In this document: piece after piece, positions 1-64,000 of the stretch
Layout of the letters: the number at the start of each line of letters is the position of its first letter
How positions within the stretch are numbered: position 1 is the first letter of the stretch
DNA from: Ferrithrix thermotolerans DSM 19514
Lineage (GTDB): Bacteria > Actinomycetota > Acidimicrobiia > Acidimicrobiales > CAIXPF01
Direction of reading: 5' to 3'
DNA length: 64,000 bases
Assembly (NCBI GenBank): GCA_945906305.1
Contig: CAMDQT010000016.1
Span: forward strand, 1-64,000
Made by a program: the position numbers and the translations under genes
Notes under the pieces: model-generated
Seen by the model: only the letters and a program-made list of their open reading frames with translations
Told to the model about the DNA's origin: nothing
The model's database searches: none

Positions 1-408
1 GACCGCGCCGACCGCATGGCCGATGGGCCGACGGGCCGACCCTCGGTCTGGCTGGCCAACCTCGGCCCAGTGGCGGTACACACTGCCCGGGCGAGCTTTG
101 CCAAGAACTTCTTCGAGGTTGGTGGCATTCGTGCCATCGGTAACGACGGGTTCGCCCGCCCCGAGGATGCAGTGGCGGCCTTCGCTGCCTCCCGTAGTAC
201 CCGGGCAGTCATCTGCTCCTCCGACGCGGTCTACGCCGAACTCGCCACCGCCACCGCCACCGCGCTCAAGAACGCGGGCTGCGCGACGCTGTACCTGGCG
301 GGCAACCCGGGCGATGCCCGCTCCGCTTACGAGGCGGCGGGGATCGACGAGTTCGTCTTCCTCGGCTGTGACCTGCTCGACATCCTCGGTCGAGCCCTCG
401 AGCGCTGA
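1..408 (+). CDS. mutA: Methylmalonyl-CoA mutase small subunit, C-terminal part
   Basis: The reading frame is open from the first base of the window and ends at 408, so only the last 135 residues are present. They match the C-terminal, cobalamin-domain-like end of the small (non-catalytic) subunit of heterodimeric methylmalonyl-CoA mutase, with a Rossmann-like alternation and a glycine-rich stretch around [10 protein letters not shown]. In this family the small subunit pairs with MutB, which binds B12 and catalyses interconversion of methylmalonyl-CoA and succinyl-CoA in the cytoplasm. The assignment rests largely on the mutB gene 89 bp downstream on the same strand. An ATG at 16 is in frame but is only an internal Met. 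The real start lies outside the window. Confidence 0.85.
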
Positions 409-497
409 TCCATCTAAGCACCCCTCCGGCGCCGGTCTTGGTTTCTCGACCGCGCCGAAGGCCGACCCGTAAAGTTCCCCCCGGAGGTTCCGCCCTG

Positions 498-2708
498 ATG
501 AGCTCAATCCCCGATTTCGCCGCCGTCGACCTCGGCCCCCTACACGCTTCTCCGCCCGATAGCACGGCCTGGGCAACCGCCGTGCAGGCCGCAACGGGCC
601 AAGGCCCCGAGGACCTCGGCTGGGACAGCCCCGAAGGCATTGCCATCAAGCCGTTGTACACCGCCGCGGACCGCGACGGACTGGACTTCGTCGACGGCTA
701 TCCCGGTATTGCCCCTTACCTCCGCGGCCCCTACCCCACCATGTACGTGAACCAGCCGTGGACCGTGCGCCAATACGCCGGCTTCTCCACTGCGGAAGCC
801 TCCAACGCCTTCTACCGCCGCAACCTCTCCGCCGGCCAGAAGGGACTATCCATCGCCTTCGACCTCGCCACCCACCGCGGCTACGACTCGGACCACCCCA
901 GAGTGGTGGGCGATGTCGGCATGGCAGGCGTGGCCATCGACTCGATCTACGACATGCGTCAACTCTTTGACGGCATCCCACTCGATGACATGACCGTGTC
1001 GATGACCATGAACGGTGCGGTGCTTCCGGTGATGGCGCTGTACATCGTGGCGGCCGAGGAACAGGGGGTGACCCCCAAACAACTCGGTGGGACCATCCAA
1101 AACGACATCCTCAAAGAGTTCATGGTCCGCAATACCTACATCTACCCGCCGGCGCCTTCGATGCGGATCATCTCGGACATCTTCCGCTACACGTCGCGCC
1201 ACATGCCGCGGTTCAACTCCATCTCCATCAGCGGCTATCACATGCAAGAGGCCGGCGCCACCGCCGATCTCGAACTCGCCTACACCCTGGCCGATGGCGT
1301 GCAGTACCTGCGGGCAGGCACCGAGGCTGGGCTCGCGGTGGATGCGTTCGCTCCTCGGCTCAGCTTCTTTTGGGCGATCGGCATGAACTTCTTCATGGAG
1401 GTCGCCAAACTGCGGGCGGCGCGGCTGCTGTGGGCCAAGCTGGTCAAGCCGTTCGGCCCGACAGACCAACGATCGCTGTCGTTGCGTACCCACAGCCAAA
1501 CTTCGGGCTGGTCGCTCACCGCGCAGGATGTCTACAACAACGTGATCCGTACCTGTGTCGAGGCCATGGCCGCCACCCAGGGCCACACCCAGAGCTTGCA
1601 CACCAACTCCTTCGACGAGGCACTGGCGTTGCCCACCGACTTCTCCGCTCGCATCGCCCGTAACACCCAATTGGTCCTCCAGCAGGAGTCGGGGACCTGC
1701 GCGGTCATCGACCCGTGGGGCGGCAGCTACTACGTGGAACGGCTCACTGCGGACCTCGCCGCCAAAGCCTGGGCCCACATCAGCGAGGTCGAGGCGATGG
1801 GCGGGATGGCGGAGGCCATCAACGCTGGGGTACCCAAGCTGCGCATCGAGGAGGCCGCGGCCCGCACCCAGGCCCGCATCGACGCCGGCCGCCAGACCGC
1901 CGTCGGAGTGAACAAGTACCGCCTCGACCACGAGCCGCCGGTAGACGTGCTCAAGGTGGACAACGCCGCGGTACGGGCCGGACAGATCGCCAAGCTCGAA
2001 CGCTTGCGGGCCGAACGCGACCCCCAAGCGGTGCAGAGCACGCTCGATGCACTCACCACCGCCGCAGACCGCGGCGATGCCAACCTGCTCGATCTGTCTG
2101 TCGCCGCGGCCCGCGCCAAGGCCACCGTCGGGGAGATCTCCAACGCCATGGAGAAGGTTTTCGGCCGCCACGTGGCCCAGATCCGCATCATCAGCGGCGT
2201 GTACTCCCGGGAGGTCGGCATGACAAACGCGACCGTGCAACGGGCCAAGGAACTCGTGGAGTCCTTCGAGGCCCACGACGGGCGACGGCCACGGCTACTC
2301 GTCGCCAAGATGGGACAGGACGGCCATGACCGCGGTCAGAAGGTGATCGCCACCGGCTTTGCCGATCTCGGCTTCGACGTGGACATCGGCCCGCTGTTCC
2401 AAACCCCGGCTGAGGTGGCCGGCCAGGCGGTAGATGCGGACGTGCACGTAGTCGGCGTCAACTCCCTCGCCGCAGGACACCTCACCCTGGTACCCGAGCT
2501 GAAAGCACAGCTCGAGGCCCTCGGCCGCGGGGATATCCTGATTGTGGTCGGCGGGGTCGTACCGCCCCAGGACTACGACGCGTTGCTCGCGGCCGGTGCT
2601 ACTGCCATCTACCCGCCGGGCACCGTGGTGGCTGAGGCCGCCGTGGACCTGCTCGGCAAGCTCAGTGAGCTGCTCGGCCATTCGGGCCCGCACGGACCTG
2701 CGGCCTGA
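498..2708 (+). CDS. mutB: Methylmalonyl-CoA mutase large (catalytic) subunit
   Basis: 736 residues, the usual size for MutB. It catalyses the B12-dependent rearrangement of (R)-methylmalonyl-CoA to succinyl-CoA. The N-terminal TIM barrel carries the conserved [17 protein letters not shown] and [12 protein letters not shown] stretches. The C-terminal B12 domain shows DGHDRG (the lower-ligand DxHxxG motif) followed by NSLAAGH and VVGGVVPP. The ATG at 498 was chosen because GGAGG lies at 483-487. The frame is open further upstream to 438, but those 20 residues look unrelated to the family. It sits between mutA and meaB, the standard order for a mutase operon. Confidence 0.97.
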
Positions 2709-2751
2709 TTTCGGGCTCGGCGCAACCTGCAGTGCGTCCCAACCCAGCCGG

Positions 2752-2757
2752 TAGCGT
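2752..2757 (+). promoter_or_regulatory. Candidate -10 (TAGCGT) for leaderless meaB
   Basis: The hexamer TAGCGT fits TANNNT and lies 8 nt before the GTG start of meaB, which has no visible Shine-Dalgarno sequence. This spacing would put the transcription start at or next to the start codon. No -35 is evident. meaB may also be read through from mutB. Confidence 0.35.
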
Positions 2758-2765
2758 GATCATCC

Positions 2766-3782
2766 GTGGCGCCGACCCTCACGCTTGACGAGTACTACGA
2801 CGGTGTCCTAGCCCGCAATCGCATGATCGTGTCGCGGGCGGTGACCCTGGTTGAGTCCACCCGGCCCGCCCATCAGGAGCTCGCTCAGGCTCTGCTCATC
2901 CGCCTGGCACCCCATAGCGGTGCCGCGCACCGGGTGGGCATCACCGGCGTGCCCGGGGTGGGAAAATCGACCTTTATCGAGCGGTTCGGTATGCAACTCA
3001 CCGGCCTCGGTCACCGGGTGGCCGTCCTCGCGGTCGACCCAACCTCCTCCCGCACCGGGGGCTCGATCCTGGGCGACAAGACCCGCATGCCACAGCTGTC
3101 GACCGACCCGGCGGCGTTCGTGCGTCCGTCGCCCTCCCGCGGCACGCTGGGTGGCGTGACCCGAACCACGCGGGAGACGATCGTCGTGGTGGAAGCGGCG
3201 GGCTACGACGTGGTCCTGGTGGAAACCGTCGGGGTCGGCCAATCCGAGACGATCGTGGCGGACATGGTCGACTTCTTTCTCGTGCTGATGCTGGCGGGAG
3301 CGGGCGACGACTTACAGGGCATCAAGAAGGGCATCCTCGAACTTGCCGATCTGCTCGCCGTCAACAAGGCCGACGGCAACAACGTCAAGCGGGCCACGGC
3401 GGCGGCAGCGGATTACGCCGCGGCCGTTCATCTCATTACCCCTTCGGGGGCATTGTGGCAGCCTCCGGTGATGACCTGTTCGGGCCAGACGGGTGGAGGT
3501 CTGGACGCGATCTGGTCCCATATCGAGCGCCACCGCCAGCTCCTGGAAGGGACCGGCGATTGGGCCGCGCGTCGTCGCGCCCAGCAGCTGCGCTGGATGT
3601 GGGCCATGGTCGAGGGGCGTTTACTCGAACATCTGCACTCGCGCACCCATCATCTTGCCCAGCGTCTCGAACCGATGGTGCAGGCGGGAACGCTCACCGC
3701 CGCCCTCGCCGCCGAACAACTCCTCGCCGCCTTCGAGAACGATCCGGGGCGCGAGTCCCCCGACGTATCCTCGGCGCCCTAG
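2766..3782 (+). CDS. meaB: MeaB/ArgK-type G-protein chaperone of methylmalonyl-CoA mutase
   Basis: 338 residues. MeaB is a P-loop GTPase that gates cobalamin loading into methylmalonyl-CoA mutase and protects the enzyme from inactivation. The Walker A motif GVPGVGKST is present, followed by the conserved [20 protein letters not shown] region, the [10 protein letters not shown] switch region and the guanine-specificity motif NKADG. The extended helical C-terminus is also typical. GTG at 2766 starts a family-like N-terminus. It lies 57 bp after mutB, which supports a mutase-specific role rather than another G3E GTPase. Confidence 0.95.
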
Positions 3783-3895
3783 CGCAACCGGCAATCGGTG
3801 CTCGGCCTGCCGGTGCCCAGGCGGCAGTGGTCCCCGCACATGACCCCAGCGCGGTTTCGTACGGTCGTTTACCCCGATTGCTCAGAGCATCGCTC

Positions 3896-3901
3896 TAGCA
3901 T
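3896..3901 (+). promoter_or_regulatory. Candidate -10 (TAGCAT) for leaderless whiB
   Basis: TAGCAT ends 7 nt before the ATG of the WhiB gene and no ribosome-binding site is visible. This fits an actinobacterial leaderless transcript starting at the A of ATG. Confidence 0.45.
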
Positions 3902-3908
3902 CGTCACC

Positions 3909-4229
3909 ATGGATGATGCCAACCGGGATAGGCCGGTGTGGTTGCTACCGCGGTGGTCCCAACAGGGGTGGATGGCGGACCGGGCTTGCTCCGGGGAGAC
4001 CCACCTCTTTTTTCCCCCGCCGGCCGAACGCCCCCGGTCGCGGTTCAAGCGGGAGGCATCCGCCCGCGCTGTCTGCCAGTCGTGTCCGGTTCTGCTCGAG
4101 TGCCGCACCTACGCCCGGATACACCATGAACACGGGTTCTGGGGCGGCGAGACCGAGGAGCAGCGTGTCCAGGCCGGGTTCGTCCCCGCCCATCCCGTGG
4201 GAGCCTCTCGGCTCAGCGCCGCGGTCTGA
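3909..4229 (+). CDS. WhiB-family iron-sulfur transcription regulator
   Basis: 106 residues. The four cluster-binding cysteines of the Wbl family are visible at about C27, C56, C59 and C65, in the contexts ACSGETHLFFPP and VCQSCPVLLEC. They are followed by the GFWGGETEEQR turn that is diagnostic for WhiB proteins, which are restricted to actinobacteria and their phages. These small cytoplasmic proteins hold a 4Fe-4S cluster and usually act through the sigma factor. The ATG at 3909 was chosen over upstream in-frame codons because the family starts close to this point and because of the TAGCAT hexamer 7 nt before it. Which WhiB subtype it is cannot be told. It may or may not regulate the neighbouring propionate genes. 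Confidence 0.93.
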   Translation: MDDANRDRPVWLLPRWSQQGWMADRACSGETHLFFPPPAERPRSRFKREASARAVCQSCPVLLECRTYARIHHEHGFWGGETEEQRVQAGFVPAHPVGASRLSAAV

Positions 4230-4249
4230 ACCTCCGCTGGAGCGCGTCG

Positions 4250-4265
4250 GGTGGCCGAGGCCACC
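4250..4265. terminator. Small hairpin between convergent genes
   Basis: GGTGGC and GCCACC form a 6-bp stem with a CGAG loop, midway between the ends of whiB (plus) and the acyl-CoA ligase gene (minus). There is no clear T-run on either strand, so it is only a weak bidirectional terminator candidate. Confidence 0.35.
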
Positions 4266-4277
4266 ACAGCCTTCGCC

Positions 4278-5795
4278 CTACTCGCGGGCTAACTCGGTTT
4301 TGAGCACCTTGCCCATGGCATTGCGCGGCAAGCTGTCCATGAGGATGATCCGCTTCGGACGCTTGTAGCGCGCCAGACGGTCGCCCACGAAGGCCACGAG
4401 GGCCTCACCGCTAACGGAGCCATCGGTCTCGCAAAACGCGGTCACTGCCTCGCCCCATTCGGGGTCCGCCACGCCGATCACGGCAGCATCGAGCACCGCG
4501 GGGTGCTCTCGCAACGCGTCCTCCACCTCCCGGGGATACACGTTGTAACCGCCGCTGATGATGAGTTCCTTTAACCGGGCCACCAAGATGAGATAGCCCG
4601 CCTCGTCGTACACCCCGGCGTCGCCGGTGTGGAAAAAGCCGTCCTCGGTGAAGGACTCGACGTCGGCTTGTGGGCGCCCCAGGTACCCGGCGAACACATT
4701 CGGCCCCTTCACGAGCACCTCGGAGTTGACCGGGTCGAGCTTGACCTCGACACCGGGCAGCGGAAGACCCACCGTGCCCGCCCGGCGTTCGCCGACGTAG
4801 GGATTGGACACCAGCATCAGCGTTTCGGTCATGCCATAGCGCTCCAGTACCCGCGCCCCACTGGCTCGCTCGATGGCCTGCTGGACCGTCGTTGGCAAGG
4901 GCGCCGAACCGCTCACCACCAGGCGCAGCCGGGCCAGCGCGTCGGCGCGGGGCGAGGCAGCGAGCCTGTGGTACATCGTTGGCACCCCGAAAAACATCGT
5001 TGCCCGACCGGCCTCCGCCGTGTCGAGCACCGCGTCGGGTTCGAAGCGAGGGCTTAGCAACACCGACGCCCCGGCGACGAGACTGCCGTGCAGCCCCACA
5101 CCGAGACCGTGCAGGTGAAACAGCGGCAGGCACAGAAACAGGCGATCCTCCGCCGTCCAGCGCCAGGCGAGGCGCACCGCCTCGGCCGAGGCCAACAGGT
5201 TGGCGTGGCTAAGCAAGGCCCCCTTAGGACGCCCAGTGGTGCCAGAGGTGTAGGCGAGCAGCCCCACTGAGGCCAAGGTCGCCTCGTCGAGGCTGGGCAC
5301 GACGCTATCGGGCACCGCAAGGTCCGGGCCCAGCACCGTCAGATCGGCGGACGCCTCACGAAGCCACCCCGCACGCTCGCGGTCATCGACGATGGCCAGC
5401 ACCGGTTTGGCGTCAGACACGATATGAGCCAATTCGGCCGCCCGGTAGGCCGTATTGGTCGGCACGACGGTCAGGCCCAAGCGCAGGGCGGCAAGGTGTG
5501 CAATGGCCAGTTCGAGGGTCGCGTCGCAGCTGCACAGAACCCGGTCGCCGGCGTTGAGGCCCAGCCCGGCGAGGCGACCGGCGGCCCGCGCAGTGGCATC
5601 GTCAAGTTCGGCCCCGGTGAGCGAGCGTCCATCGACATCGGCGAGAAAGACCTGCGTCGGTTCCCGGCGCCAATGGCCGACCATACGCGCAGTGAGGTTG
5701 GCCGCCGGCGCAAGATCGATGTTGTCGGGGCCCACGCCAGGCGGCAGGTGTGCCGCCCACAGACCACGGGCACCAGCCGAATCAGAGCTCGCCAT
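4278..5795 (-). CDS. AMP-forming acyl-CoA synthetase (ANL family)
   Basis: 505 residues. Enzymes of this family activate a carboxylic acid with ATP to an acyl-adenylate and then to the CoA thioester. The P-loop-like motif AYTSGTTGRPKGALLSH is intact. RYGMTETLM, the hinge region around ILVARLKELIISGGYNVYP and the C-terminal catalytic lysine context PRNAMGKVLK are also present. The length and these motifs resemble malonyl- or medium/long-chain acyl-CoA ligases; the substrate cannot be read from sequence. The ATG at 5795 is preferred over the TTG directly before it, because TAGCCT lies 8 nt upstream of the ATG. The gene is 18 bp downstream of the start of the RNA methyltransferase gene region but transcribed separately from it. 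Confidence 0.9.
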   Translation of the reverse strand: MASSDSAGARGLWAAHLPPGVGPDNIDLAPAANLTARMVGHWRREPTQVFLADVDGRSLTGAELDDATARAAGRLAGLGLNAGDRVLCSCDATLELAIAHLAALRLGLTVVPTNTAYRAAELAHIVSDAKPVLAIVDDRERAGWLREASADLTVLGPDLAVPDSVVPSLDEATLASVGLLAYTSGTTGRPKGALLSHANLLASAEAVRLAWRWTAEDRLFLCLPLFHLHGLGVGLHGSLVAGASVLLSPRFEPDAVLDTAEAGRATMFFGVPTMYHRLAASPRADALARLRLVVSGSAPLPTTVQQAIERASGARVLERYGMTETLMLVSNPYVGERRAGTVGLPLPGVEVKLDPVNSEVLVKGPNVFAGYLGRPQADVESFTEDGFFHTGDAGVYDEAGYLILVARLKELIISGGYNVYPREVEDALREHPAVLDAAVIGVADPEWGEAVTAFCETDGSVSGEALVAFVGDRLARYKRPKRIILMDSLPRNAMGKVLKTELARE

Positions 5796-5803
5796 CAACG
5801 TGC

Positions 5804-5809
5804 AGGCTA
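5804..5809 (-). promoter_or_regulatory. Candidate -10 (TAGCCT) for leaderless acyl-CoA ligase gene
   Basis: On the minus strand TAGCCT is 8 nt upstream of the ATG at 5795, and there is no ribosome-binding site. It falls just outside the 3' end of the upstream methyltransferase gene, so the ligase could have its own promoter. Confidence 0.35.
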
Positions 5810-5813
5810 ACGC

Positions 5814-6626
5814 TCACACCAAGCCAACCGTGGCGAAAGCGATGGCTGCCGCCGCAGCCGCGTTGAGTGAGTCGATACCGGGCCGCATCGGGATACGAAC
5901 GGCCTTGTCGGCGGCGGCGAGCGCGGCCCGGGTGAGTCCGTCTGCCTCGCTGCCCAGCAGCACCGCGACTTTGGCCGCGCGCCGAGGCACCGTAAGCGGC
6001 TCGGCGGCGGTGGGGGTCAACGCCAGCACCTCAAAGCCTTGCCGGTGCAGCCGGTCAAGGCCGTCGGGCCACGGATCGAGCCGGGCCCACGCCAGCCGCA
6101 GGACCTCGCCCATGGACACTCGCACGGTGCGGCGGTACAACGGGTCCGCGCAACGGGGGCTGAGCAGGATGGCGTCGATGCCCAAAGCCGACGCGCTGCG
6201 GAACAGGGCGCCGAGGTTGGCTTGGTCCGTGAGATCCTCCAGCACCGCCAGCCGACGAGAACCGGCGATGAGTTGGTCGGGGTCCGCCACCGGTGGCCGT
6301 TGCACCGCGGCCAGAACCCCACGATGCACGTCGAATCCGGACACCGCGGCGAGCAGCGCCGGTTGGGCGACCAGCACCGACGGCGCGGCGGGCAGCACAT
6401 CAGCGAGGCGGGCCGCGGCGTGAGGGGTCACCACCACGGTGCGGACGTGCTGCGGACAATGCTCAAGGACCCGTCGTACGACGTGCAGGGACTCGGCGAG
6501 GAATAGACCATCGGGGCCCTCGGGCGATCGCCGCCACTGAGCGTCAGTCAGATTGCGGAACGGATCGAGCGCCGGATCGGCGGGATCCACCACGACACGA
6601 CGAAGGGAGCCTTGGCCGTGGCTCAC
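5814..6626 (-). CDS. SpoU/TrmH-family RNA 2'-O-methyltransferase
   Basis: 270 residues. The three SPOUT signatures are visible in order in the C-terminal half: DLTDQANLGALFRSASALG (motif 1), VAVLLGSEADGL (motif 2) and IPMRPGIDSLNAAAAAAIA (motif 3). Together they form the trefoil knot that binds S-adenosylmethionine and contacts the catalytic arginine and asparagine. The N-terminal third is a substrate-binding domain like those in rRNA methyltransferases of the TsnR/RlmB type. The GTG start at 6626 overlaps the stop of the Nudix gene by 4 bp (GTGA), indicating translational coupling. The frame is open further upstream, but only inside the Nudix gene. The RNA target is not identifiable. Confidence 0.9.
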   Translation of the reverse strand: MSHGQGSLRRVVVDPADPALDPFRNLTDAQWRRSPEGPDGLFLAESLHVVRRVLEHCPQHVRTVVVTPHAAARLADVLPAAPSVLVAQPALLAAVSGFDVHRGVLAAVQRPPVADPDQLIAGSRRLAVLEDLTDQANLGALFRSASALGIDAILLSPRCADPLYRRTVRVSMGEVLRLAWARLDPWPDGLDRLHRQGFEVLALTPTAAEPLTVPRRAAKVAVLLGSEADGLTRAALAAADKAVRIPMRPGIDSLNAAAAAAIAFATVGLV

Positions 6627-7504
6627 GTGCCCCCACGGCGCAGCTTGACCCAGCCGAACTCCGTGTCGGGGTCGCCGTCCTGCCATCCGGGTTCGCCCGG
6701 GAGCAGAATCCGGTAGATCTCGCCCTCACGTTGAACGCGGATCTGGTGGGGTTCTAGATCGAGCGCGGCCGCGGACACCGCATCGGCGGCGCGGGCGAAG
6801 GGCAGCAGGCACATGAGCATGCGGGCAGTGGGCGACATCATCGCCATCTGGTCGGCCTGCCAGCGCTGAACCGCCAACGCGGGAGCCACCCATTCGTGAT
6901 GCACGATTTCGTTGTCGTCATGGGCGGCGACCTGTCCGGCAGGCGCCGCGGCGAGGAAAAAACGGGTGTCGAACCGGCGCGGCGGCCCGACCGGGGTGAT
7001 CCAATGGCCGATGTAGTGGATACGTGCCGCGTCGAGCACCACAGATTCCTCCGCGATGATGTCGGCGAAGGTTCGTGTGCCACCGTTGAGGTCCGCCCGG
7101 TGCCGCTCAAGACGGGCCACGGTTTGCGGGCTGGACACGTCGATGGCTTCGCCGTCCGAGGCCCGCCGGGCCAGCAGGATGCCAGCTTCCTCAAAGCACT
7201 CGCGCAACGCCGCCACCCAATAGGCCAGACCGCCGTGGGACACACCGAGCCGACGGTTGGCCTCGGCCGCATCGAGGCCAACCACGTGGCCCGCGGCAAT
7301 CGCCTCGTCCTGGTCATCGACGCGACCCCCCGGATAGACCCACATGTCCCCGCCGAACACGGCCTGGGAGGTGCGGCGCAGCATCAGGACCCGCAGTTCG
7401 TCGCCGCGGGCGGTGGCCACGTCCTCCACCACCATCACCGTGGCCGCGGGGCGGATCGGAACCGTGGTCACGTCGAACTCGGCGTCGTCGGTCATCGGGG
7501 GCAT
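6623..7504 (-). CDS. Nudix hydrolase with an expanded Nudix box (NUDT19/CoA-diphosphatase-like)
   Basis: 293 residues from the ATG at 7504; a second ATG lies at 7495. The first half of the Nudix motif (PGGRVD, residues 58-63) and the second half (RECFEEAGI, residues 101-109) are separated by about 27 residues more than in a canonical box. This insertion is characteristic of NUDT19-type CoA or acyl-CoA diphosphatases. The catalytic glutamates are retained. These enzymes cleave a pyrophosphate bond in nucleoside-diphosphate derivatives. It lies upstream of, and overlaps by 4 bp, the RNA methyltransferase gene. Neighbouring acyl-CoA genes make a CoA-linked role reasonable, but that is inference. 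Confidence 0.8.
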   Translation of the reverse strand: MPPMTDDAEFDVTTVPIRPAATVMVVEDVATARGDELRVLMLRRTSQAVFGGDMWVYPGGRVDDQDEAIAAGHVVGLDAAEANRRLGVSHGGLAYWVAALRECFEEAGILLARRASDGEAIDVSSPQTVARLERHRADLNGGTRTFADIIAEESVVLDAARIHYIGHWITPVGPPRRFDTRFFLAAAPAGQVAAHDDNEIVHHEWVAPALAVQRWQADQMAMMSPTARMLMCLLPFARAADAVSAAALDLEPHQIRVQREGEIYRILLPGEPGWQDGDPDTEFGWVKLRRGGT

Positions 7505-7692
7505 TGCCGTCTTTCGAACAGGACGCCCGATTGGTGCGTCATGGACAACAGCCTGCCATCTGCAGCCAACGAGCCAATGAACCTGCCCTTCGGCCACCAT
7601 TGGGCGAAGGTGGCTGAGCCACGGTAGCGCCGCTCGATTCGCGGCCGAAGCCCGGGCCGGCACGGCTCGCCCCCCGGCCGCGTGTGCGGCGC

Positions 7693-7698
7693 TATCGT
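7693..7698 (+). promoter_or_regulatory. Candidate -10 (TATCGT) for the uORF/P-loop transcript
   Basis: TATCGT lies 7 nt before an ATG at 7706 that opens a 15-codon ORF coupled to the P-loop gene. The flanking sequence is very GC-rich and no -35 is seen. The spacing implies a leaderless transcript beginning at the small ORF. Confidence 0.5.
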
Positions 7699-7705
7699 GG
7701 GTGCG

Positions 7706-7753
7706 ATGGTGACGGTTCAGGCACGGCGCCGACCTGCCGACAACCAGTATTGA
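7706..7753 (+). CDS. Small upstream ORF (15 aa) coupled to the P-loop gene
   Basis: ATG at 7706 opens MVTVQARRRPADNQY and ends with a TGA whose last base is the A of the ATG of the next gene (TGATG). It has no ribosome-binding site but sits 7 nt behind TATCGT, so it would be read as a leaderless message. Ribosomes finishing here would be placed exactly on the start of the P-loop gene. The peptide has no recognisable domain. It could be only a device for translating the downstream gene, which lacks a good Shine-Dalgarno sequence of its own. The evidence is positional. Confidence 0.5.
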   Translation: MVTVQARRRPADNQY

Positions 7754-9663
7754 TGAGCGGCGAGACCTACTACGGCCTACGGGAGATGGTCCTGCCAGGA
7801 CCGTCCCAAAGCACGGGTTACCGGACCATTCTGGTGATTGGCACCACCGGCGCGGGCAAGTCCACGCTCATACGCCAGTTGATGGGCACGTCGGCCCACG
7901 AAGCGTTCCCGGCCACTTCGGCGTCCAAGACCACGGTGGCCGAGACGGAGTTGTTGCTCGCCCCGGGCGACTTTTACGCCGTCGCCACCTTCATGCCGCT
8001 GACCGAGATCCAGGCCTACCTCGAAGAGAACGTGGTCGCCGCGGGGCTCGCCTTCTTCGATGACCGTCCGGGCGCGGAGATACACGCCCGGCTTCTCGAC
8101 CACGTCGACCAGCGCTTCCGCCTCCGCTACCTGCTCGGCGAGCCGCTCACCGGCGATCACCCCGTGGCCGTGGCACCCGACGAGGCGTTGTCGGGCAACA
8201 TCACCGCCATCGTCAACGAGATTCACCGCCTGCTCGAGGAAGCCGTCACCGAAGAGGTCGACGTGATGGTGACCACCGGTGCCGCCACTGCGCAGACCCC
8301 CGAGGAGGAGTTACACATCCTGCTCAAGGACCGCCTCGCCGCCAACCCAATCGTGATCGAAATCGTCGAGTTCCTCATCGCCGAGGTGCGGGCCCGAGTG
8401 GCGATCCTCGCCCCCACCGACGTCGTGACCTCACGTGACGGCTGGCCGCTGTACTGGCGTTGCCATGAGAGTGACCGAGACGTGTTCCTCAAGCGGCTAC
8501 GCACCTTCGCCGGAAACGACCACGCCGATTTCGGCCACCTGCTCACCCCTATCATCAACGGCCTGCGGGTCCGTGGACCGTTCCACCCGTCCTGGGCCCG
8601 CGAGATCCCCTACGTGATGCTGATCGACCGGGAAGGCCTCGGCCACACCCCCGATTCGGTGTCGAGCCTGCCCAGTTCGACCACCAGAGCCTTCGACGAG
8701 GTCGACACCATCATCATCGTTGACAACGCCTGCCAGCCGATGCAGGCGGCACCCGTGGCGGCCATGCGACAGATCGCCGCCGCCGGACACGGCAACAAGC
8801 TCATCGTCTGCTTCACCCACTTCGAACAGGTGCACGGTCCCAACCTGCCCACCCACGATGCCCGCCGACACCACGTGATCGCCTCGGTAGATCAAGTCCT
8901 GTCCGCCATCGGCAACGAGTTGGGTTACCCAACCGAACGGCTGCTGCGGCAGCGGCTCGATTGCAACCTCTACCTCATGGCCCGCCTCAACGAGGTGGTG
9001 ACCGAAACGTCCGATCCGCCTACCCACGCCGAACTGCGCTGGCTCCTCGGACAGCTGCGGGTCGAGGCCCACCCGCTCGATATCGGCGAGTCGCTGCCGC
9101 ACTACGGTCACGACCAGCTGCATCGCGCCGTTCAGGAAGCCGTCGCGGCTTACTTGCGCTACTGGGAACTCCGGCTGGGGGTCGATACCGACCCGGCCAT
9201 CCGGCCCGCCCATTGGTCCAAGGTACGGGCGTTGTGTGTCCGCTACGCCCGTACGGCTAGCGACGAATACGAGTCGATGCGTCCCGCCGGTGACCTCATC
9301 GCCGCTCTGACCGACTCGTTCCGGCGCGTCGTCGCCACGCCCGAGGGCTGGACCGGCACCATTCCCGATGAGGACCACGAGCAACACATCTGCGACAGCC
9401 TTACCCGCCTGGTGAACGCGCGGCTGCGGCCCCTGGTCACCGATCGCCTGTTCCTCGACGCCACAGAATTGTGGGCCGAAGCCCGCGATGTCACCGGTGC
9501 CGGTGCCGCCCAACAGCGAGCGGAATTGGTGTATCGCAAGATTCTCCGCCGTCAGATCGGCGCTGAGGGCGGCGTGCCCATGGGCGATTACCCTGACTTC
9601 GTGTCCGCCGTAGTACACGCCACGGCCGTCGAAGCGGCCAAGTTCGGCATCCGCTTCGACTGA
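7753..9663 (+). CDS. Uncharacterised P-loop NTPase (GTPase-like)
   Basis: 636 residues, not assignable to a named family. A hydrophobic strand leads into a clear Walker A motif, GTTGAGKST (residues 30-38). SKTT near residue 60 could be a switch-I threonine. A long mostly helical stretch follows, and only at about residue 290 does a hydrophobic strand end in DREGLGH, resembling a G3/Walker B site. The strand near residue 355 ends in CFTHFEQV where GTPases normally have N/TKxD. The C-terminal 270 residues look helical. No transmembrane segment or signal peptide is evident. The ATG at 7753 overlaps the stop of a small upstream ORF. A dynamin/septin-like mechanochemical GTPase or a defence-related NTPase are possibilities; neither is shown. 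Confidence 0.75.
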   Translation: MSGETYYGLREMVLPGPSQSTGYRTILVIGTTGAGKSTLIRQLMGTSAHEAFPATSASKTTVAETELLLAPGDFYAVATFMPLTEIQAYLEENVVAAGLAFFDDRPGAEIHARLLDHVDQRFRLRYLLGEPLTGDHPVAVAPDEALSGNITAIVNEIHRLLEEAVTEEVDVMVTTGAATAQTPEEELHILLKDRLAANPIVIEIVEFLIAEVRARVAILAPTDVVTSRDGWPLYWRCHESDRDVFLKRLRTFAGNDHADFGHLLTPIINGLRVRGPFHPSWAREIPYVMLIDREGLGHTPDSVSSLPSSTTRAFDEVDTIIIVDNACQPMQAAPVAAMRQIAAAGHGNKLIVCFTHFEQVHGPNLPTHDARRHHVIASVDQVLSAIGNELGYPTERLLRQRLDCNLYLMARLNEVVTETSDPPTHAELRWLLGQLRVEAHPLDIGESLPHYGHDQLHRAVQEAVAAYLRYWELRLGVDTDPAIRPAHWSKVRALCVRYARTASDEYESMRPAGDLIAALTDSFRRVVATPEGWTGTIPDEDHEQHICDSLTRLVNARLRPLVTDRLFLDATELWAEARDVTGAGAAQQRAELVYRKILRRQIGAEGGVPMGDYPDFVSAVVHATAVEAAKFGIRFD

Positions 9664-9724
9664 ACGGCGAGCCAGAGCGAGCTGGCCCGATCCCCTCGGC
9701 GGGTAGCTCGAACCGGGCACTGGC

Positions 9725-10570
9725 TCAATCTGGCGCTGAAGGCGGCGGCGGGGTGCCTGCCGCCCGACGGGCGCGTAGCAACGCCTCCTGCACAATGGTC
9801 GCCACATGCTGACCGTCGCGGTCGAACACCTGGCCGATCGACAAACCCCGCGCCCCACCCACGAAATGGCAGGAGAAGTCCAAAAGCAGCCAGTCATCGG
9901 CCCGGGTGTGCTGGTGAAACCACACGGCATGATCGAGGCTGGCCCCCATGAACACGTCGTTGTGCTGCTCGCGGGGAATGTCGCCTTGGGGGTGGGTAGC
10001 CCGCACCGCCGCCACCGCCGACGTGTCCGATGCCAGCGCCAGCGCGCAGGTCTGCGCGACCGGATTGTCGCCCACCGACTCGTCCACGCGCACCCAGGTC
10101 AGAACCCGACCGCTGCCATGCACGTAGGGGACCGTGCGCCGCTCCAACATGAAACCCCAGCCCTCCTCGGGCAAGGTCTCGGGGTCGGGCACGTTGAGCG
10201 GAGCCATCATCGTCTGCACCCTCGGGGCTTCCTCCGGGCTGTGGAATGACGCCTCCAGGGTGAGGATGGCGCCGTAGGACTGTCGGGCCACCACCCGGCG
10301 GGTCAAGAACGACAACCCGTTTCGCACCCGGTCGACCTCGTAACGCACCGGCTCGTCGAGTCGGCCGCCAAGAATGAAATAGGCGTGCAAGGAGTGCACA
10401 CCATGGGCATCGTCCACCGTCGAACACGCCGCGCTGAGGGCTTGGGCGATGACCTGACCGCCATAGATGCGACCCCATCGATAGGGCGGACTGACCCCCA
10501 CAAACGTGTCCGGGCCGTAGGGTTTCAGCGCCAGCATCTCGGCGTAGTTTCTTGGCTCGGGCAACATCAT
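9725..10570 (-). CDS. tesB: Acyl-CoA thioesterase II (TesB-like)
   Basis: 281 residues, the length of the double-hotdog TesB family, which hydrolyses acyl-CoA to free acid and CoA in the cytoplasm. The N-terminal hotdog carries RWGRIYGGQVIAQAL and SLHAYFILGG. The C-terminal hotdog carries ASLDHAVWFHQ and DDWLLLDFSCHFVGGARGLSIGQVFDRDG. These are characteristic TesB stretches, including the D/T/Q-type active-site region. Two ATG codons stand in tandem at 10570 and 10567 and the first was taken. It is convergent with the P-loop gene and divergent from the LLM oxidoreductase. Substrate range is unknown. Confidence 0.93.
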   Translation of the reverse strand: MMLPEPRNYAEMLALKPYGPDTFVGVSPPYRWGRIYGGQVIAQALSAACSTVDDAHGVHSLHAYFILGGRLDEPVRYEVDRVRNGLSFLTRRVVARQSYGAILTLEASFHSPEEAPRVQTMMAPLNVPDPETLPEEGWGFMLERRTVPYVHGSGRVLTWVRVDESVGDNPVAQTCALALASDTSAVAAVRATHPQGDIPREQHNDVFMGASLDHAVWFHQHTRADDWLLLDFSCHFVGGARGLSIGQVFDRDGQHVATIVQEALLRARRAAGTPPPPSAPD

Positions 10571-10763
10571 GGCCCACCATTGTCACCACTGGGCGCCTTC
10601 AAGGAGCCAATCGAGACGGTCGCGCCGGCTACTGGGCGAGGGTCAGCCGGCACGGTCGGCCAATGGTCAGGCGGCGCGGCTCGTGGTCTGGAACAATCGC
10701 TTTGGACAATCTCCGACCGGCGCCGCTTGGTGTGCCGGTCCGCTGGCCAACAAAGGGGTAACC

Positions 10764-11849
10764 ATGAAGCTCGGCATGTTCACAATGCCTAGTCACCCAC
10801 CGGAGCGGGGACTCAAGGAAGGCCACGACTGGGACCTGCAGAACATCATCTGGGCCGATCAACTCGGGTTCGAGGAGGTGTGGATCGGCGAGCACCATGC
10901 CATGGTGTGGGAACCGCACCCCGCTCCCGACCTGCTCGTGGTGGAAGGGTTCCGCCAAACCAAGAACATCCGCATCGGGCCCGGCGGGTTCTGCCTTCCG
11001 TACCACCACCCGGCGGAATTGGCCAACCGCGTGGCCATGCTCGACCACATCTCGGGCGGGCGGCTCAACTTCGGCTTCGCCGCCTCCGGCTCACCCACCG
11101 ACTGGGAGATGTTCGGCGTGGACGGGGCCAACGGTGAGAACCGCGACATGACCCGCGAGTCCATCGAGATCATCATGAACCTGTGGACACAGGAGCCGGG
11201 CTGGAAGTACGAGGGCAAGTACTGGAACGCCGCCGTTCCCAACGAGATCCCACCGCTACTCAAGCGTCACATCCTGCCGCTGCAACAGCCGCACCCACCC
11301 ATTGGAGTGGCCGGGTTGTCCTCCCCCTCACCGACCCTGGAGTTGGCGGGCGAGAAGGGCTGGATCCCCATGAGCCTCAACCTCAACCCCGGCTACGTGC
11401 GCAGTCATTGGGATTCCTACGAGCGAGGCGCCCGCCGCGCGGGGCACACCGTCAGCCGCAGCAGCTGGCGCATGGTGCGAGAGATCTTCGTGGCGGACAC
11501 CGACGAGGAAGCCTGGGAGCACTCCGTCAACGGCAACATGGGCCGGATGATGAACGAGTACTTCCTGCCACTACTGGGCAGCTTCGGATTCCTCGACTTC
11601 TACAAAGAGGACCCATCCACCCCCGACAACGAGGTGACCGTCGAGTACTGCGCCCGTCACAACTGGTTCGTCGGCTCGCCGCAAACCGTGGCGGACAAGA
11701 TCGAGAAGGTCTACGCCGATGTCGGCGGGTTCGGTCACCTGCTGCTGTTCGGGTTCGACTACATGGATGACGAACCGGCCTGGAAGCGCTCCATGGAGCT
11801 TCTCGCCCATGAAGTGATGCCCCGCATCGCCCATCTGACCGGCGACTGA
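10764..11849 (+). CDS. LLM-class flavin-dependent monooxygenase (luciferase-like)
   Basis: 361 residues forming a single luciferase-like TIM barrel. The opening MKLGMFTMPSHPP, the GFEEVWIGEHH strand, the NRVAMLDHISGGRLNFG segment and the late FVGSPQTVADKIE helix are typical of bacterial-luciferase-type FMN or F420 enzymes. Closest in appearance are limonene/alkanal monooxygenase-type proteins that need a separate flavin reductase. The ATG at 10764 has AAAGGGG 6-12 nt upstream. The substrate is unknown. The gene faces the acyl-CoA carboxylase pair and is separated from it by a GACGC repeat and a strong hairpin. Confidence 0.9.
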   Translation: MKLGMFTMPSHPPERGLKEGHDWDLQNIIWADQLGFEEVWIGEHHAMVWEPHPAPDLLVVEGFRQTKNIRIGPGGFCLPYHHPAELANRVAMLDHISGGRLNFGFAASGSPTDWEMFGVDGANGENRDMTRESIEIIMNLWTQEPGWKYEGKYWNAAVPNEIPPLLKRHILPLQQPHPPIGVAGLSSPSPTLELAGEKGWIPMSLNLNPGYVRSHWDSYERGARRAGHTVSRSSWRMVREIFVADTDEEAWEHSVNGNMGRMMNEYFLPLLGSFGFLDFYKEDPSTPDNEVTVEYCARHNWFVGSPQTVADKIEKVYADVGGFGHLLLFGFDYMDDEPAWKRSMELLAHEVMPRIAHLTGD

Positions 11850-11855
11850 ACCATC

Positions 11856-11880
11856 GACGCGACGCGACGCGACGCGACGC
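11856..11880. repeat. Five tandem copies of GACGC
   Basis: Immediately after the stop of the LLM gene the pentamer GACGC occurs five times without interruption. It is followed at once by a hairpin terminator. It is non-coding and probably a slippage-prone microsatellite. Confidence 0.9.
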
Positions 11881-11886
11881 GCCAGG

Positions 11887-11918
11887 CCGGCCGGAGTCAC
11901 CTCGGTGATCCCGGCCGG
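11887..11918. terminator. Hairpin terminator between convergent genes
   Basis: CCGGCCGG at both ends pairs with itself (8 bp), with an inner stem GTCACC/GGTGAT above a single mismatch. It lies between the convergent LLM and carboxylase genes, so it can serve both strands. There is no strong T-run, as is common in high-GC actinobacteria. Confidence 0.6.
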
Positions 11919-11930
11919 TTCGCGTCAGGG

Positions 11931-13922
11931 TCAGTCCCCCTCGACCACCAGCAACACCGCACCGTTGTCGACCTGGTCGCCGACCGCGACACGCACCTCG
12001 GCCACCGTGCCATCGGCTGGAGTGGATAGATGGTGTTCCATCTTCATGGCCTCCATGATCACCAGCACCTGCCCGGCGGTGACGGCGTCACCCACTGCGG
12101 CTCGCACCTCGATGATCTTGCCCGGCATGGGAGCCACCAACCCTCCCGCAGGACCTGTTTGGTCCGGCTGGGGGAAGCGCTCGCCCCGCTCCAGAGCCAC
12201 CGATGCACCCGGTAGCTCCACCACGAAGCCGTTGGCCACCGTCGCCACCGCAGCCCGCATGCGATGCCCGTCGAGTTCGAGGTCTACCCACTCGCCCTGT
12301 ACCGCATGCAGGCGGACAATCCCCTGTCGCTCGCCCAACGCCACCGCAAAACGGCCGTCTCGGCGGGCAGAATACTGCAAGGTATGCTCGGCCAGCTCCA
12401 ATCGCTGGGCCGGCATAACGCTATTGCGCCAACCGCTCGGTATGGTACCCAGCTCCAGCGCCGAGGCACGGTTGACCGCCTGCTGGTACATCGCCACAAC
12501 CACCGCGGCGGTGAACCGCTCGTCTTCGTTGTCGGCCCGACGACGCGCCGGGCTATGACGCTCGATGAAATCGGTGGTGGTATCAGCAGCCAGGAACGCC
12601 TCGTGACGCAGAGTTGCCACCAGAAAATCTCGATTGGTGACCAAACCGGCCAAGCGGGTGCGCTCGAGCGCTAAGGCCAGCTTCAGCGCCGCTTCTCGAC
12701 GGGTCGGCGCGTGGGAGATGATTTTGGCCAGCATGGGATCGAACTCCACACCGATCACCGAGCCGGTTTCGATACCGCTGTCATAGCGCACGACCGGGGT
12801 GGCGGCCGGCTCCCACACCACGACCGTGCCCGCGGCGGGCAGAAAATCATGCTCCGGGTCCTCTGCGTACAGCCGGACCTCTATCGCGTGACCCGACAGG
12901 TTCACATCCTGCTGGCTGTAGCCGAGCGCGGCACCCTCGGCGATGCGCAACTGCTCGCGCACCAGATCGATGCCGGTGACCAACTCGGTGACGGGGTGCT
13001 CAACCTGCAGGCGGGTATTCATTTCCAAGAAGGAGAACTCCCGCCGCTGCTCGTCGTAGAGGAACTCCACCGTGCCCGCGCTGCAGTATCCCACCGCCCG
13101 GGCCGCGGCCACCGCCGCGGCGCCGATCTCGGCCCGCTGCGCGGCGTCGATCACCGGGGATGGCGCCTCCTCCACCACCTTTTGGTGGCGGCGCTGGATC
13201 GAACATTCCCGTTCGCCGAGATGCACGATGGTTCCGTGGGTATCGCCGAGCACCTGCACCTCGATATGTCGGGCTTGGCGCACATACCGTTCGAAGAACA
13301 CCGTGTCATCACCGAAAGATGCCCGGGCTTCGCGTTGGGCGGAGGACACCGCCTCGACGAGGTCAGCCGCGGACTCCACGACGCGCATGCCCTTACCGCC
13401 ACCGCCAGCGGAGGCCTTGACGAGAAGAGGGAAGCCCACCGCCGCCGCGGCGTCAGCCAATTCGGTAGCCATCGGCAAGGTGGGCACCCCGGCCGCTATG
13501 GCCAGTCGCTTGGCCTCGAGCTTGTCACCCATGGCGGCGATGGCCTGCGGTGGCGGGCCCACCCAGACCAGGCCGGCGGCGATCACGGCACGGGCGAAGG
13601 CCGCGTTCTCCGACAGGAAGCCGTAGCCGGGATGCACCGCATCGGCCCCGCTGCGAAGAGCGACGTCGAGCACCTTCGCCATGTCGAGGTAGGTCTCCGC
13701 CGATGAACGGCCGTCAAGGGCATAGGCCTGTCCCGCCTCGGCCACGAACGGGGCGCCGCTGTCGCCTTCGGCGTAGACCGCCACGGTGGCGATGCCCATG
13801 TCATGGGCGGTGCGGATGATTCTGCGGGCGATCTCGCCCCGGTTGGCGACGAGCAGCTTGGCCATGGGGCGACCGACCGCGGCGCCGGCGTTGGAGTTCT
13901 TGGTTGACGTGGCGGTGGTCAT
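11931..13922 (-). CDS. Acyl-CoA carboxylase alpha subunit (biotin carboxylase plus biotin carrier)
   Basis: 663 residues. The order is biotin carboxylase (about 1-450), a linker/BT region, and a C-terminal biotin carrier with the biotinylated lysine in VIMEAMKMEHH. The start of the BC domain (KLLVANRGEIARRIIRTA), the ATP-grasp loop KASAGGGGKGMRVV and the catalytic stretch EMNTRLQVEHPVTE are all intact. It carboxylates its own biotin using ATP and bicarbonate. The ATG at 13922 overlaps the stop of the carboxyltransferase gene by 4 bp (ATGA), which fixes the start. The pair could be propionyl-, acetyl-, methylcrotonyl- or geranyl-CoA carboxylase. The mutase genes 9 kb away make propionyl-CoA attractive but do not prove it. 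Confidence 0.93.
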   Translation of the reverse strand: MTTATSTKNSNAGAAVGRPMAKLLVANRGEIARRIIRTAHDMGIATVAVYAEGDSGAPFVAEAGQAYALDGRSSAETYLDMAKVLDVALRSGADAVHPGYGFLSENAAFARAVIAAGLVWVGPPPQAIAAMGDKLEAKRLAIAAGVPTLPMATELADAAAAVGFPLLVKASAGGGGKGMRVVESAADLVEAVSSAQREARASFGDDTVFFERYVRQARHIEVQVLGDTHGTIVHLGERECSIQRRHQKVVEEAPSPVIDAAQRAEIGAAAVAAARAVGYCSAGTVEFLYDEQRREFSFLEMNTRLQVEHPVTELVTGIDLVREQLRIAEGAALGYSQQDVNLSGHAIEVRLYAEDPEHDFLPAAGTVVVWEPAATPVVRYDSGIETGSVIGVEFDPMLAKIISHAPTRREAALKLALALERTRLAGLVTNRDFLVATLRHEAFLAADTTTDFIERHSPARRRADNEDERFTAAVVVAMYQQAVNRASALELGTIPSGWRNSVMPAQRLELAEHTLQYSARRDGRFAVALGERQGIVRLHAVQGEWVDLELDGHRMRAAVATVANGFVVELPGASVALERGERFPQPDQTGPAGGLVAPMPGKIIEVRAAVGDAVTAGQVLVIMEAMKMEHHLSTPADGTVAEVRVAVGDQVDNGAVLLVVEGD

Positions 13923-15523
13923 GGCCGGAACACCCCGTAATTCGGTGCGCCTTGCACCGTGTTGTTGTGACAGTAGGACAGGCTCATGCCAATCACCGTG
14001 CGGGTATCTCGCGGGTCGATGATGCCGTCGTCGCTGACCCGGGAGGTGGCGTACAGGGCGAGGGACTGTTTCTCCGCCCATTCCTCGACGAATGCTGCCC
14101 GCTGGGCGTCCGCCGCCTCGTCGAAGATCGTGCCTTGCCGCTGGGCCTTGTTGCGCTCCACGATGCTCATCACCCCCGCCATTTGCTTGGGGCCCATCAC
14201 CGCGATCTTGGCGGTGGGCCACAGGTAGGTGAAACGGGTGTTGAAACCGCGGCCTGACATCCCGTAGTTCCCTGCACCATAGGAGGACCCGACGATCACC
14301 GTGATGTGAGGCACGGTCGAGTTCGACATGGCATTGATCATGAGCGAACCGTTCTTGACGATGCCGGAATGCTCGAAGTCGCGGCCGACCATGTAGCCGG
14401 TGATGTTCTGTAGGAACACCAGTGGCACATCTATCTGGTTACACAACTGGATGAACTGGGTGGCCTTCTCCGCAGACTGGGAGAAGATGGCGCCATTGTT
14501 GCCCAAGATGCCCACCGGGTAGCCGTGGATCGACCCCCAACCGCACACCATGGTGGTGCCGTACCGGGCCTTGAACTCCTCGAACCGGCTGCCATCAGTG
14601 ACTCGGGCGATGACCTCGCGGATGTCGAGTGGCTGGCGCAGGTCACGCGACACCATGCCCAGCAGGTCCTCCGCGTCATGGACTGGCTCGTCGGACGGCA
14701 TCGTCGGCCCCGGTCCCAACTTGCGCCAGTTCAGGTGAGCGACCACCTCGCGGCACAGACGTATCGCGTCGAGTTCATCGTTGGCCAGGTAATCGCCCAG
14801 ACCAGAAATCTCAGTGTGCATCGCTGCTCCACCCAGCGTTTCGTCGTCGGAGTCCTCCCCCGTGGCCATCTTCACCAGCGGTGGTCCCCCCAGGAACACC
14901 TTGGACTGCTCGCGGATCATGATGTTGTAGTCGCTCGTACCGGGCTGATACGCACCGCCGGCGGTGGAACTGCCGAACACCACCGACATGGTTGGGATGC
15001 GCATCTTGGACAGTTCGGTGATCTCGTAGAACATTCGGCCCGACTCGCCGAAATGGGTGGTGTTCGTCCGCATCGAACGCTCGGGGTCTGGATCACCGCG
15101 CAGGTCCGCTCCAGCAGACTCCACAAACTGGATGTAAGGCATCCGGTTGTGCCGGGCGATCTCGAGCGCCCGCATCAGCTTCTTGACCGCGAAGCTGGTG
15201 ATGGCCCCGCCGAGCACCGAAGGGTCGTTGGCCAGCATCACGCATTCGGTGCCGGAGATCACCCCGATACCGAGCACCATGCCACTGCCCACGGTGTAGT
15301 CCGTGCCCCACGCCGCGAGCGGGCTGAGTTCCATGAACGGCGAATCCCGATCCAACGCCAAGGAGATACGGTCCCGTACGGGCATCTTGCCCCGAGCGGC
15401 GAGTCGTTCGTGGGACTTGACCCCACCGCCCGCCGCGGCCTCGTGGTAGAGCCCATCGAGAACGGCGAGCATCTCTTCCATGTCGGCCCGGTTGCGGCGG
15501 AACTGGTCAGAGCGGGTATCCAT
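13919..15523 (-). CDS. Acyl-CoA carboxylase beta subunit (carboxyltransferase)
   Basis: 534 residues with two crotonase-fold carboxyltransferase halves. Visible signatures are KSHERLAARGKMPVRDRI, GSSTAGGAYQPGTSDYNIM and, in the second half, FLQNITGYMVGRDFEHSGI and VGSSYGAGNYGMSGRGF with its oxyanion glycines. It moves the carboxyl group from biotin to acyl-CoA. The NITGYMVG wording and the length resemble methylcrotonyl/geranyl-CoA carboxylase beta subunits as much as propionyl-CoA carboxylase, so the substrate is open. The ATG at 15523 was chosen on family alignment. An ATG at 15559, with GGGGAG upstream, would add 12 residues and is a real alternative. It is translationally coupled to the alpha subunit gene. 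Confidence 0.92.
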   Translation of the reverse strand: MDTRSDQFRRNRADMEEMLAVLDGLYHEAAAGGGVKSHERLAARGKMPVRDRISLALDRDSPFMELSPLAAWGTDYTVGSGMVLGIGVISGTECVMLANDPSVLGGAITSFAVKKLMRALEIARHNRMPYIQFVESAGADLRGDPDPERSMRTNTTHFGESGRMFYEITELSKMRIPTMSVVFGSSTAGGAYQPGTSDYNIMIREQSKVFLGGPPLVKMATGEDSDDETLGGAAMHTEISGLGDYLANDELDAIRLCREVVAHLNWRKLGPGPTMPSDEPVHDAEDLLGMVSRDLRQPLDIREVIARVTDGSRFEEFKARYGTTMVCGWGSIHGYPVGILGNNGAIFSQSAEKATQFIQLCNQIDVPLVFLQNITGYMVGRDFEHSGIVKNGSLMINAMSNSTVPHITVIVGSSYGAGNYGMSGRGFNTRFTYLWPTAKIAVMGPKQMAGVMSIVERNKAQRQGTIFDEAADAQRAAFVEEWAEKQSLALYATSRVSDDGIIDPRDTRTVIGMSLSYCHNNTVQGAPNYGVFRP

Positions 15524-15712
15524 CGTGCTCGGCAAGGGACGGGCTTGCGGTCTACGCATGACCCATGCTCCCCCACCCGTGCCACACCGTCCAAGTCCGC
15601 CGCCCGATCCCACCACGCGTGTAGGGCACGCCGAGACGGCGTGAAATCCGAACGACAAACCCGACCCCACAATGGGCCATGAAGGGTCCGAACCGGCCGA
15701 AGAAGGATTGCC

Positions 15713-16050
15713 GTGGCGCACCAAACCCAACCCCTCCTCGAACAGGTACCCGCCCTAGCTCCGCGCTGGACCGCGATCGACACAGCCCGAGCGGCCTGGA
15801 AAGCGCCACCCTGCGGCGTGACACCGCGTACTCGGTCCGGCTGGGCGCCCGAGCCGTCGACCGGCCCTAGGAAGCATCGGGGGGCTCCGTTCTGGCCCCA
15901 CGCGAACCGCTGCAACGCTACTGGCGCGACCTCCAAGCGGCCCGAACCCACACCGCGCTTACTTGGGATGACGCCGCCTCCGAATACGCCGCCGCCTGGT
16001 CCGCGGTTGCTACACGCCCACTGTGCTGGCCGACCCGCCGCCAGAGATGA
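15713..16050 (+). pseudogene. Decayed DszC/HsaA-type flavin monooxygenase (acyl-CoA dehydrogenase fold) remnant
   Basis: The 580 bp between the carboxyltransferase and acyl-CoA dehydrogenase genes holds no intact gene but does hold a fossil. In frame 1, residues resembling TLRRDTAYSVRLGARAVDR are followed after an in-frame TAG (15868-15870) by EASGGSV and PLQRYWRDLQAARTH. These are the C-terminal signatures of the DszC/HsaA hydroxylase branch of acyl-CoA dehydrogenases. In another frame, a GTG at 15713 with AAGGA upstream opens LLEQVPALAPRWTAIDTARA, which resembles the N-terminus of the same family. This suggests an internal deletion with a frame change near 15800, plus a nonsense mutation. 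It is read from motifs only. Confidence 0.6.
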
Positions 16051-16102
16051 CAGGCTGCACCGATCGCAATTGCCGCTGAACGGCCAAGCCGAGGGGAACC
16101 AC

Positions 16103-17404
16103 ATGTCGTGGGATTTTGAGACCGACCCGCAGTTCGAGCAGGAACTGGACTGGGTGCGCGACTTCGTCCAGAGCGAGATCGCTCCGCTCGACCACATCGT
16201 GGCCAGCCCCTACGACTTGCGTGACCCCATCCGCCAGGCCGTCATCCCACCTCTGCAGCGCAAGGTCCGCGAGCGCGGCCTGTGGGCCTGCCACCTCGGC
16301 CCCGACCTCGGCGGCCCCGGCTACGGCCAGGTCAAGCTCGGCCTGCTCAACGAGATCCTCGGCACCGCCAAATGCGCGCCGGTGACCTTCGGTTGTCAGG
16401 CTCCCGATTCGGGCAACAGCGAAATCCTCGCCCATTACGGCACCACGGAACAGAAACAACGCTTTCTCGAACCGCTGCTACGCAACGAAATTGTGTCCTG
16501 CTTCTCAATGACCGAACCGCAGGGCGGGGCGGACCCCAAGGTGTTCACCTGCCGGGCCGAGCCCGACGGCGATGAGTGGGTCATCAACGGCGAGAAGTGG
16601 TTCTCCTCCAATGCGCGTTACGCCGACTTCTTCATCACCATGGTGGTGACAGACCCCGACAACCCGCCTTACCAACGCATGTCGATGTTCCTCATTCCCG
16701 CCGACACGCCCGGCATCATCGTCAAACGCAATGTCGCCCTCGGCTACCAAGCCGAACGCGAGGGCAGCCATGCCTACCTTGAGTACCGCGACGTACGGGT
16801 ACCCAAAGAGAACATGCTGGGCGAGCGGGGCGGCGCGTTCGTAGTGGCCCAGACCCGCCTCGGTGGCGGCCGTATCCACCATGCAATGCGCACCGTCGGC
16901 CAGGTCCGCAAGGCTTTCGACATGCTCTGCGAGCGGGCCGTCAGCCGTCACACCCAGGGCGAGATGCTCGGTCGCAAACAGATGGTCCAAGACATGGTCG
17001 CCCAGTCTTGGATCGACATCGAGTGTTTCCGGCTCCTGGTGTTGCAGACGGCGTGGAAGATCGACCGGTACAAGGATTACAAGCGGGTGCGCAAGGACAT
17101 CGCCGCCGTCAAGGCCCTCATGCCCAAGGTGTTCCACGACGTGGCGGCCCGAGCGCTGCAAATCCACGGCAGTCTCGGCGCATCCAACGAGATGCCTTTT
17201 GCCGCCATGGTCATCGAGTCCTTCCACATGGGACTGGCCGATGGCCCCACCGAGGTGCACAAGGCCACCCTGGCGCGTCTGGTGCTCTCCGAGTGCACCC
17301 CTACGAGTGGCCTGTTCCCGACCCAGCACACGTTGACCCTGCGCGACGCTGCCCGCGAGCGCTTCGCCGAACTGCTGGAGAATCAGGTGCTCGAGGAGGC
17401 CTGA
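16103..17404 (+). CDS. Acyl-CoA dehydrogenase
   Basis: 433 residues with the full acyl-CoA dehydrogenase fold: an N-terminal helical domain, a middle beta domain (SMTEPQGGADPKVF, EWVINGEKWFSSNA) and a C-terminal helical domain (QIHGSLGASNEMPFAAM, GPTEVHKATLARL). The enzyme would oxidise an acyl-CoA at C2-C3 using FAD and pass electrons to ETF. The FAD/substrate loop motifs resemble the ACAD10/11-like group. The ATG at 16103 has GAGGGGAA close upstream; the open frame extends far upstream only through the pseudogene region. Substrate chain length is not evident. Confidence 0.92.
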   Translation: MSWDFETDPQFEQELDWVRDFVQSEIAPLDHIVASPYDLRDPIRQAVIPPLQRKVRERGLWACHLGPDLGGPGYGQVKLGLLNEILGTAKCAPVTFGCQAPDSGNSEILAHYGTTEQKQRFLEPLLRNEIVSCFSMTEPQGGADPKVFTCRAEPDGDEWVINGEKWFSSNARYADFFITMVVTDPDNPPYQRMSMFLIPADTPGIIVKRNVALGYQAEREGSHAYLEYRDVRVPKENMLGERGGAFVVAQTRLGGGRIHHAMRTVGQVRKAFDMLCERAVSRHTQGEMLGRKQMVQDMVAQSWIDIECFRLLVLQTAWKIDRYKDYKRVRKDIAAVKALMPKVFHDVAARALQIHGSLGASNEMPFAAMVIESFHMGLADGPTEVHKATLARLVLSECTPTSGLFPTQHTLTLRDAARERFAELLENQVLEEA

Positions 17405-17445
17405 GCCCCATTCAGCGCGCCGCCGCCCTCAGCGGCAGGCGTTGC

Positions 17446-18219
17446 TCAGCGCAAGTTCACCCGCAACCCACCAAGTACTACCTGGTGGTCGTGGACATAG
17501 GCACCGCGAGCACGAGCCGCGTCGAGGATGGCGGTCCGGTCCACGACGGTGACATCGATACCGCCAAGGCCCTCGCCACGACCATCGGAGGCCACTACGA
17601 AACGGAGGGTCGCGTTGTCGAGTTCGACAATGGGGTTGGCGTCGGCATCGGCACCAACGGGCAGCTCCGCAATTGCGGCCCAACGTGCCGCCAGCGCAGC
17701 GGGGTCGGGGCTTTGCAACTCGGCCGCGGTAATCGATCCCACTCGCTCGAGGCGGCGGTAACGCTCCCAGCCTCGTCCCCCGGCTGGTTCCCACGGACCG
17801 TCGGGGTCGTGCGCGCCCTCCCCGACCATGGCGTCTATCTCGAAGAAGGAACCCCCGGTGTCCTTGGGATGCAGCTGCATACAGCGGTAGTCGCCGTGTT
17901 GCATCCCCCAGGCCTGGCGCACACCGAGCGCCTCCACTGTGGCTTGGCGTCGTGCGTGGTCGTCGCACTGGGTGATGACCATGTAGCCGCCGTCACCGCC
18001 GCGTCGTTCGAGGTAGCGGCCGGCGGTGGTGCCTTCCTGCACCGGGGCAACCACCTCGATGAACTGGTTACCCACCGTCATCAGCGAGTTGCGCAGACCG
18101 AATACCTTCACACTGGGATCCACGAAGCACACGTCGAGGCCGAGCACGGCCTTGAAGTCCTCAATCACCGGTTCAAGGTGCTCAGCGACCAAGGCAATCT
18201 GGCGAATTCGTAACCACAT
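17446..18219 (-). CDS. VOC-superfamily (glyoxalase-like) protein
   Basis: 257 residues. The N-terminal WLRIRQIALVAEHLEPVIEDFKAVLGLDV is the beta-alpha-beta opening of a vicinal-oxygen-chelate module, and NQFIEVVAPVQEGTTAGRYLERRGGDGGYMV completes the first unit. SFFEIDAM and a weaker second repeat follow. VOC proteins are metal-dependent lyases, isomerases or dioxygenases, or non-catalytic binding proteins. The metal ligands cannot be assigned with confidence here. GGGGAGG precedes the ATG on the minus strand. It is convergent with the acyl-CoA dehydrogenase gene. The function is unknown. Confidence 0.8.
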   Translation of the reverse strand: MWLRIRQIALVAEHLEPVIEDFKAVLGLDVCFVDPSVKVFGLRNSLMTVGNQFIEVVAPVQEGTTAGRYLERRGGDGGYMVITQCDDHARRQATVEALGVRQAWGMQHGDYRCMQLHPKDTGGSFFEIDAMVGEGAHDPDGPWEPAGGRGWERYRRLERVGSITAAELQSPDPAALAARWAAIAELPVGADADANPIVELDNATLRFVVASDGRGEGLGGIDVTVVDRTAILDAARARGAYVHDHQVVLGGLRVNLR

Positions 18220-18254
18220 ATCCCGTCCTCCCCTTCGCTCCGACGCCCGGGACC

Positions 18255-19397
18255 TTAACCTTCGACCAGGGAGCGAATGAGATCACAGATCTCCAGCGTC
18301 GTGCCCTGCCCTGGCGCGGGATAGGCCATCTTGTTGATGGTCAGGCCGACACCGAGACCGATCTCAGGGTCTGCGAACCCGACCGAGCCACCGGCACCGG
18401 GGTGACCAAAGGCGCTGTGGCGCGGGCCCATCGGGCCATGCACCAGGTTGCCCTGCAGATCGGAACCCAACCCGCCGAGAAAGAACCCGCAGTTCTTGCG
18501 GATCGGGGCCATCAGCACCCGATCGAGTTCGGCGGTGCGCAGCTGCGTCATGGCGGCGATACGACCCGGGCTAACCAGACGCACCCCGTCGATTTCGCCC
18601 CCATTCGCCAGGGCGCCGTACATCTTCGCCAGCGCCCGCCCGCTGAAGTGCCCGTTGGCGCCGGGCATGCATGCGCGCCGAAACGCCAGGTCGTTGAAGT
18701 GCGGCCACATACCTTTGGGCATGGCGGCATAGAACGGAGCGTCGTCAGGAATGGGCAGACCGTCGCCGGCGGCCAGGATGGCCAAAGTGGTCAGCCGGGC
18801 CTCAACCGCAGGGTCGGCGGGCAAACCCACGAAGAACTCGTCCGCCACGCCGAGGGGCTCGGCGATCTCGGTTCGGATCACCTCGCGGACATGACGTCCA
18901 CAGGCGCCGGCGATGATGGCGCCGGCGATCCAGCCATAGGTGACCGCGTGATAGCCGGTGGCCGTACCCGGTTCCCACGCGGGGATCGCATCCTCAAGGC
19001 GGGCAATGGCGGCGTCCCAGTCCGTCAAGTGCTCCGGTAGAACTGGATTGGGCAGGGCATGAAGACCGGCCTGGTGGCTCATCGCCTGGGCGACCGTGAG
19101 CCGATCCTTACCGTGGCGACCAAAGGCCGGCCAGTAGGTCACGACCGGGGCCTCGTAGTCCACGAGCCCCCGATCCGCGAGTTGGTGTAGCGCCAAGGCG
19201 GTGATGCCCTTGGTGGTGGAAAAGCTGAGGAAGAGCGAGTCAGGTTCCACCGGCCTGGCGTCATCGGGTCCCCGGGTCCCGGCGACAACGTCAAGCACCT
19301 TGTCCCCATGGACGTAGGCACACACCTGCACCCCGATCTGACGCCCTTGGGCGATTTGACGTTCGACAAGGTCCTGTACAGGCGCATTCAGATCCAC
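18255..19397 (-). CDS. Serine hydrolase of the beta-lactamase/EstB family
   Basis: 380 residues. The class C beta-lactamase-type nucleophile motif SxxK is at S60-T-T-K63, followed by MSHQAGLHALP, the tyrosine region YHAVTYGWIAG and the C-terminal HSAFGHPGAGGS. These mark the EstB-like esterase/beta-lactamase family, whose members are usually carboxylesterases with broad or unknown substrates. No signal peptide is visible, so it is probably cytoplasmic. The start is the GTG at 19397, chosen for lack of a better codon; the frame is open a little further upstream. No operon partner is clear. Confidence 0.85.
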   Translation of the reverse strand: MDLNAPVQDLVERQIAQGRQIGVQVCAYVHGDKVLDVVAGTRGPDDARPVEPDSLFLSFSTTKGITALALHQLADRGLVDYEAPVVTYWPAFGRHGKDRLTVAQAMSHQAGLHALPNPVLPEHLTDWDAAIARLEDAIPAWEPGTATGYHAVTYGWIAGAIIAGACGRHVREVIRTEIAEPLGVADEFFVGLPADPAVEARLTTLAILAAGDGLPIPDDAPFYAAMPKGMWPHFNDLAFRRACMPGANGHFSGRALAKMYGALANGGEIDGVRLVSPGRIAAMTQLRTAELDRVLMAPIRKNCGFFLGGLGSDLQGNLVHGPMGPRHSAFGHPGAGGSVGFADPEIGLGVGLTINKMAYPAPGQGTTLEICDLIRSLVEG

Positions 19398-19539
19398 ACC
19401 GAGATCTTGCCAGGACCGCAGCGGGCGCTGCCACGGCCAGGTCTCATACGGTGAGGTATGGCCAGGTCAAAACCAAGATGGGGCGCAGCAGGCGCGACGA
19501 CGGACACGGCCCCAGGGGTGAACGACGCGGCCGAAAACC

Positions 19540-20760
19540 TCAGCGAACGGCGAGGGCTTCGATCTCGACGAGATAGGCCGGATCGGCCAGCGCGGTGACG
19601 CCGACCATGGTCGCCGCGGCCTTGGGCATGGCCACCCCTGCGGCCTTCGCCGCCGCGGCACCGACACCAAACTGGGCCGACTTCTGCGGGTCGAGGCCGA
19701 CGATGTAGTAGGTCAGCCGCACCACGTCGCGCGGGTGCAGCCCGGCCGCAGCGAGGGCCCTCTCGACGTTGGCATAGGCCTGAGCGGTCTGTGCGGCAAG
19801 ATCACCGACGCCGACAATGTCTCCTGCCGCGTCACACGCCACCTGCCCCGCGATGCAGACGAGGCGGCCACCGGCCGACTCGACCGCATGAAAGATACCC
19901 GTCACCTTGACCAGCCCTTCGGGCGTCAGGCCACGAACCGCAGAACCGGTCGGTTCGGGCCGGTCCATCCAGGCGAAGTGGCTGCCCTGGCCCAGAGGCA
20001 CAAAGGAGGGGACGCGGCGCTCGACGAAGGCACCTATGCCTTCGATGACGTCGGCCTGGCCCATCGACTGGCCCATCAGCGAGTGCGAGTCGGCCAAGGC
20101 GCCGTCCCAATCCATCCACTCGTAGCGCTCGAGCTGGCGCTTGATGGTGGCCATTGAGGCCGGCGACACGTTGATCGCCAGGTCACGGGCATAAGCGAGA
20201 GCCTCCTCCAGCACGGTACCCGGCTCGCACACCCGGCTAACCAGGCCCATGGCCAGCGCCTCGGCCGCGGTGAACGTGCGGCCCGACAGCAACAGGTCCG
20301 TGGCCACAGCGCGGCCGACCAGGCGGGGCAGCATCCACGCGATGCCGTACTCCGCGACTAGGCCCCGGCGTGGAAACGCCGTGGTGAACTTGGCCGCCAC
20401 GTCCGCAAATCGCACGTCGCAATACAGCGCCTGCACCAGACCAACCCCGGCACAACCCCCGTTGATGGCGGCGATCAGCGGCTTGTTGATCCGACGGGCG
20501 ACGTCAACGGCGATCTTGGTGTTGGGCAACGGTTCGCTGCTCGCCCCAGGGCCGCCGGCGAGATCTGCTCCGGGACAGAACGCCTTGCCGGCTCCCGTGA
20601 TCACGATCGCCCGGGCGGCAACATCGTCCGAGGCTTGCAAGAGTCGGGTCAGAAAGGCGACTTCGAGGTCACCGTTCATGCCGTTGTTGCGCTCGGGGCG
20701 GTTGAGCGTCACCAGCGCCACACCATCGCGGACCTCGTAGAGGCAGAGCTGCTCGTTCAT
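19540..20760 (-). CDS. Enoyl-CoA hydratase (crotonase) fused to a C-terminal RidA domain
   Basis: 406 residues in two parts. Residues 1-260 are a crotonase: GAGKAFCPGADLAGG (55-70), the oxyanion-hole segment AAINGGCAGVGLVQA (97-111) and RRGLVAEYGIAW with its conserved acid (131-142). Residues 285-406 are a complete RidA/YjgF domain: VCIAGQVACDAAGDIVG, LAAQTAQAYANVERALAAAG, DVVRLTYYIV and the ending YLVEIEALAV. The RidA part lacks the arginine that canonical RidA uses to bind the imino-acid carboxylate (PKAAATMVGV at that place). There is no stop or frameshift at the junction. It is divergent from the alcohol dehydrogenase gene, whose operon contains a second RidA. The joint function is unknown. 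Confidence 0.9.
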   Translation of the reverse strand: MNEQLCLYEVRDGVALVTLNRPERNNGMNGDLEVAFLTRLLQASDDVAARAIVITGAGKAFCPGADLAGGPGASSEPLPNTKIAVDVARRINKPLIAAINGGCAGVGLVQALYCDVRFADVAAKFTTAFPRRGLVAEYGIAWMLPRLVGRAVATDLLLSGRTFTAAEALAMGLVSRVCEPGTVLEEALAYARDLAINVSPASMATIKRQLERYEWMDWDGALADSHSLMGQSMGQADVIEGIGAFVERRVPSFVPLGQGSHFAWMDRPEPTGSAVRGLTPEGLVKVTGIFHAVESAGGRLVCIAGQVACDAAGDIVGVGDLAAQTAQAYANVERALAAAGLHPRDVVRLTYYIVGLDPQKSAQFGVGAAAAKAAGVAMPKAAATMVGVTALADPAYLVEIEALAVR

Positions 20761-20842
20761 GGCTGTATCCTGTCAGGCCGCAACCCAACGCGCACCGCGG
20801 GAACACCGCTGGTGCTGCGGCGCCGACGAACCAGGAGTCTCC

Positions 20843-21895
20843 ATGCGTGCCGCCATCCTTCGACAGGGCCAAATGGTGATCGACGAGGTCGCCGAACCCG
20901 CCCCCGGACCGGGCCAGGTCCTGCTTGAGACCATCGCCTGTGGCATCTGTGGCAGTGACCTGCACTGTGCCCGTCATGCCCGCATCTTCACCGAGGCAGC
21001 CAAGGCGTCGGGTATGACTCTGTTCGCGTTCGACCCCGACCGCGACCTCGTGATGGGCCACGAGTTCTCCGCCCGGGTCCTCGAGTACGGCCCCACCATC
21101 GACGGCTCTGCCGCCCCACGACTCGCTCCCGGCACCGCCGTCGTCGCCCATCCACTGGTGCGCGACGGCAACCGGCCCTGCTCGGTTGGCTACCACAACG
21201 TCTTTCCCGGCGCGTTCGCCCAACGGCTGGTAGTGGACAGCGGAGGGGTGCTCGCCATACCCGACGGCACAGACCCCATCCACGCCGCGCTGTGCGAACC
21301 GCTTGCCGTGGGGCTGCACGCGGTCAACGCCTCAAGCGCCGTCGCCGCCGGCGGGGCCATCGTGGTGGGCTGCGGCCCGGTCGGCCTCGCGGTTATCGCC
21401 GCGCTGCGCCTGCAGGGTGTGGGGCGCATCGTCGCCGCCGACTTCTCGCCGATTCGTCGTCGATTCGCCGAGGTCATGGGCGCCGAGGTCGTGGTCGACC
21501 CGCGAGAACAACCAGCCGTGGACGCTTGGCGCGCCGCCGGCGGACGCGGTCCAGCGGTCATCTTCGAGGCCGTCGGCGTGCCAGGCATGATCGCCAGCAC
21601 CATGCGATCAGCACCCTCGCGCAGCGAGATCGTGGTGGTCGGGCTGTGTATGGAGCCCGACGTGATCGAGCCGACCATCGCCATCTCTCGCCAGCTCACC
21701 GTGAAGTTCGTTCTCGGCTGGAACGCCGAGGAGTTCGCCTCCAGCCTCGACGGCATCGCCTCGGGCCGCATCGACGTGGCCCCGCTGATCACCGGTCGGG
21801 TCGGCATCGAGGACACGGCAGAGGCATTTGCCACCCTGGCCCAACCCGAAGCGCACGTGAAGATCGTCGTCCAGCCGAACGGGCCGGCGGCTTGA
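20843..21895 (+). CDS. Medium-chain (zinc-type) alcohol/threonine dehydrogenase-like protein
   Basis: 350 residues. The catalytic-zinc motifs of the medium-chain dehydrogenases are present: CGICGSDLHC, MGHEFSARV and the later CEPLAVGLHA. The Rossmann motif VVGCGPVGLAVIAALRLQG binds NAD(P). The four-cysteine structural-zinc loop is absent, as in several subfamilies, since only one cysteine occurs between the two zinc-site segments. The ATG at 20843 has AGGAG at 20833-20837. The gene is followed after 17 bp by a RidA gene and is divergent from a crotonase-RidA fusion, so the three are probably one pathway. The substrate is unknown. Confidence 0.9.
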   Translation: MRAAILRQGQMVIDEVAEPAPGPGQVLLETIACGICGSDLHCARHARIFTEAAKASGMTLFAFDPDRDLVMGHEFSARVLEYGPTIDGSAAPRLAPGTAVVAHPLVRDGNRPCSVGYHNVFPGAFAQRLVVDSGGVLAIPDGTDPIHAALCEPLAVGLHAVNASSAVAAGGAIVVGCGPVGLAVIAALRLQGVGRIVAADFSPIRRRFAEVMGAEVVVDPREQPAVDAWRAAGGRGPAVIFEAVGVPGMIASTMRSAPSRSEIVVVGLCMEPDVIEPTIAISRQLTVKFVLGWNAEEFASSLDGIASGRIDVAPLITGRVGIEDTAEAFATLAQPEAHVKIVVQPNGPAA

Positions 21896-21912
21896 ATACC
21901 GAGGAGACCCCA

Positions 21913-22314
21913 ATGTCCCAGCTCCGACACATCCGGCCCCACGGCCTGGCCAACAGCCCGGCCTACACCCACGTCGTGGGCGCCCGCGGGGCCGAGACGC
22001 TCTACATTTCCGGTCAGGTCGCGGTAGATGCCAGCGGCGAGTCCGTCGGTTTCGATGACCTCGCGGCACAGACCGAACAGGTGATGCAGAACTTGCAGGC
22101 CGCGTTGGCCGCCGCGGGGGCCACCTTCGCCGATGTGGTGAAGATCACCACCTTCGTCGTGGACTACCAGCCCGAGGACCGTGCCGTCATCGCCGCGATC
22201 CGATCCAAGTACCTTCCCGCGGCACAGCCACCGGCGAGCACCCTGGTCGGGGTCTCGGCCCTAGCTGCACCGCAGTGGCGGATCGAGATCGAGGCCGTCG
22301 CCGTCATCGGCTGA
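21913..22314 (+). CDS. RidA/YjgF/YER057c family protein
   Basis: 133 residues, a single RidA domain: LYISGQVAVDASGESVG, LAAQTEQVMQNLQAALAAAGA, DVVKITTFVVDY and the terminal WRIEIEAVAV. Canonical RidA hydrolyses reactive enamine/imine intermediates to keto acids. Here the expected arginine in the late strand is replaced (PPASTLVGV), as in subfamilies without that activity. GAGGAG lies 7-12 nt before the ATG. It shares an operon with the dehydrogenase and resembles the RidA half of the fusion encoded upstream, suggesting duplication. Confidence 0.9.
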   Translation: MSQLRHIRPHGLANSPAYTHVVGARGAETLYISGQVAVDASGESVGFDDLAAQTEQVMQNLQAALAAAGATFADVVKITTFVVDYQPEDRAVIAAIRSKYLPAAQPPASTLVGVSALAAPQWRIEIEAVAVIG

Positions 22315-22365
22315 GGGGGCGGACCGCGGTCATCGACGGTGCCCGGCGCCCGAGCGCCCGATGCG

Positions 22366-22371
22366 TAACGT
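22366..22371 (+). promoter_or_regulatory. Candidate -10 (TAACGT) for the glycan operon
   Basis: TAACGT is followed after 7 nt by GTG at 22379. This favours that GTG over the ATG at 22361, which would place the hexamer inside the gene. Confidence 0.45.
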
Positions 22372-22378
22372 AAGCGCC

Positions 22379-23614
22379 GTGCCCACCCGCGATCGCCCCG
22401 CTGCTGCTGCGCCTGCTGCCGCCGCGGGGCGCCGCGGCGGCGGACGCGCCGCGGCCTGCTTTGTCGGCATGGCCGTTCTGCTCAGCGGCTGGATCTGGGT
22501 GGCCAATGCCTTTTTCGGCCACTCCAAGGAACATCCGCACGCCCGCTTTGCGGGGTCAAGCTGGCTCTCCGGCTGGGTCCAGTTCGATGCCTCGTGGTAC
22601 CGCGATATCGCCGAGCGCGGCTATGGCCTGATCGAGGGCCAGCAGTCCAACGTGGCCTTCTTCCCGTTGTACCCGGTGCTGATTCGGGCCTTGAAAGACC
22701 TGTTCGGATCGAGCTTCGGTGCTGGCATCGCCATCACCTTCGCCTGCGGCCTGGTGGCAGTGATGCTGTTCTGGCGCTGGTGCGGCGAGCGGCTCGATCC
22801 GGCAGCCCAAAAGCTCGCCCTGGCGTTGCTGCTGCTGTACCCCTACGCCTGGTACCTGTGCGGAGCCGTGTACGCCGACGCGCTATTCCTGGTCAGCACC
22901 ATCGCTGCGTTCAGCGCTCTGGAACGTGACCGCACCTTGGCTGCGGGCCTCTTGGGCGCGCTGGCCGCGGCCACCCGGCCCGTCGGCCCGGCAGTGGTTC
23001 TCGCGCTGGCGATCCGCCAAATTGAACGGCGCGGCGCGCTGCGAACCATCGAACGAACATGGCGGGGACGCACCTGGGAGCTGCCCGTCGGGATCTCGTG
23101 GAGAAGACTGCAGCCGCGAGACGGCCTCGTGCTGGTGTCTGCGGCAGGCTTTGTGGCCTACAGCGGCTATCTGTGGTGGCGGTGGGGCGACCCGCTGCTG
23201 TTTGCCAGCGTGCAGAAGTACTGGAAGCAACCGAGCGGACCGGTGACCTGGCTGAAACTACACCTGGCCGGGATTATTCTGCTCAAGTTCAAGGACCGCT
23301 GGCTGTACATCATCGGCTGTGTGCTGCAGGGCGCGCTGGCGATGGGCGCGCTCCTTGCGGTGCCCCGTATCCGGCGGAGCTTCGGCTGGGGTTACGCCAC
23401 CTTGGTCGCGGTTTCGCTGGCCATTCCGGTGCTGGGCAGCAAGGACTTCCAAGGTTTGGGCCGCTACCTGCTCGCGGCCTTCCCGTTGTTCGCGTGGGGC
23501 GGCTTGTGGTTGGCCGGCCAATCGCGGTGGACCCGCCGAGGACTGCTTATCGCTTCAGGCCTGACCTTGCTGCTCTGGAGCCACCTTTACGGCCGCGGCT
23601 ATTACGTGGCCTAG
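22379..23614 (+). CDS. PIG-V-like GT-C mannosyltransferase, integral membrane
   Basis: 411 residues with about nine hydrophobic segments. After the first membrane helix the extracytoplasmic loop carries FDASWYRDIAERGYG, the acidic WD/DxxWY-type motif of PIG-V-related GT-C glycosyltransferases. These use polyprenyl-phosphate-sugar donors at the membrane's outer face. AFFPLYPVLIRAL and AAATRPVGP are further family markers. The GTG at 22379 follows TAACGT by 7 nt and was preferred to the ATG at 22361. It heads a run of envelope-glycan genes. The GT2 gene immediately downstream could supply its lipid-linked sugar. Acceptor and sugar are unknown. Confidence 0.83.
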   Translation: MPTRDRPAAAAPAAAAGRRGGGRAAACFVGMAVLLSGWIWVANAFFGHSKEHPHARFAGSSWLSGWVQFDASWYRDIAERGYGLIEGQQSNVAFFPLYPVLIRALKDLFGSSFGAGIAITFACGLVAVMLFWRWCGERLDPAAQKLALALLLLYPYAWYLCGAVYADALFLVSTIAAFSALERDRTLAAGLLGALAAATRPVGPAVVLALAIRQIERRGALRTIERTWRGRTWELPVGISWRRLQPRDGLVLVSAAGFVAYSGYLWWRWGDPLLFASVQKYWKQPSGPVTWLKLHLAGIILLKFKDRWLYIIGCVLQGALAMGALLAVPRIRRSFGWGYATLVAVSLAIPVLGSKDFQGLGRYLLAAFPLFAWGGLWLAGQSRWTRRGLLIASGLTLLLWSHLYGRGYYVA

Positions 23615-23676
23615 AGCACCACTGGGCCCGGCGGGCCCCACCCGGCGCAGTCCCCGGCGAGGGCGAGGCGATCGCC

Positions 23677-23682
23677 TAGGCT
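23677..23682 (+). promoter_or_regulatory. Candidate -10 (TAGGCT) for leaderless GT2 gene
   Basis: TAGGCT lies 6 nt before GTG 23689, with no ribosome-binding site. It suggests a second promoter inside the glycan cluster. Confidence 0.4.
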
Positions 23683-23688
23683 TGCCCG

Positions 23689-24450
23689 GTGGGGCCACCC
23701 AGTTCCGACCTGCCGACAGTCCAGGGACTGTTCTCCTTCGTGTTCCCCATGTGGAACGAAGAGGCAATCATCGAGCGCACCGTCGCCGCGGCCTGCGAGG
23801 CAGGCCAACGGCTGGTGGCCGAAGGCGAGGTCGCCGCCTTCGAGATCGTGGTGGTGAACGACGCCTCAACGGACGCCACTGGCGCCATCGCTGACCGCTT
23901 GGCCCTCGAGGTGCCGAACCTTGTGGTCGTCCACCACCCCGCGAACCGCAAGCTCGGTGGCAGCCTACAAACGGCATTCGCCACCGCCCGGGGCGACTTC
24001 GTGCTCTACACCGACGCCGACCTTCCCTTCGACCTGCTCGACACCATCAAGGCCATGCGCCTGTTGCGTTTCTATGAGGCGGACGTCGTATCGGCCTACC
24101 GGTTCGATCGCACCGGCGAAGGGCCCCGCCGGGCGGTGTACAGCTATGCCTACAACACGCTGATCCGTCTGCTGTACGGGGTGCGGGTCCGCGACGTGAA
24201 CTTCGCCTTCAAATTGCTCCGTCGGACGGTGCTCGACAAGATCGAATTGCATAGCGAGGGCAGCTTCATTGACGCCGAGCTGCTCTGCAAAGCCAATGCG
24301 GCCGGCTTCCATACCATTCAGTTCGGCGTGGACTACTTCCCCCGCTCCCGAGGCGAGTCGACCCTGTCCTCTCCATCGGTGATCATCAAGATCCTGCGCG
24401 AGATGTACCAGCTGTACCCCGAGCTGAAGGCCGAACGCGCCGCTCGATGA
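23689..24450 (+). CDS. Family 2 glycosyltransferase (dolichol-phosphate-mannose-synthase-like)
   Basis: 253 residues, a single cytoplasmic GT-A domain. FVFPMWNEEAIIERTV opens the fold, IVVVNDASTDAT carries the nucleotide-sugar-binding Asp, VLYTDADLPF is the DxD motif, and DVNFAFKLLRRTVLDK matches polyprenyl-phosphate glycosyltransferases of the DPM1/GtrB group. Such enzymes transfer a sugar from a nucleotide sugar to polyprenyl phosphate. There is no C-terminal membrane region, so it resembles DPM1 rather than GtrB. The start is GTG 23689. Its last bases overlap the ChbG gene by 4 bp (ATGA). It plausibly makes the donor used by the PIG-V-like protein. Confidence 0.88.
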   Translation: MGPPSSDLPTVQGLFSFVFPMWNEEAIIERTVAAACEAGQRLVAEGEVAAFEIVVVNDASTDATGAIADRLALEVPNLVVVHHPANRKLGGSLQTAFATARGDFVLYTDADLPFDLLDTIKAMRLLRFYEADVVSAYRFDRTGEGPRRAVYSYAYNTLIRLLYGVRVRDVNFAFKLLRRTVLDKIELHSEGSFIDAELLCKANAAGFHTIQFGVDYFPRSRGESTLSSPSVIIKILREMYQLYPELKAERAAR

Positions 24451-25277
24451 ATCAAGCACTGCTGATCGTCAACGCCGACGATTTCGGTCTTACCCCGGGG
24501 GTGAACCGCGGCATCATCCACGGCTTCGAGAACGGGATCATCACGTCCACCTCCCTACTGGCGGTCGCTCCTGCCTTCGACGATGCCGTGGCGTGCTGGC
24601 GCGCAACGTCACGCGCCGGCCTCGGCATCGGTGTGCACTTCGCCCTCGTCGGCGAAGACCCCCCGCTGCTCAGCGCCCGTGAGATTCCATCCCTCGTCGA
24701 TGCCCGCGGTCACTTTCCGCCATCGTGGAAGCAGTTCCTGCCCCGAGCCAGCGCGGGCCGGATCGACCCGGACGAGGTCCGCGCCGAGCTCGGCGCCCAG
24801 CTACGCCGCATCGAGGAGGTGGGAATCGTCCCTACCCACGTCGACAGCCATCAGCACCTGCACCTGTGGCCGATGGTACGGCGCATCGTGGTCGACCTCG
24901 CCTGCCAGCACGGCATCGACGCCATCCGGGTACCTCGCAGCATGGCCCGGGGGGCCAGGCCATTCCTGCTGAACCGATTGGCCGATCGGCTCGGTACCGC
25001 CGCCCACGCCGCCGGTCTTCGCCACCCACAGGTGTTCGCCGGGCTCGAAGAATCGGGATCGCTCGACCAGGTTCGCCTCAAAGCGGTACTACAGGCCCTG
25101 GGCCCGTTTGCCTCGGCAGAGATCGGCTGCCACCCTGGACTCGACGATGATCCCGACCGCGACCGTTACCGTTGGGGTTTCCATTGGTCGGAGGAGCTTC
25201 TGGCGTTGTGCGACCCAACCATCGCCGAGCACATCGAACGGCACGGGTTCGTGCTGGGCTCCTTCGCCGATCTCTGA
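24447..25277 (+). CDS. ChbG/YdjC-family (HpnK-like) carbohydrate deacetylase
   Basis: 276 residues. YdjC proteins are metal-dependent deacetylases of N-acetylated sugars with a TIM-barrel-like fold. The catalytic and metal-binding motifs NADDFGLTPGVN and THVDSHQHLHLWP are intact, as is the C-terminal EIGCHPG. Its ATG overlaps the GT2 stop by 4 bp, so the two are translated together. In this setting it probably removes an acetyl group from a lipid-linked or polymeric amino sugar. The sugar is not known. Confidence 0.88.
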   Translation: MNQALLIVNADDFGLTPGVNRGIIHGFENGIITSTSLLAVAPAFDDAVACWRATSRAGLGIGVHFALVGEDPPLLSAREIPSLVDARGHFPPSWKQFLPRASAGRIDPDEVRAELGAQLRRIEEVGIVPTHVDSHQHLHLWPMVRRIVVDLACQHGIDAIRVPRSMARGARPFLLNRLADRLGTAAHAAGLRHPQVFAGLEESGSLDQVRLKAVLQALGPFASAEIGCHPGLDDDPDRDRYRWGFHWSEELLALCDPTIAEHIERHGFVLGSFADL

Positions 25278-25287
25278 CCCATTGCTG

Positions 25288-25962
25288 ATGAGCTTTCACC
25301 TCACTCCCGCCGCCCGCACGGCACTGCGCTGCTACCGCGGCCTGGCACGCAGGACGCGCACCCATGTGCTGCTCCGTTGGGTCACGGCGCCGCTCGCCGC
25401 AGTGGAAGCAGCCCTGCCCCGAACGGGCCAGATCCTCGAGGTCGGCTGCGGCCACGGGCTGCTGTCCCTGGTGCTCGCCGCCGCCGAGTCCGGCCGTGAG
25501 GTGCACGGCATCGACATCGACGTGGCCAAGATCCACCAGGCCAACCAGGCCGCGGCGGCGTTGGAGCAAGACGGTCGGGTCAGCTTCGCTGCAGTTCCGT
25601 CAGACTGGCGCCCCCCCGCCAGCCAGACATGGGACGCCGTGGTGATCTGCGATGTGCTGTACCTGCTCGGCGCGGCGGCCGCGCTCGATCTGGTCCGGGC
25701 GTGCGCAGCATCGCTGCGGCCCGGGGGGATGCTGGTCATCAAGGAGATCGACACCCGACCGTCCTGGAAGTACCGCTTGAGTCGAGCTCAAGAGCTGGCG
25801 GCAACGCGCCTGGCCAAGATAACCCAGGGTGAGGTCGTACGGTTTGTGGCCATCGAAGAGTTGACGGCCACCATGGAGGCCGCCGGGCTGCGCACAACCC
25901 GACAGCAACTCGACCGCGGTTACCCGCACCCGCATCTGCTGCTGACAGGCCGGTTGCCATGA
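25288..25962 (+). CDS. Class I SAM-dependent methyltransferase
   Basis: 224 residues. Motif I ILEVGCGHGLLSLVLA binds S-adenosylmethionine, with VHGIDIDVAKI as the acidic end of strand 2 and WDAVVICDVLYLL as motif II/III. Residues after about 150 are a typical variable substrate region. The ATG at 25288 follows the deacetylase by 10 nt; the frame is open further back inside that gene. Its stop overlaps the next methyltransferase by 4 bp. It is likely a tailoring methylase for the same glycan or lipid. The substrate is unassigned. Confidence 0.83.
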   Translation: MSFHLTPAARTALRCYRGLARRTRTHVLLRWVTAPLAAVEAALPRTGQILEVGCGHGLLSLVLAAAESGREVHGIDIDVAKIHQANQAAAALEQDGRVSFAAVPSDWRPPASQTWDAVVICDVLYLLGAAAALDLVRACAASLRPGGMLVIKEIDTRPSWKYRLSRAQELAATRLAKITQGEVVRFVAIEELTATMEAAGLRTTRQQLDRGYPHPHLLLTGRLP

Positions 25963-26708
25963 ACGGCGCAGCCCAGCCCGACGCCGATTACTTCGCGGTG
26001 ATGGCCGCGCGTGCCACGGGCCATTGGTGGTACGTCGCCCGGCGCGAGCTGTTCCGTCAGTTGCTTGCAGGGCGAGTCCAACCCGGAGCAACAGCGCTCG
26101 ACGTGGGCTGCGGTACCGGCGAGACCATGGCCGTGCTGCGCCAACTCGGCGCCCACCGGGTTGCCGGCACCGACCTGTCCGAGAACGCCCTGGCCTACGC
26201 CCGTCACCACCCGCAAGGTGCCGTACTCGCAGCCACCGCCGAGCAGCTGCCCTTCGCCGATGGCTGCGCCGATGTGCTGGTCAGTTCCGACGTCCTGGAG
26301 CACCTCAGCGACGATCGCCGCGCCCTACGGGAGTACCGTCGGGTACTGAAGCCAGGTGGACTCTTGCTGGTCACCGTGCCGTCCTACCAGTGGCTGTGGT
26401 GCGCCCATGACGTACGGGCCGGGCACCGCCGCCGCTACCGCCTCGCCGAACTGACCGCCGCCGTGGGCTCGGCCCACTTCCGAGTTGAGCGCTCCAGCTA
26501 CTTCTTCTCCTATCTCGTCCCACCGGCCATCGCGCTACGGCGAACCCCGTTGGGCCGGCTGACCGCAGACACCGACGAGGCGGCATCGGCCGGGCGGGTG
26601 AGCAGTGCCGTGTTGTCTCGGCTCGGCTCGGTCGAGCGTGTCGTCCTACGTCGCCATTCCATACCATTTGGTCTGTCCCAGGTCATGCTGGCTTCCGCCA
26701 TCGGCTGA
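25959..26708 (+). CDS. Class I SAM-dependent methyltransferase (Methyltransf_11 type)
   Basis: 249 residues. ALDVGCGTGETMAVLRQLG is motif I, AGTDLSENALAYAR follows, and VLVSSDVLEHLSDD and RVLKPGGLLLVTVPSY are the late motifs usual for the UbiE/Methyltransf_11 group. The segment RAGHRRRYRLAEL is common in methyltransferases encoded within polysaccharide clusters. There is a hydrophobic patch near residue 185 but no clear membrane helix. The ATG at 25959 overlaps the stop of the preceding methyltransferase (ATGA). It closes the glycan gene run. Confidence 0.83.
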   Translation: MNGAAQPDADYFAVMAARATGHWWYVARRELFRQLLAGRVQPGATALDVGCGTGETMAVLRQLGAHRVAGTDLSENALAYARHHPQGAVLAATAEQLPFADGCADVLVSSDVLEHLSDDRRALREYRRVLKPGGLLLVTVPSYQWLWCAHDVRAGHRRRYRLAELTAAVGSAHFRVERSSYFFSYLVPPAIALRRTPLGRLTADTDEAASAGRVSSAVLSRLGSVERVVLRRHSIPFGLSQVMLASAIG

Positions 26709-26793
26709 CCGGCCGGCAAGCCCCGATGCGCACGGCCCGGCACAACGCTGCGTTCCCGGTAATCTCGGCCCAAGTCGAGCAAAGGCAGAAGCC

Positions 26794-28413
26794 ATGACGG
26801 AGAAGATGACCGGCGGCGAGGCCATGGCCCGCCAGCTCGCCCGCGAAGGCGTGCAACACATTTTCGGCATCCCCGGCGTGCAACTCGACTACGCCACTGC
26901 GGGGTTGTCCAAGGTGACCGAGAGCGTCACCTTCATCGCTTGTCGCCATGAGCAGACGACGACCTTTGCCGCGGACGGCTACGCCCGTACCACCGGTAAG
27001 GTCGGTGTGGGCATGGTCGTGCCCGGCCCGGGCGTGCTCAACGCCGGTGCTGGGCTGGTCACCTCGTGGTCGGTGGGTTCCAAGGTCTTGCTGCTCACCG
27101 GCCAGCTGCCCACCCGCGGCCTGGGACGCCAACTGGGCATGGTCCATGAAATCCCCGACCAAACCGCCATCTTGCGCAGCCTGAGCCGCGGTGCAGAACT
27201 GGTGACGGACCCCGATCGCGTGCCCGGCGCCATCCGCCAAGCCATGGCCCAGCTCGCCAATGGGCCCGGCCCCGTGGCGGTGGAGTTGCCGCCGGACATC
27301 CTCTCGGGTCGTACCGCGGCCGAACTGTTGACCCCCCAACCGAAAGCCACCCCCGAGGCCGGGGACGCCGCCGCCCTGGACCGCGCCGCGGACGTACTTC
27401 GGGCGGCGCAGCGGCCCTTCATTGTCGCCGGGGGTGGGGTCGTGGCCAGCGAGGCCCATGGGGCACTGTTGGCTCTGGCCCGCCGGTTGGGCGCCCCGGT
27501 CACCACCACCTCCAACGGCCGCGGGGCCATCGACGATCGTGACCCGCTGGCCCTGCTGACGGTGGCCGGCCGAGAAGTGCAAGAACGAGCCGATGTGTTG
27601 CTGATCGTCGGTAGCCGCGGCCTCACCCAAAGCGCCCGGGCTCTGCCGGCCGCAGAGGGCTGCAAAGTCGTGCACATCACGCTCGAGGCAAAGGACTTTG
27701 GACCACCGCGCCACCCCACGGTGAGCGTCGCTGCGGATGCCGCCGCGGCTCTCGACGCGCTGGCCCAACGAATCGAGGGCCCCGACCGACGCTGCTGGGC
27801 TGAGGACCTCGATGCCGTCCGAGCCCGTGAAGCGGCGGCGCTGGCCAAACTGCAGCCGCAGTGGTCCTATTGCGAGGCGCTTCGCCGAGCCATCCCCGAT
27901 GACGGGGTTCTCGTGAACGAATTGACCCAGGTGGGCTACGTAGCCATGGCGGGATACCCCGTTCATGCGCCGCGCAGCTACCTGTGGCCGGGATTCCAGG
28001 CCACCCTTGGCTATGGCTACCCCACCGCCCTCGGCGTCAAGGTCGGCAACCCCACTCGGGCCGTGGTCTCCATCACCGGCGATGGTGGGTTCGGCTATGG
28101 CTTGAGCGAGCTTGCCACCGCCGCCCGTTACGGCATCGCGGTCGTGGTGGTGGTCTTTAGCGACGGGGCCTACGGCAACGTACAGCGCATGCAAGACGCC
28201 CAATTCGACGGTGTACACCTCGGCACCGAACTCACCAACCCCGACTGGGTGGCCTTGGGCCGCTCGTTCGGGGTCCACAGCGAGCGGGCGAGCGACCCCA
28301 CGCAACTCGAGATGGCCCTGCGCCGCGCCATCGACGCCGACCGGCCCGCGCTGATCGAAGTACCGATGCCGGCCTGCCCCGATCCCTGGGGCCTCATCCT
28401 CGGCCGCAACTGA
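26794..28413 (+). CDS. Thiamine-diphosphate enzyme of the acetolactate-synthase family
   Basis: 539 residues with the three-domain POX/AHAS layout. The N-terminal PYR domain holds the activating glutamate E53 in ACRHEQTTTFAADGYA. The middle domain is the Rossmann-like variant. The C-terminal PP domain has the Mg/ThDP motif beginning ITGDGGFGYGLSE and ending near DGAYGN. It cleaves or joins carbon units next to a carbonyl; family members include acetolactate synthase, benzoylformate decarboxylase and oxalyl-CoA decarboxylase. No AHAS regulatory subunit lies nearby, so a catabolic role is likelier than isoleucine synthesis. The ATG at 26794 is family-like. Substrate not determined. Confidence 0.88.
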   Translation: MTEKMTGGEAMARQLAREGVQHIFGIPGVQLDYATAGLSKVTESVTFIACRHEQTTTFAADGYARTTGKVGVGMVVPGPGVLNAGAGLVTSWSVGSKVLLLTGQLPTRGLGRQLGMVHEIPDQTAILRSLSRGAELVTDPDRVPGAIRQAMAQLANGPGPVAVELPPDILSGRTAAELLTPQPKATPEAGDAAALDRAADVLRAAQRPFIVAGGGVVASEAHGALLALARRLGAPVTTTSNGRGAIDDRDPLALLTVAGREVQERADVLLIVGSRGLTQSARALPAAEGCKVVHITLEAKDFGPPRHPTVSVAADAAAALDALAQRIEGPDRRCWAEDLDAVRAREAAALAKLQPQWSYCEALRRAIPDDGVLVNELTQVGYVAMAGYPVHAPRSYLWPGFQATLGYGYPTALGVKVGNPTRAVVSITGDGGFGYGLSELATAARYGIAVVVVVFSDGAYGNVQRMQDAQFDGVHLGTELTNPDWVALGRSFGVHSERASDPTQLEMALRRAIDADRPALIEVPMPACPDPWGLILGRN

Positions 28414-28444
28414 GCGGCACCATGCGGTCTCGCCTCGGGCTGAA

Positions 28445-28458
28445 CAAGCATTTGCTTG
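28445..28458. promoter_or_regulatory. Operator-like palindrome overlapping the -35
   Basis: CAAGCA and TGCTTG form a perfect 6-bp inverted repeat with a 2-bp spacer. It overlaps the -35 of a good promoter upstream of the HpaB-type gene, the expected position for a repressor site. TetR-family operators often look like this, but the protein is not identified. Confidence 0.5.
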
Positions 28459-28484
28459 CCTGGTTCGGGAGAGGCCGGTACAGT
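28456..28484 (+). promoter_or_regulatory. Sigma-A type promoter upstream of HpaB-like gene
   Basis: TTGCCT (28456-28461) and TACAGT (28479-28484) are separated by 17 bp, close to the housekeeping consensus. The message would carry a leader of about 55 nt with GGAAGG (28533-28538) before the ATG at 28549. Confidence 0.6.
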
Positions 28485-28548
28485 GCGCCAGCTCAGGCCA
28501 GGGCCATGGGGTGCTGCTCGGCGACGTTCATCGGAAGGCAAAATCACC

Positions 28549-30057
28549 ATGCCTGCACGTACTGGTGGACAGTACCTCGAGGGCCTGAAATCAACCTCCC
28601 GTGAGCTTTGGCTCGGCTCCGAACGGGTCCATGACGTCGTCGCTCACCCATCGTTACAGGCCGCGGCCCACTCCATGGCCCGGGTCTTCGACCGACAGTT
28701 CGACTGTGCCGAGGACTGCCTGATGGCGGACCCCGAGACGGCGGAGCCCATTAACGTCAGCCACCTCATTCCGCGCTCACGGGAGGATCTGTGGCGTCGC
28801 CACCGTGGCCTTGAACGCATCGCGGAGATCAGCGTCGGGCTCATGGGTCGTACGCCGGACTACAAGAACGTGACCTTCGCCGGTTTCGCCGGACGGTGGC
28901 GAGAATGGGCCGGACCGGGCGAACGCAATGCCCGCGGTGCGAACAACCTCGTGGCCTTTCAGAAGCGGCTACGCCGTTCAGACCTCGCCCTCACCCATAC
29001 CATCGTGCATCCCACCGTGGACAAGCGACGCGGTGACGTCCCCTACCCCGGCGCCGACGTGCCGTTGCACAAAGTCGGCGAGACCGCAGACAGCATCATC
29101 GTCAGCGGCGCTCGCATCCTTGCCACCGCCGCCCCCTTCGCCGACGAACTCGCCGTGTACCCCGGCTTCCCGCTCACCGCAAAGGCCGACGGACTCGAAC
29201 CGTACGCCCTCAGCTTCACGGTCCCCATGGACAGTCCGGGGCTGATCTTTCTGTGCCGCGACAGCTACTCGGTCCACGGCGATGCGTTCGACCATCCCCT
29301 GTCGACAAACTTCGACGAACAGGATGCGTTCGTCATCTTCGACCAGGTTGAAGTGCCCAAGCAGAACGTATTCATCGACGGCGACATCGGTGTGTACAAC
29401 ACCGTGATGGGGTTGACCTGGTGGCCGAACATCATGCAGCAGACCACCATTCGGGCCCTGACCAAGCTGGAGTTCGCCTACGGACTGGCCTCGCGCATGA
29501 GCCGGGCCATCGGCGACACCAGCGATCTGACCATGGACTTGATGGGCGAGCTGCTCACCTATGTGGAGATGACCAGAAGCGGCCTGCTGCTCTCCATCGA
29601 ACACGCCCGCGATTACGGCGACGGGGTGTTCTTCCCTGACGAGCGGCCCTTGGCCCCGTTACGTGCCACCCTCACCCAGTGGATCCCCCGGGCGTTCGAG
29701 ATCCTCATCCTGATCGGCAGTCACAACCTCATCGCCACCCCATCACGGGCGATGCTCGATGACCAGCGACTGCGCGGCCTGCTGGAGCGCTACATGGGCG
29801 GCGCCGATGATCTCGATGCCGAGAGCCGCGCCGCTATCTTCCGCCTGGCGTGGGATTTCTGTGGCTCCGCTCTGGCGGGACGCCACGCCCTGTACGAACG
29901 CTTCTACCTCGGTTCCACCGCCCGCAACCGCAAGACGCTGTACTGGGCCACCGAGGGCACCTTCAGCAAAACGCCCGGTCCGGTGCGGGAACGCGGCGAC
30001 GAACTGGTCGAGGCCATGCTCCTCCTAGGTCGCGCCAGTCACGTCGGCCACGGCTGA
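28549..30057 (+). CDS. 4-hydroxyphenylacetate 3-monooxygenase (HpaB)-family oxygenase
   Basis: 502 residues, the length of the FADH2-utilising HpaB/PvcC family, which has the acyl-CoA dehydrogenase fold. MTGGQYLEGL-like N-terminus, SHLIPRSREDLWRRHRGLERIAE and ALTHTIVHPTVDKRR match the family. So do the late WATEGTFSKTPGPVRERG and the active-site arginine and tyrosine region. Such enzymes hydroxylate phenolic compounds using reduced flavin from a separate reductase; no HpaC-type reductase is in the window. It has its own promoter and a palindrome over the -35. The substrate might be an aromatic acid, a polyketide intermediate or a steroid-derived phenol. Confidence 0.85.
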   Translation: MPARTGGQYLEGLKSTSRELWLGSERVHDVVAHPSLQAAAHSMARVFDRQFDCAEDCLMADPETAEPINVSHLIPRSREDLWRRHRGLERIAEISVGLMGRTPDYKNVTFAGFAGRWREWAGPGERNARGANNLVAFQKRLRRSDLALTHTIVHPTVDKRRGDVPYPGADVPLHKVGETADSIIVSGARILATAAPFADELAVYPGFPLTAKADGLEPYALSFTVPMDSPGLIFLCRDSYSVHGDAFDHPLSTNFDEQDAFVIFDQVEVPKQNVFIDGDIGVYNTVMGLTWWPNIMQQTTIRALTKLEFAYGLASRMSRAIGDTSDLTMDLMGELLTYVEMTRSGLLLSIEHARDYGDGVFFPDERPLAPLRATLTQWIPRAFEILILIGSHNLIATPSRAMLDDQRLRGLLERYMGGADDLDAESRAAIFRLAWDFCGSALAGRHALYERFYLGSTARNRKTLYWATEGTFSKTPGPVRERGDELVEAMLLLGRASHVGHG

Positions 30058-30098
30058 GCGACCCCGAACCGAGCCGGGCTTCGCGGTCCTCGACCCGC

Positions 30099-31172
30099 TC
30101 AACCCAACAACGGGAAGACCTTCGTGGCGAGTTCCTCCAACGCCCGATAGCGGGAGGCGAAGCTGGGCAGAACCATCACATGGTCGAGTCCGGCCGCCTC
30201 GAGCGCCCGGATCTTGTCGGCCAACTCCCCCGGCGTGCCCACCATGGAAGTCATGCCGATCAGCTCCGGGGTAGCGAAAACCCGCTCCTCCGGGTGCAGG
30301 TACGTGCCATGTCCGGCATGGATTCGGTAGTGCCGCTGCGCCTGCGGCGTGGCCTCCACCAAAGCCACGTAGCGGTCCCAGTGCTCCCGCAGGTGCGGTG
30401 GCGGCGACACGCCGAACTGGCGCTGTCGTTCATAGGCATAGTGATAGGCCATCACCGCCATCGGTCCGCACTGCTCGATCACCCGGTCCGAATCGAGTCC
30501 CTCGCCTTTTTCGAGCACGGCCACCGAGGTAAGGGTGGTCAACTGGAACGTGGCACGATCGAAGCGGCGCCCCGCCTCCGAGGCGCCGGCGGCGACGTTG
30601 GCCAAGCAGCGTTCCACGGCCGAGCGCAGAGGGGGGACGGACACCACCAGCCCATCGCCGTAGGCACCAGCGAGCCGCTGGCCCTTGGGACCGAAGGCCG
30701 AGACGTGGATCTCGACCGGGTCGGTGACGTTCACAAAGCCGAGATCGGCCATCTGAAAGGCCACGTCGGTTGTTGCCCCCCGGTAGGTGAACGCCGCTTC
30801 TTCGCCTCGCAGCAGCGTGCGAGTGGTGTCCAGAAACGCCTCGAATTCGCTCAGTCGAGCCGGCTTGCGGCCCATAACCCGCCACGCAGTAAAGCCATTT
30901 CCGACCCCGAGGAACGTCCGCCCGGGTGCCAATACGTTGATGGTGGCGATGCTGTGTGCGGTGACAGGCGCTATGCGCGTATCGACCACCGACACCCCGG
31001 TACCGATGCGGATCCGGCTGGTTCGAGTGGCGGCAAGGGCCATGCAGGCGTAGGCGTCACCCCACAGCATCTGCGAATCGGCGAACCATGCTGCGGTGTA
31101 ACCAAGTTCTTCCGCCCGCACAACGAGGTCGATGTCGTCGATCTTGGAATGCAGACAAACCCCGAACTGCAT
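30099..31172 (-). CDS. LLM-class F420/flavin-dependent oxidoreductase
   Basis: 357 residues with the luciferase-like barrel. MQFGVCLHSKIDDIDLVVRAEELGYTAAWFADSQ, here split across two strands, is the usual opening. TSRIRIGTGVSVVDTRIAPVTAHSIATINVLAPGR and FLGVGNGFTAW are typical of the F420-dependent branch (methylenetetrahydromethanopterin-reductase-like). The ATG at 31172 was chosen, with GGGGGT 4-9 nt upstream; GTG at 31178 is an alternative. TAGGTT further upstream could be its -10. It is divergent from nothing obvious and lies downstream of the CoA-transferase gene on the same strand. Substrate unknown. Confidence 0.87.
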   Translation of the reverse strand: MQFGVCLHSKIDDIDLVVRAEELGYTAAWFADSQMLWGDAYACMALAATRTSRIRIGTGVSVVDTRIAPVTAHSIATINVLAPGRTFLGVGNGFTAWRVMGRKPARLSEFEAFLDTTRTLLRGEEAAFTYRGATTDVAFQMADLGFVNVTDPVEIHVSAFGPKGQRLAGAYGDGLVVSVPPLRSAVERCLANVAAGASEAGRRFDRATFQLTTLTSVAVLEKGEGLDSDRVIEQCGPMAVMAYHYAYERQRQFGVSPPPHLREHWDRYVALVEATPQAQRHYRIHAGHGTYLHPEERVFATPELIGMTSMVGTPGELADKIRALEAAGLDHVMVLPSFASRYRALEELATKVFPLLG

Positions 31173-31279
31173 GAGCACCCCCGCTGCGCCGTCGCTCCTC
31201 GACGTGCCCGCAACCTAGCCTGGCGGTGGGCCCGGCCAGTCCCCGCGGACGGTACGCGACGGGTCCCCACCGGCCGCGA

Positions 31280-33628
31280 TCAGCCCAAGGCCCCGGCCAG
31301 TACCAACTCGGCCACTTTGTCCTCGTCGTAGCCGAGGAACTCGCGTAGCACCAGTGCCGTGTGTTCACCCAGCATCGGCCCCGCCCGGCCCGGCACCGCC
31401 GGCGTCGCGGACAACACGATGCGCGAGGCCTCCACCACCATGGAGCCATGCACTGGGTGCGCCACGGTACGGAAGTGCTGCTGATGGGCGAGTTGGGGGT
31501 CCTCCAACAAGTCGCCGCTGTTCTGTACCCGATGCGCCGGCACCCCAGCGGCAATCAACGCCGCCTCGCCGTCCGCCTCGGCTCTGATCGAGGACCAGGT
31601 GACGAGGAGCGCGTCGAGTTCGTGTTCGCGGTCGCGACGTTCGTCGAGGCCCAACTCGGCAAGATCCGGCCGGCCCACGACCGTGGCCAGCGCCGACCAC
31701 TGGGTGTCGGTCTCGCACCCCACCGCCAGCCAGCGGTCATCGCCCGCGGCGGGATACACCCCGTGGGGCACGAAAAACCGATCGGCGTTACCGAGCCGGC
31801 TCTGGCTGAACCCGTTGACGGTGGCGTCAAGCACGGTGGCGGCGAGGAAATGCACCGCACCTTCGGCCTGGGCGAAGTCGATATGGCAGCCCTCGCCGAC
31901 CCGTTCCCGGCGATGCAGCGCGGCACCAATGAGCGGAACGGTCACCCTGGGGGCCAAGTAGTCGGTGTAGGCCAGAAACGGCCCCGACGGGGACCGGTCG
32001 GGCCAGCCGGTCAGCTCGTAGTAGCCCGTCACCGCACCGGCGAGGTTGCCGAACCCAGCGAAGCTGCTCTGCGGGCCGCTGTGACCCATCAGGCTGGTGC
32101 TCACCATGATCAGGCGAGGGTTGACCGCCTGTAGCTGCTCCCAGCCCAAACCCCAGTCGCGCATGACGCCCGGGGTAAAGGACTCAATGAGCACGTCCGC
32201 CCAACGGGCGAGGTCGATGAGCACCCCACGGCCGGCCTCGGTGGTCAGATCGAGCGCCACGCCCAATTTGTCCACGTTGAAGCTGCCGAACTGCACCGAG
32301 GACTCCAAGTCGAGCCGGTTGTTCAGGAACCCGCCACCGCCCCGAGCCGCGTCCGGCCGAGCCGGACCTTCCACCTTCACCACGGTGGCCCCGAAATCGG
32401 CCAGCACCCGGGTGCTCAATGGCCCGGCGTAGACCCAGGTGAGATCGACCACCTTCAGACCGGCCAGCGGCGCATCGTCAACCCGTCCGCTCGGGGCCGG
32501 CGCCACTGGAACGGGCCGCAATAGCGCCACCTCCGTCGAGGGCGCACCCAACGCGGGGGGCTGACCGGCGGAGAAGTGGGCCAGCGGGCCCGGAGCGAGC
32601 ACCGAGCCGAACTCAGCCTCGACCGTCTCCCAGTACCCCCGGGCGCGGAGCTGTTCGGAGGCCAAAAGCTCGGCGGGGGTCACGACCGGTGCCAGCAGCA
32701 GCTCGCGGCGTTGGGCCTCGGCGAAAAGAGCCGCCTTGGTGCGCCCACTGGTCAGCGCCACGAGAGCCACTTTGACCGCCTCGAGGCGAGCCGGCGCCGC
32801 CGGATCGACGAACAAGGCGTTACCGAACTCAATCCAGTCGAGATGGCGCAGTTCAGCATCGACCAGCCCCTCTTCGTACAACCACTCGACCAGCCGGGCG
32901 GTATAACGGCCGATGGTCGAACCGAACAACACGGTGATGGACACGTGCCCGTCGAGTGCCGGATAGACGAACTGCAGACGGAACGGACCCTGGGCGATGC
33001 CACCGGCGATTCGACCTACCGCGGCGTTGCCGTTGGGCACCAGCAACGCGGCAGGGATGGCGGCCTGCATCAGCGCCACCTGTGCCGACACCTCAACATG
33101 CTGACCTCGTCCACTGCGACGCCGTTGTTCGAGGGCCATCACTACCCCACCGGCCGCGTCGCCGGCGGCGTGCAGCCACGCCTGCGGCGCGCTACAGCGC
33201 ACCGGGGCGCGGTCCTCATCGCCGGTGATGGCCATGGTGCACGCCGCGGCGGCGATGGTCAGATCCGTCGCGGGCCAGGTCGCCTTGGGCCCCGTTGCGC
33301 CGAAGGCCGTGATCGATACGGTGATCAGACGGGGGTTGGCCGCTCGTAAAGCCGCCAGGTCCACTGGCACCGCCCCGGACTCGATGACCACGTCGGCGGA
33401 TGCCGCGAATCGAGCCAGCTCCTCCAGGCCGATCCGACGGCGGCCGCGGTGGTAGGCCCACCATTCCAAGGACAGCTCGCTTTGGGCCGCCCGGGGAGGC
33501 CGGGTTCGAGCCGCGCTGAGCTGTGCGGCGTCGATGTCGATGACCTCCGCCCCGAGGCCGGCCAGCAAGTAACCGGCAAAGTGGCCACGATGGTCGCTGC
33601 AATCGAGAACCCGCACGTCGTCGTACAT
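31280..33628 (-). CDS. Tandem class III (CaiB/BaiF) CoA-transferase
   Basis: 782 residues, twice the usual length, made of two CaiB/BaiF modules: about 1-375 and about 385-782. The second begins at PLAGLKVVDLTWVYAGPL and retains the catalytic aspartate, D556, in FLAYTDYLAPR. At the equivalent position of the first module there is W151 (PQAWLHAAGD), so that half is probably non-catalytic. Class III enzymes move CoA between acids through an aspartyl-CoA ester, normally as interlocked dimers; a fused pair could form the dimer intramolecularly. The ATG at 33628 follows TAAGTT by 7 nt. Substrate unknown. Confidence 0.88.
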   Translation of the reverse strand: MYDDVRVLDCSDHRGHFAGYLLAGLGAEVIDIDAAQLSAARTRPPRAAQSELSLEWWAYHRGRRRIGLEELARFAASADVVIESGAVPVDLAALRAANPRLITVSITAFGATGPKATWPATDLTIAAAACTMAITGDEDRAPVRCSAPQAWLHAAGDAAGGVVMALEQRRRSGRGQHVEVSAQVALMQAAIPAALLVPNGNAAVGRIAGGIAQGPFRLQFVYPALDGHVSITVLFGSTIGRYTARLVEWLYEEGLVDAELRHLDWIEFGNALFVDPAAPARLEAVKVALVALTSGRTKAALFAEAQRRELLLAPVVTPAELLASEQLRARGYWETVEAEFGSVLAPGPLAHFSAGQPPALGAPSTEVALLRPVPVAPAPSGRVDDAPLAGLKVVDLTWVYAGPLSTRVLADFGATVVKVEGPARPDAARGGGGFLNNRLDLESSVQFGSFNVDKLGVALDLTTEAGRGVLIDLARWADVLIESFTPGVMRDWGLGWEQLQAVNPRLIMVSTSLMGHSGPQSSFAGFGNLAGAVTGYYELTGWPDRSPSGPFLAYTDYLAPRVTVPLIGAALHRRERVGEGCHIDFAQAEGAVHFLAATVLDATVNGFSQSRLGNADRFFVPHGVYPAAGDDRWLAVGCETDTQWSALATVVGRPDLAELGLDERRDREHELDALLVTWSSIRAEADGEAALIAAGVPAHRVQNSGDLLEDPQLAHQQHFRTVAHPVHGSMVVEASRIVLSATPAVPGRAGPMLGEHTALVLREFLGYDEDKVAELVLAGALG

Positions 33629-33635
33629 CGCGGCA

Positions 33636-33641
33636 AACTTA
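33636..33641 (-). promoter_or_regulatory. Candidate -10 (TAAGTT) for the CoA-transferase gene
   Basis: On the minus strand TAAGTT ends 7 nt before ATG 33628 and no ribosome-binding site is visible, consistent with a leaderless message. Confidence 0.5.
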
Positions 33642-33745
33642 CCCGGGTACCGCCATGGCGGTGGGTGCCAGGGGCGGCGATCGCGAGTAGGGCTGGTCTA
33701 TCCTGCGGGCGCGGCGCCGCTGCGAGGCGCCACCGGGAGGACGTC

Positions 33746-34240
33746 ATGACCGATCGTATGGAACTCACGATGGGCAACTTGGTGAAGATGAGCGAAGAGG
33801 TACGCTCGGAGTCCGGTCCGGCCGACACCACCAAGTCCTTCAACGAGGCGCTCATCGCCGAGTTCCGGGCCAACGGGGGCAAGCTTTCGGGCGAACTGGC
33901 CCGTTCACGGTTCCTGCTGTTGAGCACCAAAGGAGCCAAGTCGGCCAAGGAACGGATCAGCCCGCTCGCCTACCTCAGCATCGACGAACGCCTCTTGATC
34001 ATCGCCTCGATGGGCGGCGCGCCGTCAAGCCCGGCCTGGTATCACAACCTCGTCGCCAACCCCGAGGTCACGGTGGAGATCGGCGCGGACACCTACCAGG
34101 CGCGTGCCGCGGTCACCGAAGGGCCCGATCGCGACGACCTATTCGCCAAGGTCTGCGCCAAAATCTCCACCTTCGCCGAATACCAGAGCCGGACCACGCG
34201 GGTGATCCCCGTGGTCGAACTCATCCGCCTCGAGGCCTGA
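33746..34240 (+). CDS. Deazaflavin (F420)-dependent nitroreductase/quinone reductase family protein
   Basis: 164 residues. The split-barrel family to which mycobacterial Ddn belongs is recognised by SRFLLLSTKGAKSAKERISPLAY, the PAWYHNLVANPEVTVEIG stretch and the terminal TTRVIPVVELIRL. It uses reduced F420 to reduce quinones or xenobiotics, often at the membrane. GGGAGG lies 6-11 nt before the ATG at 33746, which fixes the start within a longer open frame. TATCCT further upstream may be its -10. The protein implies that the organism makes F420, consistent with the LLM enzymes in the window. Confidence 0.9.
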   Translation: MTDRMELTMGNLVKMSEEVRSESGPADTTKSFNEALIAEFRANGGKLSGELARSRFLLLSTKGAKSAKERISPLAYLSIDERLLIIASMGGAPSSPAWYHNLVANPEVTVEIGADTYQARAAVTEGPDRDDLFAKVCAKISTFAEYQSRTTRVIPVVELIRLEA

Positions 34241-34267
34241 CCGGGAGCGGCCGGGCCGCGGACCAAC

Positions 34268-34273
34268 TACGGT
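34268..34273 (+). promoter_or_regulatory. Candidate -10 (TACGGT) for the MFS gene
   Basis: TACGGT is 8 nt before the ATG at 34282. It supports that ATG over the GTG at 34276 as the start. Confidence 0.35.
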
Positions 34274-34281
34274 CCGTGGCC

Positions 34282-35565
34282 ATGGATGCAGGGCCCAACG
34301 CGGTGGACACCGGCAGATCAGAACCCCGTTACTACGGCTGGGTCATCGCCTGGACCGCCTTCGCCGTACTCACGGTGGCCTACGGCGTGCAGTACTGCTT
34401 CGGGGTTTTCCTTCCCTTCATCGAGAAGGACCTCGGCGTCAGTCGCACCATGGGCACCCTGGCGTTCGCGGTCTATGTCTTCGTGTACTCGTCGCTCTCC
34501 GCCGCGTCGGGTCTGCTCACCGACCGCAAAGGGCCACGCTACGTGCTCGTCCTAGGGGCGGCGTTCCTCGGGACGGGCTATCTGCTCACCTCCCAGGCCC
34601 GCAACTCGTGGCAGCTGGTTGTGGCCCTCGGGCTCGTGGCTGGTATCGGCATGAGCGCGGCGTTCGTACCGTGCAATGCCACCGTGGTGCGCTGGTTCAT
34701 GCACCGCCGCGGGAGAGCGCTGTCGATCTCCACCAGCGGATCGAGTTTCGCCTCCGTGGTCATTCCCCTGGCCATGGGCAGCCTGGTCGACTCGTTCGGC
34801 TGGCGCACGCTCTACGTGGCCGGAGCCGGATTAGCCACCATCACCCTGCTCGTCGGTTCACGGTTGATGTACCGCGACCCCGAGTCCAAGGGCCTCAGCA
34901 TCCACAACGAGATGGGGGCCAACACCGAACCCACCGCCGCGAGCGCCAATGACGTGGTCAGCCTCGACCTGCGGGCGGCGTCGCGTACCGTGGACTTCTG
35001 GCTGATCGTAGGAGTGTTCCTGTTTACCTGGCTCGTGGTGTTCATCCCCCTGGTACACCTATCGCCCTACGCCAAGGACGCCGGGGCCTCCTCGAGCGTG
35101 GCGGCTGCCCTGGTCAGTTTGATCGGTCTGGGCGGGCTGTTCGGCCGGGGCCTGTCGGGCAACGCGTCAGACCGCCTGGGGCGGCTCGCCACACTCACCG
35201 TCACCTTGATCATGCAGATCGTGGCCTTCCTGGCCTTCGCCGCCTCCACCTCGCTGCCGGTACTCATCCCCGCCGCCGCCCTGTTCGGGATGGGCTACGG
35301 GGGCTCCACCGTGTTGTTTCCCGCCCTGGCCGGAGACCGCTTCGGGCGGGCCTACGCCGGTGCCATCGTCGGTGCGGTGTTCGCCGGTGCGGGCTCGTTG
35401 GGCGCCTTCGGACCGTTCGTGGCGGCCTGGATCCGTGACCAAACCGGCAGCTACGGCTGGGCGTTCGTGGTGGCGGCGGCAGCCAATGCCGTCTCGTTGC
35501 TGTTCGTGGCCGGACTGCACTGGTCGAGTCGGCGCGCCCCCCAGCCAGGGGTGGCGTTGGCCTGA
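34282..35565 (+). CDS. Major facilitator superfamily transporter (OFA/monocarboxylate type)
   Basis: 427 residues with about twelve hydrophobic segments. GWVIAWTAFAVLTVAYGVQYCFGVF opens the first helix and SAASGLLTDRKGPRYVLVLGA is the MFS signature loop between helices 2 and 3. RLGRLATLTV is the equivalent in the second half. The layout resembles oxalate/formate antiporter-like and monocarboxylate carriers, which move organic acids across the inner membrane. A position among CoA-transferase and acid-activating genes agrees with organic acid uptake, but the solute is unknown. ATG 34282 was taken, with GTG 34276 possible. Confidence 0.85.
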   Translation: MDAGPNAVDTGRSEPRYYGWVIAWTAFAVLTVAYGVQYCFGVFLPFIEKDLGVSRTMGTLAFAVYVFVYSSLSAASGLLTDRKGPRYVLVLGAAFLGTGYLLTSQARNSWQLVVALGLVAGIGMSAAFVPCNATVVRWFMHRRGRALSISTSGSSFASVVIPLAMGSLVDSFGWRTLYVAGAGLATITLLVGSRLMYRDPESKGLSIHNEMGANTEPTAASANDVVSLDLRAASRTVDFWLIVGVFLFTWLVVFIPLVHLSPYAKDAGASSSVAAALVSLIGLGGLFGRGLSGNASDRLGRLATLTVTLIMQIVAFLAFAASTSLPVLIPAAALFGMGYGGSTVLFPALAGDRFGRAYAGAIVGAVFAGAGSLGAFGPFVAAWIRDQTGSYGWAFVVAAAANAVSLLFVAGLHWSSRRAPQPGVALA

Positions 35566-35649
35566 GCCCTGCGGCAAACCCAATCCGCGCCCGCCGGCTC
35601 ATCGTGGCGCCGGGACCAATGGCCACGAGCCATAGGCTCGAGGACGAAT

Positions 35650-35655
35650 TATCCT
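35650..35655 (+). promoter_or_regulatory. Candidate -10 (TATCCT) for the secreted protein gene
   Basis: TATCCT ends 6 nt before ATG 35662 and there is no ribosome-binding site. This is one of the clearest leaderless arrangements in the window. Confidence 0.5.
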
Positions 35656-35661
35656 GGGCTT

Positions 35662-38061
35662 ATGGGTCCCCACAAAGCTTCGCTCGCCGTCGCCTGCCTC
35701 ATAGCCTTTGTGGGTCTCGCCGCAAGCTGCGCCGGATCGGAAGTGAGGACCCCTGGCGCCGCGCCAGCCGGTGCGGTGAGCGGGCCCAACGCCGGGGCCG
35801 AAGAGGCCACGACGATCATCGCCGACAGTCACGACACCTCGCCCGCGCTGCGCGACATCGCCCCCGCCCCGCTCACCGCCGCCCGCAAGCGGGGAGCCGA
35901 GCGCAAAGATATTTCCCCTCACCCCAAAGGCGATGGACGAGACGCTGCGCTGCAAGCCCCTCCAGCAGCATCGAAGCTGCCCGCACCGACGGTGTTGGCC
36001 CCAAGCCTCGGCGGCGGCTTTGACGGGCCGGCGGCGAACGGCATGTCACCTCCGGACACCTCCTCGGCCATCGGCCCCAACCACGTCGTCACCGCGGTGA
36101 ACACCAACCTGCTCATCCAGAACAAGGCCGGCACGATCCTGTATGGCCCTGTCGGCATCAACACCGTATTCAGCGGCTTCGGCGGAGCGTGCCAGAACAC
36201 CAACGACGGCGATCCGCTAGTCCGATTTGACCTGTTGGCGCAGCGTTTCATTCTCACCCAGTTCGCCAACAGGTCCGTCTCAAGTGGCCCGTTCTACGAG
36301 TGCATCGCGGTGTCCGCCAGCGGCGATCCAACCGGCTCGTGGCACCGCTACTCCTTCATGTACCCCGACTTCCCCGACTATCCCAAGCTCGGCGTGTGGC
36401 CCGACGCGTACTACGTGACCTACAACATGTACAAGGCGACAACCACTGCCTGGGCAGGACCAAAGGTGTGCGCCCTGGACCGAGCCAAGATGCTGGATGG
36501 TTTGAGCGCAACCCAGCAATGTTTCAGCCTCTCAAAACTTTACGGTGCGCCCCTGCCGCCCGATGTCGACTCGGCCGCCCCACCGCCGAACGGCTCCCCG
36601 GCACCGATGGTGAGCCTGGGCTTGTCGGGCACGACGCTGGCGTACTGGTCCCTCAAGGTCAATTGGGCCACTCCCGCCAGTAGCACCATCACCGGCCCCA
36701 CGGCCTTGACCGTGGCCGCCTACACCCCAGCCTGCGGCGGCGGCGTGTGCATCCCACAGCAGGGAACGGCCACAAGGCTCGACTCACTCGGCGATCGCCT
36801 GATGAACCGCTTCGCATACCGAAACTTCGGCGACCACGAGTCTTTCTTGGTATCACATTCCGTGAGCGCCAATGGCACAACCGGGGTGCGCTGGTACGAA
36901 TTGCGTCGCAGCGGCACGGCACTGTCGGTCTACCAGCAGGGCACCTACGCGCCCGACGGCACGGCGCGCTGGATGCCCAGCATCGCCATGGACGGGGTCG
37001 GCAATATCGCGATCGGCTATTCCGCGTCGAGTGCCAGCATGTTCCCTGCTATCAGGGTGAATGGGCGCCTCTCGGGTGATGCCCTTGGCACCCTCGGACA
37101 GGGTGAAACCACCGTCAAAGCCGGTGGTGGTGCCCAGACTGGCTCCCTGACCCGGTGGGGTGACTACGCCACCATGAGCATCGACCCCGCCGATCAGTGC
37201 ACGTTCTGGTTCTCCACCGAATACCTCAAGGCATCGGGGTCCTACAACTGGTCGACGTACACCAGTCCGTTCAAGCTTCCCGGCTGCTCCGTGCCGATCA
37301 CGCCCGACTTCTCCCTGACACCCAACCCAACAACCGCCACCGTCGCCGTCGGCAGGTCGACCAGCTTCACTATCGCCACCTCCAACCAGGGCACGGCGCA
37401 AAGCGTCGTCCTGTCCGCCTCCGGCCTACCGCCAGGGGCCACCGCCACCTTCAACCCCGCGACGATCACCTCGGGCGACAGTTCCACGCTCACCATCGCT
37501 TCGTCGTCGTCCACCCCGGCGGGCACCTCGACCATTGTGGTGACCGGCACCGGCAGCAGCACCACGCGCAGCACGACGCTGTCCTTGACGGTCACGGGGC
37601 TTTCGCCGGCCAACAGCGTGGTCACCAACGGCATGTTCGAAGCGGGCACCAGCCTGACGGGCTGGACCAGGAGCGGCACCGTAGCCGCTATTACCAACCC
37701 AGCGGCCTATTCGGGATCATGGTCGGGCCGGGCCGGATCCACGACAGCCACCCAAGGCGACTCCAAGCTGACCACCACCGCTTTCACCGTCCCCACGGGC
37801 AAGACCACTCTGTCCTTTTGGTACAAGGTCAACTGTCCCGACACCGTCGCCTTCGACTGGGTGACCGCCACCCTGAACGACAAGACGAAGAAGACCGTTA
37901 CCACCATCCTGCCCAAAACCTGCAAAAACGACGGGGTCTGGAGACAGGTCAGCGTGGCCGTGGTCGCGGGGCGACAATACGTGCTGACCCTGATCAGCCA
38001 TGACGATAACTTTGCCGCCGATCCGACCTTCGCCCAGTTCGACCAGGTTCTGGTGAGCTGA
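35662..38061 (+). CDS. Large secreted protein with Ig-like and carbohydrate-binding-like C-terminal domains
   Basis: 799 residues, exported. A signal peptide (residues 1-22) ends in LAASC, a possible though non-ideal lipobox. A low-complexity Ala/Pro-rich stretch follows. The body (about 110-550) looks like a beta-rich, sialidase/propeller-type domain with conserved NGMSPPDTSSAIGPNHVV and RWGDYATMSIDP. Next comes an Ig-like module (about 550-655) rich in Thr/Ser. The final module, about 660-799, begins NGMFEAGTSLTGWTRSG and resembles a jelly-roll carbohydrate-binding domain. Similar proteins are annotated only as hypothetical. Surface binding or degradation of a polymer is possible; nothing catalytic can be assigned. 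Confidence 0.78.
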   Translation: MGPHKASLAVACLIAFVGLAASCAGSEVRTPGAAPAGAVSGPNAGAEEATTIIADSHDTSPALRDIAPAPLTAARKRGAERKDISPHPKGDGRDAALQAPPAASKLPAPTVLAPSLGGGFDGPAANGMSPPDTSSAIGPNHVVTAVNTNLLIQNKAGTILYGPVGINTVFSGFGGACQNTNDGDPLVRFDLLAQRFILTQFANRSVSSGPFYECIAVSASGDPTGSWHRYSFMYPDFPDYPKLGVWPDAYYVTYNMYKATTTAWAGPKVCALDRAKMLDGLSATQQCFSLSKLYGAPLPPDVDSAAPPPNGSPAPMVSLGLSGTTLAYWSLKVNWATPASSTITGPTALTVAAYTPACGGGVCIPQQGTATRLDSLGDRLMNRFAYRNFGDHESFLVSHSVSANGTTGVRWYELRRSGTALSVYQQGTYAPDGTARWMPSIAMDGVGNIAIGYSASSASMFPAIRVNGRLSGDALGTLGQGETTVKAGGGAQTGSLTRWGDYATMSIDPADQCTFWFSTEYLKASGSYNWSTYTSPFKLPGCSVPITPDFSLTPNPTTATVAVGRSTSFTIATSNQGTAQSVVLSASGLPPGATATFNPATITSGDSSTLTIASSSSTPAGTSTIVVTGTGSSTTRSTTLSLTVTGLSPANSVVTNGMFEAGTSLTGWTRSGTVAAITNPAAYSGSWSGRAGSTTATQGDSKLTTTAFTVPTGKTTLSFWYKVNCPDTVAFDWVTATLNDKTKKTVTTILPKTCKNDGVWRQVSVAVVAGRQYVLTLISHDDNFAADPTFAQFDQVLVS

Positions 38062-38066
38062 GCGGA

Positions 38067-38094
38067 CAGGTCGCAGCCGAGCACCGCCGACCTG
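38067..38094. terminator. Hairpin between convergent genes
   Basis: CAGGTCG and CGACCTG form a 7-bp perfect stem with a 14-nt loop, starting five bases past the stop of the secreted-protein gene and ending just before the stop of the opposing dehydrogenase gene. There is no T-run. Confidence 0.4.
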
Positions 38095-38095
38095 G

Positions 38096-39376
38096 TCAGC
38101 CCGGTGTCACCAGAGCATTGGTACGTACCTCTCGAAAGGCGACGCCGGCGTCCACGGCAGGCTCCTTGGGCAGGCCAAGTACCCGTTCGCCCATGATGTT
38201 GCGCTGAATGTCGTCGGTCCCGCCGGCGATGGATTGGGCCGGCGTGGACACGAGGATCTCAGCCACCAATCCCGCGTGATCGGTGTCGGGTCCATTCAGC
38301 ATGCCGTGAGCCCCCAGGATCGCGGTATGGGTGCGATCCGCGGCCCGGGCGGTCACGCTGGAGGCCAACTTGCCCAGCGAGCCTTCCGGCCCCGGTGCCT
38401 TGCCCGCGGCCCGGGCGGCCCTAGCCCGCTTTGCCGTCCAACGGGCGGACTGCTCGAAGGCCAGCGTGGCGGCAAAGGACTGGCGAACCACCGCGTCCTG
38501 CGAACGGCCGTGGGCGCGAACCTGGCCCTCGATCAGATCGATGCGGCCAGCGCGCTGCGGGTACCACTTGTAGGTCTCGCGGTACGCCGCCGCCTCCGCG
38601 TCGGACTCGCGGCGGGTGCGCCCAGCGGGAGCGTTGGACCGACCGGCGCCGCTACTGCGCTGACCGATGGCCGCGGCCATCCCCCGTTCGTGCATGAGGG
38701 TGGTGGTAGCAGCACCCCAGCCCCCACCGACGACACCGACCACATGATCGTGGCGCACCCTGGCATCGCTGAGGAACACCTCGTTGAAGCTGGCATGTCC
38801 GTTCATCTGGCGCAACGGGCGCACCTCTACGCCCGCTTGAGCCATGTCGATGACAAAGAAGGTAATCCCCCGGTGCTTGGCAACATCCCAGTCGGTACGG
38901 GCGAGCAGCATCCCGTAGTGGGCCTTGTGGGCACCGGTGTTCCACACCTTCTGGCCGTTCACCACCCATTCCTCACCGTCGCGCACCGCCCGGGTGGTCA
39001 GTCCCGCGAGGTCCGACCCGCTGCCCGGCTCGCTGAAGAGCTGGCACCATTTGTGCTCGCCCGTGATGATGGGCCGCAGGTAGGCGGCCTTGAGCGCATC
39101 AGAGCCGTGCTCCAAGATGGTATTGGCGGCCAAGCTCACCCCCGCCCCGGCGCCGGTTCCGACCGCGCCGAAGTTCCGGAACTCCTCGGTCACCACACTC
39201 GCTTGAGCGGCCGCCAATCCACGGCCATACCACTCACGGGGCCACACCGGACAACCCCAGCCGGAGTCCGCTAGTAGGCCACGCCATTCCAGCAGCGGTC
39301 GCTCCGGGTCCCAGTTCTGCTCCAGCCACGATCGCACCTCGTCGCGGACCGTCGCCGCGTCACGCTCCTCGGCCAT
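38096..39376 (-). CDS. Acyl-CoA dehydrogenase
   Basis: 426 residues. QLFSEPGSGSDLAGLTTRA and WVVNGQKVWNTGAHKA are the FAD-binding middle-domain motifs, and AGGTDDIQRNIMGERVLGLP is the C-terminal signature. The enzyme dehydrogenates an acyl-CoA in the cytoplasm using FAD. An Arg/Ala/Gly-rich segment of about 40 residues (roughly 242-285) follows MHERGMAAAIGQ and looks like an insertion or long surface loop. The start ATG 39376 has AGGGGGC upstream, and TACGCT about 35 nt further may be its -10. The subfamily resembles the FadE-type dehydrogenases of lipid and sterol breakdown. Confidence 0.9.
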   Translation of the reverse strand: MAEERDAATVRDEVRSWLEQNWDPERPLLEWRGLLADSGWGCPVWPREWYGRGLAAAQASVVTEEFRNFGAVGTGAGAGVSLAANTILEHGSDALKAAYLRPIITGEHKWCQLFSEPGSGSDLAGLTTRAVRDGEEWVVNGQKVWNTGAHKAHYGMLLARTDWDVAKHRGITFFVIDMAQAGVEVRPLRQMNGHASFNEVFLSDARVRHDHVVGVVGGGWGAATTTLMHERGMAAAIGQRSSGAGRSNAPAGRTRRESDAEAAAYRETYKWYPQRAGRIDLIEGQVRAHGRSQDAVVRQSFAATLAFEQSARWTAKRARAARAAGKAPGPEGSLGKLASSVTARAADRTHTAILGAHGMLNGPDTDHAGLVAEILVSTPAQSIAGGTDDIQRNIMGERVLGLPKEPAVDAGVAFREVRTNALVTPG

Positions 39377-39570
39377 GTGCAGCCCCCTGTCTCGTCGCGT
39401 CCGCCAGCGTAGACCCGGCCCGATCAGCCCAGCTCCGCATTGGCCCGCCTCCGTTCGACTCGCACGCTATGCAGGCGGTGCCCACCGGTCGGCCCCACCC
39501 GCGGAACGCGTGAACGCTAGGCCTAGAGTCTTGTTGCGGGCCGAGGCCCACCCGGCCGAGGAGACTGCCC

Positions 39571-40194
39571 GTGTTCGACGTCGAAAGCTGGCTCGCTTCT
39601 GGTGGCCTCTTGCTGCTCGCAGCCATCGTGTTCGCCGAAAGCGGCTTGCTGATCGGCTTCTTCCTGCCCGGTGACACCTTGCTGTTCATTGCGGGGTTCC
39701 TGTCTTCATCGGCCGGCGGGCCGATTCTGCCCTCCCTGCCCATCACCGCGGCGGTGGTGTTCCTCGCCGCCGTGGCTGGCGATCAGGTCGGCTACCTGTT
39801 CGGTCGGCGGCTCGGCCCGTCGCTGTTCACCCGGCCCCAAAGCCGCCTGTTCAACCCCAGCCGGGTTGTACATGCCCGGACGTTCTTCGATCGCAAGGGT
39901 CCAACCGCGGTGATCATGGCCCGCTTCGTGCCGGTGATGCGGACCTTCACCCCAATCGTGGCGGGGGTCGCGGCGATGCCCTATCGCACCTTCGTGCTGT
40001 ACAACGTCATCGGCGGCGCCCTATGGGGCATCGGGTTGACCACCGCGGGCTACTACTTCGGCGAGATCGACTTCGTGAAGAAGAACCTCGACTACGTCGC
40101 AGTGCTCATCCTCGCGGTTTCCTTGGTGCCGGTGTTGCTCGAATACCGCAAGATCCGGGCCCAACATAAGGTTCAGTCCCGCAACGAGGCGTGA
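39571..40194 (+). CDS. DedA-family membrane protein (VTT domain)
   Basis: 207 residues with four to five hydrophobic segments. The signature F-x-E-S-x-x-x-x-FF-PGD appears as VFAESGLLIGFFLPGDTLLF, here spanning the first re-entrant region. GDQVGYLFGRRLG and MARFVPVMRTFTPIVAGVAAMPYRTFVLYNVIGG follow in pieces, the second containing the conserved arginine. DedA proteins are inner-membrane flippases or transporters, several acting on polyprenyl phosphate or phosphatidylethanolamine. GTG 39571 is preceded by GAGGAG. It is convergent with murD 16 bp away, so a link to undecaprenyl-phosphate recycling is possible but unproven. Confidence 0.9.
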   Translation: MFDVESWLASGGLLLLAAIVFAESGLLIGFFLPGDTLLFIAGFLSSSAGGPILPSLPITAAVVFLAAVAGDQVGYLFGRRLGPSLFTRPQSRLFNPSRVVHARTFFDRKGPTAVIMARFVPVMRTFTPIVAGVAAMPYRTFVLYNVIGGALWGIGLTTAGYYFGEIDFVKKNLDYVAVLILAVSLVPVLLEYRKIRAQHKVQSRNEA

Positions 40195-40210
40195 CGGTCG
40201 GTCACCTCGG

Positions 40211-41524
40211 TCAGCGCATCTCAAGTTCGGACACCGCGTCGCGGAACACCCGGGCACGGTGAGTGAAGTCAGCGAAGGCATCGAAGCTCGCCGCGGCTGG
40301 CGACAACAACACCACCCCATCGGGTTGGGCCCACTGCCATGCCATCCGCACCGCCTGGTGCAAGTCCTCACCGGCCATGGTCTGCACCAAAGGGCCATGG
40401 GCCGCGTCGATGACCTCGCGCATTCGCGGACCCGTGGTGTAAAGGGTGAGCACCAGGGTCTCGAGGTCGCGTCGGGCCAAGGCCTCCGCCAGCGGGCCGT
40501 AGTCGATATTGCGTTCCATGCCCCCCACAATGAGGGCCACCCGCCGACCGGCAAAGGCTTGGACCGCGGCGATGGTGGGCAGCACATTGGTCGAAAGGCT
40601 GTCGTCGTAGAAGTCCACCCCGTCCACCGTGGTGACGTACTGCAGGCGGCTGGGCAGGCCCTCGAAACCGTGGCACGCCGCGGCCAAGGTCTGCTCATCG
40701 CCGCAACCAGGAACACCGAGTTCCTCCAGGCACACCCGGGCCAGCGCCGCGTTGGCCAGGTTGTGTTCACCCACCAGACCCAACTGTCCTGCCCACCGGC
40801 GCGTCGTCTGCTCGATAGCCACCCAACGAACGCGAGACCCGAGTAGATCCCGCCGCTGCCGCAGCACCTCGGCGTCGGCGGCGACCGTCAGTGCAGCACC
40901 TGGCTGCGAGCAGAGCGACAGCTTGTCCCGATGATAAGTCTCCAAGTCACCGTGCCAGGGCAGATGGTCTGCGCTGAGCGAGCTCACCACCACCAGCGGC
41001 GGGCTTGAGGCCACGTCAGTGGCCTGGTAGCTCGAGGTCTCGATCACCCAGAGATCGGCCTGCGCCGGGGCCGAGGGCGCATAGGGCGGCGCGCCCAGGT
41101 TGCCCCCGGCAAAGGCGTCCACGCCGAGGCGCTGGGCCAGGTGGGTTAAGACCGCGGTCGTGGTGGACTTGCCTTTGGTTCCGGTGATGCACACCACCTT
41201 GGACCGGTCGACCTCCTGCAGCCACAGACCAAGCCCACCGACCACGGCGACACCCGCCGCTTCGAGGCGGGCCACCTCAGGGCGGTAGCGGCTGATGCCG
41301 GGCGTCTTCACCACCACCGTCGCATCGAGCAGCGCGGCGAGACCCTCGCCCGCGGTGTTCAGCACCGTCTCGCCCGAGCCGATGCGCTCAGGCCGGTCGT
41401 CAACAATGACGGGCTCGAGACCTAAAGCGCGCAGCTTGGCCAGGTTCGCCGTGCCCTCGATACCAAGGCCCCACACGGCGACGCGCTCGTGGCGCAGGTC
41501 AGACCAGGAGATCAGATGGCGCAT
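40211..41524 (-). CDS. murD: UDP-MurNAc-L-alanine:glutamate ligase (MurD, probably MurD2-type)
   Basis: 437 residues of the Mur ligase fold. An N-terminal nucleotide-binding domain (VAVWGLGIEGTANLAKL), an ATP-binding central domain with GTKGKSTTT (from residue 115) and a C-terminal domain with FYDDSLSTNVLPTIAAV are all present. MurD adds glutamate to UDP-MurNAc-L-Ala in the cytoplasm. Its 5' end overlaps by 26 bp a gene for a MurL-like epimerase. In Xanthomonas this partner works with a MurD2 that adds L-Glu instead of D-Glu, so this gene is probably of that type. No other dcw-cluster gene is nearby. Confidence 0.88.
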   Translation of the reverse strand: MRHLISWSDLRHERVAVWGLGIEGTANLAKLRALGLEPVIVDDRPERIGSGETVLNTAGEGLAALLDATVVVKTPGISRYRPEVARLEAAGVAVVGGLGLWLQEVDRSKVVCITGTKGKSTTTAVLTHLAQRLGVDAFAGGNLGAPPYAPSAPAQADLWVIETSSYQATDVASSPPLVVVSSLSADHLPWHGDLETYHRDKLSLCSQPGAALTVAADAEVLRQRRDLLGSRVRWVAIEQTTRRWAGQLGLVGEHNLANAALARVCLEELGVPGCGDEQTLAAACHGFEGLPSRLQYVTTVDGVDFYDDSLSTNVLPTIAAVQAFAGRRVALIVGGMERNIDYGPLAEALARRDLETLVLTLYTTGPRMREVIDAAHGPLVQTMAGEDLHQAVRMAWQWAQPDGVVLLSPAAASFDAFADFTHRARVFRDAVSELEMR

Positions 41525-42848
41525 GACGAGGGGGGATGTGGTGCGGCCCTTGCGGGCGTAGCATCTTGGCCAACATCGCGGCCGGATCGGCCACTGCAGG
41601 GCTCAACTCGCGGGCCAGTGGGCCGAGCACGGGGCTGCCCAGCCGATCGACACGAGCCGCGGCGAGCAGCGCCGCCGTGATGCATTCCTCGACATCACCG
41701 ACGCACTCGAACGGCTTGTTCTCCCCCGAAAGGCCCGCCAGGGTACGAAACGCGGTGCTCAACTCGGCGTTGTCGAGCGGTTCGTTGCCGGCGAACACCG
41801 CTCGAAGCGCCTCGGCGGGCAAGAACGGGGCCAGCACGAGGTCCACAAAGCAGCATTTGTCACAGCGACCGCACCAGTGGTCGAGACGCGCCGCCCGATC
41901 GATGTGGAAGGCCCGGTTACAGCTGCGAAAGGCCCCGTGATAGGCGGTGAGTTCGGCGAAACGTTTGCCGACCCACAGCTCGCTGAAGGGTCGCAGCCAG
42001 GAGAAGTACGACAGCGGTGTCCGCAGCACGTCGGCGAGGGCGGATCGGAACAGCTCTTCGAAGGCGAGGGTCTTGGACCACTGGTGGTTCACCAGTCGGC
42101 CCTGGTGATCGACATTGCCCGACGATGCCGACCACTCGTTCGACATCACCACCGCGTCCCGGTCATCGAGCAGCGCTGCCATGACCGCGATGGCGGAGAT
42201 GATGGCGGTCACCGGAACATGCCCGTTGCGGTAGCCAAGGGCGGCGGAGCGCAGGACCTTTGGATCGAGCAGACGCTCGGCCCGCACCACCGGTAGGCCG
42301 CTGACCGCCGCCGCCTGCTCGAGAGCGTCGAAACGGTCCCCTTGACGCGACACCACGAACAGCGCCGCCGATGCTGCGCCGGGCCGGACTCCCTCGACGG
42401 TGACGATCGAGTCGATGCCGCCGCCGAAGGGGATGAGAGCTCGCTCGGCGGTGGCGGGCCGCGTCGTTCGGAACGGGATCGCCGCCGCGGCGTCGATGAC
42501 CAGACCGCTCAGATCAAGGTCGTTGCGATAGGCGTACTCACCGAGTCCGTCCCGATAGGACGCCTCGAGCAGGGCCCTTTCGCCCGGCGTGAGAGCGAAA
42601 GGCACCGAGACCAGCGGTGGTGCCGCGGCCTTGTAATAAGACAGGCCAGCGAGCAGGAACACCAGCCTGGCAGCCGCTTCGAGCCCCACTGGCTCGCGTC
42701 GGGCCGGAGCGAACGTCACCCATTCTTCAAACGCCAACTCGTCGAGGCCATAGCGACAACGCAGCCGGCCACTCGCCTTGTCGAAGTCGACATCGACATA
42801 GCGGAAGCAGGCGACCTGCTCGGGACGAAACCGGTCCGACCCGCTCAC
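41499..42848 (-). CDS. murL: MurL-like UDP-MurNAc-L-Ala-L-Glu epimerase
   Basis: 449 residues. The pyrophosphatase-type loop FGGGIDS (residues 141-147) shows an ATP-binding N-type PP-loop domain. A cysteine cluster HWCGRCDKCC (324-333) and WLRPFSELWVGKRFAELTAYHGAFRSCNRAF support the MurL family in blocks. MurL activates the terminal L-Glu of UDP-MurNAc-L-Ala-L-Glu with ATP and inverts it to D-Glu, replacing glutamate racemase. It starts at GTG 42848 without a visible ribosome-binding site. The overlap with murD places both in one transcript, which strengthens the assignment. Confidence 0.85.
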   Translation of the reverse strand: MSGSDRFRPEQVACFRYVDVDFDKASGRLRCRYGLDELAFEEWVTFAPARREPVGLEAAARLVFLLAGLSYYKAAAPPLVSVPFALTPGERALLEASYRDGLGEYAYRNDLDLSGLVIDAAAAIPFRTTRPATAERALIPFGGGIDSIVTVEGVRPGAASAALFVVSRQGDRFDALEQAAAVSGLPVVRAERLLDPKVLRSAALGYRNGHVPVTAIISAIAVMAALLDDRDAVVMSNEWSASSGNVDHQGRLVNHQWSKTLAFEELFRSALADVLRTPLSYFSWLRPFSELWVGKRFAELTAYHGAFRSCNRAFHIDRAARLDHWCGRCDKCCFVDLVLAPFLPAEALRAVFAGNEPLDNAELSTAFRTLAGLSGENKPFECVGDVEECITAALLAAARVDRLGSPVLGPLARELSPAVADPAAMLAKMLRPQGPHHIPPRHAPSDLLV

Positions 42849-43001
42849 CGGCGTGCTTGATCCGCCGCGAGGCGACAGCCGCTCATCGGTCGGACAACAA
42901 CGGCCCAGGCAACCACATCACGAGCCTACCCCGCTCCTCGGAGGGGCCCCGGTACGGCGGGCGCACCACCCCCGGTTCGGGCTCAGCGCCGATGCCAACC
43001 C

Positions 43002-43970
43002 TCAGGCACCGAGATGGTTTGCGAGCGCCTCACGGGTGGCTTGCCGGCTCGCCTCGTCCGGCGCGCAGATCTCAATGCGCAAGTCCGTTGTCCCGGCCGC
43101 GGCATAGGCCGCCAACCCCTCCGCCACCTCATCCCACGAGCCGATGAGGAACAGATCGGCTGGCTCGTCGAGGCCTTCCTTGGCCAGCACCGCGGCGTAG
43201 GACGGCAGGGCCTTGTAGACCGCTCCAATCTCCTGGGCGAGGCGGTAGGCCGGGCCGCGGTCAGTGGTCACGCAGATGCGCACTAGCGCCATGACCCGCA
43301 AGGGGCCACGCCGTCCTGCCGCCTCGGCGGCGGCGTCGAGGCTCGGACGGATGAACGAAGCGATCGTCCGCGGCCCGCACTGGCCCACCGTGGTACCCGC
43401 GGTGACCTGGCCCGCCAACTGCAGCATCTTCGGGCCGAGGGCGGCAAGCAGCACTGTGGTGGGCGCGGCATCGATGCCGAGGGCGGCATGGGTGACGATC
43501 TCGGTGCCATCGACATCGGCCTGCTGACCCTCGAGCAATGGCGCCAGACCGGCCAGAAAGTCCCTGGTGTAACCCAGTGGCCGAGCCCACGACAGACCGA
43601 GGCAGGGTTCAACCATGGCCTTATGCGACGGCCCGACCCCGAGGGTGAAGCGGCCACCCCACGCGGACTGCGCAGTCCGCGCCTGCTGGGCCAAGCTCAA
43701 CGGGTGACGTCCGTACAGCGGCACGACCGAGGTGCCCACCTCACCGAGGCCGGGGGCCACATCAGCCACCGCCGCTAGGGCCACGATTGGATCCACGGCC
43801 ATGCCGTGGGAGACCCAGAAGCTGTCAAAGCCCGCCTGGTCGGCCCAGGCCGCCTGATCGCGGACCTCAGCAATGCTGCGCAGGGCCACGCCGCCAGCCA
43901 AACCCCAGCGGATGCGGAAACGGTCGCCGGGGCGATGCGCACTAGCAGTGTGGTGCTCTGAGTCCTTCAC
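43002..43970 (-). CDS. LLM-class F420-dependent oxidoreductase
   Basis: 322 residues from GTG 43970. An ATG at 44021 is in frame and would add 17 residues, but it reaches close to the tRNA-Glu gene; the start is uncertain. The barrel shows FDSFWVSHGMAVDPIVALA, GEVGTSVVPLYGRHPLSLAQQARTAQ in parts, and GGRFTLGVGPSHK, which are typical of F420-dependent LLM proteins. It reduces or oxidises an unknown substrate with F420 or FMN. It lies 3' of the tRNA-Glu gene on the same strand and could be read from that promoter. Confidence 0.83.
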   Translation of the reverse strand: MKDSEHHTASAHRPGDRFRIRWGLAGGVALRSIAEVRDQAAWADQAGFDSFWVSHGMAVDPIVALAAVADVAPGLGEVGTSVVPLYGRHPLSLAQQARTAQSAWGGRFTLGVGPSHKAMVEPCLGLSWARPLGYTRDFLAGLAPLLEGQQADVDGTEIVTHAALGIDAAPTTVLLAALGPKMLQLAGQVTAGTTVGQCGPRTIASFIRPSLDAAAEAAGRRGPLRVMALVRICVTTDRGPAYRLAQEIGAVYKALPSYAAVLAKEGLDEPADLFLIGSWDEVAEGLAAYAAAGTTDLRIEICAPDEASRQATREALANHLGA

Positions 43971-44053
43971 CAGCGAAGTCTCGCCTATCGCGGTGCCTAG
44001 GGCCAAGCAGCGAAAGGCCATCCCGTGCCGCGCCTTGAAACCGATGTGCGGAG

Positions 44054-44126
44054 CACCCCTAACGGGATTCGAACCCGTGTCGCCACCTTGAGAGGGTGGT
44101 GTCCTAGGCCTCTAGACGATAGGGGC
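44054..44126 (-). tRNA. tRNA-Glu (anticodon CTC)
   Basis: The minus strand folds into a 73-nt cloverleaf. The acceptor stem is GCCCCTA with TAGGGGT (G1-U72 wobble), discriminator G. The anticodon loop CTCTCAA sits on a CCACC/GGTGG stem, giving CTC. The T-loop is GGTTCGAATCC. CCA is not encoded. It is identity-consistent with glutamate. Confidence 0.95.
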
Positions 44127-44167
44127 AGGCCTGCCGCTCGGCGTTCGCACGACGAGCGAGCACTGAG

Positions 44168-44197
44168 AAGTTAGTGGCCGAGGCCGCCATGAAGCAA
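44168..44197 (-). promoter_or_regulatory. Promoter for tRNA-Glu
   Basis: On the minus strand TTGCTT (44197-44192) and TAACTT (44173-44168) are 18 bp apart. A start near 44161 would leave about 35 nt of 5' trailer before the tRNA. Confidence 0.5.
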
Positions 44198-44289
44198 TGC
44201 CGCCGGCGCCACCGCGGCCTCGCAATGGCGCCAAGCCAACGCCGCCCTGCGGTGCACACCAGCTTGCGAGCGCACCGGGTGACACCGAT

Positions 44290-44331
44290 CAAAACCACAA
44301 CGGCCACCCGGAATCGCCGGATGGCCGTTGT
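44290..44331 (-). terminator. Intrinsic terminator after tRNA-Gln
   Basis: CAACGGCCA pairs with TGGCCGTTG (plus one more A-T), then after one mismatch CCGG pairs with CCGG around a 5-nt loop. On the minus strand the stem is followed by GG and TTTT. It begins ten bases past the 3' end of tRNA-Gln and separates it from tRNA-Glu. Confidence 0.75.
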
Positions 44332-44340
44332 TGCTTCACG

Positions 44341-44412
44341 CTCGGGGGAGAGGGCTCGAACCCCTAACAACAGGGCCAGAACCTGTCGTGTTGCCAATTA
44401 CACCACCCCCGA
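44341..44412 (-). tRNA. tRNA-Gln (anticodon CTG)
   Basis: The minus strand gives a 72-nt cloverleaf. The acceptor stem is TCGGGGG with CCCCCGA, discriminator G. The D-arm is GTGTAATTGGCAACAC. The anticodon stem ACAGG/CCTGT carries loop TTCTGGC, anticodon CTG. The T-arm contains GGTTCGAGC. CCA is not encoded. Confidence 0.95.
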
Positions 44413-44426
44413 TTGGGCGAACTATC

Positions 44427-44456
44427 ACGATACCCGCTGCCTCACCCGGAGGACAA
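44427..44456 (-). promoter_or_regulatory. Promoter for tRNA-Gln
   Basis: TTGTCC (44456-44451) and TATCGT (44432-44427) on the minus strand are separated by 18 bp. The start would fall about 8 nt before the mature tRNA. Confidence 0.6.
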
Positions 44457-44484
44457 CCACCCTACGTCGCGTACGGTGACTAGC

Positions 44485-45717
44485 TCAGGGGGTGGCGATG
44501 GGGCGATCAGCGCGCTCACCGCGCTCATACAGGCTGTCGTAACCGAGCCGCTCCAGGCAGACCTCGGCGGTCCAAGGCAGCATGAGCGCGCCGCAACGGC
44601 TGTCGCGGTAGTAGCGCTCCAGCGGGTAGGCGCGTGAGATCGACCCTCCCCCACAGGTCCGAATGGCCAGCCGACAGATGTCGTTACCGAGCTCCATCAC
44701 GCTGTACTGAGTGGAAAACCCGCGCAACATCGCGGCGCGTGACGGGTCGACCTTGGCCTCGCCGATGGCCCGCAGAAACATGGCCCATATCTGGTCCAGC
44801 TTGACCCGCATCTCGGCCACCGCGAGCTGCTTGGTGGTGCTGCGCCGCCGCGGCTCACCCGTTGTGCCTGGCACCTCCCCCCGCAGATACGCCACCGTGA
44901 AATCGAAAGCGGCCTGGGCCACACCGACGTAGGTCGGGCACAACGTCATAAACATGTGTGGCCAGCGTCGGGCCAACTCGGCGTAGACCCCACGCGGCAT
45001 CAGCTGGCGTTGTTCGGGCACGAACACGTCGACGAGGTCGAGCGTGCGCGACACCGTGGCCCGCATGCCGAGCGGGTCCCAAGAGCCCGAAATGGAAAAC
45101 CCCGGCGAATCGGCTGGCACACCCAGGAACAGCGTGTCCGAAAAGCTTGCCCCGCCGGTCCCTCCGGGGAGGACCTCGGTGGCGGTGACGGTGTACATGT
45201 CCGCCGCACCAGACAGCGAGGCGAAGTGCTTGCGGCCATTGAGCACCCAGCCACCCTCGACCGGAGCGGCGATGGTCGAGAACACCAATGCCGTGCCGGC
45301 GAGGTTTGAACTCGGCTCGGAGAAGGGTTGGGCGTAGAGCAAGCCGTCTTGGACCACCGAGCGGTACAGCTCGGCTCGGCGTTGTTCGTGGGGCTGCTGC
45401 ACCTCTGCTGGCAGGCCGAGGTCGTCGCACAGCACGCTCGACCACAGCATGGACACGCTGTGCATGTTGAACGTAAGTGCGGTGGCGCCGTCGTGGCGGC
45501 CAAGTTCCGCCGCCACCAGGGCGTACTGTTCGAAGTTGGCACCCATACCCCCGTGTGCTTCGGGAATGCATAACGCCAGCAGCCCGTGCTGGCGTAGATC
45601 GCGGTAATTCTCGAAGGGGAACACGGCGTCACGATCGTTGGCCGCCGCCCGAGGGGCGAATCGTTCCCGCCCTAGCGTGCCGACGAGTTCGATGACCGCA
45701 TCGAGATCTGGGTTCAT
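44485..45717 (-). CDS. Acyl-CoA dehydrogenase-like flavoprotein
   Basis: 410 residues. The N-terminal helical domain (LCIPEAHGGMGANFEQYALVAAELG in part), the middle domain (QPFSEPSSNLAGTA, GGWVLNGRKHFASLSGAAD) and the C-terminal helices (CGGGSISRAYPLERYYRDSR) define the fold. The final motif ending YRDSRCGALMLPW replaces the usual catalytic-glutamate region of beta-oxidation enzymes. It is therefore likely to belong to the broader group that includes flavin-dependent monooxygenases. ATG 45717 follows GAGG. It lies between gltX and the tRNA genes on the same strand, though functionally it seems unrelated to them. Confidence 0.87.
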   Translation of the reverse strand: MNPDLDAVIELVGTLGRERFAPRAAANDRDAVFPFENYRDLRQHGLLALCIPEAHGGMGANFEQYALVAAELGRHDGATALTFNMHSVSMLWSSVLCDDLGLPAEVQQPHEQRRAELYRSVVQDGLLYAQPFSEPSSNLAGTALVFSTIAAPVEGGWVLNGRKHFASLSGAADMYTVTATEVLPGGTGGASFSDTLFLGVPADSPGFSISGSWDPLGMRATVSRTLDLVDVFVPEQRQLMPRGVYAELARRWPHMFMTLCPTYVGVAQAAFDFTVAYLRGEVPGTTGEPRRRSTTKQLAVAEMRVKLDQIWAMFLRAIGEAKVDPSRAAMLRGFSTQYSVMELGNDICRLAIRTCGGGSISRAYPLERYYRDSRCGALMLPWTAEVCLERLGYDSLYERGERADRPIATP

Positions 45718-45854
45718 GCCCGCCGCCTCACACCAACCCGGGTGTCTGGCCCGTGATTTGCGCCGCCCAACCAACCCCGGCGGGGGGCAACTCGCAGCGC
45801 GCCAGAAGCGTTGAGCCAGCGGCTCGGCATCAGTTCGATCTGCACGGCGCGATG

Positions 45855-47168
45855 TTAGATGGCGTCACGGCTGTCCTTGGCGAGGCGAGGGCCATGCTGA
45901 TGCCGAGCCGCTCGCAGGCGGGCCAACGTGCGCTCGCGCCCGAGTACTTCGAGCCCGTCGAACAATGGCGGCCCGACCGCACGGCCGGTGACCGCCACCC
46001 GAACCGGCGCCTGTGCCTTACCCAGCTTGAGTCCATGGGCCTCGCCAACCGCGGCCAAGCGCTGGTGCAAGACGTCCTTGGCCCATTCGCAATCGGCGTA
46101 AGCCGCCAACGTACCGTCCAGAATGGCGTTGGCGACAGGGTTGGCGGTGATGGCCTTGGCCCATGAATCGCCATCCATTGGCGGCTCGCCGGGATAGAGC
46201 CAATCGATCATGGGCGCCAGCTCGGTCAAGGTCTGGGTACGACCCTGGATGTCGGCGAGATAGCTGGCCGGAAGCGCCGTGAGATCAAACGCGGCCGCGA
46301 AGGGCTGGGCCAGCGCGGCGAAATCGGCCGACGGCATGGCCCGAATGTATTCATGGTTGAAGTGGGTCAGCTTCTTCAGGTCGAAGAAGGCCGAAGACTT
46401 GTTCACCGCCGCCAGTTCGAAGCGTTGCACGATCTCGCCGAGCGGGCGTATCTCCACCCCATCGGCGGTTCCCCAGCCCAACGTGGCCAGGTAGTTGGTC
46501 ATGGCTGGGGCGACGAATCCGCGGTCACGGTAACTCTCGATGGACACATCGCCGTAGCGCTTGGACAGCTTGCGCCGCTGCTCGTCGACCAGCAGCGGGA
46601 GATGGGCATACCAAACCTCGCGATCGACCCCCAACGCCTCGAGCAACAACAATTGCTTGGGCATGTTGTTGATCATGTCCTCGCCCCGGATGACGTGAGT
46701 GATGCCCATATCCAGGTCATCCACCACGTTGGTCAACAAGAACAACGGGCTGCCGTCCGAGCGGCGGATCACGAAGTCCTCGATATGGGACCGATCGAAG
46801 CTGACCCGGCCCCGGATCACATCGTCCCAGCCGACCGTACCCTGCTCCGCCACTCGTAGCCGCACCGCGCCGTCCTGAATGTAGGCCTGCCCGCGGTCCA
46901 ACAGCGCGTCGACGACCTCGTTGTGACGACCAGCCCGCTCGGACTGGAAATAGGGGCCTTCATCCCAGTCCAAACCCAGCCAGCGCAGGCTGTCGAGGAT
47001 GTTGGCAACCAGCTCGGGTTGGTTGCGACTGGCGTCGGTATCTTCGATTCGCAACACGAAGGTGGCGCCGTGATGACGGGCGAAGAGCCAGTTGAACAGC
47101 GCAGTGCGGGCGCTGCCGACATGCAGATACCCCGTCGGGGATGGAGCGAAACGACAACGCATGGTCAC
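45855..47168 (-). CDS. gltX: Glutamyl-tRNA synthetase
   Basis: 437 residues, a class I aminoacyl-tRNA synthetase. RFAPSPTGYLHVGSARTALFN in pieces contains the HIGH-equivalent HVGS, and RRKLSKRYGD is the KMSKS motif. The C-terminal third is the shortened anticodon-binding region. It ligates glutamate to tRNA-Glu; in actinobacteria lacking GlnRS the same enzyme also mischarges tRNA-Gln for GatCAB. GTG 47168 was preferred to ATG 47162 because TAGCGT lies 7 nt upstream and because the family usually has two to three residues before the conserved RFAPSPTG. Genes for tRNA-Gln and tRNA-Glu lie downstream on the same strand. Confidence 0.95.
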   Translation of the reverse strand: MTMRCRFAPSPTGYLHVGSARTALFNWLFARHHGATFVLRIEDTDASRNQPELVANILDSLRWLGLDWDEGPYFQSERAGRHNEVVDALLDRGQAYIQDGAVRLRVAEQGTVGWDDVIRGRVSFDRSHIEDFVIRRSDGSPLFLLTNVVDDLDMGITHVIRGEDMINNMPKQLLLLEALGVDREVWYAHLPLLVDEQRRKLSKRYGDVSIESYRDRGFVAPAMTNYLATLGWGTADGVEIRPLGEIVQRFELAAVNKSSAFFDLKKLTHFNHEYIRAMPSADFAALAQPFAAAFDLTALPASYLADIQGRTQTLTELAPMIDWLYPGEPPMDGDSWAKAITANPVANAILDGTLAAYADCEWAKDVLHQRLAAVGEAHGLKLGKAQAPVRVAVTGRAVGPPLFDGLEVLGRERTLARLRAARHQHGPRLAKDSRDAI

Positions 47169-47175
47169 CGGCGCA

Positions 47176-47181
47176 ACGCTA
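47176..47181 (-). promoter_or_regulatory. Candidate -10 (TAGCGT) for leaderless gltX
   Basis: TAGCGT ends 7 nt before GTG 47168 on the minus strand, and no ribosome-binding site is visible. Confidence 0.45.
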
Positions 47182-47242
47182 GCTGCCCTCTCGCCGAGGC
47201 CGAACGCGCTGCCGGGCCCAACGCCACGCCATCGGGGGGCGC

Positions 47243-47773
47243 TTAGTCGCCCGCGGTCAGCAGCGCCTGCCAGTCCTGGCGGTATGCGGCCTCGAGGTCG
47301 GCGGGCAGACGACGCAGGGTGTGCGCTGGCACCGCGTCGGCCACATCGCGTAGCTCCCGGTAGTGATGAGGGTTGGAAACCTCCTCGAACAGCGCGAGGC
47401 GCCGCCGGACAAGCTCCGCCGGAGGCTTCTCATCCAAAAATCCCCAGAGCGTGAACGCCACCGTGAGATCGTGGATCACCGGTGCCCGACCGAACAGCGA
47501 TGCCCGTTTGGTTGCCACTGCGATGACCCCGGCGACGACATCGTCGTCGTGCTCACCCTCGGCCGTAAACACCTTGCCCGCAAACTCACGGACCAGCTTG
47601 TAGGCGTAGCCCTGATCGGGGCCTGGCACCCCAAGATGGGTCCCATCAGGCTGACCCTCGCCCTCAAGGTCGCCGGGGCGGCCCCCCACCCAGGCACGAT
47701 CGCGTCGGGGCGGCGACTCATAGGACCGCACGGTGGCTAAGGGTGGGGTGGGGACGAAATGCGGCGCAGACAT
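47243..47773 (-). CDS. Hypothetical protein
   Basis: 176 residues, not recognised. The first 50 residues are Pro/Gly/Arg-rich and probably disordered. The rest appears alpha-helical, with YAYKLVREFAGKVFTAEGEHDDDVVAGVIAV and a proline-broken helix DEKPPAELVRRRLALFEEV. No signal peptide, membrane helix or cysteine pair is seen. The ATG is at 47773. It lies 39 bp downstream of cimA on the same strand and before gltX, so it may be part of the leuB-cimA transcript. The composition and conserved-looking core argue for a real gene. Confidence 0.6.
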   Translation of the reverse strand: MSAPHFVPTPPLATVRSYESPPRRDRAWVGGRPGDLEGEGQPDGTHLGVPGPDQGYAYKLVREFAGKVFTAEGEHDDDVVAGVIAVATKRASLFGRAPVIHDLTVAFTLWGFLDEKPPAELVRRRLALFEEVSNPHHYRELRDVADAVPAHTLRRLPADLEAAYRQDWQALLTAGD

Positions 47774-47812
47774 AGCCCCTGCAGCGTAGATCGCCGTAGG
47801 CCGCCGACGGAA

Positions 47813-49480
47813 TCAACCCAAGAGCAACGCGTAGTCCAACGCGTCGGCGAGGGCTTGCCAGGACGCCTCGATGATGTTCTCCGACACGCCCATCGTCGTC
47901 CACTTGCGCGTACCGTTGGTCGTCTCGATAAGCACCCTGACCACCGCGGCGGTGCCACCTTCGGTATTGAGCACCCGCACCTTGTAGTCGCTCAGGCTGA
48001 GCCGAGCCAGCACCGGTAGGCGCTCACCGAGCGCAGCCCGCATGGCAGCATCGAGAGCGTTCACGGGGCCGTTTCCCTCGCCGGTGGCGATGAGCCGCTC
48101 AGCACCGACACGAAGCTTGATGGTGCATTCGGTCTCGATGCCGCGAGCATGGCCCAAAGGGTTTTCCACCAGCTCGCTGGTGACCCCCGGCCGGTGCTCC
48201 ACCGTAACCCGGAAACTCTCCAGCTCGAAGGACTCCGGCCGCCAGCCGGTAGCGCGTCGCATGAGCAGTTCGAGGGACGCGTCGGCGGTCTCGAAGTGAT
48301 AGCCCGCCGATTCGAGTTGCTTGAGCTGATCGAGAACCACGCCGAGTTGCTTGCCGTCGAGCTCGATGCCCCATTCGGAGGCCTTGAACTCCATCGTGGC
48401 GCGGCCGGACAGGTCCGAGACCAAGAAGCGAGTGCCATTGCCAACCTGCGCCGGGTCGATGTGCTCATAGGAATCGGGGCGGCGGGCGATGGCGGACGTG
48501 TGCAGGCCCGCCTTGTGGGCGAAAGCGGACTGGCCCACATAGGGAAGTTGGTTTTGATGCGGCAGGTTGACCAACTCGGCCACACGACGCGAGACATCCG
48601 TCAGCCGCTCGAGATGGCCCGCGGGCAAGGTCGCAATGCCCATCTTCAGCGTCAGGTTTGGGATCAACTGCACGAGGTCGCAGTTGCCGGTGCGTTCGCC
48701 GTAGCCATTCATCGTCACCTGCACCTGGGTCGCGCCGGCGATGACCGCAGCCAACGCGTTGGGCACCGCACAACCGGTGTCGTTCTGGGTGTGGATACCG
48801 ATCGGCAGGCTGCCGAAATGTCGCACCACCTCGCGCACGATCGGCTCCACCTCATGGGCCAGTGAGCCGCCGTTCGTGTCACACAACACCAGGCAATCCG
48901 CGCCGTTGGTGGCCGCGGCCTCGAGCACCCGCAGGGTGAACTCGGGGTTGCGCTTGTAGCCATCGAAGAAATGCTCACAGTCGAAGAACACCCGCAAGCC
49001 GTGGCCCTTGAGGAAGGCGACCGACTCGCCAACCATGGCCTCGCCCTCCTCGAGGGTGGTGCGCAGCGCTTCGAGCACGTGGTAGTCCCAGCCCTTGCCC
49101 ACGATGCAGGCCGTGGACACGCCAGCCTGCACCAAGGTGCGCAACGTCGGATCGTCGTCGCTGCGACCGAGGGGCTTGCGGGTCGAGCCGAAGGCCACCA
49201 GGGTGGCGTGGCGCAAGTTCAGTTCCGTTGCCGCCCGGCGGAAGAACTCCTCGTCCTTGGGGTTCGCTCCGGGATAGCCGCCTTCGATCCAATGCACCCC
49301 AAGTTCATCGAGCGCCTCGGCCACGGCGAGCTTGTCCTGCACGGTCAGCGAGATGCCTTCGAACTGTGCGCCGTCGCGCAACGTGGTGTCGAACACCTCA
49401 ACTGCCGCCGGCCACGAAGGGTTGTAACGGGGCGATCGGTCCACTGGCGCCATCGCCGACGAGTCGGGCGTCGCGCTCAC
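47813..49480 (-). CDS. cimA: (R)-citramalate synthase
   Basis: 555 residues of the DRE-TIM HMGL-like family. [20 protein letters not shown] opens the barrel, [25 protein letters not shown] and [15 protein letters not shown] complete the metal- and substrate-binding site, and a C-terminal regulatory domain follows from about residue 400. The wording [12 protein letters not shown] is that of citramalate synthase rather than 2-isopropylmalate synthase or homocitrate synthase. It condenses pyruvate and acetyl-CoA as the first step of the threonine-independent isoleucine route. The GTG at 49480 overlaps the leuB stop by 4 bp (GTGA); ATG 49453 is an alternative. Confidence 0.9.
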
Positions 49481-50475
49481 AGCCGACGCGCGATCTGCTC
49501 GCCGACGGAGGTGGTTGAGCCGGTTATCTCGCCGCTCATCGATGCCGCGCACGCCGCCCGGATACGATCCGCCGCCGCCGGTTCACCGAGGAAGTCCAAC
49601 ATCATTGCCCCCGACAGGATCGCCGCAGTGGGGTTGGCCTTGTTCTGTCCGGCGATGTCGGGCGCAGAGCCGTGGACCGGTTCGAACATCGAAGGCCCAG
49701 TCCGATCGGGGTTCAGGTTCCCCGAGGCGGCAAAGCCGATACCGCCGGTCACCGCGCCCGCCAGATCGGTCAGGATGTCTCCGAAGAGGTTGTCGGTGAC
49801 GATCACGTCATAACGCTGCGGGTCCTCGACAAGGTAGATGCAGGCCGCATCGACGTGGTTGTAGGCCGTGGCGACAGCGCGGTACTCGGCGTCATGGACC
49901 TCGTTGAAGGTGCGCTCCCACAGGTCACCGGAGAAGGTCAAAACGTTGGTCTTGTGCACCATGGTGAGATGGCCGCGACGAGCCGAGGCTTGAGCGAGGT
50001 CGAAGGCGTAGCGCACGCAACGCTGCACCCCCATCCTGGTGTTCACCGAACCCTGGGTGGCGATCTCGTGCGGCGTCCCCTTGCGCAGAAACCCGCCCTC
50101 ACCGGCGTAGGTGCCCTCGGTGTTCTCACGAATGACGATGAAGTCGATGCCTTTGGCGGTGTCGACGAAGGGCCGCTGGTTGATGAAGAGGTCTAGCTCA
50201 AATCGCATCTTGAGCAGCAGGCCACGCTCGATAAGGCCCGGGGGCACCCCCGGGGTGCCCACCGCGCCAAGGTAAATGGCATCGAGCCCGCGCCACTCCT
50301 CAAGCACGGAATCGGGCAGCACGGTGCCGTCGCGCAAGTAGCGCGCGCCACCGAGGTCGTAGTCGACCGTTTCCAGGCCGACCCCGGCCGCCTCGATGAC
50401 CTTGAGACCTACATCAATTACCTCGGGACCGATACCGTCCCCGCGGACCACGCCCACCCGGTACGTGCTGGCCAT
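49477..50475 (-). CDS. leuB: 3-isopropylmalate dehydrogenase (beta-decarboxylating)
   Basis: 332 residues. The N-terminal [15 protein letters not shown], the [17 protein letters not shown] segment, [34 protein letters not shown] and [19 protein letters not shown] are the substrate-, metal- and NAD-binding motifs of the isocitrate/isopropylmalate dehydrogenase family. LeuB acts in leucine synthesis and, with CimA, on methylmalate for isoleucine. The ATG at 50475 has AGGAGG upstream. It is coupled to cimA. A leader ORF and intrinsic terminator lie between 50571 and 50667 upstream, suggesting attenuation. Confidence 0.92.
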
Positions 50476-50566
50476 GCTGAACCGTCCTCCTGCTTCTTGT
50501 CCGGGGGCCCACCCCAGACGCTGCTTCGGGTATGGCCCTCCACACCTGAGGCTTTGATTGTCCGTG

Positions 50567-50599
50567 AAAGGAAAAACCGCCCACCAGGGTGGACGGTTT
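50567..50599 (-). terminator. Intrinsic terminator in the leuB leader
   Basis: On the minus strand AAACCGTCCAC pairs with GTGGGCGGTTT (about 11 bp, one G-T), followed by a run of T residues. It points into leuB, about 95 nt ahead of the start codon. That is the position of an attenuator rather than a gene end. Confidence 0.72.
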
Positions 50600-50601
50600 A
50601 C

Positions 50602-50626
50602 GCGCACGCCGGGGGGCGGCGTGCGC
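50602..50626 (-). promoter_or_regulatory. 10-bp leader hairpin preceding the attenuator
   Basis: GCGCACGCCG and CGGCGTGCGC form a perfect 10-bp stem with a five-C loop. It begins at the last base of the leader ORF stop codon and lies directly before the terminator, so translation of the leader could determine whether it folds. Confidence 0.65.
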
Positions 50627-50667
50627 TACGGAATGCTGATGTGGACGCGGGTTGCTGCGTGCATCAC
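50626..50667 (-). CDS. Leader peptide upstream of leuB-cimA
   Basis: GTG at 50667 (or ATG 50664) opens a 13-codon ORF reading VMHAATRVHISIP, ending TAG at 50628-50626. AGGAG lies 8 nt before the GTG, a good ribosome-binding site. The peptide has two isoleucine codons and one valine codon close to its end, and the stop overlaps the base of a strong hairpin that precedes an intrinsic terminator. The arrangement matches ribosome-mediated attenuation of an amino acid operon. Codon bias toward the regulated amino acid is modest, so the sensed amino acid is not certain. Confidence 0.6.
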   Translation of the reverse strand: MMHAATRVHISIP

Positions 50668-50829
50668 CCCGCAGTCTCCTCGCGTCTCCCCCACAACGTC
50701 AACCGCGGCCCGCACCGGCGCGGCCGACTTGGAACGACCAAGCCGCGGACGCCCACCTCGGCCCGCCGTGTCCGCCTGCCGTGGCCGCATGCCGTGGCCC
50801 CCGTGCGCCATCATGGCGATGAGGGTCGG

Positions 50830-50835
50830 TAACAT
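50830..50835 (+). promoter_or_regulatory. Candidate -10 (TAACAT) for leaderless greA
   Basis: TAACAT is 6 nt upstream of GTG 50842 and no ribosome-binding site is present. Confidence 0.5.
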
Positions 50836-50841
50836 GATGGC

Positions 50842-51315
50842 GTGGCTGAAGTTCACGTGCTGTCGCGCGCTGCATACGATCGCCTCAAGGCTGAACTTGA
50901 GGACCTCAAGACCCGGGGTAGGGTGGACATTGCTCGCCGTATCGAGGCCGCTCGAGAACTGGGCGACCTCTCCGAGAACGGCGACTACCACGCGGCCAAG
51001 GAGGAGCAAGGCAAGATGGAGGGCCGTATCGGCCGTCTATCGGTAATCCTCAGCAACGCCAAGGTGGTCGAAAAGGGCGAGGCCGATGCCGGTGTGGTCC
51101 AGGTCGGATGCGTGGTCAGCGTCCGCTACGAGGGCGACACCGATGTCGAGAAGTACCTCGTGGGCTCCATCGAGGAGCGCGGCAGCGAACATCCGGTGAT
51201 GTCGCCTGGCTCGCCGCTGGGCCAGGCGGTGTTGGGCGCCAAACCGGGCGACATCGTGAGCTACTCGTCACCAGGTGGACAACTGCGCGTCGAGGTTGTT
51301 GCGATCCACGTCTGA
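50842..51315 (+). CDS. greA: Transcription elongation factor GreA
   Basis: 157 residues. GreA enters the RNA polymerase secondary channel and stimulates cleavage of backtracked RNA. The N-terminal antiparallel coiled coil carries the acidic tip LGDLSENGDYHAAKEEQ with its catalytic Asp and Glu. The C-terminal FKBP-like domain has VSPGSP-like MSPGSPLGQAVLGAKPGD. GTG 42 bases into the open line of TAACAT was chosen as the start. It is divergent from the leuB leader and convergent with the IclR gene. Length and motifs are standard. Confidence 0.95.
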   Translation: MAEVHVLSRAAYDRLKAELEDLKTRGRVDIARRIEAARELGDLSENGDYHAAKEEQGKMEGRIGRLSVILSNAKVVEKGEADAGVVQVGCVVSVRYEGDTDVEKYLVGSIEERGSEHPVMSPGSPLGQAVLGAKPGDIVSYSSPGGQLRVEVVAIHV

Positions 51316-51361
51316 ACCACCCGAAGCTGGCCAGAGCAACCAACGGACCGCAGGGGCTACC

Positions 51362-52018
51362 TCAGTGCAGGCCGGCCGCAGCTTGTACCGCTCGCGCCGC
51401 AGCGATAACCGCCCCGGCATAGCGCTGGGCAGGCTGGCGTGAGGTGCGATCAATCGGACCGGACACACTCACCGCCGCCACGACCCGTTCGCCGTGCCAA
51501 ACCGGGGCACTGACTGACGCCACCCCCGGCTCGCGCTCTCCCACACTTTGGGCGTAGCCCCTGGCTAGCGCCACGGGCTCGGCTCGCAGTATGGCCCCTG
51601 CCGATCCACGACTGAGGTCCAGAACGGCGCCAAGGGACACGATGGTCCGCAACCCGTGAGGAGACTCGGCCACGGCCACACAGACCCGATGGTCACCTTC
51701 GCGGACATACAACTGGGCCGATTCGCCGGTGGCGTCGCGCAGATCTTCCAGCGGGCGCTGGGCCACCCGCGCCAGCGGCAAGGACTGCGAAGCGGCGTGG
51801 CCGAGCGCGATCAAGCGCAACCCGGGCAGGTAGTGCAGATCGTCGTCCCGGCGCACCAAGCCATGAGCCACGAGGGCGCCGGCCAGTCGATGTGCCGTCG
51901 GACGAGCCAAGCCGGTGACCTCGACCAGTTCATTGAGAGTACGCGCCCCGCCCTGCACCGCCGCGAGCAAGGCGATGGCCTTGTCCACGACGCCGACCCC
52001 GGATAGCCTGCTGTCCAT
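51362..52018 (-). CDS. IclR-family transcription regulator (LtbR/NdgR-like)
   Basis: 218 residues. An N-terminal winged helix-turn-helix ([43 protein letters not shown] in overlapping parts) is followed by the IclR effector domain. In actinobacteria the IclR-type regulators LtbR (Corynebacterium) and NdgR (Streptomyces) are encoded divergently from leuCD and control them. This gene has exactly that position, 85 bp from leuC. The 15-bp palindrome in between is the likely site. ATG 52018 fits the family; an upstream in-frame extension would run into leuC. Confidence 0.9.
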
Positions 52019-52032
52019 CAGTCGGAAGTCTG

Positions 52033-52047
52033 TCTCAATATTTGAGA
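52033..52047. promoter_or_regulatory. Operator-like palindrome TCTCAATATTTGAGA between iclR and leuC
   Basis: TCTCAA and TTGAGA are a perfect 6-bp inverted repeat with a 3-bp centre. It is the only AT-rich, symmetric element in the divergent intergenic region and overlaps possible -10 sequences for both genes. It is the best candidate binding site for the adjacent IclR protein. Confidence 0.6.
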
Positions 52048-52103
52048 TGGAGCAAGCATCGCCGGAGCAACCCCAAAGGACGCCCGGCAAGCGAGGTTTC
52101 ACC

Positions 52104-53519
52104 GTGACCCAGCCCCGCACCCTGGCACAGAAGATCTGGGAAGATCACGCCGTTCGATCCGGCAATCAGGGCGAGCCCGACCTGTTGTACATCGACCTGC
52201 ACCTCGTGCACGAGGTGACCAGCCCCCAGGCTTTCGACGGCCTTCGCATCGCGGGCCGCAAGATCCGCCGCCCGGAACTCACGGTGGCCACCGAGGACCA
52301 CAACGTCCCCACCACCCCGGTGGACGGCATTGAGGGTATCGAAGACCCCATCAGCCGCCGCCAGCTAGAGGTGATGCGCCAAAATGCCGCCGAGTTCGGC
52401 TTCACCCTGCATGCCATGGGCGACCCGGGCCAGGGCATCGTGCACGTGATCGGCCCCGAGCAGGGACTCACCCAGCCGGGGATGACGATCGTCTGCGGCG
52501 ATTCACACACCTCCACCCATGGTGCGTTCGGGGCGATCGCCTTCGGCATTGGTACCTCCGAGGTCGAACACGTGCTCGCCACCCAAACCCTGCCGCAGGT
52601 CCGGCCCAAGCAGATGGCCGTCAACGTTGAGGGCACCCTGGCCCCGGGTAGCACCGCCAAAGACATCACGCTCGCGGTCATCGGTTCTATCGGCACCGGC
52701 GGCGGGATGGGCTACATCATCGAATACCGCGGTTCGGCCATCAGGGCGCTGTCGATGGAAGGCCGCATGACCCTGTGCAACATGTCGATCGAGGGGGGCG
52801 CCAAAGCCGGCCTCGTTGCCCCCGACCAGAGCACCTTCGACTACCTCAAGGGCAGGGCCAAAGCGCCCGTCGGTGAGGCGTGGGACCGGGCCATGCAGTA
52901 CTGGCAGACGCTCTACACCGACCAAGATGCCGTCTTCGACAAGTCCGTCGACCTCGATGCTTCCCAGATCAGGCCCCAGGTCTCCTGGGGTACCAATCCC
53001 GCTCAGGTCGACGCCATCGATGCCCATGTTCCCCGACCAGAGGACTTCGCCGATCCCATCGAGCGCGACGCCTGCACCCGCGCCCTGGACTACATGGGGC
53101 TGACGGCGGGCATGGCCATCCGCGACATTGCGGTGGACTACGTGTTCATCGGCTCGTGCACCAACTCCCGTATCGAGGATCTGCGCCTCGCCGCTTCCGT
53201 CGTCCAAGGCCGCCAGATTGCCTCGGGGGTCACGGGGTGGGTCGTGCCCGGTTCCTTCGCGGTCAAGGTCCAGGCCGAAGCGGAAGGACTGCACCATGCC
53301 TTCACCGACGCCGGATTCGAGTGGCGCGAGCCAGGCTGCTCGGCCTGTCTGGCCATGAACCCCGACAAGATTCCGCCAGGCAAAAGGTCGGCATCAACGT
53401 CCAATCGGAACTTCGAAGGGCGCCAGGGACCCGGGGCCCGAACCCATCTCGTATCGCCTGCGGTAGCCGCCGCCACCGCCATCGCCGGGCGTTTCACCAC
53501 CCCCGCCGACCTGGGCTGA
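52104..53519 (+). CDS. leuC: 3-isopropylmalate dehydratase large subunit
   Basis: 471 residues of the aconitase family. [12 protein letters not shown] opens the protein. [26 protein letters not shown] and [14 protein letters not shown] hold the three cysteines of the 4Fe-4S cluster. [12 protein letters not shown] ends the active site. With LeuD it isomerises 2- to 3-isopropylmalate, and also citramalate to 3-methylmalate. GTG 52104 has GCGAGG upstream and gives the usual N-terminus. An in-frame ATG at 52047, inside the palindrome, would add 19 residues. It is followed after 11 nt by leuD. Confidence 0.95.
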
Positions 53520-53530
53520 AGGAGCACGTC

Positions 53531-54124
53531 ATGCAAGCAGTACGCGTCGTCACCGGTACCGCGGTCCCCCTCAACCGCTCCGATGTGGACACCGACCAGA
53601 TCATTCCCGCCTCCTGGCTCAAGCGCGTCGAGCGAACCGGCTTCGGGGTCGGGCTGTTCTCGGCCTGGCGCGACGATCGGAACTTTGTCCTCAACAACGA
53701 ACGCTATGCGGGAGCAACGATCCTGGTCGCCGGAGCCAACTTCGGCACCGGCTCCTCCCGTGAACATGCCGTCTGGGCGATCATGGATTACGGCTTCAAT
53801 GCCGTCATCTCCCCTCGCTTCGGCGACATCTTCAAGAACAACTCGGGCAAGAACGGGCTGGTCACGGCCCAACTCGACACCCAAGTGGTCGCCGCGATCA
53901 TGGCGGCAGTGGAGGCCGACCCCAGCACCGAGATCACCATCGACGTGCAGCGTTTAGTGGTCGCCGTGCCGAGCATCGGGATCGAGGCTTCCTTCGACCT
54001 CGATTCGGCCACCCAAGAACGCTTCCTCGAAGGACTCGATGAGATCGGTCTGACCCTGCGGATGGCCGAGGACATCACCTCCTACGAAGCCACCCGGTCA
54101 GCCTTCAAGCCAACGTTGGCCTGA
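53531..54124 (+). CDS. leuD: 3-isopropylmalate dehydratase small subunit
   Basis: 197 residues, the swivelling domain partner of LeuC. SDVDTDQIIPASWLKRVERTGFG, in parts, and GANFGTGSSREHAVWAI form the substrate site, with the family's RFGDIFKNNSGKNGL following. AAGGAG lies 7-12 nt before the ATG and overlaps the end of leuC. The two are one operon and probably under the divergent IclR regulator. Confidence 0.95.
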   Translation: MQAVRVVTGTAVPLNRSDVDTDQIIPASWLKRVERTGFGVGLFSAWRDDRNFVLNNERYAGATILVAGANFGTGSSREHAVWAIMDYGFNAVISPRFGDIFKNNSGKNGLVTAQLDTQVVAAIMAAVEADPSTEITIDVQRLVVAVPSIGIEASFDLDSATQERFLEGLDEIGLTLRMAEDITSYEATRSAFKPTLA

Positions 54125-54250
54125 GAAAGCTGCGCCCTGCGCTGACAATGGGTCCCAACGCGGCCACACTGGACTAGGCGGTCAAGCACCCAATCGGCCC
54201 GGTGGCCGAACAAGGTGCTTTCCGGCCCGAATTGAGCCCGGAGGAAGCCC

Positions 54251-56443
54251 GTGGAACCGTTCCGCTATTCCGTACGTGCCCTGATCGCTTTCGGCTGTCT
54301 GACCCTTCTCGCCAGCGGCTGTCGAGATTCGCACCCGGATCGCCTGCCAGGCGCAAATGAGCCCGATGGGGCCATCCCACGCTTCGCGCTCGCATCGTCC
54401 CTCCAAGGCTTCAGCGCCTGCGACGACCTGCTCGGCTACCTCAAGCAGGTCGCCAACGAACGGGTCACGGCCTATGGACTCCAGGGCCTCGATGGCTTCG
54501 GTGGCTTCGCTCAGCCCATGGCGCTCGAGGCGGGGCGGGCCGCCGATGCCACATCCACCCTCAAGAGTGCTGCGCCGTCCGCCGACTTCGCTCCCACGGA
54601 CAACGCGGCCAGTGCCATGGCCGAACCGGGCGCGTACTCCACTACCAACACGGTCGAGGCTGGCATCGACGAGGGTGACGTCGTCAAGACCAACGGGGCA
54701 CACCTCTTCGTGCTCGCCCAGGGGCGCCTGCATATCGTGTCCGCCACCGAGCCGTCCCCGCAGCTAGTGGCCAGCCTCAGCTTGCCTGGCACGGCCACTC
54801 AACTGGTACGAGTTGGTACGACCCTGCTCATTACCGGCCAACCGGAGACCCAAGTCCAGAATTCCAAGTCCTCACCCGATGACCGGATCGAGACCCTGCC
54901 CGGGAACAACGATCGCAGCGCCATTTGGCAGGTCGATGTATCCAAGCCGGCCACTCCGCTGCTCAAACGCCAGCTTGTCGTGGACGGCTCCATACTCAGC
55001 ATCCGCATGACCGGCGACGTCGCCAGAGTGGTCGTGCGCACCACACCGCCATCGCTGGACTTCCTAGCTCCGACCGGGCCCGGCTCGGTGGCCCGAGCCG
55101 AACAGGCCAACAAGGACGTCATCGCCGAGTCCAAACTCGAAGATTGGATCGGAGGCTTCCAACTGCTCGATGCGAACGGCCGTACCCTCAGCGAGGGACT
55201 GCTCGCGGAGTGCACGTCGATCTCCAAGCCGCCGACCTTTCATGGCTTCACCTCGACAACGTTGTTGAGCGTGAACGTGGCCAAGACCCTCGCCGAGCCG
55301 AATGGCGCGTCGGTGTTGGCCGACAGTGGGCAGGTCTACGCCTCGCCGTCGAACCTCTACGTGGCCATTGGAGTCTGGCCGGACAGCTCGGCGGCGGGTG
55401 AAGACTCCGGGGCAACCATCGCGGCGGCAACGGGCGCCGCCACCGGCCGTCAAGCACCGCTACGGCCCGAACGAGCCGACAACGACTCCACCACCGCCAT
55501 CCACCGCTTCGCCTTCGACGGCGACCGCGCCAACTACACCGCCACCGGCAGCGTGCAGGGCAGCCTGATGAACGACTTCTCGATGTCGGAACGCGACGGG
55601 ATCCTTCGCGTCGCCACCACGTCAGGTGCGCCTTGGGGTTGGGGCCCCGAATCGGTGAGCTCGGTCAGCACGTTCAAGGCTGTCGGCAACGAACTGATCC
55701 AGCTCGGCCAGGTCGGTGACCTCGGCCGCGGCGAGCGCATCTACGCCGTTCGCTTCGTGGGTACCAATGCCTACGTTGTGACCTTCCGACAGACCGACCC
55801 CCTCTACGTCATCGACCTCCGTGACCCGGCGGCACCAGCGGTAACCGGTGAGCTCAAAATGAACGGGTACTCGGGCTATCTGCACCCCATCGGCGAAGAC
55901 CGGTTGTTGGGGGTCGGCCGCAACGCCGACAGTACCGGCCGTATCACCGGGGCCCTCGTGGCCACCTTCGACGTATCGAACCCCTCAGCCCCAACGCGCA
56001 CCGCGGTCTACACCATGGCCTCGGCATGGCTGAACACTGAGTGGGACCACCAATCGTTCCTGTGGTGGGAGCCCGAACAGCTCGCACTCATGACGGGTAC
56101 GTTTACCTCCGGCGATGGCACCATGAGCATCGGCGGGGTGCTCGGCTTGGATATCGGGCCGGCCACGATCAGCGAACGCGGCCGGATCCTGCCGAAAAGC
56201 ACTGCCACGAGTTGCGCCCCGCCGGGTGAGCGCATCACGTCCTCTGGCGCAGGTTCCTCTGGCGCAAGTTCCTCCGCGACCAAAGCGAGCGCGATCGCTC
56301 CGGTTCCGGGGTGTTTCGAGTACCTGCCGCCGTTGAACCGCACGGTCATCGTGGGCAACACGATCTTTGCTCTCAGCGACACCATGGTGCAGGCCAACGC
56401 CCTTAAGACGCTCGCCGTGCTTGGTCAGCTGGCCCTGTCCTGA
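54251..56443 (+). CDS. Secreted beta-propeller domain lipoprotein
   Basis: 730 residues. A signal peptide ends in the lipobox LLASGC (cysteine at about residue 24), so the mature protein should be lipid-anchored outside the membrane. TTNTVEAGIDEGDVVKTNG is the diagnostic start of the secreted beta-propeller (Beta_propel) family, followed by repeated blade strands such as HLFVLAQGRLHIV and a conserved W-rich segment WDHQSFLWWEPEQ. A Ser/Ala-rich linker lies near residues 655-680. GAGGA precedes GTG 54251. The role is unknown; members are found in bacteria and archaea as surface proteins. Confidence 0.85.
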   Translation: MEPFRYSVRALIAFGCLTLLASGCRDSHPDRLPGANEPDGAIPRFALASSLQGFSACDDLLGYLKQVANERVTAYGLQGLDGFGGFAQPMALEAGRAADATSTLKSAAPSADFAPTDNAASAMAEPGAYSTTNTVEAGIDEGDVVKTNGAHLFVLAQGRLHIVSATEPSPQLVASLSLPGTATQLVRVGTTLLITGQPETQVQNSKSSPDDRIETLPGNNDRSAIWQVDVSKPATPLLKRQLVVDGSILSIRMTGDVARVVVRTTPPSLDFLAPTGPGSVARAEQANKDVIAESKLEDWIGGFQLLDANGRTLSEGLLAECTSISKPPTFHGFTSTTLLSVNVAKTLAEPNGASVLADSGQVYASPSNLYVAIGVWPDSSAAGEDSGATIAAATGAATGRQAPLRPERADNDSTTAIHRFAFDGDRANYTATGSVQGSLMNDFSMSERDGILRVATTSGAPWGWGPESVSSVSTFKAVGNELIQLGQVGDLGRGERIYAVRFVGTNAYVVTFRQTDPLYVIDLRDPAAPAVTGELKMNGYSGYLHPIGEDRLLGVGRNADSTGRITGALVATFDVSNPSAPTRTAVYTMASAWLNTEWDHQSFLWWEPEQLALMTGTFTSGDGTMSIGGVLGLDIGPATISERGRILPKSTATSCAPPGERITSSGAGSSGASSSATKASAIAPVPGCFEYLPPLNRTVIVGNTIFALSDTMVQANALKTLAVLGQLALS

Positions 56444-56469
56444 CAACGCTAAAGGGGCCAGCGCCACCC

Positions 56470-58035
56470 TCAGCAGTGCAGCACGTTCACGCTGACGATT
56501 CCTGGCGTGGCCCGCAAGCGTTGCACGACCTCGTTCGGCACCGGACGGTCCGTGGCGACCATCATCATCGACGCCTCACCGTTGGGATCGCGACCGACGT
56601 CCATATCGTCAATGTTCACCGAGCTCTCACCGAGAATGGTGCCGACCTTGCCGATCATCCCCGGGCGGTCCTCGTTGCGGACATAGAGCATGTGCCGCGC
56701 CGGGGGGAGGTCCACAATGTTGTCGTCGACCCGAACCAATCGCTGCTCGGCCTTCAGGCCAGCCACGGTGCCAGCCAAGGAGTGCTGACCGCCCCGGATG
56801 GTCAGCAAGTTCACATAGTCCACCGCCGTGGAGCTGCGACTCTCCCGCACATCGATGCCGCGGTCAGCCGCGATCAACGGTGCGTTCACATAGGACACGG
56901 GCACCTCGCTGCCACGTGAGAAGAGGCCCTTGAGTACCGCAACGGTGAGGATGCGGGTGTCGCCCGAGGCGATCTGGCCATGGAAGCCGACCTCGAGGAC
57001 GTCGGGTACCCCTTCGGCGAGAGCGACGAAAAGGGCCCCGAGTCGTTCGGCGAGGGCCAGGAACGGTCTCGTGGTCTCCGACACCTCCCCCGCCGAGACG
57101 TTCACCGCGAAGGGCACGAACTCGTTGTCGAGGGCGAGGCCGACCATCTCGGCGATGGTCTCGCCCGCCTTGTCCTGGGCCTCACGGGTGGAGGCGCCGA
57201 GGTGGGGGGTAACCACCACTTGCGTCAGGCCGAACAACGGCGATTTCGTCGTCGGTTCGGTGGCAAACACGTCGATGGCGGCGCCGGCGACATGACCTGA
57301 AAGCACGGCGTCGGCCAGAGCCTGCTCGTCGATGAGGCCCCCTCGGGCCACGTTGATGATCCGCACCCCCGCCTTGGTTCGGGCCAGCCGATCGGCGTTG
57401 AGCAGGCCAATCGTCTCGGGAGTCTTGGCCACATGCAGCGTGATGAAATCGGCTTCGCCCAAAAGGTCGTCAAGCTCGACGACCTCGATGGACAGCTGAC
57501 GGGCCCGCTCGGCGGAGATGTAGGGATCGTGGGCAATGACCCGCATCCCAAACGCCGCCGCCCGCTGGGCCACCAAGCGCCCGATACGGCCGAGGCCGAT
57601 GACCCCGAGAGTCTTATCCGCTAACTCCACGCCCTCCCACTTCGAGCGCTCCCAACGGCCAGCCACCAACGCCGCATGGGCTTGGGGAATGTTGCGGGCC
57701 TGAGCCAGCAACAACGCCATGGTGTGCTCCGCCGCAGACAAGATGTTCGACTCTGGAGCGTTGACCACCATCACCCCGCGTTGGGTGGCCGCATCAACGT
57801 CGACATTGTCCAGGCCGATGCCCGCCCGGCCGACGACGACCAGATCGGGCGCTACGGCCAGCAACTCCGCGGTGACCTCGGTGGCGGAACGGATGATGAG
57901 GGCGTTGGCGGTGGAAATGGCGGCCACCAGCTGCTGCGGTGAGCTACCAAGCTGCACGTCAACCTCGTGGCCGGCGGCGCGCAGGCGATCCAGCCCGCTG
58001 TCCGCAATCTCCTCGGTGACCAGAATCCGGGCCAT
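56470..58035 (-). CDS. serA: D-3-phosphoglycerate dehydrogenase
   Basis: 521 residues, the long actinobacterial form. The substrate domain, the NAD-binding core with [20 protein letters not shown], the catalytic LINVARGG-like [12 protein letters not shown] and [16 protein letters not shown] are present. An intervening domain and a C-terminal ACT domain ([18 protein letters not shown]) complete it. It oxidises 3-phosphoglycerate as the first step of serine synthesis and is often inhibited by serine through the ACT domain. AAAGGA precedes ATG 58035. serC lies 4 kb away on the other strand. Confidence 0.95.
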
Positions 58036-58176
58036 GCGACGATGTCCTTTGAACAGTAGGCGGGGCGACAGCGACACAGACATCTACGGCGCGACGCGTC
58101 CCTTAGCGTAGGTTCAACGCCCCCACGAACCCAACCACAGGTGACCATTGGCAACTCTGGGACCCCTAGTGGGTCC

Positions 58177-58554
58177 TCAGATTGCGGTGACGAGCAGCAC
58201 GAGCACCACGAAGATGAACACTGCGACCACGAAGGTCCCGAAAAGCAGCCGCGAAACGGAGCCGTGCCACAGGTCCTGCGGCGGAGGGGCCCAGGTGCTG
58301 ACACCCTGATCGACCTCGGCGAAGAGGTGGGCGAGGGTACTGGCGTGCTCATGATCGACTCGGGCGACCACCACCGTCGGGCCGATCGGCGCGTCGCCCG
58401 CGGTAAGCAACGCCGCCGCCGCTTGCGCCGAGACCACTTCGGCACCAATCCCTTCAATCACCAGGCGCGCCGCCAACCTCTCGGCCTCGGCCACTTGGCC
58501 AAAATCGGCCAAGACCACCGCCCGACGCTGGCTCGTGGACGTCACGCGGGTCAT
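58177..58554 (-). CDS. Small single-span membrane protein, DUF2007-like N-terminus
   Basis: 125 residues. Residues 11-90 alternate in the manner of a DUF2007 domain (AVVLADFGQVAEAERLAARLVIEGIGAEVV, then VVVARVDHEHASTLAHLFAEV). Residues 100-125 form one membrane helix ending at the C-terminus. The function of DUF2007 is unknown, although it is sometimes called a signal-transducing domain. It begins 15 bp after the S9 peptidase gene on the same strand and is likely cotranscribed with it. Confidence 0.68.
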   Translation of the reverse strand: MTRVTSTSQRRAVVLADFGQVAEAERLAARLVIEGIGAEVVSAQAAAALLTAGDAPIGPTVVVARVDHEHASTLAHLFAEVDQGVSTWAPPPQDLWHGSVSRLLFGTFVVAVFIFVVLVLLVTAI

Positions 58555-58569
58555 GAGACGCGGGCCATT

Positions 58570-60576
58570 TCAGAGACGCTCCCCGAACACGATGTCCACG
58601 GGCTCCGTTGGGTCACCCAGCGCGAAATGGAACACCCGAGAATAGAAATACAGCTCCGCCTGCAGGGCCCGTTCGATGTTGGCCGCCTGACGAAAGCCGT
58701 GCTGCTCGCCGTCGAACTCGAGGTAGGCGTGGGCAATGCCCTTGGCCGCCAAGGCCGCCACCATGGCCCGGCTCTGCGAGGGGGGCACGATCACATCCTC
58801 ACTGCCCTGCAACAGGATGAGCGGGCAATCCAGCCCGTCGGTGTGGTGGATTGGTGATCGGGCCGCGTACACCGCCGATGCTGCCGGGTACGGTCCCACC
58901 AGCCCGTCGAGATAGCGCGCCTCGAACTTGTGGGTGTCCGCGGCGAGTGCGGCGAGGTCCGCTACCCCATAATGCGATGCGCCAGCCTTGAACACCGAGC
59001 GGAACGCCAAGGCCGCCAGGGTCGTGAAACCGCCGGCCGAACCGCCGCGGATCACCATTCGCTCGCCGTCGCAACGCCCCGACGCGGCAAGCCATTGCGC
59101 CGCGGCGCAGCAGTCCTCGACATCAACCACCCCCCAGGCCCCGTTGAGCAACTGGCGGTAGGCCCGTCCATAACCGGTGCTGCCGCCGTAGTCCACGTCG
59201 ATCACGGCGAACCCTCGGGAGGTCCAAAACTGCACCGCAACGTTCAGCGCAGGGTTCGCCGCCGCCGTGGGGCCACCGTGGGAGAGCACCATCAGCGGTG
59301 GCCGTTCGCCCTCGGGCGCCTGGTAGCGGGGATTGGACGGCGGATAGAACCAGCCGTGGGCCACCCGGCCGTTCTCGGTGGGAAAGCTCACGTGCTCGGG
59401 GGTGGACAACAGTCCCACCGGCAGATCGAGCGGCCGCGGTGCACGCAGCAGTCGATGAGTGCCGTCGTCGAGGGAAATGGCCACCACGGCGGCCTCGGTG
59501 CTGAACCCGGCCCCTACCCCGACCGCCTCGAGGCCATCGTGGTCGGGGCGGCGTCGAACCCCTAACGCCTCGAAGGCGGCGAGGCCGGTCTCGATGACGC
59601 GCACCTCGCGAGTAGCCAAATCGGCCACGCCGAGATGGACGTTGTCGCCCCCACCGAAGGCGAACACGACGACGTCACCGTCGGGGCCGAAGGCGTAACG
59701 GCTCCGGCCGAACACCCACGCCGGCAGGGCGATGTCGGACTCGAGGGTGGTGATGGGCACCGCCACACCGGCCGGGCCGTGCTCGGCGTCATGCTCGAGG
59801 CGGTAGAGGTTCCACCAGTTCGACCGGTCGGTGCAGAAGTACAGATTGCCGTCGGGACCCCACTCTGGCTGGACCACGGATTCGGTTCGACCCGCGCCGA
59901 GCACGCACCGAGCGTCGGAAACGGTCCCATCGTTGAAACGCGCCACCCACAGCTCCGTGCTGTCCCACGGCATGTCGGGATGGTTCCAGGCCAGCCAGGC
60001 CAGCCAGGCACCATCCGCGCTCAGGCGCGGGGCGGCGACGAAGTCGTGACGGTCATGCAATACCGACACCAGCGGATCGCCCGCGGCCGACAAGGCCACC
60101 ACCGCGTTCACCGGCTCAGCGTCGCCCCCGAGACGATGCTGCTCACGAACGCACACCACCCAACGACCGTCCGCGCTGACGCGTCCATCGGCGTAGCGCA
60201 AGCCCGCGGGCTGCTCTGGGGCGGCGGTCAATGCCCTTGGCTGCGCCGCACCGGGATCGAGTCGGTATAGCCGTTGATCGACCCAGTTGGCGAAGAAAAC
60301 GGCGCCCTGGTGCACCCACCACGCCCCACCGCCGTACTCATGCACCCGGGTTCGGGCCGAGTACGACGGGCCGAGTACGTCTGCACCGTCCACGACGAGT
60401 TCCACGCGCCCAGCCTCGGTCGGGCGCAGCTCGGACCACCACGTACGTGGCCCATCCAGCCAGACCTCACCCAGACCCACCGCGGCAGACACGATCAACG
60501 CGGTGGTGACTGGTGAGGACCAGCTGCCATACGGCGCGGTCTGCACCGTGGCCTCGCCCGACGCCGGGCCGCTCAC
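58570..60576 (-). CDS. S9-family prolyl oligopeptidase-type serine peptidase
   Basis: 668 residues. The N-terminal two thirds form a beta-propeller that limits access to the active site. The C-terminal alpha/beta-hydrolase domain has the nucleophile in RGGSAGGFTT, the acid in GSEDVIVPP and the histidine in DGEQHGF. The length and GGSAGG motif match S9C acylaminoacyl- or dipeptidyl-peptidases. No signal peptide is apparent, so it is probably cytoplasmic. GTG 60576 lies 4 bp after the aminotransferase stop, within one operon. A 9-bp internal repeat encodes AWLAWLAW. Confidence 0.88.
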   Translation of the reverse strand: MSGPASGEATVQTAPYGSWSSPVTTALIVSAAVGLGEVWLDGPRTWWSELRPTEAGRVELVVDGADVLGPSYSARTRVHEYGGGAWWVHQGAVFFANWVDQRLYRLDPGAAQPRALTAAPEQPAGLRYADGRVSADGRWVVCVREQHRLGGDAEPVNAVVALSAAGDPLVSVLHDRHDFVAAPRLSADGAWLAWLAWNHPDMPWDSTELWVARFNDGTVSDARCVLGAGRTESVVQPEWGPDGNLYFCTDRSNWWNLYRLEHDAEHGPAGVAVPITTLESDIALPAWVFGRSRYAFGPDGDVVVFAFGGGDNVHLGVADLATREVRVIETGLAAFEALGVRRRPDHDGLEAVGVGAGFSTEAAVVAISLDDGTHRLLRAPRPLDLPVGLLSTPEHVSFPTENGRVAHGWFYPPSNPRYQAPEGERPPLMVLSHGGPTAAANPALNVAVQFWTSRGFAVIDVDYGGSTGYGRAYRQLLNGAWGVVDVEDCCAAAQWLAASGRCDGERMVIRGGSAGGFTTLAALAFRSVFKAGASHYGVADLAALAADTHKFEARYLDGLVGPYPAASAVYAARSPIHHTDGLDCPLILLQGSEDVIVPPSQSRAMVAALAAKGIAHAYLEFDGEQHGFRQAANIERALQAELYFYSRVFHFALGDPTEPVDIVFGERL

Positions 60577-60580
60577 GGCA

Positions 60581-61792
60581 TCAGCCCTTACTGCCGAGCA
60601 GGTCCGCCACCCGCCCGACCCCTTCGACGAGGTCGGCATCGGACAACGCAAAGGACAAGCGCATGTAGCCTGGAGCACCGAAGGCCTCGCCCGGGACCAG
60701 CGCCACCTCGGCCTGCTCGAGAATGATCTCAGCGAGCTCGACCGTGCTGCTGGCGAGGCGACCTCCCACGGTCCGGCCCAGGACACCCTCGAAGGAGGGG
60801 AAACAGTAGAACGCACCCTGTGGCTCGAGCGCGGTCACGCCGTCGATCTCGTTCAGCATGCGGTACATGACCTGACCCCGGCGTTCGAAAGCGGCGCGCA
60901 TCATGGCCACTGCATCCAGATCACCAGCCACCGCGGCAAGTGCCGCTCGTTGGGCCACATTCGAGACGTTGGAGGTCGTGTGGGACTGGAGGTTGGTGGC
61001 CGCGGTGATGACGTCGTTGGAGCCGATCATCCATCCCACCCGCCAGCCGGTCATGGCATAGGTTTTGGCGACCCCGTTGAGAATGACTGTCTGATCGGCC
61101 AATTCGGGGACCAGCTTCGCGATGGAATGGTTCTCGTGGCCGCCATAGGTGAGGTGCTCGTAAATTTCGTCGGTAATCACCCACAAACCACGATCGAGGG
61201 CCCAACGGCCGATGGCCTCGATCTCGTCGCGGGGGTAGACCACGCCGGTGGGGTTCGATGGGGACACGAACAGCAGCACCTTGGTCCGCGGCGTGCAAGC
61301 CGCTTCGAGCTGCTCGATGGACACCCGGAATCCGGCCTCAACGTCGGTAGCGATCTCCACCGACACCCCGCCCGCGAGGGCGATGGCTTCGGGATAGGTG
61401 GTCCAGTACGGAGCAGGAACGAGCACCTCGTCGCCCGGGTCGAGCAGCGTCTCGAAAGAGGCGGCCACCGCATGCTTGCCGCCGTTGGTGATGAGCACCT
61501 GGTTGGCGCCAACCTCGACCCCAGTGTCACGCCGGGTCTTGGCGGCGACGGCAGCTTTCAGCTCGGGGAGCCCGCCCGCAGGGGTGTAGCGATGATTGAC
61601 CGGGTCGGCGCAGGCGGCGATGGCGGCGTGCACGATGTGCTCCGGCGTAGGAAAGTCGGGCTCGCCGGCACCGAAGCCGATAACCGGCTTACCGGCGGCC
61701 TTGAGCGCCTTGGCCTTGGCGTCCACCGCAAGGGTGGCGGAGGGGGCGATAGCGCCGACACGGCGCGACACACGTGAGTTAGGGGAGGTCAC
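60581..61792 (-). CDS. Aspartate-type aminotransferase (class I PLP enzyme)
   Basis: 403 residues. [43 protein letters not shown] and the PLP lysine in [16 protein letters not shown] are those of the AspC/AAT I-gamma family. It transfers amino groups between aspartate and 2-oxoglutarate and often accepts prephenate or aromatic acids too. The start is GTG 61792. It heads a minus-strand run with the S9 peptidase and small membrane protein. Its promoter region (154 bp) is shared with divergent serC. Confidence 0.92.
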
Positions 61793-61946
61793 GCCATCTT
61801 TCTACCGTCTTTCCCGCGCGCAGGGGCAATGGGGGGTCCCAGAAGGCAGCGCAGAACGTCATCTCAGGGCCGCCGAGGCACGTCACGGCCACGGTCGACA
61901 CGAACGCTGGTGGGTCAACGCCGGAGAAACGGGCAGAATATCCGCC

Positions 61947-63074
61947 GTGAGTACCCCCAAGGTCACCATTCCCTCATCGCTATTGCCCGCTGACGGCCGT
62001 TTCGGTTGCGGCCCGTCGAAGATCCGACCCGAGGCCGTTGCCGCCCTCGCCGAGGCCGCGCCGCACCTACTGGGCACCTCACACCGCCAACCGGCGGTAC
62101 GCAGCCTGGTTGGCCGGTTGCGCAGCGGGGTCCGCGAGCTGTTCGATCTGCCCGACGGCTGGGAGGTCGTGCTGGGTAACGGCGGGTCCACCGCGTTCTG
62201 GGACGCCGCCACCTTCGGGCTGATTGAGCAGCGCAGCCTGCACCTCAGCTTCGGCGAGTTCTCCTCCAAGTTCGCCCAGGCCAGCGCGGCGGCGCCGTTT
62301 CTGGACGATCCGGTGGTCATCAGCTCCCCCACCGGGACCCACCCGAACCTGATCGCGGATCCTCGGATCGACCTCTATGCGCTGACGCACAACGAGACCT
62401 CGACCGGGGTGGCCATGACGCCGCAGCGTCCGGCCGGGTCCACTGCCGCGCAGTTGGTGGCGGTGGACGCCACCTCCGCCGCGGGCGGTCTGCGCTGGGC
62501 GGCGTCCGAAGTCGATGTGTACTACTTCGCCCCCCAGAAGTGCCTGGCGTCGGACGGCGGGCTGTTCATTGCCTGCTGCTCCCCCGCCGCGGTCACACGG
62601 ATCGAGCGGCTCGCGGCATCGTCGCGCTGGGTCCCGGCGTCCATTGACCTCAAGATCGCCTTGGACAACTCGCGCCAGGACCAGACCAACAACACCCCGG
62701 CGCTGGCCACGGTCTTTCTGACGGTGCACCAACTCGAGTGGATGAACGCCAACGGCGGGTTGGAATGGGCCGCGAGCCGCTGTGACCGCTCCGCGTCCAT
62801 CATCTACGACTGGGCGGAGACGGTGGATTACGCCACGCCCTACGTGGCGGACCCGGCCCAGCGCAGCCATGTCGTGGCCACCATCGACCTCGAGGACCGG
62901 GTGGAGGCGGCCACCGTGGCCAAGGTGTTGCGGGCCAACGGCATCGTGGACACCGAGAGCTACCGCAAGCTGGGCCGAAACCAGCTGCGCATCGCCCTGT
63001 TCCCTGCCATCGACCCCGAGGACGTGGCGGCGTTATGCGCCTGCATCGACCATGTGGTCAGCGCCATCGGCTGA
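61947..63074 (+). CDS. serC: Phosphoserine aminotransferase
   Basis: 375 residues of the actinobacterial type. FGCGPSKIRPEAVAALAEAAPHLLGTSHRQ in parts, VVLGNGGSTAFWDAATFGLI, SSPTGTHPN and the PLP lysine in YYFAPQKCLASDGG are present. SerC converts 3-phosphohydroxypyruvate plus glutamate to phosphoserine. GTG 61947 gives the family-like start VSTPKVTIPSSLLPADGRFG. It completes with serA two of three serine steps; serB is not in the window. Confidence 0.93.
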   Translation: MSTPKVTIPSSLLPADGRFGCGPSKIRPEAVAALAEAAPHLLGTSHRQPAVRSLVGRLRSGVRELFDLPDGWEVVLGNGGSTAFWDAATFGLIEQRSLHLSFGEFSSKFAQASAAAPFLDDPVVISSPTGTHPNLIADPRIDLYALTHNETSTGVAMTPQRPAGSTAAQLVAVDATSAAGGLRWAASEVDVYYFAPQKCLASDGGLFIACCSPAAVTRIERLAASSRWVPASIDLKIALDNSRQDQTNNTPALATVFLTVHQLEWMNANGGLEWAASRCDRSASIIYDWAETVDYATPYVADPAQRSHVVATIDLEDRVEAATVAKVLRANGIVDTESYRKLGRNQLRIALFPAIDPEDVAALCACIDHVVSAIG

Positions 63075-63093
63075 GCCTGGACCCGACCGCCGC

Positions 63094-63738
63094 TCAGCGT
63101 GCGCCGCGGCGGTACCAATCCTCGACGCTGAGTCCCAACTGCTCGAGACGTTCGACGCCCCATTTCGGCGGGGGGATCATCTCGCCCCGCTCCAGGGAGG
63201 CGAACATGGGCCCATCCTCGGCCCACACGTGACAGGTGTTCTTGTTCCACACCATGCGCTCGCGCTGCACCTCAAGGGTGATCTCCACCGGCGCCTCCCC
63301 CTCGACCGGACGCATCATGGACCACATGGACTGATGAGCCACCGGGGCCATGGCCACCAACAACGCGGTGGTGTGCGTGCACCCGTTAGGTCCCCCGAAA
63401 AGCTCCCGCACCCGATGGGTGTAGCCGCGGGCGATGCTCAGCCCGATCAACTTCTGATAATGCTCCACGACACTGGGGCAATGGTGGTGGGGGTGGGTCG
63501 CCATGACCACCTCGGCCGCGGTAATGACCATGGCGGGCATTTCAACCACGATGTCGACCACCATGTCGTGGATGGTCATCGGTTCAGGGTCCTCCGCAAT
63601 GAAGTTGCCCGGTGGCTTGACGTCGGTCACCCGGCCCCGCAAACGGAACTCGGAGTCGCTCTGTCGGTAGGAGCGCACCTCATAGGTCCGGGTGTGCAAC
63701 AGGGGCAGATCCAACTCGTCAAGCTCAGCAGCGCTCAT
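63094..63738 (-). CDS. DUF2889 family protein
   Basis: 214 residues. RSYRQSDSEFRLRGRVTDVK, PMTIHDMVVDIVVEMPAM, the C-rich VVEHYQKLIGLSIARGYTHRVRELFGG and GPNGCTHTTALLVAM match the DUF2889 domain, whose function is unknown. No membrane helix or signal peptide. ATG 63738 follows TACCGT by 7 nt. It ends 19 bp from the convergent serC. The conserved Cys and His might bind metal, but this is not established. Confidence 0.75.
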   Translation of the reverse strand: MSAAELDELDLPLLHTRTYEVRSYRQSDSEFRLRGRVTDVKPPGNFIAEDPEPMTIHDMVVDIVVEMPAMVITAAEVVMATHPHHHCPSVVEHYQKLIGLSIARGYTHRVRELFGGPNGCTHTTALLVAMAPVAHQSMWSMMRPVEGEAPVEITLEVQRERMVWNKNTCHVWAEDGPMFASLERGEMIPPPKWGVERLEQLGLSVEDWYRRGAR

Positions 63739-63745
63739 CGGGCCG

Positions 63746-63751
63746 ACGGTA
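63746..63751 (-). promoter_or_regulatory. Candidate -10 (TACCGT) for the DUF2889 gene
   Basis: TACCGT ends 7 nt before ATG 63738 and there is no ribosome-binding site. Confidence 0.45.
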
Positions 63752-63766
63752 CCGCCAACGCCAACG

Positions 63767-63829
63767 AAAACGGGCCACGGTCGGGACCTTCACGGTGTGT
63801 CCTTTGGCACGATGGAGGTCCCGACCGTG
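63767..63829 (-). terminator. Long hairpin after the PLP sulfhydrylase gene
   Basis: CACGGTCGGGACCT (63776-63789) pairs perfectly over 14 bp with AGGTCCCGACCGTG (63816-63829). The 26-nt loop can pair further internally. On the minus strand a TTTT run follows after five bases. It begins six bases past the gene's stop codon. Confidence 0.65.
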
Positions 63830-63835
63830 CCGCGC

Positions 63836-64000
<165 letters not shown>

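Follow-up and report, generated by a model that had tools for sequence, protein, structure and literature searches.

This locus raises two questions. To which protein family does the P-loop protein encoded near the start of this stretch of 64,000 nucleotides (the window) belong? Does the short open reading frame (uORF) that overlaps its start codon take part in its translation? The layout given by the initial annotation (TATCGT, 7 nt, ATG at 7706, a 15-codon frame, TGATG, P-loop gene) is present exactly in the sequence. Coordinates are collected in the table; G001 and G003 are same-genus genomes, in which the protein is 85% identical to the window copy.

Table. Features of the locus, further short ORFs of the window, and genes flanking the plasmid-borne relatives.
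Feature	Sequence	Position	Strand	Remark
Promoter -10-like hexamer TATCGT	window	7693..7698	+	TAACGT in both same-genus relatives (G001, G003)
In-frame GTG, alternative uORF start giving 18 codons	window	7697..7699	+	in all three same-genus sequences
uORF, 15 codons, MVTVQARRRPADNQY	window	7706..7753	+	start codon ACG in G001 and G003
TGATG stop/start overlap	window	7751..7755	+	TTGATG kept in G001 and G003
Putative dynamin-like GTPase gene, 636 aa, short form	window	7753..9663	+	
G1/Walker A GTTGAGKS, residues 30-37	window	7840..7863	+	motif in 24/24 sequences
KTT, residues 59-61, probable switch I (G2)	window	7927..7935	+	
Helical insertion in G domain, residues 103-255, approximate	window	8059..8517	+	from DSSP of the model; borders inferred
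G3-like DREGLGH, residues 292-298	window	8626..8646	+	
G4-like FTHFE, residues 354-358	window	8812..8826	+	FTH[FA]D in relatives outside the clade
C-terminal helical region, residues 453-629	window	9109..9639	+	predicted model
Leaderless-type short ORF, 23 codons, GTGA overlap onto 449-aa ORF	window	42845-42916	-	
Leaderless-type short ORF, 43 codons, GTGA overlap onto 410-aa ORF	window	45714-45845	-	
Type I methyltransferase	L050, plasmid flank			
Type I RM	L051, plasmid flank			by annotation
BrxL	L052, plasmid flank			by annotation
Weak DpdB match	L053, plasmid flank			
CBASS cyclase (E 1.6e-115) and phospholipase effector (E 1.6e-156)	L054, plasmid flank	9390-11228		begins 134 nt behind the Caballeronia copy
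ZorD/DpdE-like helicase	L056, plasmid flank			
AbiD (E 7.2e-58)	L058, plasmid flank			

The initial annotation did not recognise the family and proposed a profile search. That search matched no well-described family with this layout. No family of Pfam, NCBIfam, PHROGs or PADLOC covers the protein; the matches are weak and, with few exceptions, confined to the P-loop. In PHROGs there is nothing beyond weak P-loop-like matches, which give no phage family identity. PDB chains, searched by sequence, give no significant match. Pfam Dynamin_N stays below its cut-off of 27 bits, both for the window protein (E 0.019, 15.4 bits, P-loop only) and for the best relative (2.2e-4, 21.7 bits). The PADLOC profile mad8 matches the window protein weakly around the P-loop (4.5e-5). 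The PADLOC profile LeoA, which we take to represent a bacterial dynamin, matches residues 430-561, on the G3-G4 side, of a relative from a phage contig (L040, E 6.6e-5). Both matches are partial, none is full-length, and PADLOC holds no model of the family. Septin, Roc/LRRK2, ABC and AAA identities are rejected, their weak sequence matches ending at the P-loop. No description of this protein family was found in the open-licence PMC literature.

The fold was approached through two predicted models. The AlphaFold model of the window protein is of moderate confidence (13 sequences, pLDDT 75, pTM 0.75). Searched with Foldseek against the PDB, it gives eight matches at E<=0.001, all eight to the dynamin superfamily: an oligomerised bacterial dynamin pair, presumably that of Campylobacter, SynDLP, BDLP and Drp1. 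In VIA-align the best score is that of mitofusin 1 (Z 16.8, 228 residues, 3.4 A), with IniA at Z 16.5 over 307 residues at 7.3 A, BDLP at Z 14.6 over 388 residues at 6.5 A and EF-Tu at Z about 13.5-13.8. The second model is that of a phage-borne long form of 766 aa, 34% identical to the window protein (L034; pLDDT 74.7, pTM 0.62). All 22 of its Foldseek matches to the PDB at E<=0.001 belong to the dynamin superfamily, and VIA-align gives a like picture, its best Z being 16.8. A viral model library yields one match at E<=0.001, a Catovirus dynamin-domain protein. In the model, KTT is followed by two strands, a long helix, the insertion and two further strands up to DREG, an order that we take to resemble a dynamin G domain with an enlarged G2-G3 segment. 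A dynamin-type NTPase was among the cores proposed initially, and the fold searches of both models bear this out in finding the dynamin superfamily first. The predicted models thus have a dynamin-type G-domain fold.

Motifs were counted in 24 sequences, for G1, G3 and G4 only; in GKTT sequences the KTT found is that of the P-loop itself. Left out of the count are near-duplicates and fragments from IMG/VR (L038, L041, L042, L044, L046, L047, L049), L057 (same annotated protein as L053), the plasmid hits H7 and H8 and the split gene of G005, a genome from another genus of the window's family. G1, D.[EQ]GLGH and F[TS]H[FA][DE] are present together in 24/24 sequences. G1 follows the GxxxxGK[ST] of the dynamin superfamily throughout. 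The superfamily G3, DxPG, is absent: DREG is found in the window copy and DTEG, DGEG or DGQG in relatives. The superfamily G4, [T/N]KxD, is likewise absent, with THFE in the window copy. The initial annotation read CFTHFE as a replacement of N/TKxD. It is instead the family's own [TS]H[FA]D in which D has become E in this clade: three of the 24 sequences (window, G001, G003) read [TS]HFE and the remaining 21 TH[FA]D, and the motif of the G005 fragment also ends in E. The exchange of D for E may loosen guanine choice, a prediction from the sequence. Between KTT and the G3-like motif lie 232 residues, predicted as mostly helix with few strands. The layout noticed at the outset (Walker A at residue 30, DREGLGH at 292, a long helical insertion) is real, but it is not unusual within the family, since it is common to all 24 sequences and is the family norm. 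In the models, a helical insertion between G2 and G3 enlarges the G domain, and helical bundles come after it. Of a dynamin stalk or bundle with its membrane-binding paddle, what is seen is the C-terminal helices and the BDLP alignment, long (388 residues) but at 6.5 A. Transmembrane segments were not found in the four sequences checked.

The name dynamin-like, and not classical dynamin, is used because DxPG, T/NKxD and the Dynamin_N cut-off are all missed. On the models and motifs the window protein appears to be a divergent dynamin-like GTPase, not a proven dynamin, that would presumably hydrolyse GTP. It resembles SynDLP, the Campylobacter DLP pair, BDLP and IniA, the top fold matches of both models, in having G1, a switch Thr and DxxG, then helical bundles. 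It differs from these bacterial dynamin-like proteins in DxEG/DxQG for DxPG, in THxD/E for T/NKxD, in the longer G2-G3 insertion, in the lack of a significant PDB-chain sequence match and in the missed Dynamin_N cut-off. The likeness to mitofusin/Fzo1 is the best VIA-align Z and extends over the G domain. Mitofusin/Fzo1 is eukaryotic and membrane-anchored; in the four sequences of the present family that were checked, no transmembrane helix was found. Likeness to the LeoA/LeoBC and mad8 profiles does not go beyond the weak partial matches given above. A parallel by description only is Bacillus subtilis DynA, reported to be a dynamin-like protein that protects the bacterial population from phage and delays lysis (PMC8844932); for the present family such a role would be by analogy.

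Relatives are rare on chromosomes. They were found in 5/59 genomes, all of the window's own family. The search of the class matched 6/395 genomes, three of the six only over short stretches at borderline E. The profile search of phylum and class gave, besides the known relatives, only short partial matches at borderline E. A 24-row tree separates the six short forms of Acidimicrobiia, as one clade (100/99), from the remaining 18 rows; it is rooted by midpoint only, and long branches are flagged by the tree program. Three of the six are a second chromosomal copy (copy B). In the window genome copy A was found, but not copy B. Copy A is fixed near the same metabolic ORFs in the genus. The dN/dS between genus copies is 0.13-0.145, that is, the window copy is under purifying selection. 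Copy B lies near a gene that is clpX-like by our reading of its sequence (L019 9721-11574 in G001, L020 3089-4972 in G003, L018 10264-12186 in G002). The G005 copy (L017 7758-9670, minus strand) is split by a frame change at about residue 227 and is a pseudogene or an assembly error.

Relatives also occur on mobile elements: in 11/72,556 plasmid records, in 0/50,697 phage records and on 16 IMG/VR contigs. Several of these contigs are near copies of each other and are therefore not 16 independent cases. On 11 of the 16 the gene lies antisense inside a head-tail gene module, in eight between the tail terminator and a PHROG 6367 gene and in three between the tail tube and the tail terminator. This antisense siting in a tail module is the moron pattern. 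Two more copies adjoin head/tail genes on the same strand; L060, L068 and L069 do not. Long forms carry an N-terminal bbb-a domain (L034 model) with a weak DUF6538 match (E 0.029); short forms, the window protein included, are without it. An arm-domain identity of this N-terminus is not adopted: only that match and the bbb-a secondary structure speak for it, so the likeness is treated as resemblance.

Plasmid neighbourhoods were examined for 9 of the 11 hits; L053 and L057 are near copies, which leaves eight distinct. In seven of the eight, the flank includes a defence gene identified by annotation or by a PADLOC match (table), L053 being counted on a weak DpdB match and L056 on the helicase alone. 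The flank of L055 has no defence gene by annotation. Outside plasmids, a TIR-like effector is matched in G248, a type II methyltransferase lies beside L068 and a type I REase occurs in L069. Integrases or recombinases are found near L060, L069 and L050. Two small controls were read by names only: another 31 kb of pD (24 features) holds just the edge of the same RM system, and 50 kb of pCP135 (37 features) includes HNH and a CHAT protein. An ORF of 598 aa directly downstream of the Rhizobium copy (L053 9266-11062) has no Pfam or PADLOC match and is possibly a partner. Next to the window copy there are no defence genes; its neighbours are metabolic or housekeeping-like ORFs. By our reading of the sequence these are presumably a Nudix-type hydrolase (reverse strand, 6623-7663) and an acyl-CoA thioesterase (reverse strand, 9725-10570). 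Elsewhere in the window, positions 438-3782 appear by the same kind of reading to hold a methylmalonyl-CoA mutase ORF and, after it, a MeaB-like P-loop ORF.

The start of the window gene is compact. Seven bases separate TATCGT from ATG 7706. The uORF stop (7751-7753) and ATG 7753 have the A in common, a 1-nt overlap and not an RTGA tetramer; translation of the main gene could alternatively begin at TTG 7750, with a TTGA overlap. No Shine-Dalgarno was found before ATG 7753. A longer N-terminus of the main gene, beginning at GTG 7684, is rejected because both G001 and G003 have a stop just upstream in that frame. An attenuator or riboswitch is likewise ruled out: leader folding is no better than that of shuffles, no terminator was found in the leader, and the Rfam search gave two tRNAs and otherwise no match.

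The leaderless signature, TANNNT with 5-8 nt between it and a possible ATG/GTG start downstream, was counted over the 49 window genes called by a simple script. It precedes 11/49 called genes against 2/480 internal in-frame ATG/GTG codons and is more frequent than chance in this window. On both strands there are 22 TANNNT-start sites, 7 of which open ORFs of 3-50 codons. A short ORF was scored as coupled when its end overlapped, by TGATG or NTGA, the start codon of a frame coding for 150 aa or more. Three of the seven leaderless short ORFs are coupled, against 192/1815 short ORFs overall (binomial P=0.03). With the enriched signature and three of seven short ORFs coupled, the arrangement therefore fits a habit of this genome. 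Mycobacteria are reported to have leaderless small ORFs, a subset of them coupled by RTGA (PMC4633059). Common to both cases is a short ORF of leaderless type that ends in a TGA overlapping the start codon of the gene behind it; the tetramer there is RTGA, unlike TGATG (or TTGA with TTG 7750) here, and the present, putative case belongs to another actinobacterial class.

Whether the 15 codons are translated was judged from the same-genus relatives. The initial annotation held that absence of the uORF from close homologues would speak against it. The uORF is half absent in this sense, because both relatives have ACG in place of its ATG; two codons into the uORF stands ATG in G001 and AAG in G003, the latter with no ATG anywhere in frame. 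The 7-base gap after the hexamer, the frame, the TGA and the TTGATG overlap are retained, and amino acids 4-13 (VQARRRPADN) are identical in all three sequences. In codons 4-15, five bases differ between the window and G001, at codon positions 3, 3, 3, 3 and 2; G001 and G003 are the same in this stretch, so that it is one comparison only. The 60 nt upstream match at 35/60. The G005 genome has no such uORF. An alternative is that TATCGT drives an ordinary leader of ~47 nt and that the 15-codon frame is coincidental. It is a real possibility, held at clearly less than an even chance. It accords with the ACG codons, with the lack of a uORF in G005 and with a third-position bias that rests on five changes (4/5 by chance about 0.045, by simple arithmetic). 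It accounts poorly for the missing Shine-Dalgarno, the retained frame, stop and overlap, the two further leaderless coupled short ORFs of the window and a leader that folds no better than its shuffles. The leaderless-type start with a coupled uORF is plausible, the hexamer being spaced as at other window genes, but the ACG in both relatives weakens the case for it. The uORF frame is probably translated, from a start that is not fixed. The mRNA would probably begin at or next to A7706. The ribosome would translate the mini-ORF without a Shine-Dalgarno, stop at TGA and restart at the overlapping ATG.

As to function, about an even chance is given to the following reading: the family consists of dynamin-like GTPases that protect against phage or other membrane insult, and the window gene, a short form that became domesticated, depends on a leaderless mini-ORF for its translation by termination-reinitiation. 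The window gene would then represent a chromosomal short-form branch, and the other branches would be accessory genes of plasmids and prophages. Defence against phages or other mobile DNA is the most probable task of these mobile branches. As an analogy with bacterial dynamins suggests, nucleotide-driven assembly on a membrane or around a target could let the population withstand phage or envelope damage. A more specific and tentative proposal, rather unlikely as a whole, is an immune-dynamin lineage. In its mobile long forms a DNA-sensing domain resembling an integrase arm would be joined to a dynamin-like motor, and these forms would serve as defence cargo of plasmids and prophages. Its short forms in Acidimicrobiia would be domesticated; one of them has an altered G4, perhaps with an effect on nucleotide choice, and its dose would be set by a leaderless mini-ORF.

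Chromosomal short forms might instead maintain membranes or act in division, conflict work being left to the plasmid and prophage branches. This is considered unlikely. The fixed loci of copies A and B in the genus, the purifying selection on copy A and the single short-form clade would fit such a housekeeping role, yet a housekeeping protein would hardly be so patchy (5/59 genomes; 6/395 in the class, only three of them beyond a short stretch), a scarcity that is odd, nor be without copy B in the window genome. Less probable again, and distinctly doubtful, is a maintenance factor of plasmids and prophages, in which the arm-like N-terminal domain of long forms binds DNA and the GTPase serves DNA positioning, integration or segregation, not defence. 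The bbb-a domain with its DUF6538 match, the nature of the carriers and the integrases or recombinases near three copies agree with it. Many unrelated defence systems as neighbours, the antisense moron position in tail modules and the lack of the N-terminal domain in short forms, the window protein among them, argue against it.

The dynamin relatives Mx and IRG guard animal cells against viruses. If the protective reading is true, a mobile dynamin-like family that stands beside CBASS, BREX and restriction genes has been missed by the family models searched, and it would provide a testable link between dynamins and immunity in bacteria. The leaderless coupled mini-ORF would be a likely example of such an arrangement outside mycobacteria.

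Follow-up and report, generated by a model that had tools for sequence, protein, structure and literature searches.

A probable isoleucine-sensing leader-peptide attenuator ahead of leuB-cimA in Ferrithrix thermotolerans and related Acidimicrobiia

The leuB-cimA operon of Ferrithrix thermotolerans DSM 19514 is very probably controlled by a ribosome-mediated transcription attenuator that responds to isoleucine. The element lies between the divergent genes greA and leuB in a 64,000-nucleotide stretch of contig CAMDQT010000016.1 (hereafter the window), and its sequence holds the two features by which an attenuator is recognized: a short open reading frame (ORF) that carries codons for the pathway product close to its stop, and an intrinsic terminator before the first structural gene. 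Conservation, codon content and hairpins can be read directly from the genomes compared, and the regulation proposed here is what they would imply. The element would sense charged tRNA-Ile (in many relatives also tRNA-Val) and thereby control leuB-cimA, which belong to the citramalate route to isoleucine. With isoleucine in good supply, the ribosome would reach the stop codon and leave, and RNA polymerase would stop at the terminator (50599-50574); in a shortage, the ribosome would wait at Ile codons placed two to five codons ahead of the stop, and RNA polymerase would go on into leuB-cimA. How a waiting ribosome could bring about read-through is a separate question, for which the geometry of the leader suggests a tentative answer.

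Architecture and conservation of the leader

Read along the minus strand, the element consists of TTGACG, 18 nt, GAGACT, 8 nt, an ATG, a 12-codon ORF, a hairpin, a terminator, leuB and cimA. The features, in window positions, are as follows.

50697..50702, minus strand: -35 element TTGACG (from sequence; scored in the scan for -35/-10 plus in-frame start)
50673..50678, minus strand: -10 element GAGACT, 18 nt after the -35 element; the commonest -10 hexamer among leuB-type leaders
50626..50664, minus strand: leader ORF from ATG to TAG, encoding MHAATRVHISIP before the stop, with ATC at codon -4 and ATT at codon -2; probably leaderless
50602..50626, minus strand: hairpin 1, 10 bp, GCGCACGCCG/CGGCGTGCGC (folding; covariation)
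50572..50599, minus strand: intrinsic terminator, 11-bp stem 50599-50574, loop CCTG, T-run 50576-50572
49477..50475, minus strand: leuB, 3-isopropylmalate dehydrogenase, first structural gene (NF002898, 474 bits, cut-off 393)
47813..49552, minus strand: cimA, citramalate synthase, second structural gene (TIGR00977, 640 bits, cut-off 450)

LeuB and CimA are assigned by NCBIfam models scoring above their cut-offs, and the cimA coordinates are those of the ORF as listed, within which the real start may lie. The leader ORF runs from the ATG at 50664 to a TAG stop at 50628-50626 and has 12 codons, or 13 if the GTG at 50667 is used, with Ile at -4 and -2 and Val at -6. The stem of hairpin 1 is perfect: 50626-50617 pairs with 50611-50602, and the stop codon contributes its third base to the first pair. 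Only 2 nt separate hairpin 1 from the terminator in the window, and leuB starts at 50475, 96 nt past the T-run. The terminator is placed ahead of the leuB-cimA operon and not at a gene end, greA being divergent. A preliminary description had pointed to a leader ORF, a perfect 10-bp stem touching its stop and a GC terminator before leuB, all of which are present on the minus strand.

The fold of the 128-nt element is more stable than those of 200 out of 200 dinucleotide shuffles (z -3.84). Terminator-like sites found by scan alone are unremarkable in number (4 found, 4.3 expected), so the case for the element rests on conservation rather than on the terminator scan. Congeners keep the ORF end, hairpin 1 and the terminator. 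In leuB loci of genome collections, 37 distinct leaders were found by the terminator sequence motif alone, and a covariance model built from them matches in 267 of 395 genomes of the class (E<=1), about 37 of these matches being weak, with E above 0.01. The genomes surveyed are mostly MAGs. Across the rest of the phylum the model matches in few genomes; weak out-of-class matches (e.g. L200-L204 and L208-L212) were set aside as resembling ordinary terminators or chance.

Base changes on both sides of a pair occur somewhere in 18 of the 21 stem pairs of a 112-row alignment. This alignment, which is fitted to the covariance model, holds 248 cells with such two-sided changes, compared with 58 in shuffles and at most 33 in slid versions; the unfitted 37-row alignment holds 22, against 6 expected. 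The third base of the stop codon covaries with its hairpin partner, UAG occurring with C or U in 163 leaders and UAA or UGA with U in 11. Conservation of the small ORF in relatives, seen both in leuB loci and in the class-wide covariance-model search, and compensatory changes that are strong in both stems thus support the earlier proposal of a leader-peptide attenuator of leuB-cimA.

These data bear on two quite different readings of the element. Given that terminator-like hairpins are not rare by scan, it could be a constitutive premature terminator beside an incidental small ORF. That reading is very improbable, since codon identity is kept at fixed positions and switches to match the downstream gene, the stop base covaries with the stem, and an in-frame start follows the promoter. 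It is hardly credible that the element is a T-box, a riboswitch or a LEU-type element sensing the amino acid or its tRNA directly. Such elements are known for other branched-chain genes (PMC1262725), the LEU element being a pseudoknot of actinobacterial leuA whose Leu codons pair with the leuA Shine-Dalgarno box, but no Rfam family reaches threshold here, the only match being a chance one to a CRISPR repeat (E 0.65), and the conserved part is a short coding sequence followed by two plain hairpins.

The leader is probably leaderless, its transcript starting on the start codon or only a few bases away from it. This reading follows from in-frame starts that stand close behind the -10 element and from the rarity of Shine-Dalgarno-like motifs: among 183 leaders, 107 have a -35/-10 pair with an in-frame start 4-10 nt past the -10 (out of frame in 8, about 1 in shuffled sequence), the distances from -10 to start cluster at 6-9 nt, and such a motif precedes the start in only 13 of the 107. 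The AGGAG at 50680-50676, earlier taken for a ribosome-binding site, shares bases with the -10 hexamer GAGACT (50678-50673) and is not kept in the congener L004 (GATGAAACT), where the ATG, the last codons and the hairpins nevertheless remain, and the Shine-Dalgarno reading was rejected on both grounds.

Leader codons and the amino acid sensed

The preliminary description had left open which amino acid the leader would sense. The codon table largely settles this in favour of isoleucine; many leuB-type leaders add valine as a second signal, and leucine is nearly absent. All 37 of the motif-found leaders, whose codons were not used in collecting them, have Ile at codon -2. The isoleucine claim rests on these 37, because the larger set was gathered with a model that includes the codon positions, which makes its percentages, and not those of the 37, somewhat biased. 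This larger table covers 185 distinct leaders, drawn from ilvB loci and from the model matches, whose targets were identified in the DNA downstream; it takes in related sequences, so its counts are not independent.

Within it, codon -2 is Ile in 114 of 117 leuB-cimA leaders and in 33 of 35 leaders that stand directly before cimA, whereas codon -1 is Ile in only one leader of each type (1/117 and 1/35); position -1 is non-regulatory in every leader group. Ile or Val occupies position -5 in 99, -4 in 98 and -3 in 81 of the 117 leuB-cimA leaders, from which Leu codons are almost absent. The cimA-only leaders carry Ile at -5 to -2 in 25, 33, 32 and 33 of 35, and ilvB leaders carry Leu, Val or Ile at these positions in 30, 32, 30 and 31 of 32. 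The Ile at -2 is spelled ATT 87 times and ATC 27 times, and the use of both argues that the amino acid is conserved rather than the RNA sequence. The window's own leader is comparatively weak: two of its codons within -5 to -2 are Ile. Since codon identity tracks the pathway product of the downstream gene, the match between the two is the strongest argument for codon sensing, and it indicates isoleucine for leuB-cimA.

Two further features of codon usage can be noted. The leuB-type leaders are nearly free of Leu although LeuB is a leucine enzyme, which suggests that the operon is regulated mainly for the citramalate route. Codon -1 of the 185 leaders is skewed towards Pro (in the leuB type 28, about 13 expected) and Arg (26, against 14) and away from Ala (4, against 17), possibly reflecting tuned peptide release.

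The same plan of branched-chain codons, stop, hairpin and terminator occurs before ilvB in the same genome, in the class and in some other classes, several ilvB leaders outside the class sharing it, and the genome has a comparable leader before leuA.

L215:3265-3334 (about 69.84-69.91 kb of the window's contig, beyond the window), minus strand: own ilvB leader, encoding MRSFGLGLIICVGSS before the stop; its UAG sits at the foot of an imperfect hairpin, and a terminator-like hairpin follows
L309, about 1160-1320: own leuA leader, encoding MSTQTRLLGLLLE before the stop, with Leu at -4, -3 and -2; its UAG falls within a 12-bp hairpin, and the GC hairpin that follows has a T-rich tail

One leuA leader outside the class (L199) ends in NLLLT before its stop. 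In a genome of another class, a leader with the codons V-L-L-I, a hairpin and a terminator (L195) is followed by a long ORF that resembles prephenate dehydratase and not ilvB, a mismatch for which an assembly break or a lost neighbour is a possible cause. A leucine gene also figures in a separate arrangement in the window (51362-53519), where an IclR-type regulator ORF (52120-51362, minus strand) is divergent from leuC (plus strand), the listed ORF starts overlapping; this ORF is a candidate regulator of leuCD.

From stalled ribosome to read-through

Could a stalled ribosome act by releasing an antiterminator? When the terminator arms were tested for pairing with the hairpin 1 arms, loop 1, the regulatory codons and the 5' ORF, nothing exceeded shuffled controls: mean z for these segments is about -0.2 to +1.0, compared with -3.6 to -4.9 for the real hairpins, and folding of the hairpin arms in context agrees with this null pairing result. 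A mutually exclusive antiterminator pairing, the mark of the trp/his/ilv subtype, was not found among the segment pairs tested. The element is accordingly not filed in that subtype; the wider ribosome-mediated kind needs no antiterminator (pyrBI lacks one). The alternative fold suggested in the preliminary description, GGGGTG (50670-50665) with CACCCT, does not hold up: congeners do not keep GGGGTG, part of it precedes the point where the transcript is predicted to start, and across the family the 5' ORF is no more complementary to the terminator arms than expected (z about 0). A pairing of CCGGCGTG with CACCCTGG is good in the window and in congeners but fails across the family, and was rejected.

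The classical form of such a switch would have the stalled ribosome cover the 5' arm of hairpin 1 while the 3' arm pairs with the 5' arm of the terminator. The pairing can be drawn in leuB-type leaders, with a mean of about -5 to -6 kcal/mol (in the window, CCGGCGUG with CACCCUGG), but there shuffled arms do equally well (z 0.05 to 0.16), and in the cimA and ilvB types it is worse than shuffles (z 0.6 to 1.2). This three-way switch also predicts regulatory codons at -1, which are absent, and a ribosome at the stop codon would likewise free the 3' arm of hairpin 1. It is thus an improbable account of the leader.

The geometry of the leaders points elsewhere. In nearly every leader one of the stop-codon bases, usually the third, is where hairpin 1 begins. 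With hairpin 1 folded, a spacer of 0-8 nt (median 3) is left before the terminator; measured along the linear RNA, stop and terminator are 23-40 nt apart. The mRNA entry of the ribosome lies about +12 from the P site, and codon -2 in the A site puts the base of hairpin 1 at about +12 counted from the P site. A ribosome stalled at codon -2 would therefore leave hairpin 1 folded and have the terminator within about 3 nt of its edge, so close that folding of the terminator would be sterically blocked and read-through would follow. A ribosome at the stop would melt most of hairpin 1, restoring the 23-40 nt, and termination would proceed. In E. coli, a ribosome that stops a few bp ahead of the terminator tR2 represses it nearly completely, and the terminator recovers at distances above about 30 bp (PMC4824070). 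Together, the fixed geometry and this distance effect suggest that a folded hairpin 1 would let the stalled ribosome repress the terminator, and that a melted one would not.

Hairpin 1 may in this way serve as a retractable spacer, a proposal that can be put forward only tentatively. The step would depend on steric blocking, since equilibrium folding, as modelled, favours the terminator throughout and has it formed at every ribosome position (mean P at least 0.87). The spacer model accounts for regulatory positions -5 to -2 and for the short folded spacer; it explains the absence of -1 only if hairpin 1 must fold fully, and does not by itself exclude that position. A rival view, in which RNA polymerase pauses at hairpin 1 and is thereby kept in step with the ribosome, with read-through brought about by some other, unrecognised interaction or by a protein, is unlikely. 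Pause hairpins do precede known attenuators such as trp, and the structure and position of hairpin 1 are strongly conserved, but a pause site explains neither the fixed placement with respect to codon -2 nor the short folded spacer, and would still lack a read-through step.

If hairpin 1 is a retractable spacer, the leaders would form an attenuator class without an antiterminator, in which a hairpin at the ribosome's entry edge acts as a ruler and the module is reused, by changing four codons, for isoleucine (cimA), branched-chain (ilvB) and leucine (leuA) genes. This wider reading is a possibility, though a somewhat doubtful one. A result from Streptomyces coelicolor counts against the attenuator reading as a whole: there, replacing candidate regulatory codons ahead of ilvBNC made no difference (cited in PMC1262725).

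Relation to known attenuators

The closest parallel in logic is the ilvB1NC leader of Mycobacterium tuberculosis, an upstream ORF (uORF) with LVVI codons whose replacement abolished induction; its authors hold that stalling leads to read-through and that a ribosome at the stop gives termination by keeping the anti-terminator from forming (PMC13236596). The branched-chain codon uORF and the stall/stop logic are those proposed here. The M. tuberculosis target is ilvB1 and its leader is 166 nt; the authors also draw mutually exclusive terminator and anti-terminator forms, for which no counterpart was found in the leuB-cimA family (PMC13236596). Actinobacterial ilvB leaders described by Seliverstov et al. 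(2005) in Corynebacterium, Mycobacterium and Streptomyces have short Ile/Val/Leu ORFs and terminators, with codons that overlap the terminator hairpin, and the abstract and leucine section of that paper hold no mention of leuB or cimA targets (PMC1262725). The window's target is leuB-cimA and that of the published leaders ilvB, and the likeness is one of plan. Narunsky et al. described ilvB uORF motifs (PMC10272879). Attenuation by branched-chain codons is supported by mutation for Corynebacterium ilvBNC/ilvB-II, for which overlapping antiantiterminator, antiterminator and terminator hairpins are proposed, a point of difference from the leader described here (PMC11857589, PMC10272879). The C. 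glutamicum ilvBNC transcript starts one nucleotide from the leader start codon (PMC11857589), and the window's leader is predicted to be leaderless.

Two other systems offer partial likenesses. The pyrBI-type attenuator, as described in PMC4824070, resembles the proposed mechanism in that a nearby ribosome represses the terminator directly, without an antiterminator hairpin. A literature search on pyrBI distances found nothing. While pyrBI responds to UTP through polymerase pausing, here the hairpin would set the distance and the codons would sense the amino acid. Mycobacterial leaderless poly-cysteine sORF attenuators, reportedly described by Canestrari and colleagues in 2020 (cited in PMC13236596), are likewise leaderless short ORFs whose codons sense the product; they differ in sensing cysteine and in controlling other operons.

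A literature search that covered few subscription papers found no paper on an attenuator of citramalate synthase or on an attenuator in Acidimicrobiia. Relative to known attenuators, compared by plan and target, what appears new is the cimA target, the sensing of isoleucine and the lack of a detectable antiterminator. That lack makes testable the idea that a ribosome can control a terminator by hairpin-set distance alone, and the near-invariant codon -2, together with no regulatory codon at -1, offers a sharp geometric test. If the proposal is true, most members of the class would control isoleucine synthesis by a leaderless leader peptide, and the codon rule (-5 to -2 before the stop) would predict what each operon senses.
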